From the IMG/VR virus record IMGVR_UViG_3300021091_003095, positions 1 through 20,355 of that record: a stretch of 20,355 nt of DNA; one strand, 5' to 3'. The position numbers were made by a program, and so were the translations under genes. Below are positions 1-20,355 of this stretch, one piece after another; position 1 is the stretch's first letter; each line of letters opens with the position of its first letter. Source of the DNA: a virus. A model generated the notes under the pieces. That model saw nothing but the letters and a program-made list of their open reading frames with translations, was not told the DNA's origin and searched no databases.

Positions 1-1
1 T

Positions 2-562
2 CTGATGGAAACATTCAGTAAAGGTACGAGATTTATATTGACATGCAATTATCCTGAAAAGATTATTGACCCAATTCAAAGTAGATGTCAAACATTTGAA
101 ATCATACCACCATCTAAAAAGGATGTTGCAAAGAGGTTAAATGAAATATTGCTTACGGAGGGTGTTCAATTTGAAATGCCAGACCTTGCGGTGATAGTTA
201 ATAGTGGATATCCTGATATTCGTAGGGTGATAAACGCTGCACAACGACAGGTTATTAATGGTAGGTTGGTGATTGATAAACAATCCAGCATTGAATCCAC
301 TTATGCCGAAAAGATTGTGGATATCCTAAAAAGTGGTGCAGATACCAAAAGTAAATTCACACAAATTCGTCAAATATTGGCAGATTCAAAGGTGAGGGAT
401 TATACAAAGTTGTATTCAACTCTATATGAGAGGGTGGATGAGTATGCCGGAAATAAAGTTGGAACAACAATTGTTAATATAGCCGAAGCACAGTATAAGG
501 ATTCGTTGGTGGTGGATAAAGAAATAAATGTAATGGCAATGTTTGTAAATATTTTAATGTAA
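2..562 (+). CDS. Sliding clamp loader large subunit, gp44-like AAA+ ATPase (5' end missing)
   Basis: This is the C-terminal part of a clamp-loader ATPase, which opens and loads the phage sliding clamp for DNA replication. The reading frame is open to the left edge, so the Walker A and B motifs lie outside the window. Visible near the start is the sensor-1-like strand RFILTCNYP followed by IDPIQSRC, where the SRC arginine is the arginine finger of clamp-loader subunits. The rest fits the AAA+ lid and the helical collar domain. T4 gp44 has 319 residues, and about 186 are present here. The gp62-like gene two genes downstream matches the 44-62 order of T4, which strengthens the call. The ATG at position 5 is an internal Met, not the start. 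Confidence 0.88.
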   Translation: MMETFSKGTRFILTCNYPEKIIDPIQSRCQTFEIIPPSKKDVAKRLNEILLTEGVQFEMPDLAVIVNSGYPDIRRVINAAQRQVINGRLVIDKQSSIESTYAEKIVDILKSGADTKSKFTQIRQILADSKVRDYTKLYSTLYERVDEYAGNKVGTTIVNIAEAQYKDSLVVDKEINVMAMFVNILM

Positions 563-575
563 ATAAAGGATAAAA

Positions 576-857
576 ATGGCAAAATTAGTAGATTTCAAAG
601 GGGGAGCTCCCCAACAAACTGAACAACCGGTTCAGTTTAATGTAGACCCAACAAAGCTTCAGACGGTTACTTGTCCAAATTGTGGGGGTATCTTTTTTGA
701 AGAAAAGATGATGTTCAAAGAATTACCTGCGATTCAATCACCGACCGGAAAAGCATCAATGATTCCTATCCCAGTGGTTGTTTGTAATGAGTGTGGAACT
801 GTACATCCGAAGTTTGTACCAAAAGGTTTATTTGATGCCTCCGAAGAAAAAAAGTGA
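576..857 (+). CDS. Small zinc-ribbon protein of unknown function
   Basis: This 93-residue protein has two CxxC knuckles, CPNCGG (C33, C36) and VCNECG (C70, C73), spaced as in a zinc ribbon. The intervening segment contains SPTGKASMIPIPVVV, so the two knuckles probably fold into one metal-binding unit with a long beta hairpin. I recognise the pattern from uncharacterised phage proteins but cannot name a function. A role in replication or late transcription is only suggested by its place between the two clamp-loader genes. The sequence AAAGGA at 565-570 is a plausible ribosome binding site five bases upstream. Its last 23 bases overlap the next gene in another frame, which suggests translational coupling. 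Confidence 0.8.
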   Translation: MAKLVDFKGGAPQQTEQPVQFNVDPTKLQTVTCPNCGGIFFEEKMMFKELPAIQSPTGKASMIPIPVVVCNECGTVHPKFVPKGLFDASEEKK

Positions 858-1314
858 TAGTTCCGAAGGAACGATAAAGGCTAAAACTCTTTTTGACCAT
901 TTAAGTGGTTTAAAGGAAAACAAAACGAAATGGGATTCTCTTTCGGATGTTGATAAAAAATCGTTTTCGGTTTATCTTGCCAATCGTTGGTTGAGTATGA
1001 ATCTAGAATTCATTGATTTAGTAAATGAAATTCAAAGATTTACCAATGGTCAAATGGGTGCTAGGGAGGTGTATAAAGTATATTATGATTTCTTACCAAA
1101 GAAAAAAACTTTTGATAAATACATAAAAAAATCTGGCGGAAATGTTGTTTCTGAAGAAATTATTTCGTATATTTGTAAGTACTTTGAGGTCTCAAGCAGA
1201 GAAGCTGATGATTATTTAGAGATATTATCAGAGGATGAGGTTAGAAGTATTATAAAAAAGTATGGAGTTAAAGATTCTCAAATTGATAAAATGTATAAAG
1301 ATGCAGCAAAGTAA
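835..1314 (+). CDS. Clamp loader small subunit, gp62-like
   Basis: This 159-residue protein is a probable counterpart of T4 gp62 (187 residues), the non-ATPase subunit that completes the clamp-loader pentamer with four gp44 copies. Sequence identity is low, but the order of features agrees with what I recall of gp62: a central helical stretch (LANRWLSMNLEFI, 48-60), then FLPKKKTFDKYIKK (86-99) where T4 has a basic PRGKRYGKW-type segment, then a helix with EADDYLEIL (123-131) matching the NDAINYKSIL region and ending in a basic helix. The location just after the gp44-like gene supports it. I chose ATG 835 (MPPKKK) because the longer reading from 778 lies almost wholly inside the zinc-ribbon gene. 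No strong Shine-Dalgarno is seen. Confidence 0.72.
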   Translation: MPPKKKSDSSEGTIKAKTLFDHLSGLKENKTKWDSLSDVDKKSFSVYLANRWLSMNLEFIDLVNEIQRFTNGQMGAREVYKVYYDFLPKKKTFDKYIKKSGGNVVSEEIISYICKYFEVSSREADDYLEILSEDEVRSIIKKYGVKDSQIDKMYKDAAK

Positions 1315-1531
1315 AGAAATGGTAAATCACCCCAATCATTATGGTGGAGTAGATAACCCATATGAAGCGATTAAGGTTATAGAAGCATGGGATTTGGATT
1401 TTCATTTGGGTAATACAGTCAAATACATATCCCGTGCCGGAAAGAAACATCAAGACAAAGAATTGGAAGATTTATTAAAAGCAAAGTGGTATTTAGATAG
1501 AAAAATTCAAAACTTACAAAATGGAAAATAA
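1301..1531 (+). CDS. DUF3310 family protein
   Basis: This small protein of about 76 residues carries the DUF3310 signature common in tailed phages: VNHPNHYGG near the start, then AIKVIEAW, then LGNTVKYISRAGKKHQ, and a closing helix LLKAKWYLDRKI. In other phages this domain stands alone or is fused to nucleotide-metabolism or nuclease proteins, sometimes annotated as nucleotide kinase. Its biochemical role is not established to my knowledge. Two starts are possible: ATG 1301, which overlaps the end of the clamp-loader gene, and ATG 1319, five bases after that gene's stop, which begins MVNHPNHY. The conserved domain is complete with either. Its 3' end overlaps the next gene by 11 bases. Confidence 0.85.
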   Translation: MQQSKEMVNHPNHYGGVDNPYEAIKVIEAWDLDFHLGNTVKYISRAGKKHQDKELEDLLKAKWYLDRKIQNLQNGK

Positions 1532-1775
1532 TATATTGGATGATTTGCATGAGGGGATGATTGTGTTGGATGGGTTTAATGAATGTATTTTGGGTAAAGT
1601 TGAGCAGGCGGGAAGTGATACAAAATTACTTTATTCAATTAAATGTATTTTATCAACTCTTATGGAAAGAGATGGTATGAGTTATGAAGAGGCCTATGAG
1701 TTTTATGAATTTAATATTTTAGGATTGCATGGGCAAGAACCATTTCCAGCTTTTTTGATTGATTATGAAAAATAG
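1521..1775 (+). CDS. Conserved small phage protein, function unknown
   Basis: This 84-residue acidic protein reads like a recurrent small phage family of the form 'aspartate-Gly-Phe-(D/N)-x-(A/C)-I-L-G' followed by a 'DGMSYEEAYEFYEFNILG' segment and a short C-terminus with PAFL. All three are visible: LDGFNECILGKVEQAG at about residues 16-31, DGMSYEEAYEF in the second half, and EPFPAFL near the end. No catalytic motif, signal peptide or membrane segment is evident. I do not know its function. It starts inside the DUF3310 gene (11-base overlap) and its end overlaps the nuclease gene by 11 bases, so it is probably translated from the same message as the replication genes. Confidence 0.72.
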   Translation: MENNILDDLHEGMIVLDGFNECILGKVEQAGSDTKLLYSIKCILSTLMERDGMSYEEAYEFYEFNILGLHGQEPFPAFLIDYEK

Positions 1776-2808
1776 TTTTAGTAGTATACTTGATTTTACA
1801 ACTCCAACGGAGTCTGTAGGTGATGTAAAGGTTTCTTACTCTCAGTTCACAATGTGGGTTAATTGTCCTAAAAAATGGAAATTAACCTATATGGATGGGC
1901 ATAAAGAGGATGAACCTTCTATTCACCTGCTCTTTGGGACGAGTATGCACGAAACTATTCAGGAGTGGTTAAAAACACTTTTTACAAAATCCCCATTAGA
2001 ATCCGATGAAATGGATTTAGGAACTTTATTAAGGGATACGATGGCAAGGGAGTATAAAACTCTATTGGAAACCCGGCCCGATTTAAAGGAGTGGATTACA
2101 AAATCACAAATGAATGAATTTTATTTGGATGGAATAGAAATACTAAACGAGTTAAAGAAAAGTAGGGCAGAGTTATTCTCAACCAGGAAGTGGAAGTTGT
2201 TTGGTATTGAAACAAAATTATATCAACCCATTGTAAAGGGTATGGATAATGTAAAAATGATTAGTTACTTAGATTTAGTTTTTGAAGAAATTGAAACGGG
2301 TAACATTTTAATTGTTGATATCAAAACATCCACCAATGGCTGGAATAGTTATCAGAAAGCAGATGAAACAAAAACAGCACAACTTATTTTATATAAACAC
2401 TTTTTCTCACAACAATTTGGGATTGATTACAAAAAGATTGATGTAAAATATCTAATCCTAAAAAGAAAGTTGAATGAGGCGATGATGTATAATGTAACCC
2501 GATTACAAAAGTTTTCACCAACAAATGGTGGTAGGACAATTAAGAAAACTCTTAAAATGTTTGAGGACTTTGTAAAAGAGGCCTTTAATAAAGATGGTTC
2601 TCATAGGGTTGATAATAATTTCCCAGCAACTGCTGGATTTAATAATAAGCAATGTAAGTTTTGTCCTTTTAAAAATAGATACGATCTTTGCCCAAAAACT
2701 GATAGAATTAAAACCGATTTTTTATTGAGTATTTATCGTAAAAAAGATGAAAGTAACACAGAGATTTTACAGGAGCAAGATTATGACCAGGGTAGCATTG
2801 ATTGGTAG
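1765..2808 (+). CDS. PD-(D/E)XK superfamily nuclease, Cas4/RecB-like with four-Cys cluster
   Basis: This 347-residue protein has the layout of the RecB/AddB/Cas4 nuclease group. It opens with SYSQFTMWVNCPKKW (C34), has LFGTSMHETIQEW with the conserved histidine at 62, the motif SYLDLVFEE (D170), the catalytic strand ILIVDIKTS (D185 and K187), and a QLILY segment (Q206, Y210). Near the C-terminus C297, C300 and C309 lie in CKFCPFKNRYDLCP. With C34 they make the four-cysteine arrangement that binds an iron-sulfur cluster in Cas4 and AddB. It probably acts as a DNA exonuclease in phage replication or recombination. I chose ATG 1765 over the TTG six bases upstream. It overlaps the preceding gene by 11 bases and the next by 26. 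Confidence 0.87.
   Translation: MKNSFSSILDFTTPTESVGDVKVSYSQFTMWVNCPKKWKLTYMDGHKEDEPSIHLLFGTSMHETIQEWLKTLFTKSPLESDEMDLGTLLRDTMAREYKTLLETRPDLKEWITKSQMNEFYLDGIEILNELKKSRAELFSTRKWKLFGIETKLYQPIVKGMDNVKMISYLDLVFEEIETGNILIVDIKTSTNGWNSYQKADETKTAQLILYKHFFSQQFGIDYKKIDVKYLILKRKLNEAMMYNVTRLQKFSPTNGGRTIKKTLKMFEDFVKEAFNKDGSHRVDNNFPATAGFNNKQCKFCPFKNRYDLCPKTDRIKTDFLLSIYRKKDESNTEILQEQDYDQGSIDW
2771..2775 (+). promoter_or_regulatory. Shine-Dalgarno sequence for the SLOG-like gene
   Basis: AGGAG lies seven bases before ATG 2783, inside the 3' end of the nuclease gene. It decides the start of the downstream gene, since a longer reading from 2747 has no such site. It is one of the few strong Shine-Dalgarno matches in the window. 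Confidence 0.6.
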
Positions 2809-3181
2809 TGACCGATATGAAAACCAAATGGAAATCAAAGATTTGGTTTTTAAATTAAAAAATTTATATGGTGATAACCTCATATTGATTTCAAGAGGTA
2901 ATCAAAATGGAATTGAAAAATGGGTTAAGAAATGGGCATTAGAAATGGGTGTTAAATATATTGAATATAATCCGGCATCTACTCCAATGAACCTATATAG
3001 TGGAATGAACCAATCATATTATGAAAAACCCTACCACGCAACACAAAAATTACACCAATATGAATTGATTGCTAGGAACGCAGATAAGATACTATATTTT
3101 GGAGAAATATCACACGGAGAATTATCCCATTTCAAAAAAATGTTGAAAATAACTGGTTCAAAAGTAACTTTTATTGGTTAG
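2783..3181 (+). CDS. DUF2493/SLOG-like nucleotide-binding protein
   Basis: This 132-residue protein begins TRVALIGSDRYENQ, a beta strand followed by a Gly-Ser nucleotide-binding loop. It continues through ILISRGNQNGIEKWVKKWA, where a strand leads to a Gly turn and a helix, and VKYIEYNP. This order (G-S-R start, 'sRG...G.E..v..wA' and 'g......fyP') is typical of the SLOG superfamily, in particular DUF2493/YAcAr proteins of phages, which are thought to bind nucleotides or nucleotide-derived ligands. The substrate is unknown. A C-terminal strand (ADKILYFG and SKVTFIG) completes the Rossmann-like fold. The start at 2783 is supported by AGGAG upstream. It closes the replication-type block; a 37-base gap follows before the sugar genes. 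Confidence 0.65.
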   Translation: MTRVALIGSDRYENQMEIKDLVFKLKNLYGDNLILISRGNQNGIEKWVKKWALEMGVKYIEYNPASTPMNLYSGMNQSYYEKPYHATQKLHQYELIARNADKILYFGEISHGELSHFKKMLKITGSKVTFIG

Positions 3182-3218
3182 AAAATAATATTTATATTAA
3201 AGTTAGTTACGAAGATTT
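3182..3218 (+). promoter_or_regulatory. Intergenic gap at the start of the glycan cassette; possible promoter region
   Basis: This 37-base gap is very AT-rich (GAAAATAATATTTATATTAAAG at its left). It is the only break between the replication-type block and the first glycosyltransferase, so it is the natural place for a promoter or processing site. No clear -35/-10 pair, no T4-type late promoter on the + strand and no Bacteroidetes -7 box (TAnnTTTG) can be recognised. The call rests on position and composition only. Confidence 0.25.
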
Positions 3219-4640
3219 ATGGAATTAAAATTACCAAAGCTTAGGAAAATAGACCCTAACAAACCAAAGAAAAAGAAGATACTCCTTCTTTCAGATGATT
3301 TAAGATTATTTAGTGGAATAGCAACTCAATCAAAAGAGTTTGTCTTAAAAACCCTACACAAATACGATTGGGTTCAATTAGGTGCTGCATTAAACCACCC
3401 CGAAAACGGAAAGGTTTTAGATGTATCTTCTGATGCTGCAAACGAAACTGGTGTTGAGGATGCTTACCTAAAAATATATTGCACTAGTGGATACGGAAAT
3501 GCCGATATTGTTCGTCAATTAATAAATTTGGAAAAGCCTGATGCTATTCTACACTTTACTGACCCGAGGTATTGGATATGGTTGTATCAGATGGAGCATG
3601 AACTTAGGCAGATGATTCCAATATTTTATTACAATATTTGGGATGATTTACCTGACCCGTTGTGGAACTCACCTTATTACGCAAGTTGTGATTTGTTGAT
3701 GGCGATATCAAAGCAAACTTATGGTATCAACAAAAGGTGTTTGAAAAAGTATGGTATGGATTTGCCTGATTGGACATTTAAGTATGTTCCGCATGGGGTA
3801 TCCGAACATTTTAAACCACTGCCAAAGGATAACGAAAAGTTGGTGGAGTTTAAGAAAAAGTATGGAATTGATAAGATGGAATTTGTGGTGTTGTGGAACA
3901 ATAGAAATATTCGTAGAAAGCAACCTGGTGATTTAATTATTGCTTTTGACCACTTTGTTCAACAATTACCAAAAGAGAAGCGTGATAAGGTTTGTTTGTT
4001 TTTACATACACAACCGGTAGATGAAAATGGAACGGATATACCCGAAGTTATTAAGAATTGTTCAAATGGTGGTAAATACATATTTACAAATCCTGGCATA
4101 TCAACCGAAGAATTAAACCTGTACTACAACTCAGGTGATGTAATTGTAAACCTTACCTCCAACGAAGGATTTGGATTAAGTACTTGTGAGGGAATGAGAG
4201 CAGGAATACCAATTGTGGTGAATGTTACAGGTGGATTGCAGGACCAATGTGGGTTTAAATTGGATGGTAAGTTTTTAACCGAAGATGATTATTTAGAATT
4301 GGGTTCGTTACACGATGTTCGTTCTGATTATTTGAGTAGATTGACTTGGGGCGAATGGGTGAAGCCGGTATGGCCATCAAATCGTTCATTGCAAGGTTCA
4401 CCATTGACACCTTATATATTTGATGATAGATGTGATTTCAGAGATTTTGGAAACGCAATTAAGGAATGGTATGATACCCCAGCAGATGAAAGAGCAAAAG
4501 CGGGGATGTTAGCGCACGCATTTGTAAATGGTGTTGGTAATATGACAGCCGAAAAAATGGGTGAGACATTTATTGAATCAATGGAGCGTGTATTTGAAAA
4601 TTGGAAACCTCGTAAAAAATTTGAAATAGTAAAAATATGA
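3219..4640 (+). CDS. Glycosyltransferase, GT-B fold, family 4-like
   Basis: This 473-residue protein is a soluble two-domain glycosyltransferase of the GT4 type. After a short basic N-terminal tail (MELKLPKLRKID, then KPKKKK) a Rossmann strand ILLLSDD leads to FSGIATQSKEF, the acceptor-side glycine loop. The donor domain starts near residue 222 with VVLWNNRNIRRKQPGD, whose basic residues contact the donor phosphates in this family. It then has EGFGLSTCE (E316-E324), the EX7E motif of retaining GT4 enzymes, followed by MRAGIPIVV. Donor and acceptor are unknown. No membrane segment is seen. The next gene starts at an ATGA overlap and encodes another GT4 enzyme. The N-terminal tail resembles repeats at the C-terminus of that partner. 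Confidence 0.88.
   Translation: MELKLPKLRKIDPNKPKKKKILLLSDDLRLFSGIATQSKEFVLKTLHKYDWVQLGAALNHPENGKVLDVSSDAANETGVEDAYLKIYCTSGYGNADIVRQLINLEKPDAILHFTDPRYWIWLYQMEHELRQMIPIFYYNIWDDLPDPLWNSPYYASCDLLMAISKQTYGINKRCLKKYGMDLPDWTFKYVPHGVSEHFKPLPKDNEKLVEFKKKYGIDKMEFVVLWNNRNIRRKQPGDLIIAFDHFVQQLPKEKRDKVCLFLHTQPVDENGTDIPEVIKNCSNGGKYIFTNPGISTEELNLYYNSGDVIVNLTSNEGFGLSTCEGMRAGIPIVVNVTGGLQDQCGFKLDGKFLTEDDYLELGSLHDVRSDYLSRLTWGEWVKPVWPSNRSLQGSPLTPYIFDDRCDFRDFGNAIKEWYDTPADERAKAGMLAHAFVNGVGNMTAEKMGETFIESMERVFENWKPRKKFEIVKI
3222..3254 (+). repeat. Single N-terminal copy of the K/LPxLRKID peptide motif
   Basis: These bases encode residues 2-12 of the first glycosyltransferase (ELKLPKLRKID). The peptide closely matches the repeated units at the C-terminus of the next glycosyltransferase (KLPELRKVD and relatives), and the DNA is also similar and in the same orientation. 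It may be a shared docking tag or a trace of recombination. Confidence 0.55.
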
Positions 4641-6004
4641 AAAAGTTATGTATAGTTAGCTGTCCTATAGCAACCCGTAGTGGTTACGGGGCTCGTAGCC
4701 GTGACTTTGTCCGTAGTTTGATAAAAGCAAGACCGGATTGGGATGTTAAGATTTTACCTCAAAGGTGGGGTGCTACACCTCAAAACGCATTGGTATTACC
4801 AATAGATGATGATTTGGTGAGTAGATTGGTTTTGGGGCAAATAAATCAAAAGCCTGATGTTTGGATACAAATTACAATACCAAATGAGTTCCAACCTATG
4901 GGTAACTATAACATTGGTATAACTGCAGGGATTGAAACAAATCAGGCTTCACCTCAATTTATTGAAGGTTGTAATAGAATGAACTTAACATTGGTATCAT
5001 CCAAACACGCCAAATCTGGGTTGGAAGTAAAGTATGATATGCAGGATGAAAAAACCCAACAAAAAGTTGGTGAGTTAGGATTAACAAAACCTGTTGAGGT
5101 TCTTTTTGAAGGATTTGATGAGCAGATATACGATAATAAGCTGCCTGTTGAACAATCGGTAAAAGATGTATTGAGTGATGTTTCAGAAGAGTTTTGCTTT
5201 CTATTCGTAGGACATTGGTTGCCTGGCGAATGTGGGCATGACCGTAAGAATGTATGTGCGATGATATATACCTTTCTACAATCATTCAAAGGTAAGAAGA
5301 ACCCACCGGCTCTTATTCTAAAAACAAGTTTGATGGCTCCTTCGTATGTAGATACGCATGAAATACGAAAAAGAATTGAATCGTTAAAAGACCAAGTCCG
5401 AAAAGAAAGTGGGGAATCAAAATTACCTAATATTTATTTATTGAGTGGTGATTTATCAGATATTGAAATGAACTCCCTATATAACCATACAAAGGTTAAA
5501 GCGCATATATCATTCACAAAGGGTGAAGGATTTGGCAGACCCCTATTAGAAGCAATGATAAGTGGTAAACCAATTATTGCTCCAAAGTGGAGTGGTCATA
5601 TGGACTTTTTGGATAATGGTTTTAATGTGTTAGTTAATGGTGAGTTAGAAGAAATACATCAATCAGCAGTGAACGATTGGTTAATTAGCGGTTCTAAATG
5701 GTTCAATATTAATATAAGTGAAGCAGCTGGGTATATGAAGGATATCTACGAAAATTACAATAAGTATTTAGAACTATCCAGAAAGAATCGTAAATATGCA
5801 AAAGATAACTTTACCTTTGATAAAATGACCGAAAAGTTATCTGAATATTTAGAAAAGTGGGGAGCTGATTCTGCACCACAACAAGTTGGTTTAAAACTAC
5901 CAACTCTTAAAAAGATTGAATTACCAAAACTCAAAAAAGTCGATGAAGTAAACGAACTACCAAAAATAAAACTACCTGAATTAAGGAAAGTAGATGCCGG
6001 TTAA
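4637..6004 (+). CDS. Glycosyltransferase, GT-B fold, family 4-like, with a repeated LPxLKK tail
   Basis: This 455-residue protein is a second retaining GT4-type enzyme. The N-terminal domain begins CIVSCPIATRSGYGARSRDF, where the SGYG loop matches the acceptor-domain glycines. The donor domain begins near residue 186 (FCFLFVGHWLP). It contains GEGFGRPLLEAMISGKPII with E297 and E305 as the EX7E pair, then W-S-G-H-M-D-F, typical of donor binding. The catalytic body ends near residue 410. The last 38 residues are a low-complexity tail of LPxLKK(I/V)(D/E) units. The gene overlaps the upstream GT by four bases (ATGA) and the downstream gene by 11, so the three are probably co-translated. Sugar specificity cannot be read from the sequence. 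Confidence 0.88.
   Translation: MKKLCIVSCPIATRSGYGARSRDFVRSLIKARPDWDVKILPQRWGATPQNALVLPIDDDLVSRLVLGQINQKPDVWIQITIPNEFQPMGNYNIGITAGIETNQASPQFIEGCNRMNLTLVSSKHAKSGLEVKYDMQDEKTQQKVGELGLTKPVEVLFEGFDEQIYDNKLPVEQSVKDVLSDVSEEFCFLFVGHWLPGECGHDRKNVCAMIYTFLQSFKGKKNPPALILKTSLMAPSYVDTHEIRKRIESLKDQVRKESGESKLPNIYLLSGDLSDIEMNSLYNHTKVKAHISFTKGEGFGRPLLEAMISGKPIIAPKWSGHMDFLDNGFNVLVNGELEEIHQSAVNDWLISGSKWFNINISEAAGYMKDIYENYNKYLELSRKNRKYAKDNFTFDKMTEKLSEYLEKWGADSAPQQVGLKLPTLKKIELPKLKKVDEVNELPKIKLPELRKVDAG
5888..5995 (+). repeat. Degenerate in-frame repeat encoding LPxLKK(I/V)(D/E) units
   Basis: These bases encode residues 418-453 of the second GT4-like enzyme. The units LPTLKKIE, LPKLKKVD, LPKIK and LPELRKVD follow each other with short linkers. 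Codons vary between units, so selection seems to act on the peptide rather than on the DNA. A related single unit opens the upstream glycosyltransferase gene (3222-3254). Confidence 0.7.
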
Positions 6005-6557
6005 AAAGTTATTCATAAACCAACACTTACGTAGATTGAGTGATGAACAACCTCTAAACAAAATGTATTTGGAGCGAGGTATGGTAGCAAAACTTCAGTA
6101 TGAAAAAGTAAATGGTGAATTGAATTACTATTGGGTACTTGTTTTAGAACCAAAATTCAAAAATTACTTTCATTGTTTAGATTTAAACTATTTAAGACCT
6201 CAAATATTTGAACGATTATCAAAAGATTTTCCGGAAGTGATATCTGAATCAGCAAGAGTTAAAAAATTAGGATTAGCAAAGTTAGAGTTTAATGAAGCAT
6301 CAAAGGGGATATATACCGCAAAAATTAGAAACAAACTATTGCAAGAGGGGTATAGAACTTTTATATGGAAAAACATCAGGACAGTAATAGTTTATAATTA
6401 CAAATACAAACCCGTTGATATGGTAGAACCAAAAGATGTAAGAGAAGCAGAGCAAAAAACAAACGAGCAAAAAACAAACGAGCAAAAAACAAAAGAGCAA
6501 AAAACAAACGAGCAAAAAAGAAATGAAAATAAGTTACGGAATAACAGTAAAAAATGA
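5994..6557 (+). CDS. Hypothetical phage protein with EQKTN-repeat tail
   Basis: I do not recognise a named family with confidence. The 187-residue product has a folded-looking part (residues 1-145) with YYWVLVLEPKFKNYFHCLDLNYL near residues 45-67, which resembles small uncharacterised phage proteins with a 'VLVL.P.....H.L.L.YL' pattern, then a second part ending VIVYNYKYKPVDMVEP. The C-terminus (153-187) is a charged tail of EQKTN pentapeptides encoded by a 15-base tandem repeat. There are no membrane segments or catalytic motifs. It lies between glycosyltransferase genes, with overlaps of 11 and 35 bases, but shows no carbohydrate-active signature itself. A structural or scaffold role is possible but unsupported. 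Confidence 0.72.
   Translation: MPVKKLFINQHLRRLSDEQPLNKMYLERGMVAKLQYEKVNGELNYYWVLVLEPKFKNYFHCLDLNYLRPQIFERLSKDFPEVISESARVKKLGLAKLEFNEASKGIYTAKIRNKLLQEGYRTFIWKNIRTVIVYNYKYKPVDMVEPKDVREAEQKTNEQKTNEQKTKEQKTNEQKRNENKLRNNSKK
6450..6524 (+). repeat. 15-bp tandem repeat, five units (EQKTN pentapeptide)
   Basis: The unit GAGCAAAAAACAAAC occurs at 6450, 6465 and 6495 exactly, with one change at 6480 (last base A) and two changes in the last unit at 6510. Each unit is five codons, so expansion or loss keeps the hypothetical protein in frame. The final unit runs directly into the ATG (6523) of the next glycosyltransferase, so the repeat also forms that gene's leader. Confidence 0.93.
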
Positions 6558-7146
6558 AGAAGTAGAAATCCAAAAATTGCTTGGATTCCTTTTAGAAAAA
6601 AAACGAGAAGAAGATGAGATTATTGTTCTTTTTGATTCTAAAAATGGAACATCTAAAGTATTGGATATACTCAAAGCCTACTCCTTACTGGACTGGTATA
6701 AGTGGTATAGTAGGGATTTTGATAATCATTTTGCAGACCATAAGAACCATTTAAATTCTCTTTGTAGTGGTGATTACATCTTTCAGATTGATGCGGATGA
6801 ATTACCACATGAGAACCTGATATCTCAATTACCTTTACTTTTAGAAAACAATTCAGCAGTTGATTTATACGCTGTTCCAAGAGTAAACACTGTAGAAGGT
6901 TTAACACCCCAACACATTCAAAAGTGGGGATGGAATGTAAATGAATGGGGGTGGGTGAATTGGCCTGATTTTCAAACTCGTATTTATAGAAATACCTCTG
7001 AAATAAAGTGGATAAATAAAGTACACGAAAGACTTGACGGGCACAAACAATTTGCTTATATTCCTATGGAAGAGGATTGGGCGTTGTATCACCCAAAAAC
7101 AATTGAAAGACAAGAAAAACAAAATGATTATTATAATACATTATGA
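6523..7146 (+). CDS. Glycosyltransferase, GT-A fold, family 2-like
   Basis: This 207-residue protein is a compact inverting GT2 enzyme. It opens KISYGITVKNEE, the usual N-terminal strand and nucleotide-binding loop. It carries the metal-binding DxD motif in FQIDADELPHE (D90, D92), and has WINKVHERLDG, which resembles the W-x-x-x-VHE motif of WaaE/KdtX-type enzymes. No transmembrane helix is seen, so it should act in the cytoplasm. It starts within the tail of the previous gene (35-base overlap), immediately after the 15-base repeat, with no Shine-Dalgarno apart from the A-rich repeat. The downstream dehydratase gene begins at an ATGA overlap. Donor and acceptor are unknown. Confidence 0.87.
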   Translation: MKISYGITVKNEEVEIQKLLGFLLEKKREEDEIIVLFDSKNGTSKVLDILKAYSLLDWYKWYSRDFDNHFADHKNHLNSLCSGDYIFQIDADELPHENLISQLPLLLENNSAVDLYAVPRVNTVEGLTPQHIQKWGWNVNEWGWVNWPDFQTRIYRNTSEIKWINKVHERLDGHKQFAYIPMEEDWALYHPKTIERQEKQNDYYNTL

Positions 7147-8285
7147 AAAAAGTATGGTACGCCCCCAACAAATTTGAATCATATGGGGAACAAGAAATTC
7201 AAGCAGTAGTTGATTGTTTACGATCAGGTTGGTTAGCGGGTTTTGGACCCAAATCAATTGAGTTTGAAGAAAGAGTAGCAAAATATTTCGGAAAGAAATA
7301 TGGTGTATTTGTAAACTCGGGTTCATCCGCATGTTTACTTGCATTAGCAAGTTTACTCCTTCCAAAAGGAACTAAAGTAGTTACACCCGCTTGTACATTT
7401 TCTACAACACTTGCACCAATAATTCAGTTGGGTTTAGTGCCGGTATTTGTAGATGTTGATTTGAATACTTATGTAGCCAATGTTGATGGGGTATTGAGTG
7501 TAATAACCGATGATGTTAAAGTCCTAATGCTACCAAATTTAATTGGTAATAAACCTGATTGGAAAAAAATCAAAGAAGGTTTAATTACTATGGGTAGAGA
7601 GGATATTATCCTAATTGAAGATTCGGCAGATACGGTTACTCACACACCCGAAACTGATATTGCTACTACAAGTTTTTACGCATCGCATGTTATTACTGCC
7701 GGTGGTGCTGGTGGTATGGTGATGTTCAATGAAGAAAAATATCGTAATACCTGTTTACAATTTAGAGATTGGGGTAGGATCGGTGATAATTCAGAAGAAA
7801 TGTCTGATAGGTTTAACCATAGTGTAGATGGAATACCATATGATTATAAGTTTTTATATGGTGTTTTGGGTTATAATATGAAATCATCCGAAATGAATGC
7901 CGCTTTTGGGCTTGTTCAATTAGAAAGGTTTGGGGAGTTTGAAAAAATCAGAAGAGATAATATTGAACGATATTTAGAAAACCTAAAAGATGTAAAGGAA
8001 ATATTGTTGCCGGATGATAGTATTAAACCAAATTGGTTGGCAATCCCATTACAAACTGAAAAGAGGTATGAGTTGCTTCATTTTTTAGAAGATAATAATA
8101 TCCAAACCCGAGTAACATTCGCGGGGAATGTAACCCGACATCCAATTTATAGAGAATACTTACAACCATTCCACAATTCAGATATTATTATGAAGAATGG
8201 GTTTTTGTTAGGCGCGCATCACGGGATGACAATTGAGGATGTGGATTATGTGTGTGGTAAAATAAAAGAATTTTTCGGTAAATGA
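7143..8285 (+). CDS. PLP-dependent sugar 3-dehydratase-like protein (ColD/RfbH type, DegT superfamily)
   Basis: This 380-residue protein is a full-length DegT/DnrJ/EryC1/StrS fold enzyme. LIEDSADT provides the Asp (D160) that binds the PLP ring nitrogen, and the active-site segment is SFYASHVITAGGAGG. The position normally held by the PLP-binding Lys is His182. Among known relatives this change marks 3-dehydratases: ColD (GDP-4-keto-6-deoxymannose 3-dehydratase, colitose pathway) and the E1/RfbH group. The Cys cluster that E1/RfbH enzymes have after RDWGR is absent (here RDWGRIGDNSEEM), and the length is close to ColD. A PMP-dependent dehydratase making a 3,6-dideoxy sugar is therefore likely, though the exact substrate is inferred. 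The gene has ATGA overlaps on both sides. Confidence 0.82.
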   Translation: MKKVWYAPNKFESYGEQEIQAVVDCLRSGWLAGFGPKSIEFEERVAKYFGKKYGVFVNSGSSACLLALASLLLPKGTKVVTPACTFSTTLAPIIQLGLVPVFVDVDLNTYVANVDGVLSVITDDVKVLMLPNLIGNKPDWKKIKEGLITMGREDIILIEDSADTVTHTPETDIATTSFYASHVITAGGAGGMVMFNEEKYRNTCLQFRDWGRIGDNSEEMSDRFNHSVDGIPYDYKFLYGVLGYNMKSSEMNAAFGLVQLERFGEFEKIRRDNIERYLENLKDVKEILLPDDSIKPNWLAIPLQTEKRYELLHFLEDNNIQTRVTFAGNVTRHPIYREYLQPFHNSDIIMKNGFLLGAHHGMTIEDVDYVCGKIKEFFGK

Positions 8286-9253
8286 AAATAGCATTCTTAA
8301 CCGAAATGGGGTTTACGGGTAAAATTCCCAAAGAACACCCTAACATGCGGACAGAATTTGCATGGATGCACGCTTTAGATGCAGACCATTATAATATTCA
8401 TTCACCGATTGAGGGTTATGATGTTGTTTTTGTAATATTTCCAAAGGGAATGGTATTTTTAAATGCGGTTGGTGGTAAACTATCAAACGAAAAAAACCCA
8501 GTATCAGACCTTTTAGAACTTAATATTGTAGAAAAACTAAAACAAACTAACAAAAAGGTTTATTATATACAAGAAGGACCGCATTGGTTGTGGAATGATT
8601 ATGAATTAAATGACCAAATTAATTTTTATAATATGTTGGCTTCAACCGACGGTATATTTGCACATAATGTTGAAGATGTTAAGTATTATAAAGGTTTATT
8701 TCCCAACTTAAAAGTAGATACAATACCAACTCTGATGATAGAGGATAGTATTAAGGATATTACACCAATAACTGAAGATAAAGTTATTATTGGTGGTAAT
8801 TTTGCAAGGTGGTATAGTGGATTTGAAAGTTACATAGTGGCTTCGGAATTTAGATTACCAATTTGGGGTCAAACCTCACACGCAATGCGGGAGGGGGAGG
8901 AGCAAATAATTAATCATCTATCACGTGTATTTTGGACTGATTGGATGAAGCAGCTAAGTTCCTTTAAATACGCTGTACACCTAATGCCTACTGTGGCAGC
9001 GGGGACATTTTCCTTAAATTGTGCGTATTTTGGTATCCCTTGTATTGGAAACATTAATGTAGATACCCAAAGATTATGCCACCCCCAATTATCAGTAGAT
9101 GTGCATGATGTTGAACGGGCGAGAAAGTTAGTAAAAAATTTGGTAAATGATGAAGAATTTCGTATATTGTGTATAAATGAAGCAAAAGAAAATTATAGAA
9201 AGCACTATGATATTGGTGTTTGGATAAAAAAAATGAGTAGCATATGGGAATAA
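8282..9253 (+). CDS. Putative GT-B glycosyltransferase
   Basis: This 323-residue soluble protein has no sharp family motif, but the layout suggests a GT-B enzyme. An N-terminal strand KIAFLTEMGF is followed by a Rossmann-like half (YDVVFVIFPKG, KVYYIQEGPHW, GIFAHN). A second half begins near VIIGGNFARWYSG (169-180) and leads to FKYAVHLMPTVAAGTFSLNCAYFGIPCIGN (228-257). That last region resembles the donor-site region of GT1/GT4-type enzymes, where a helix precedes G-x-P. The end of the protein has the 'D.ER..KLV..L..DEEFR' helices common in this group. It lies between a sugar dehydratase and a GT2 gene with 4- and 10-base overlaps. Another unassigned cytoplasmic glycan enzyme remains possible. 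Confidence 0.68.
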   Translation: MKIAFLTEMGFTGKIPKEHPNMRTEFAWMHALDADHYNIHSPIEGYDVVFVIFPKGMVFLNAVGGKLSNEKNPVSDLLELNIVEKLKQTNKKVYYIQEGPHWLWNDYELNDQINFYNMLASTDGIFAHNVEDVKYYKGLFPNLKVDTIPTLMIEDSIKDITPITEDKVIIGGNFARWYSGFESYIVASEFRLPIWGQTSHAMREGEEQIINHLSRVFWTDWMKQLSSFKYAVHLMPTVAAGTFSLNCAYFGIPCIGNINVDTQRLCHPQLSVDVHDVERARKLVKNLVNDEEFRILCINEAKENYRKHYDIGVWIKKMSSIWE

Positions 9254-10014
9254 CAGTTATATTAAATGGATATCGTAGAGGCTCTAATTTGGATGAACAA
9301 TATGATGCTCTACAAAAGCAAACCTTAAAGCCGGATGAAATACTACTTTGGTATAATAATCCTGAAACATCAGAACCAAATTATGAAATAGGTACAAAAA
9401 TACCAACTGCATATTGTACCTATAATTTTGGTGTTTGGGCTCGGTTTGCGTTTGCGCTAATGGCAAAAAATGAGTATGTTTGTATATTTGATGATGATAC
9501 AATACCAGGTTCAAAGTGGTTAGAAAATTGTATGAACACAATGAAAACAAATGAAGGATTATTGGGAACGGTTGGATTATTTTATCCAAATCCACTACCA
9601 TCAAATCACCCACAATGCTCTTATTATGAATACTATGAAAGGTGGGGATGGGTAAATCCGCACAATGAAATTAAACAGGTAGATTTAGTAGGCCATAGTT
9701 GGTTCTTTAAAAAAGAATGGTTATCCGATTATTGGAGAGAGTTACCAGACCCAAAATATAATATATGTGGTGAAGATATGCATTTCAGTTATATTTTACA
9801 AAAGTATAGAAATATTCCAACTTTTGTACCACCACACCCAAAAGATGATATTGAAATGTGGGGTTCTATAAAAGGTTCACAATATGGTGGTGATGAAAAT
9901 TCTATGTGGGAAACAAATAAACCAACAATAACAGGTGCACCATTTAAACAGGCAATGCACGATTATTTTGTAGAGCAAAGAAATAAGGGTTGGAAACTTA
10001 TAGCGGAAATTTAA
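9244..10014 (+). CDS. Glycosyltransferase, GT-A fold, family 2-like
   Basis: This 256-residue protein has a GT2-type nucleotide-binding half. TVILNGYRR is the first strand, QYDALQKQTLKPDEILLWYN matches the usual 'QL..l..Q...P.eI.v..n' segment, and YVCIFDDDTIPG carries the metal-binding aspartates (D83-D85). The acceptor half has GHSWFFKKEWL and CGEDMHFSY; the E-D pair there fits the catalytic ED motif of inverting GT2 enzymes. No membrane helix is seen. The stop and the next start share one base (TAATG), so coupled translation with the following GT-D-like gene is likely. Specificity is unknown. Confidence 0.87.
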   Translation: MGITVILNGYRRGSNLDEQYDALQKQTLKPDEILLWYNNPETSEPNYEIGTKIPTAYCTYNFGVWARFAFALMAKNEYVCIFDDDTIPGSKWLENCMNTMKTNEGLLGTVGLFYPNPLPSNHPQCSYYEYYERWGWVNPHNEIKQVDLVGHSWFFKKEWLSDYWRELPDPKYNICGEDMHFSYILQKYRNIPTFVPPHPKDDIEMWGSIKGSQYGGDENSMWETNKPTITGAPFKQAMHDYFVEQRNKGWKLIAEI

Positions 10015-10787
10015 TGAAAGATTTTAAAGAGCATTTACAATTATTTAAGAAAAAACTTATTGATAGGGAGCCATTTGCATTTGCCAGATACTCTGATGGA
10101 GAATTATATATTTTACAAAACAAAGAATTAAAATTAGACAATAATTTAATACAAGTAGATACAAATTTAAGTTATGGTATTTATAAACCTCAAGATTTTA
10201 AACATTTTGATCCCAATAAGCATGCAGACTTTAGAGAAAAGTTGATAGAAGCATTTAAATATCGGCAGTATAATTATTATAAAGGAATAAGTTGTAGATG
10301 CTGTGTTGGAAATGAATCTTTTGATAATCAAATTTATATACATAATGGAGATGATGAGTTTTTAACTTGGGCAAATTTATTTGTAAATTCAAATTACATT
10401 ACATTTATAGAGGAAATATTACCTATAATACAAACCTATAATACAATTATGATTTGCCATAAAGATGCGGATTTGAGTAAATTAGAATTCGTTCAAAAAG
10501 ATTTTAGAGTTGGGTATAATGCCATGATAAATGATTATCATAAAATAAAAAATATAGAAAATTGGATTAATAAAAATAATATTACAAATCATTTATTTTT
10601 ATTTAGTGCATCTACATTTTCCAATTTGGCTATATATGAATTATATAAAAAATATCCACTAAATACTTATTTGGATATAGGAACTACTCTTACACCATAT
10701 ATGAACATGCCTATGGATAGGAGTTATTTACAAGAATATTGGTTCAATAAGGTCGGAAATGATTTAAATAGATATTGTGTATGGTAA
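10014..10787 (+). CDS. GT-D-like glycosyltransferase (DUF1792-type)
   Basis: This 257-residue protein contains FAFARYSDGELYIL (22-35). R-Y-S-D-G-E closely resembles the RFGDGE motif of DUF1792 proteins, whose founding member transfers glucose to serine-rich-repeat glycoproteins and defines the GT-D fold. A later segment, LFLFSASTFSNLAIYEL then TYLDIGTTL, matches that family's C-terminal 'G.ta..l...l...g...lDiG' pattern. The CRCC group at 94-97 is unusual. I chose ATG 10014, which overlaps the previous stop by one base. A TTG eight codons upstream is possible but less likely. From here on the base composition becomes clearly more AT-rich than in the preceding genes. Confidence 0.74.
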   Translation: MKDFKEHLQLFKKKLIDREPFAFARYSDGELYILQNKELKLDNNLIQVDTNLSYGIYKPQDFKHFDPNKHADFREKLIEAFKYRQYNYYKGISCRCCVGNESFDNQIYIHNGDDEFLTWANLFVNSNYITFIEEILPIIQTYNTIMICHKDADLSKLEFVQKDFRVGYNAMINDYHKIKNIENWINKNNITNHLFLFSASTFSNLAIYELYKKYPLNTYLDIGTTLTPYMNMPMDRSYLQEYWFNKVGNDLNRYCVW

Positions 10788-11401
10788 AAAATTTAGTAAA
10801 CTGTACAAAAGAATTTTGGGAATTTGTAAGGATTCTTAGAATGGACAAAAGAGTAATAGATGGATTCTTAGAAACCATACCAATTACAAAAGAACAACAA
10901 ATAAAGTATATGAACAAAAATGCACAGCATTATCGTATATGTTTAGTTGATGAAAAGCCGGCAGGATATGTTGGTGTGATAGAAAATGATATCAGAGTAT
11001 GTACACATCCCGATTTTCAAAATATGGGTATAGGTCAGTTTATGATTACAGAGTGTATGAAAATATGGCCAACCGCATACGCTAAAGTTAAATTAGGTAA
11101 TACCACAAGTGATAAGTTATTCATTAGTTGTGGATTTGAAATAAGTGGTAAGGATGATAACTTTACTTACTATAAGCTCAAACCAAAAATGGTAAGCTTA
11201 AAGAGTTCAATAACAGCAAAAGGTAAATATGTTTCTAAGATTCTACACTTTGTTGGCGGAGAGAAAAGAACATTTAGTGGAGTTGATACTGATTCAATAA
11301 AACAAGGTCAATTTACAAAGTTTGAAACAAAGGATGGTAGACTTGTTATGGTAAATGATAAGAACATACTTTGTATTGAAATTATAAAAGAAGATGAGTA
11401 G
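10781..11401 (+). CDS. GNAT-family N-acetyltransferase with an extra C-terminal domain
   Basis: Residues 1-133 of this 206-residue protein form a GNAT domain. RICLVDEKPAGYVGVIEN is the central sheet, and VCTHPDFQNMGIGQFMI contains the acetyl-CoA pyrophosphate loop QNMGIG (80-85). The segment KLFISCGFEISGK is the usual C-terminal 'F...GFe' strand. Residues 137-206 form a separate, strand-rich segment (KYVSKILHFVGGEKRTF, then QGQFTKFETKDGRLVMVN) that I do not recognise and that is not part of GNAT. Between sugar genes, and directly before an aminotransferase, it may acylate an amino sugar. It starts at ATG 10781 inside the previous gene's end and overlaps the next gene by eight bases. Confidence 0.83.
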   Translation: MVKNLVNCTKEFWEFVRILRMDKRVIDGFLETIPITKEQQIKYMNKNAQHYRICLVDEKPAGYVGVIENDIRVCTHPDFQNMGIGQFMITECMKIWPTAYAKVKLGNTTSDKLFISCGFEISGKDDNFTYYKLKPKMVSLKSSITAKGKYVSKILHFVGGEKRTFSGVDTDSIKQGQFTKFETKDGRLVMVNDKNILCIEIIKEDE

Positions 11402-12029
11402 TTATAAATGTTTACATAATCCCTTCAAAGTTGTAAGAATGTTTGAAGAAGAAGTGGCTTATTATACAGGAGCTCCTTATGCAATATCGGTTGATAGCTG
11501 TACAAGTGCATTGATGTTAGTATGTAAATATTTACAAGTAGAAGAAGTTACTATACCAAGCAAAACTTATTTAAGTGTACCACAATCTATTATACATGCA
11601 GGAGGTACGCCGGTATTCGATTCTACAGCAAATGATTGGGCAGGAACTTACCAATTAAAACCTTATCCTATTTATGATGCAGCAAAGAGGTTTAGACAAG
11701 GGATGTATATACCAGGAACTTTTATGACATTATCTTTTCATATTAAAAAGATTTTAAAAATAGGAAAAGGAGGAATGATACTTACAGACAGTGTGGAAGC
11801 AGTAGAATGGTTTAAAACGGCTAGATACGAAGGAAGGCATGAAAAAATGTATCACGAAGATGATATTGATTTTAACGGGTGGAATATGTATATGACTCCT
11901 CAAGAAGCAGCACATGGATTAGCTTTAATGCAGAATATGGAACTTGATAATCCTGATCAAGTAGAAAATAACGGTTACAGAGATTTAACTGAATTTAATT
12001 TGTTTAAAAATTATAAAATTATAAGATAA
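11394..12029 (+). CDS. Compact DegT/DnrJ/EryC1-type aminotransferase
   Basis: This 211-residue protein contains the full large domain of a PLP sugar aminotransferase. SCTSALML (35-42) is the phosphate-binding start, YPIYDAAKRF gives D95 for the PLP ring, and TLSFHIKKILKIGKGGMIL aligns with the SFHxxK...G.GG motif, so the Schiff-base Lys is K118 or K119. MYMTPQEAAHGLALMQ matches the usual 'R+t.lqAA.gl.QL' helix. The C-terminal small domain of typical members (total about 370 residues) is missing. The protein ends normally at a TAATG junction with the next gene, and no continuation is visible in other frames, so it appears naturally short. It probably aminates a keto-sugar nucleotide, perhaps for the adjacent GNAT. 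Confidence 0.8.
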   Translation: MSSYKCLHNPFKVVRMFEEEVAYYTGAPYAISVDSCTSALMLVCKYLQVEEVTIPSKTYLSVPQSIIHAGGTPVFDSTANDWAGTYQLKPYPIYDAAKRFRQGMYIPGTFMTLSFHIKKILKIGKGGMILTDSVEAVEWFKTARYEGRHEKMYHEDDIDFNGWNMYMTPQEAAHGLALMQNMELDNPDQVENNGYRDLTEFNLFKNYKIIR

Positions 12030-12754
12030 TGATTCAAGTTGACTTTATTAATAATACAGTAATTCCTTACTGTGTAGAGAGTAGAGGATATGGAGTACTA
12101 GCAACTGGGGGTATATGGGATTTACCTTTGTTGCAGCAATTCTATGATAGAATAGTTGAAAATCGTAAGAATTCATACATTGTAATAGATATTGGTGCTA
12201 ATATAGGTGCACATAGTTTTATCCCTTATGTTGACAATCGATTTACTATTCATGCAATTGAGCCAGTAGAGCAATGTTACGATTTATTAAATAAAAATAA
12301 AAAAACACTCAACTTATCAGATGATTTATTAAAAACCTATAATTTAGGTATAATGGATGTTGAATCGGAGTTAGAAATTACGATACCTAATGCTGAAAAT
12401 ATACATTGGAATGTTGTAAGTACATTTGGACATAATCCACATAGAGCAGAAAGTTACGAATCTGGAGTCTTAAAACAAAAAGTAAAATGTATAACTTTAG
12501 ACACTTTCGTAGAGCAAACATCTATTAACAGTATTGATGCTATAAAAATTGATGTTGAAGGTGCTGAGAATATGGTGTTGAAGGGTGGGTTTAAGACTTT
12601 GCAAAAATATAAACCACTACTATTGGTTGAATTTGAAAACCAAAATACGTTACAATTTGGTTATTATAAAGAAGATATTATACATACACTAAATGAAATA
12701 GGATACACTAATATTACAATAGTAGGTGGTTGTGATTTGTTTTGCACATTCTAA
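12029..12754 (+). CDS. FkbM-family methyltransferase
   Basis: This 241-residue class I SAM-dependent enzyme shows the FkbM signatures. VIDIGANIGAHS (52-63) is the SAM-binding glycine loop, AIEPVEQCYDLL provides the acidic residue that holds the ribose, and AIKIDVEGAENMVLKGG (171-187) is the hallmark FkbM segment. The C-terminus has PLLLVEFE, also typical. FkbM enzymes O-methylate sugars, glycolipids or natural products, so this one probably caps or decorates a glycan made by the neighbouring genes. It begins at a TAATG overlap with the aminotransferase gene. A 26-base A-rich gap follows it. Confidence 0.9.
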   Translation: MIQVDFINNTVIPYCVESRGYGVLATGGIWDLPLLQQFYDRIVENRKNSYIVIDIGANIGAHSFIPYVDNRFTIHAIEPVEQCYDLLNKNKKTLNLSDDLLKTYNLGIMDVESELEITIPNAENIHWNVVSTFGHNPHRAESYESGVLKQKVKCITLDTFVEQTSINSIDAIKIDVEGAENMVLKGGFKTLQKYKPLLLVEFENQNTLQFGYYKEDIIHTLNEIGYTNITIVGGCDLFCTF

Positions 12755-12780
12755 AAAATAATAATAAAAAAAATACCAAA

Positions 12781-13506
12781 ATGATAATAGAAAAGATACC
12801 AGATTACCTATATGGTGAATTTACACAAAAGGGAACTATTCCCATTAATTACAAAATAATAGATAACACAACTCAAGAAGTACAAAATGAAATAAATGCA
12901 AATTTTAATTCAGATACTTTTAACAAATACCGCAATATGGTTCAAGCTCGAGAATCAAACTACTACGGATATACCGATCAGTGGATGTATGAAGCATTAA
13001 GTTTTTACCCCATAGAAGGAAAAAATGTTTGTATATTTGGATCAACAGCTCCTTGGTATGAAGCCATGTGTTTAACTTACGGAGCAAAATCAGTAAATGT
13101 AATAGAATATTCTGACAGAATTTCTTTTGATGATAAAATCGCATACATTAAACCAGAGAATCAATATAGTAAAGTGTATGATATTGGGTTATCAATTTCA
13201 TCTTTTGAGCATGATGGGTTGGGTAGGTATGGTGATCCAATCAATCCGACAGGCGATTTAGAAGCTATGCAAAATGCAAAAAAGGTAATTAAAAAAGATG
13301 GTTTGATGTATTTATCAGTTCCTGTTGGTAAAGATTTATTATGCTTTAATGCCCATAGAATATATGGTTTTGAAAGATTCTATAAATTAATTGAAAATTG
13401 GGAGCCTATAGCCACATATGGTTTTACTGAAAATAGTTTTGATACCGAATACAATGGTGTTTGGGGAACACCATACCAACCATTAATTATTTTAAAAAAT
13501 TCATAA
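12781..13506 (+). CDS. DUF268 family protein, methyltransferase-like
   Basis: This 241-residue protein matches the DUF268 pattern: VCIFGSTAPWYEAMCLTYGA (83-102), where the family has 'G...PW.EAm.l..GA', then VNVIEYSD, SSFEHDGLGRYGDP (140-153), and VPVGKDLLCFNAHRIYG (180-196). DUF268 proteins are predicted Rossmann-fold SAM-dependent methyltransferase relatives seen in polysaccharide clusters and in animals. The glycine loop is not the classical GxGxG, so activity is inferred. I chose ATG 12781; a TTG 13 codons upstream overlaps the FkbM gene but adds only a low-complexity leader. The next gene starts one base after the stop. Its place between a methyltransferase and glycosyltransferases fits a glycan-modifying role. 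Confidence 0.78.
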   Translation: MIIEKIPDYLYGEFTQKGTIPINYKIIDNTTQEVQNEINANFNSDTFNKYRNMVQARESNYYGYTDQWMYEALSFYPIEGKNVCIFGSTAPWYEAMCLTYGAKSVNVIEYSDRISFDDKIAYIKPENQYSKVYDIGLSISSFEHDGLGRYGDPINPTGDLEAMQNAKKVIKKDGLMYLSVPVGKDLLCFNAHRIYGFERFYKLIENWEPIATYGFTENSFDTEYNGVWGTPYQPLIILKNS

Positions 13507-13507
13507 T

Positions 13508-14443
13508 ATGAAAATAATATATAACGCACAAGATGATTATCAGGATGTACCACATTCTTACTATGATTTATACAGATTTGATGATAATTCTAAAAAAGAA
13601 ATATTTTTTTATGGGTACAATTGTAGTATAAATGATAAATTAAAAATGCAATATGAATCATACGATAGAAAAGTTTATTACAATTGGGAAGCACCCTGTA
13701 CTTTTTATTGTAGAGAAGATGCTGTAACTTCTCAATTATATTTTAACGAAGTTTACACATTGTGCCCATATACCGCTGATTATATAAATTACAAATATGG
13801 TAATATAACAAAACAAACAGCAATACCATATACGATACGGTGTGAAAAATTTTCACAATATATTTCGGATTATAATAATAAAAAATATGATGTATTATAT
13901 CAGGGGCAATTCATAGGTTTAGATCATGAAAATATGCTACAAGCCATGCAGAAGTATAAATATGCTATATGTTCAATTGGACCTAATTCATATGTAACTC
14001 ATTTTGGATTAAATACAAATGAAAAAATGAATTTAATATCATCTTCAAAAATATCATTAGCATCAAATTTATTGTATCTTAACGATACTCAAATTAATTA
14101 TTGTAAAAATTTTTACCCAGACTATAAAAAACATGAGGCATTTAAACATATAGATTTGGGAATTGTTCCTCAATTTAAGTCTAGAATTATGGAAGCTTCT
14201 TTTTGTAAAACTTTAAATTTAGTAAAATATGATTATTGGAATGTTATAGAAAAATGGTTTACACCCGACATAGATTTTATATATTATTACAATTTTTCCG
14301 ATTTGGAACATAAATTACAAGATATAATAACAAATTATGATAAATACATACCAATAATTGAGAATGCCTATAAAAAAGTTTTAATGTATGATATTGATGA
14401 ACAAATGAAAAAAATTATTAATAAAGAACAAATGTATTTATGA
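13508..14443 (+). CDS. CgeB-like GT-B glycosyltransferase (putative)
   Basis: This 311-residue, very AT-rich gene encodes a protein rich in Asn, Tyr and Lys. Its C-terminal half has the layout of the 'glycosyl transferases group 1' CgeB-like domain: DVLYQGQF (128-135) starts the domain, then YAICSIGPNSYV, PQFKSRIMEASFCKTLNLVKYD (221-242), where the E in the helix precedes the family's G-T-L-like turn, then FTPDIDFIYYYNFSDLEHKL and a terminal helix with YKKVLMYD. These features match GT-B enzymes of phage and spore-coat type in which the donor site follows 'R..E......L.L'. No membrane segment is present. The downstream gene starts at an ATGA overlap. Donor and acceptor are unknown. Confidence 0.72.
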   Translation: MKIIYNAQDDYQDVPHSYYDLYRFDDNSKKEIFFYGYNCSINDKLKMQYESYDRKVYYNWEAPCTFYCREDAVTSQLYFNEVYTLCPYTADYINYKYGNITKQTAIPYTIRCEKFSQYISDYNNKKYDVLYQGQFIGLDHENMLQAMQKYKYAICSIGPNSYVTHFGLNTNEKMNLISSSKISLASNLLYLNDTQINYCKNFYPDYKKHEAFKHIDLGIVPQFKSRIMEASFCKTLNLVKYDYWNVIEKWFTPDIDFIYYYNFSDLEHKLQDIITNYDKYIPIIENAYKKVLMYDIDEQMKKIINKEQMYL

Positions 14444-15378
14444 AAAAATATATAGTAACTACTACAATCAATGAGCCAACAGAAGCTACATTAAAATTTA
14501 TACAACTTGCAGTTAAAAAAGATTGGACATTTGTTATAGTCGGAGACACGAAAACTCCGCACGACTCGTATCATTTATTAGCTAATACATATCACCCAAA
14601 TGTTGTATATCTACATCCGGAACAACAAGAAAAAATGTATCCAGAGTTAAGTGATATAATAGGCTGGAAATCAATTCAAAGAAGAAATATTGGATTTGTG
14701 TATACGTATAAGCAAAACGCAAGTATAATTGCCACAGTAGATGATGATAATATCCCATATGATACTTGGGGAGATGATGTATATGTTGGTCAAGAGATTG
14801 AAGTTGATTTATACGAAAACGTTTCATCATTATATTTTGATCCTATATCCCCAACTAATCATAATTCGCTGTGGCATAGAGGTTATCCGATTGAGGAATT
14901 ACCTTTTAAAAATAATATAGAATACAAAGGTAAAACAAAACGAAGGGTTTTAATTCAAGCTGATTTTTGGGATGGAGATCCAGACATAGATGCTATTTGT
15001 CGTTTAAGTAAAAAGCCTATAGTTAAGTTTGATAAATTTGAACCGTTTTGTTCTAATCAATTAGCTCCATTTAACTCACAAAATACATTTTTACATAGAA
15101 GTGTAATTCCATATTATGCTGTTTTACCACATATTGGTAGAATGGATGATATTTGGGGTAGTTATATTATACAACACTATTTTCCAAATTCAGTAATTTA
15201 CAACAAAGCAACTGTATATCAAAATAGAAACATACAAGACTTAATTACTAATTTAGAAAATGAAATAATTGGTTACAAAAATACTTACAAATTATTAGGC
15301 GATTTAAAAAATTTTGAAATATATTTACCTGAAAAAACCAAACAATTTTGGAAAATTTACAGAAATCAATTTAGTTAG
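14440..15378 (+). CDS. STELLO/DUF288-like glycosyltransferase
   Basis: This 312-residue protein starts KYIVTTTINEPTEAT, a GT-A first strand. It has GWKSIQRRNIGFVYTYKQNA (75-94) followed by ATVDDDNIPYDTW with the DDD metal site (D101-D103). The pattern 'QRxNIGYxYxxxxGAxxIxDxDDDN' is a feature of DUF288/STELLO proteins, known as glycosyltransferase-like proteins in plants and animals. The later segment TFLHRSVIPYYAVLPHIGRMDDIWGSYIIQ (214-243) also matches the family's 'LP..v..R..DIWrgYi.Q' block. A soluble glycosyltransferase of this type is likely. It follows the CgeB-like gene by an ATGA overlap and ends two bases before the epimerase gene. Confidence 0.72.
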   Translation: MKKYIVTTTINEPTEATLKFIQLAVKKDWTFVIVGDTKTPHDSYHLLANTYHPNVVYLHPEQQEKMYPELSDIIGWKSIQRRNIGFVYTYKQNASIIATVDDDNIPYDTWGDDVYVGQEIEVDLYENVSSLYFDPISPTNHNSLWHRGYPIEELPFKNNIEYKGKTKRRVLIQADFWDGDPDIDAICRLSKKPIVKFDKFEPFCSNQLAPFNSQNTFLHRSVIPYYAVLPHIGRMDDIWGSYIIQHYFPNSVIYNKATVYQNRNIQDLITNLENEIIGYKNTYKLLGDLKNFEIYLPEKTKQFWKIYRNQFS

Positions 15379-15380
15379 AT

Positions 15381-16421
15381 ATGAAAACAGCATTAGTATT
15401 AGGTGGTGGGGGTTTTATAGGAGGACACCTCGCCAAACATCTTAAAGATGAAGGTTTTTGGGTTCGTATAGTAGACATTAAACCAAAACATGAATATTGG
15501 AATCACAAAGATATCTGCGATGAATATATTTGTGGAGATTTACGAGACCCAAAGTTGGTAAGTAAAGTAATGTTTTCTCCAAACCAACATTCATTAGCTG
15601 ATAAACAATTATCATTTGATGAAGTATATCAATTAGCAGCAGATATGGGAGGAGCAGGCTACATTTTTACAGGTGAGAACGATGCAAATGTTATGCACAA
15701 TTCCGCATTAATAAATTTAAATGTAGTACACGAGGCAATTAGACATTCCATAAAACGAATTTTTTATAGTTCATCGGCTTGTATGTATCCTGAACATAAT
15801 CAATTAGACCCAAATAACCCAAATTGTGAAGAATCATCCGCCTATCCCGCAAATCCGGATTCAGAATATGGGTGGGAAAAATTATTTAGTGAGCGTTTAT
15901 TTTTAGCATTTAATCGCAATTATGGTTTAGATGTTAGGGTAGCTAGATTTCATAACATATTCGGACCTATGGGAACTTGGAAAGGTGGTAAAGAAAAAGC
16001 ACCAGCCGCTATGTGTAGAAAAGCAGCAGAAACTCCTGATGGTGGTGAGATAGAGGTTTGGGGTGATGGGCAACAAACTCGTTCATTTCTTTACATTGAT
16101 GAATGTGTAGAAGCAATATTGCGGTTTATGAGGCAAGATGGGTTTTTAGGCCCGGTTAATATTGGTTCAGAAGAAATGGTTACTATTAATCAACTTGCAC
16201 AAGCAGCTATTGATGCTTCAGGTAAAAACATTACTATTAAAAATATAGATGGTAGTGAATTTAAAGAAAAATATGGATTTAAATGTCCTGTTGGCGTTAG
16301 GGGTAGAAATTCCGATAATACACTATATAAAGAAAAAGTAGGGTGGGAGCCTACAAAATCGTTATATGATGGAATTTTAGATACATTCTATTGGATTGAT
16401 AAACAAATAAATAATGACTAA
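15381..16421 (+). CDS. GDP-mannose 3,5-epimerase-like NAD-dependent sugar-nucleotide epimerase
   Basis: This 346-residue extended SDR protein binds NAD through ALVLGGGGFIGGHL. Several blocks follow plant GDP-mannose 3,5-epimerase closely: LAADMGGAGYIFT, SSSACMYPE (Cys134), DSEYGWEKL (Tyr163, Lys167), ARFHNIFGPMGTWKGG and EKAPAAMCRKA (Lys206). The four residues correspond to Cys145, Tyr174, Lys178 and Lys217 of the Arabidopsis enzyme with a constant offset of 11. GPVNIGSEEMVTINQLA and GVRGRNSDNTL also agree. The expected reaction is GDP-D-mannose to GDP-L-galactose, with GDP-L-gulose as a side product. Specificity is inferred from motifs. The gene is more GC-rich than its neighbours and overlaps the dehydrogenase gene by eight bases. 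Confidence 0.88.
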   Translation: MKTALVLGGGGFIGGHLAKHLKDEGFWVRIVDIKPKHEYWNHKDICDEYICGDLRDPKLVSKVMFSPNQHSLADKQLSFDEVYQLAADMGGAGYIFTGENDANVMHNSALINLNVVHEAIRHSIKRIFYSSSACMYPEHNQLDPNNPNCEESSAYPANPDSEYGWEKLFSERLFLAFNRNYGLDVRVARFHNIFGPMGTWKGGKEKAPAAMCRKAAETPDGGEIEVWGDGQQTRSFLYIDECVEAILRFMRQDGFLGPVNIGSEEMVTINQLAQAAIDASGKNITIKNIDGSEFKEKYGFKCPVGVRGRNSDNTLYKEKVGWEPTKSLYDGILDTFYWIDKQINND

Positions 16422-17490
16422 TATATCAATTTTAGGAGTAGGTAAATTAGGATTATGTTTAGCTCTTAATTTAGAAAAAAAAGGGTTTAATATAATTGGT
16501 GTTGATATGTATCAAAATTATATTGATTCGTTAATTAATAAAACATTTACCACAAGCGAGCCTTTGGTAACTGAATATTTACAAAGTTCTAACAAAATTA
16601 AATTTACTACTGATTTAAAAACAGCTTTAAAAAATGATATTTTATTTGTAGTTGTAAGTACACCATCAACTTCCGATTGGAAATACAATCACAATGATAT
16701 TGAAAATATCGCCAATCAATTGATTTCTATTGGTAAACAACCAGTAAGAAAAGATTTGATAATTAATTGTACTACATTTCCAGGTTATTGTGATACATTG
16801 CAAGAAAAATTAAAAGAATACAATTATTATGTTTCATATAATCCCGAATTTATAGCACAAGGTACTATTATTAGAGATCAAATAATGTGTGATAATGTTC
16901 TAATTGGAGAAGCAGATAAGTATGCTGGTGATTTAATTCAAAGTATTTATGAAAAAATGGTTGAATCTAAACCAATTTATAATAGAATGTCCCGAACCGA
17001 ATCAGAATTAACTAAATTAGCAGTTAATTGTTTTTTAACAACTAAAATAAGTTATGCTAATATGGTTGGGGATATTGCTAATAGATTAGGATGTAGTTCT
17101 GATGTAGTGTTAAACGCTGTAGGTACTGACTCAAGAATAGGTAACAAATACCTAAAACCAGGATTTGGATTTGGTGGTCCTTGTTTTCCTAGAGATAATA
17201 GAGCATTAGCTAAATGCGCTGAAGAAGTGGGAATTAATGCTGTTATTTCTAAAGCAACAGATGAAATGAATCAAAAACACTTAGAATATCAAATTGAAGA
17301 TTTTATAAAACAAAACCCAAATAAAGAAAAAACTATTAAAATAGATTTTGTTACCTACAAAAAAGATAGTGTATTATTAGAAGAATCTCAACAACTTAAA
17401 TTTGCTATTAAATTAAAAGAGTTAGGATATAAAATTAAAATATTAGATAAAAGACAAGAAGTATTAAAACAACTAAAAAATATATTGTAA
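16414..17490 (+). CDS. UDP-glucose/GDP-mannose dehydrogenase family protein
   Basis: This 358-residue NAD-dependent enzyme oxidises the C6 hydroxyl of a nucleotide sugar twice to a uronic acid. The NAD loop is SILGVGKLGL. The active-site parts are VSYNPEFIAQG (E145), ELTKLAVNCFL (K201, N205) and GFGFGGPCFPRDNRAL with the catalytic C257. The C-terminal domain is somewhat short but still contains VTYKKDS...EESQQL, aligning with the family's 'yK.dt.d.reSp'. The substrate could be UDP-glucose, UDP-GlcNAc, UDP-ManNAc or GDP-mannose. A 2-epimerase gene starts at 19914, so UDP-ManNAcA is one plausible product. It overlaps the next gene at TAATG, and that gene encodes NAD synthetase. Confidence 0.9.
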   Translation: MTNISILGVGKLGLCLALNLEKKGFNIIGVDMYQNYIDSLINKTFTTSEPLVTEYLQSSNKIKFTTDLKTALKNDILFVVVSTPSTSDWKYNHNDIENIANQLISIGKQPVRKDLIINCTTFPGYCDTLQEKLKEYNYYVSYNPEFIAQGTIIRDQIMCDNVLIGEADKYAGDLIQSIYEKMVESKPIYNRMSRTESELTKLAVNCFLTTKISYANMVGDIANRLGCSSDVVLNAVGTDSRIGNKYLKPGFGFGGPCFPRDNRALAKCAEEVGINAVISKATDEMNQKHLEYQIEDFIKQNPNKEKTIKIDFVTYKKDSVLLEESQQLKFAIKLKELGYKIKILDKRQEVLKQLKNIL

Positions 17491-18230
17491 TGTTATATCA
17501 GCAGATATCAAATTGGCTTAAAAATTATTTAGAATCTAATAATTTAGAATGCTTTATAATTGGAATAAGTGGTGGCATTGATTCAGCACTTACATCTACA
17601 CTATGTGCCCAGACAGGTAAAAAAACAATAGTTGTAAGCATGCCAATATATCAGGCATCCGAACAATTAAAAAGATCCCATAACCATATTAATTGGTTAA
17701 AGAGTAAATATTCAAATGTAGAATCGCTTGAAATTGAATTAACTAATACTTTTGAAACATTTAAATCCTTATTTTCTACAGAAAATAAATTAGCATTAGC
17801 TAATTCACGTTCACGTTTAAGAATGACTACATTATATCAAATAGCAGGAATGAATAAAGGATTAGTTGTTGGTACTGGTAATAAAGTAGAAGATTTTGGT
17901 GTAGGATTTTTTACAAAGTATGGAGATGGTGGAGTTGATATTTCTCCAATTGGAGATTTAACAAAAACAGAAGTTAGACAAATAGCTAAACAATTAGGAA
18001 TAATAGAAGAAATTCTTATAGCAAAACCAACAGATGGTCTTTGGGATGATGATAGAACCGATGAAGATCAAATGGGTGCAACATATGAAGAATTAGAATG
18101 GGCTATGGAGTATAAAAAAGATCCTAAAAAATTATTTGGCAGACAAAAAGAAGTTTATTACATTTATAATAAATTAAATAATCAAAATAAACATAAAATG
18201 GTAGCAATACCAACATTCAAAAAAAAATAA
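17490..18230 (+). CDS. nadE: NH3-dependent NAD synthetase
   Basis: This 246-residue protein is the adenylating synthetase that turns nicotinic acid adenine dinucleotide into NAD with ATP and ammonia. The PP-loop SGGIDSA (27-33) binds ATP. GTGNKVEDFGVGFFTKYGDG and GVDISPIGDLTKTEVRQIA are signature segments, and KPTDGLWDDDRTDEDQMG is the conserved acidic loop. There is no glutaminase (nitrilase) domain, so it belongs to the short, ammonia-dependent type. The sequence has a Bacteroidetes-like style, which is an impression only. It directly follows the NAD-using dehydrogenase (TAATG overlap). It may sustain NAD for sugar oxidation or restore NAD depleted by host defence. An amidating paralog for a sugar is less likely, as the NadE motifs look canonical. 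Confidence 0.92.
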   Translation: MLYQQISNWLKNYLESNNLECFIIGISGGIDSALTSTLCAQTGKKTIVVSMPIYQASEQLKRSHNHINWLKSKYSNVESLEIELTNTFETFKSLFSTENKLALANSRSRLRMTTLYQIAGMNKGLVVGTGNKVEDFGVGFFTKYGDGGVDISPIGDLTKTEVRQIAKQLGIIEEILIAKPTDGLWDDDRTDEDQMGATYEELEWAMEYKKDPKKLFGRQKEVYYIYNKLNNQNKHKMVAIPTFKKK

Positions 18231-18272
18231 TGAACTAAAAGAATATTATACTCATTTAAACTTAATAAACTA
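18231..18272 (+). promoter_or_regulatory. 42-bp intergenic gap with -10-like TATACT; weak promoter candidate
   Basis: This is the longest gap inside the cassette. TATTATACT at 18244-18252 resembles a sigma-70 -10 element, but no matching -35 is seen. TAATGAAC occurs at 18228-18235 and again at 18271-18278, the second being the start of the methyltransferase gene. The first copy opens a two-codon frame (Met-Asn-stop), which looks like the relic of a start. Confidence 0.25.
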
Positions 18273-19088
18273 ATGAACATAGATGATATTAAAACTTATT
18301 GGGATGCACGTCCATGTAATATACGACATTCTACAAAAAAATTGGGTACAAAAGAGTATTTTGATGCAGTTGAAACTAAAAAATATTTCGTAGAACCACA
18401 TATACCAATTTTTGTAGAATTTGATAAATGGAAGGATAAAAAAGTTCTTGAAATAGGATGTGGTATAGGTACAGATTCTATAAATTTTGCAAAAGCTGGA
18501 GCAAAACTTACATGTGTTGAACTATCTGAAGAATCACTAAACCTTTGTAAAAAAAGATTTGAAGTCTATGGGTTAAAAGCAAGATTTATATTATGTAACG
18601 CTGAGGAATTAGATAAATTTATTAAAAATGAACAATTTGATTTAATATATTCATTTGGTGTAATACATCATTCACCAAATCCAAATGAAATAATCAGACA
18701 AATTAAACAATTTTGTCACAATGATACTAAAATAAAAATAATGCTTTATTCATTTATATCATATAAAACTTTAGAAGCTTGGATAAAATATGGTTATAAA
18801 TTTAAATTTAATTTTAAAAAATCAATACAATACTATGCCGAAGCTCAAATAGGATGTCCTGTGGCTTACACATATACCAAAAATGAGTTAAAAAATATGT
18901 TTGAAGATTATATTATTTTAAGTATCAAAAAAACTCATATTTTTCCATATATAATTGATAAATATATTATTGATTGTTATGAAAAGCGTTGGTTTTTTAG
19001 AATATTACCAAAACAGTTATTTTTTTGGTTAGAATCTTTGTTAGGATGGCATTGGATAATAGATTTAAAAAATAAATATGATAAGTAA
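18273..19088 (+). CDS. Class I SAM-dependent methyltransferase
   Basis: This 271-residue enzyme has the full methyltransferase motif set: KVLEIGCGIGTDSI (57-70) for SAM binding, CVELSEESL with the ribose-binding Glu, and FDLIYSFGVIHHSPNP (122-137). The N-terminus, YWDARPCNIRHSTKKLGTKE, followed by YFDAVETKKYFVEPHIP, matches a subfamily often found in surface-polysaccharide and phage gene clusters ('W...PC.......G..eYf..ve..Ry..eP.I'). It may O- or N-methylate a sugar or the glycan end; the acceptor is unknown. The C-terminal 130 residues are rich in Lys, Tyr and Phe and probably form the acceptor-binding region. The GT11 gene starts within its last 11 bases. Confidence 0.87.
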   Translation: MNIDDIKTYWDARPCNIRHSTKKLGTKEYFDAVETKKYFVEPHIPIFVEFDKWKDKKVLEIGCGIGTDSINFAKAGAKLTCVELSEESLNLCKKRFEVYGLKARFILCNAEELDKFIKNEQFDLIYSFGVIHHSPNPNEIIRQIKQFCHNDTKIKIMLYSFISYKTLEAWIKYGYKFKFNFKKSIQYYAEAQIGCPVAYTYTKNELKNMFEDYIILSIKKTHIFPYIIDKYIIDCYEKRWFFRILPKQLFFWLESLLGWHWIIDLKNKYDK

Positions 19089-19917
19089 TTCTCAAATTGG
19101 ATATGCTGGTAGATTGGGAAACCAATTATTTCAATATGCAATACTTAAATCCATTTCAATAAAAACGGGATATCAAATAGCATTACCATTGGATTTGTTT
19201 GAAAGGTCTTGGCATGGTCAGAAGTGTATTTTAAATAGTTTCAAATTACCAAGTTGTACGTTTATTAATACTAATTTTGAATATTTGTATGAAGAATTAG
19301 ATGCAAGATATTATGATACCGATATATATAATGTATCTGATAATACAAATTTTAATGGGTTTTTTCAAAATCCAAATTATTATGTAAATATTAAAGATAA
19401 ATTGAGAGATGAATTTGAAATAAAAGATGATATTAAGTCAAAAATTTATAAAATTTTATCAAAATATAAAAATACAACAGTTTCATTACATTTTAGACGA
19501 GGTGATTTATCAGATGGAACAAATCCAATAGATACTGATTGGTCTAATAATTTTTCAAATGGTTCAATTCTATATAATTACTATAATTCCGCATTATCTA
19601 TTATACCCACTAATTCTACAATTTTTTTATTTACAGGTGGTTCGCGTGATGAAAAAACTAATTCTAATGATATAGATTGGTGCATATCTAATTTTAATGA
19701 TACTAGAATTATATGTATTGATGGATTAAATGATATTGAAACATTTACACTAATGACAATGTGCGACTACAACATCACATCTTTTTCATCTACTTTTAGT
19801 TGGTGGGCATCTTTTTTAAATAAAAATGAAAATATAATTGCACCAAAAATATATTATCCATCACAACCATCACTAATACCCGATTTAGTTTATCCTAAAA
19901 ATTGGACATTGCTATGA
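19078..19917 (+). CDS. GT11 family alpha-1,2-fucosyltransferase-like enzyme
   Basis: This 279-residue protein has all main GT11 signatures: GRLGNQLFQYA at the N-terminus (11-21), VSLHFRRGDL (135-144), where the HxRRxD segment binds the GDP part of the donor, and TSFSSTFSWWASFL (234-247). Known members transfer L-fucose from GDP-L-fucose to galactose in alpha-1,2 linkage. No GDP-fucose synthesis gene is in the window, but a GDP-mannose 3,5-epimerase-like gene is, so GDP-L-galactose is an attractive alternative donor; that is inference. No membrane segment is present. The gene overlaps the preceding methyltransferase by 11 bases and the following epimerase by four (ATGA). Confidence 0.9.
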   Translation: MISNSQIGYAGRLGNQLFQYAILKSISIKTGYQIALPLDLFERSWHGQKCILNSFKLPSCTFINTNFEYLYEELDARYYDTDIYNVSDNTNFNGFFQNPNYYVNIKDKLRDEFEIKDDIKSKIYKILSKYKNTTVSLHFRRGDLSDGTNPIDTDWSNNFSNGSILYNYYNSALSIIPTNSTIFLFTGGSRDEKTNSNDIDWCISNFNDTRIICIDGLNDIETFTLMTMCDYNITSFSSTFSWWASFLNKNENIIAPKIYYPSQPSLIPDLVYPKNWTLL

Positions 19918-20355
19918 TATTATTTTGTTTTGGGACAAGACCCGAATGGCTAAAAATAAAGCCTATACTTAATTTAATGGATAAATCTAAATATAAACTT
20001 TTATTTACTGGACAACATCCTGATTTATTAAAAGATGTTGTGGTAGATTATAAAATAACAATAACTGAATCATTAAATAGATTAGACCAATTAATAGCAG
20101 ATTGTTTAATCCAATTTCCAAATGATGGATTCAATTCCGTATTAGTTCAGGGTGATACGGCTTCCGCTTTTGCGTGTTCTGTCGCAGCATTTAATCGTGG
20201 TATAAAAATATATTATTTGGAAGCTGGTCTAAGAAGTTATAATTTGAAACATCCTTACCCAGAAGAAGCTTATAGACAAATGATAGCGCGAATATCAGAT
20301 GTTTGTTTTGCACCAACTCAGATTTCAGCTAATAATTTAATAAACGAAAAAGTTA
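19914..20355 (+). CDS. UDP-GlcNAc 2-epimerase, WecB-like (3' end missing)
   Basis: The frame starts at ATG 19914 (ATGA overlap with the GT11 stop) and stays open to the right edge, giving 147 residues of an expected 360-390. ILFCFGTRPEWLKIKP is the N-terminal UDP-binding loop. TGQHPDLL, VQGDTASAFA (D81), YLEAGLRSYN (E103) and HPYPEEAYRQM (E117 or E118) match the non-hydrolysing UDP-N-acetylglucosamine 2-epimerase, which makes UDP-ManNAc. The usual His before VEAGLR is Tyr here. With the dehydrogenase at 16414 it could supply UDP-ManNAcA. A WbpI-type epimerase acting on a diacetamido uronic acid is another option given the GNAT and aminotransferase genes. A hydrolysing or fused form cannot be excluded. 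Confidence 0.88.
   Translation, partial: MILFCFGTRPEWLKIKPILNLMDKSKYKLLFTGQHPDLLKDVVVDYKITITESLNRLDQLIADCLIQFPNDGFNSVLVQGDTASAFACSVAAFNRGIKIYYLEAGLRSYNLKHPYPEEAYRQMIARISDVCFAPTQISANNLINEKV

Follow-up and report, generated by a model that had tools for sequence, protein, structure and literature searches.

The Glycosyltransferase Pair and Its Surroundings

The window, i.e., the whole analysed stretch of 20,355 nucleotides (IMG/VR virus record IMGVR_UViG_3300021091_003095), is itself the source record of the phage, and genome-wide motif scans refer to its relatives. It carries two adjacent genes, A and B, for GT4-like glycosyltransferases of a T4-like phage. The two genes and those following them are:

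3219..4640, + strand: gene A, GT4-like (GT-B fold) glycosyltransferase, 473 aa, with an N-terminal tag (Pfam PF00534 and structural model)
4637..6004, + strand: gene B, GT4-like (GT-B fold) glycosyltransferase, 455 aa (Pfam PF00534 and structural model)
5994..6557, + strand: gene C, 187-aa untagged protein, a common neighbour in relatives (homologs in other loci)
6523..7146, + strand: GT2-like glycosyltransferase of the same cassette, downstream (Pfam PF00535, E 1.9e-10)
7143..8285, + strand: DegT/DnrJ/EryC1-type sugar aminotransferase (Pfam PF01041, E 4.9e-69)

The first-pass annotation had described A and B as adjacent and translationally coupled; indeed, the stop codon of A and the start codon of B overlap in ATGA (4637-4640), an arrangement as in translational coupling. 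Both proteins match Pfam Glycos_transf_1 above its cut-off of 26.4 bits (A, E 2.8e-9, 37.2 bits; B, E 2e-8, 34.4 bits). The AlphaFold models of A (pLDDT 89.0) and B (pLDDT 87.7) both find their best fold match in 3oy2, and the best PDB fold matches of the two proteins are enzymes with the two-Rossmann GT-B fold. On sequence and model, A and B are GT4-like, i.e., putative GT-B glycosyltransferases with a predicted role in sugar transfer.

The structure behind 3oy2 is that of B736L (PDB 3OY2/3OY7), a GT4-like protein of the Paramecium bursaria chlorella virus (PBCV) NY2A, which is also the solved structure closest to A by sequence (E 8.3e-14). The likeness is distant, with 15-18% identity in the fold alignments, and NY2A is an algal virus. 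B736L has the GT-B fold with a long last (C-terminal) helix spanning both domains (PMC9614988). Among phages, the closest known arrangement is found in Immutovirus immuto, where gp181-gp177 follow the order of the window: A, B, a small protein, a GT2 enzyme and an aminotransferase. The two loci differ in that the immuto A is untagged and its B is followed by another small protein, Z, instead of C.

Homologs of gene C lie directly downstream of B (or Z) in many loci and are absent from others; C itself has no Pfam match and no PHROG match. The end of the gene (window 6461-6557) encodes tandem EQKTN-type repeats. The protein has 187 aa in the window and in L001/L002, 172 aa in L003, 160 aa in L010 and 231 aa in L004; as these lengths differ between close relatives, the repeat number may vary. 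The gene upstream of A (window 2747-3181) encodes a protein with a weak likeness to the YspA/SLOG family (Pfam YAcAr, E 4.5e-4, which does not reach the curated cut-off), and a similar ORF also lies upstream of A in L166 and L170. An NAD synthase-like protein (Pfam PF02540, E 8.9e-52) is encoded within the sugar-gene cluster at window 17490-18230. A PADLOC search for defence systems gave no match.

Tag Copies at the Ends of A and B

An LPxLKK-type peptide had been noticed at the N-terminus of A (MELKLPKLRKIDPNKPKKKKILLL) and the C-terminus of B (QVGLKLPTLKKIELPKLKKVDEVNELPKIKLPELRKVDAG; the terminus also written out as LKLPTLKKIELPKLKKVDEVNELPKIKLPELRKVDAG), and its presence at both ends was confirmed as follows:

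3231..3254, + strand: tag copy LPKLRKID near the N-terminus of A (sequence)
5885..6001, + strand: disordered C-terminal tail of B, residues 417-455 (pLDDT < 50 throughout)
5897..5920, + strand: B tag copy 1, LPTLKKIE, containing P422 (sequence)
5921..5944, + strand: B tag copy 2, LPKLKKVD (sequence)
5957..5971, + strand: B partial tag copy 3, LPKIK (sequence)
5972..5995, + strand: B tag copy 4, LPELRKVD, near the extreme C-terminus (sequence)

The motif LPxL[KR]K[VI][DE], referred to below as the tag, occurs once in A, at its N-terminus, and in three full copies and a partial one in the tail of B. Of the four repeats originally ascribed to B, LPTLKKIE, LPKLKKVD and LPELRKVD are thus complete, whereas LPKIK is a fragment. 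In the single-chain AlphaFold models pLDDT falls below 50 for residues 1-8 of A and 417-455 of B. Both tags lie in predicted disorder, as short linear motifs require.

At the DNA level the tag copies of the window agree in just 12-17 of 24 bases, which points to selection on the peptide. The same figure bears on the initial proposal that the tags are short direct repeats from recombination bordering a two-gene module. Their location at the N-terminus of A and the C-terminus of B would suit such a module, but near-identical DNA copies would be expected, other genes are tagged too, and the peptide is conserved across deep divergence. The proposal did not survive, its probability being close to nil.

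Conservation of the Tag and Its Specificity

Homologs of B were gathered by patterns that excluded the tail, and more were reached via A homologs and via phage-like contigs in metagenome bins. The tail is kept in essentially all of them: among the 86 non-redundant B homologs, 84 have the loose form of the motif and 70 the strict form LPxL[KR]K, with one to about four copies per tail. In the B copies counted by position, P is found in 148/148, L1 in 142/148, L4 in 144/148 and K6 in 140/148, so that leucine occupies positions 1 and 4 in more than 95% of copies, with I, V, M and F being rare. As the search form demands P, the independent evidence for the invariance of the proline is the P422 column, which is invariant in an alignment of 45 B sequences with 47-100% identity to the B of the window. 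The motif reads [LI]-x-L-P-K-L-K-K-[VI] by position. The logo and the lists of tails show a conserved short core within a variable linker, a pattern found again in the S and M families described below. The B homolog of L207 has an extra acidic stretch after the tail motif (MSDFDNFFEEQGTEPNKYVEGVE), unlike the other B proteins read.

Chance or low complexity as the source of these repeats was rejected on three grounds: shuffled tails, rarity of the motif in proteins of the same loci and a permuted-peptide control. The last 60 residues of the 86 B homologs contain 111 strict LPxL[KR]K copies, and the mean after shuffling, in which the last 45 residues were permuted, was 0.36 (maximum of 3 copies in 1000 trials). 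None of 200,000 shuffles of the window B tail reached its 3 copies. In the homologous loci A and B together account for 326 copies of LPxL[KR]K, against 3 in the remaining ORFs (738,205 aa), and permuted forms of the motif number 0 or 1; random low-complexity sequence, named in the first-pass annotation as a refuting case, does not fit these counts. Of the three exceptions, two are C-terminal tags on a further cassette protein, Z. Across 16 related viral records (~2.2 Mb) the motif is restricted to the ends of A and B, barring internal and out-of-frame matches, and in the whole immuto genome the strict form is restricted to the B tail (LKLPTLKKIELPQTKKVEIPRLKKL).

This distribution can be compared with that expected if the tag held the enzymes at the sliding clamp of the phage, where they would modify DNA as it is replicated. 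The T4 alpha-glucosyltransferase docks on the sliding clamp gp45, with which it co-purifies (PMC13216743), and the cassette lies close to clamp-loader genes. However, the strict motif occurs in no other immuto protein, those encoded by DNA polymerase genes included, and no sign points to an action of A or B on DNA, their neighbours being sugar-related genes; we regard clamp docking as very improbable. The T4 enzyme resembles A and B as a phage glycosyltransferase held by a protein partner, but it is a DNA enzyme, and the accessible part of the report mentions no LPxLKK motif (PMC13216743). It may serve by analogy as a precedent for a partner-held phage glycosyltransferase, not as evidence for the same partner.

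Tagged Proteins Beyond A and B

Scans of the viral collection with the tag alone returned mostly B, followed by A, Z and at least two further families, M and S. Z adjoins A and B, is related to immuto gp179 and is called zinc-ribbon-like from its CxxC pairs, with no Pfam family matching it well; among the matches listed it carries the tag at its C-terminus in L166, L170, L236, L582 and L595. M is encoded directly downstream of the major capsid protein gene on a T4-like contig. In L330/L343, L344 and L345 its linker varies in length and the ending LKLPKLKKV-stop is kept; the tag on M is confined to three close contigs among the matches listed.

S is a protein of about 90 residues from smaller phages, in which a variable linker joins a conserved core to the terminal tag. 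It is represented by at least 16 distinct sequences, nearly all with KLPKLKK-like ends; several were found via the tag and others via the core (e.g., L348, L350, L352), and core-found sequences with altered ends, such as these three, keep at least LPKL. The only PHROG match of S is a weak one to a PHROG labelled as of unknown function. At E 1e-4 none of the proteins on the S-phage fragments, those of capsid genes included, resembled an immuto or window protein in sequence, and a profile search of the S-phage contigs detected no A, B or Z. The tag is portable among at least five protein families (A, B, Z, M and S) from two phage groups without detectable sequence kinship. In a single further case, a 133-aa ORF near a terminase-like gene (L241, 4086-4484, - strand), IKLPKLKKV stands about 31 residues before the end.

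The position of M next to the capsid gene raises the idea that the tag binds a capsid or other virion protein, with the enzymes and accessory proteins acting on the virion; the fold match of A and B to a glycosyltransferase of a chlorella virus fits it as well. Since no protein of the S-phage fragments, the capsid protein included, matches immuto or window proteins and the tag on M is limited to the three close contigs among the matches listed, we consider virion docking improbable.

The tag stands directly at a stop codon at no fewer than 104 distinct sites, of which at least 93 belong to ORFs with a minimum length of 60 aa. For the permuted peptide, which has the same composition, the whole viral collection yielded 38 distinct sites at a stop; 2 lie in ORFs of that length, and no protein family appeared among the 38. 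These counts weigh on a different type of target, namely an anionic surface (inner membrane, lipid-linked acceptor or nucleic acid) bound via the lysines and leucines. The tags are basic and leucine-rich, GT4 enzymes often act on lipid-linked acceptors, and a non-specific target would account for the use of the tag by unrelated phages. The sequence nevertheless seems too specific for such binding (P invariant, L1 and L4 above 95%), and the permuted peptide is essentially absent from protein ends, which leaves the anionic surface an unlikely target.

Gain and Loss of the Tag

Of 131 distinct A homologs, 75 have the tag and 56 lack it. On a tree of these 131 proteins, made without the tag region, its presence needs 8 changes, at least 5 of them forced by strong branches, with the counts being approximate due to the quick method of tree construction. 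The A tag shows the repeated independent gain or loss that is characteristic of short linear motifs. In the cultured Flavobacterium phage immuto the tag is on B and not on A. The Rhodothermus phage RM378 encodes an A homolog (29.6% identity) with a B-like neighbour, neither of them tagged; together with the optional A tag, this partly matches the case, relatives with both enzymes and no tails, that the first-pass annotation had named as refuting its reading. In the Microcystis phage Mel-JY01 (L116) the B tail is degenerate (VMPSLSNTNFPALKKHANITNN), and A is encoded by two separate ORFs, the break falling between the N- and C-terminal domains (L116, 13498-14989). As the A tag comes and goes while the B tail stays, and as a distant A/B-like pair is untagged, the tag is an add-on, and the enzyme pair is older or more widespread than the tag.

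The enzymes themselves might read the tag, with the B tail (and the A tag) lying in a groove on A or B and holding an A-B complex. A and B neighbour each other in almost every locus showing both, they are distantly related GT-B enzymes, and Mel-JY01 combines a split A with a degenerate B tail. Against this reading, Z, M and S are also tagged, S on contigs without detected A or B, the single-chain AlphaFold models leave the tails unplaced, and A-tag presence shows no relation to B copy number, a comparison of five independent pairs only. A and B as their own readers are possible for the T4-like phages, but this would leave S unexplained, and we regard an A-B complex as unlikely. A dedicated A-B pairing by matching tags is not supported, as the A tag is optional and unrelated to the B copy number. 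The earlier suggestion that tags on facing ends could dock the two enzymes on a common partner is partly supported: a bond dedicated to A and B does not fit an optional A tag with 8 changes or the B-only tag of immuto, while docking on a common partner is indirectly favoured by a conserved peptide island in disordered tails that is common to A, B, in some lineages Z, and unrelated proteins.

The Tag as a Probable Docking Motif and Its Candidate Reader

The tag has the appearance of a docking motif: a short peptide, conserved within a variable disordered tail and transferred from protein to protein. We consider it rather probable that the tag is a portable docking motif by which the tagged enzymes share a common reader. 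[LI]xLPKLKK[VI][ED] would act as a short linear docking motif on disordered protein ends, holding both glycosyltransferases, and in some phages also Z, to one reader protein and keeping the enzymes near their acceptor, with the multiple copies on B adding avidity. We infer that the tag binds a protein and that this reader is not encoded in the cassette. More speculatively, both tags may exit on the N-terminal, acceptor side, which would suit a hold on an acceptor-bearing partner. If A and B resemble B736L, such an exit would be expected, as the C-terminal helix of GT-B enzymes crosses back to the N-terminal (acceptor) domain.

The SSB tail and the FtsZ C-terminal peptide are likewise variable disordered linkers ending in a short conserved peptide. 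The tag has the same layout with a different sequence, and as a single motif it recurs in phage families that are unrelated to one another. To our knowledge, docking motifs common to unrelated phages have rarely been described. The tail had no match among solved structures, the literature searched contained no mention of LPKLKK, and nothing relevant on immuto or comparable phage tails was found. The distribution of the tag suggests a docking signal that has so far not been described.

Many tagged loci lack Z and many lack C, so neither is likely to be the universal reader; the C profile hit an S phage weakly (E 0.02), a match that was distrusted. As the tag occurs in unrelated phages, with no phage protein detected as common to both groups, a host reader is slightly favoured over a phage reader too diverged to see; the S-phage contigs are incomplete, so a common phage reader may have been missed. 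LPKLKK as a docking code by which unrelated phages recruit one and the same host protein is a tentative, rather doubtful extension. The retention of the tag in a Flavobacterium phage, and not in the Microcystis and Rhodothermus phages, is compatible with a host-dependent reader (three cases).

A host-derived, i.e., host-mimicking, motif was also considered and rejected: in 300 Flavobacteriaceae genomes the KLPKLKK-encoding pattern was not enriched over a reversed control, and 30 places read in Flavobacteriaceae genomes revealed no credible tagged protein. A host reader would thus have no obvious host clients.

As a nine-residue peptide carried by at least five protein families from two phage groups, the tag would offer a ready bait for a partner. 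Its carriers would be recognisable as acting at a common site, and it could tell where uncultivated phages add sugars. If the host-hub reading were true, glycosyltransferases, the zinc-ribbon-like Z, the post-capsid M and the small S would all be clients of one protein, a hub that phages are not known to exploit.

Relatives of B were also encountered in bacterial and archaeal bins labelled as Pelagibacter, Winogradskyella, Euryarchaeota, Woesearchaeota and others (L123-L138), which look like phage contigs binned by mistake.
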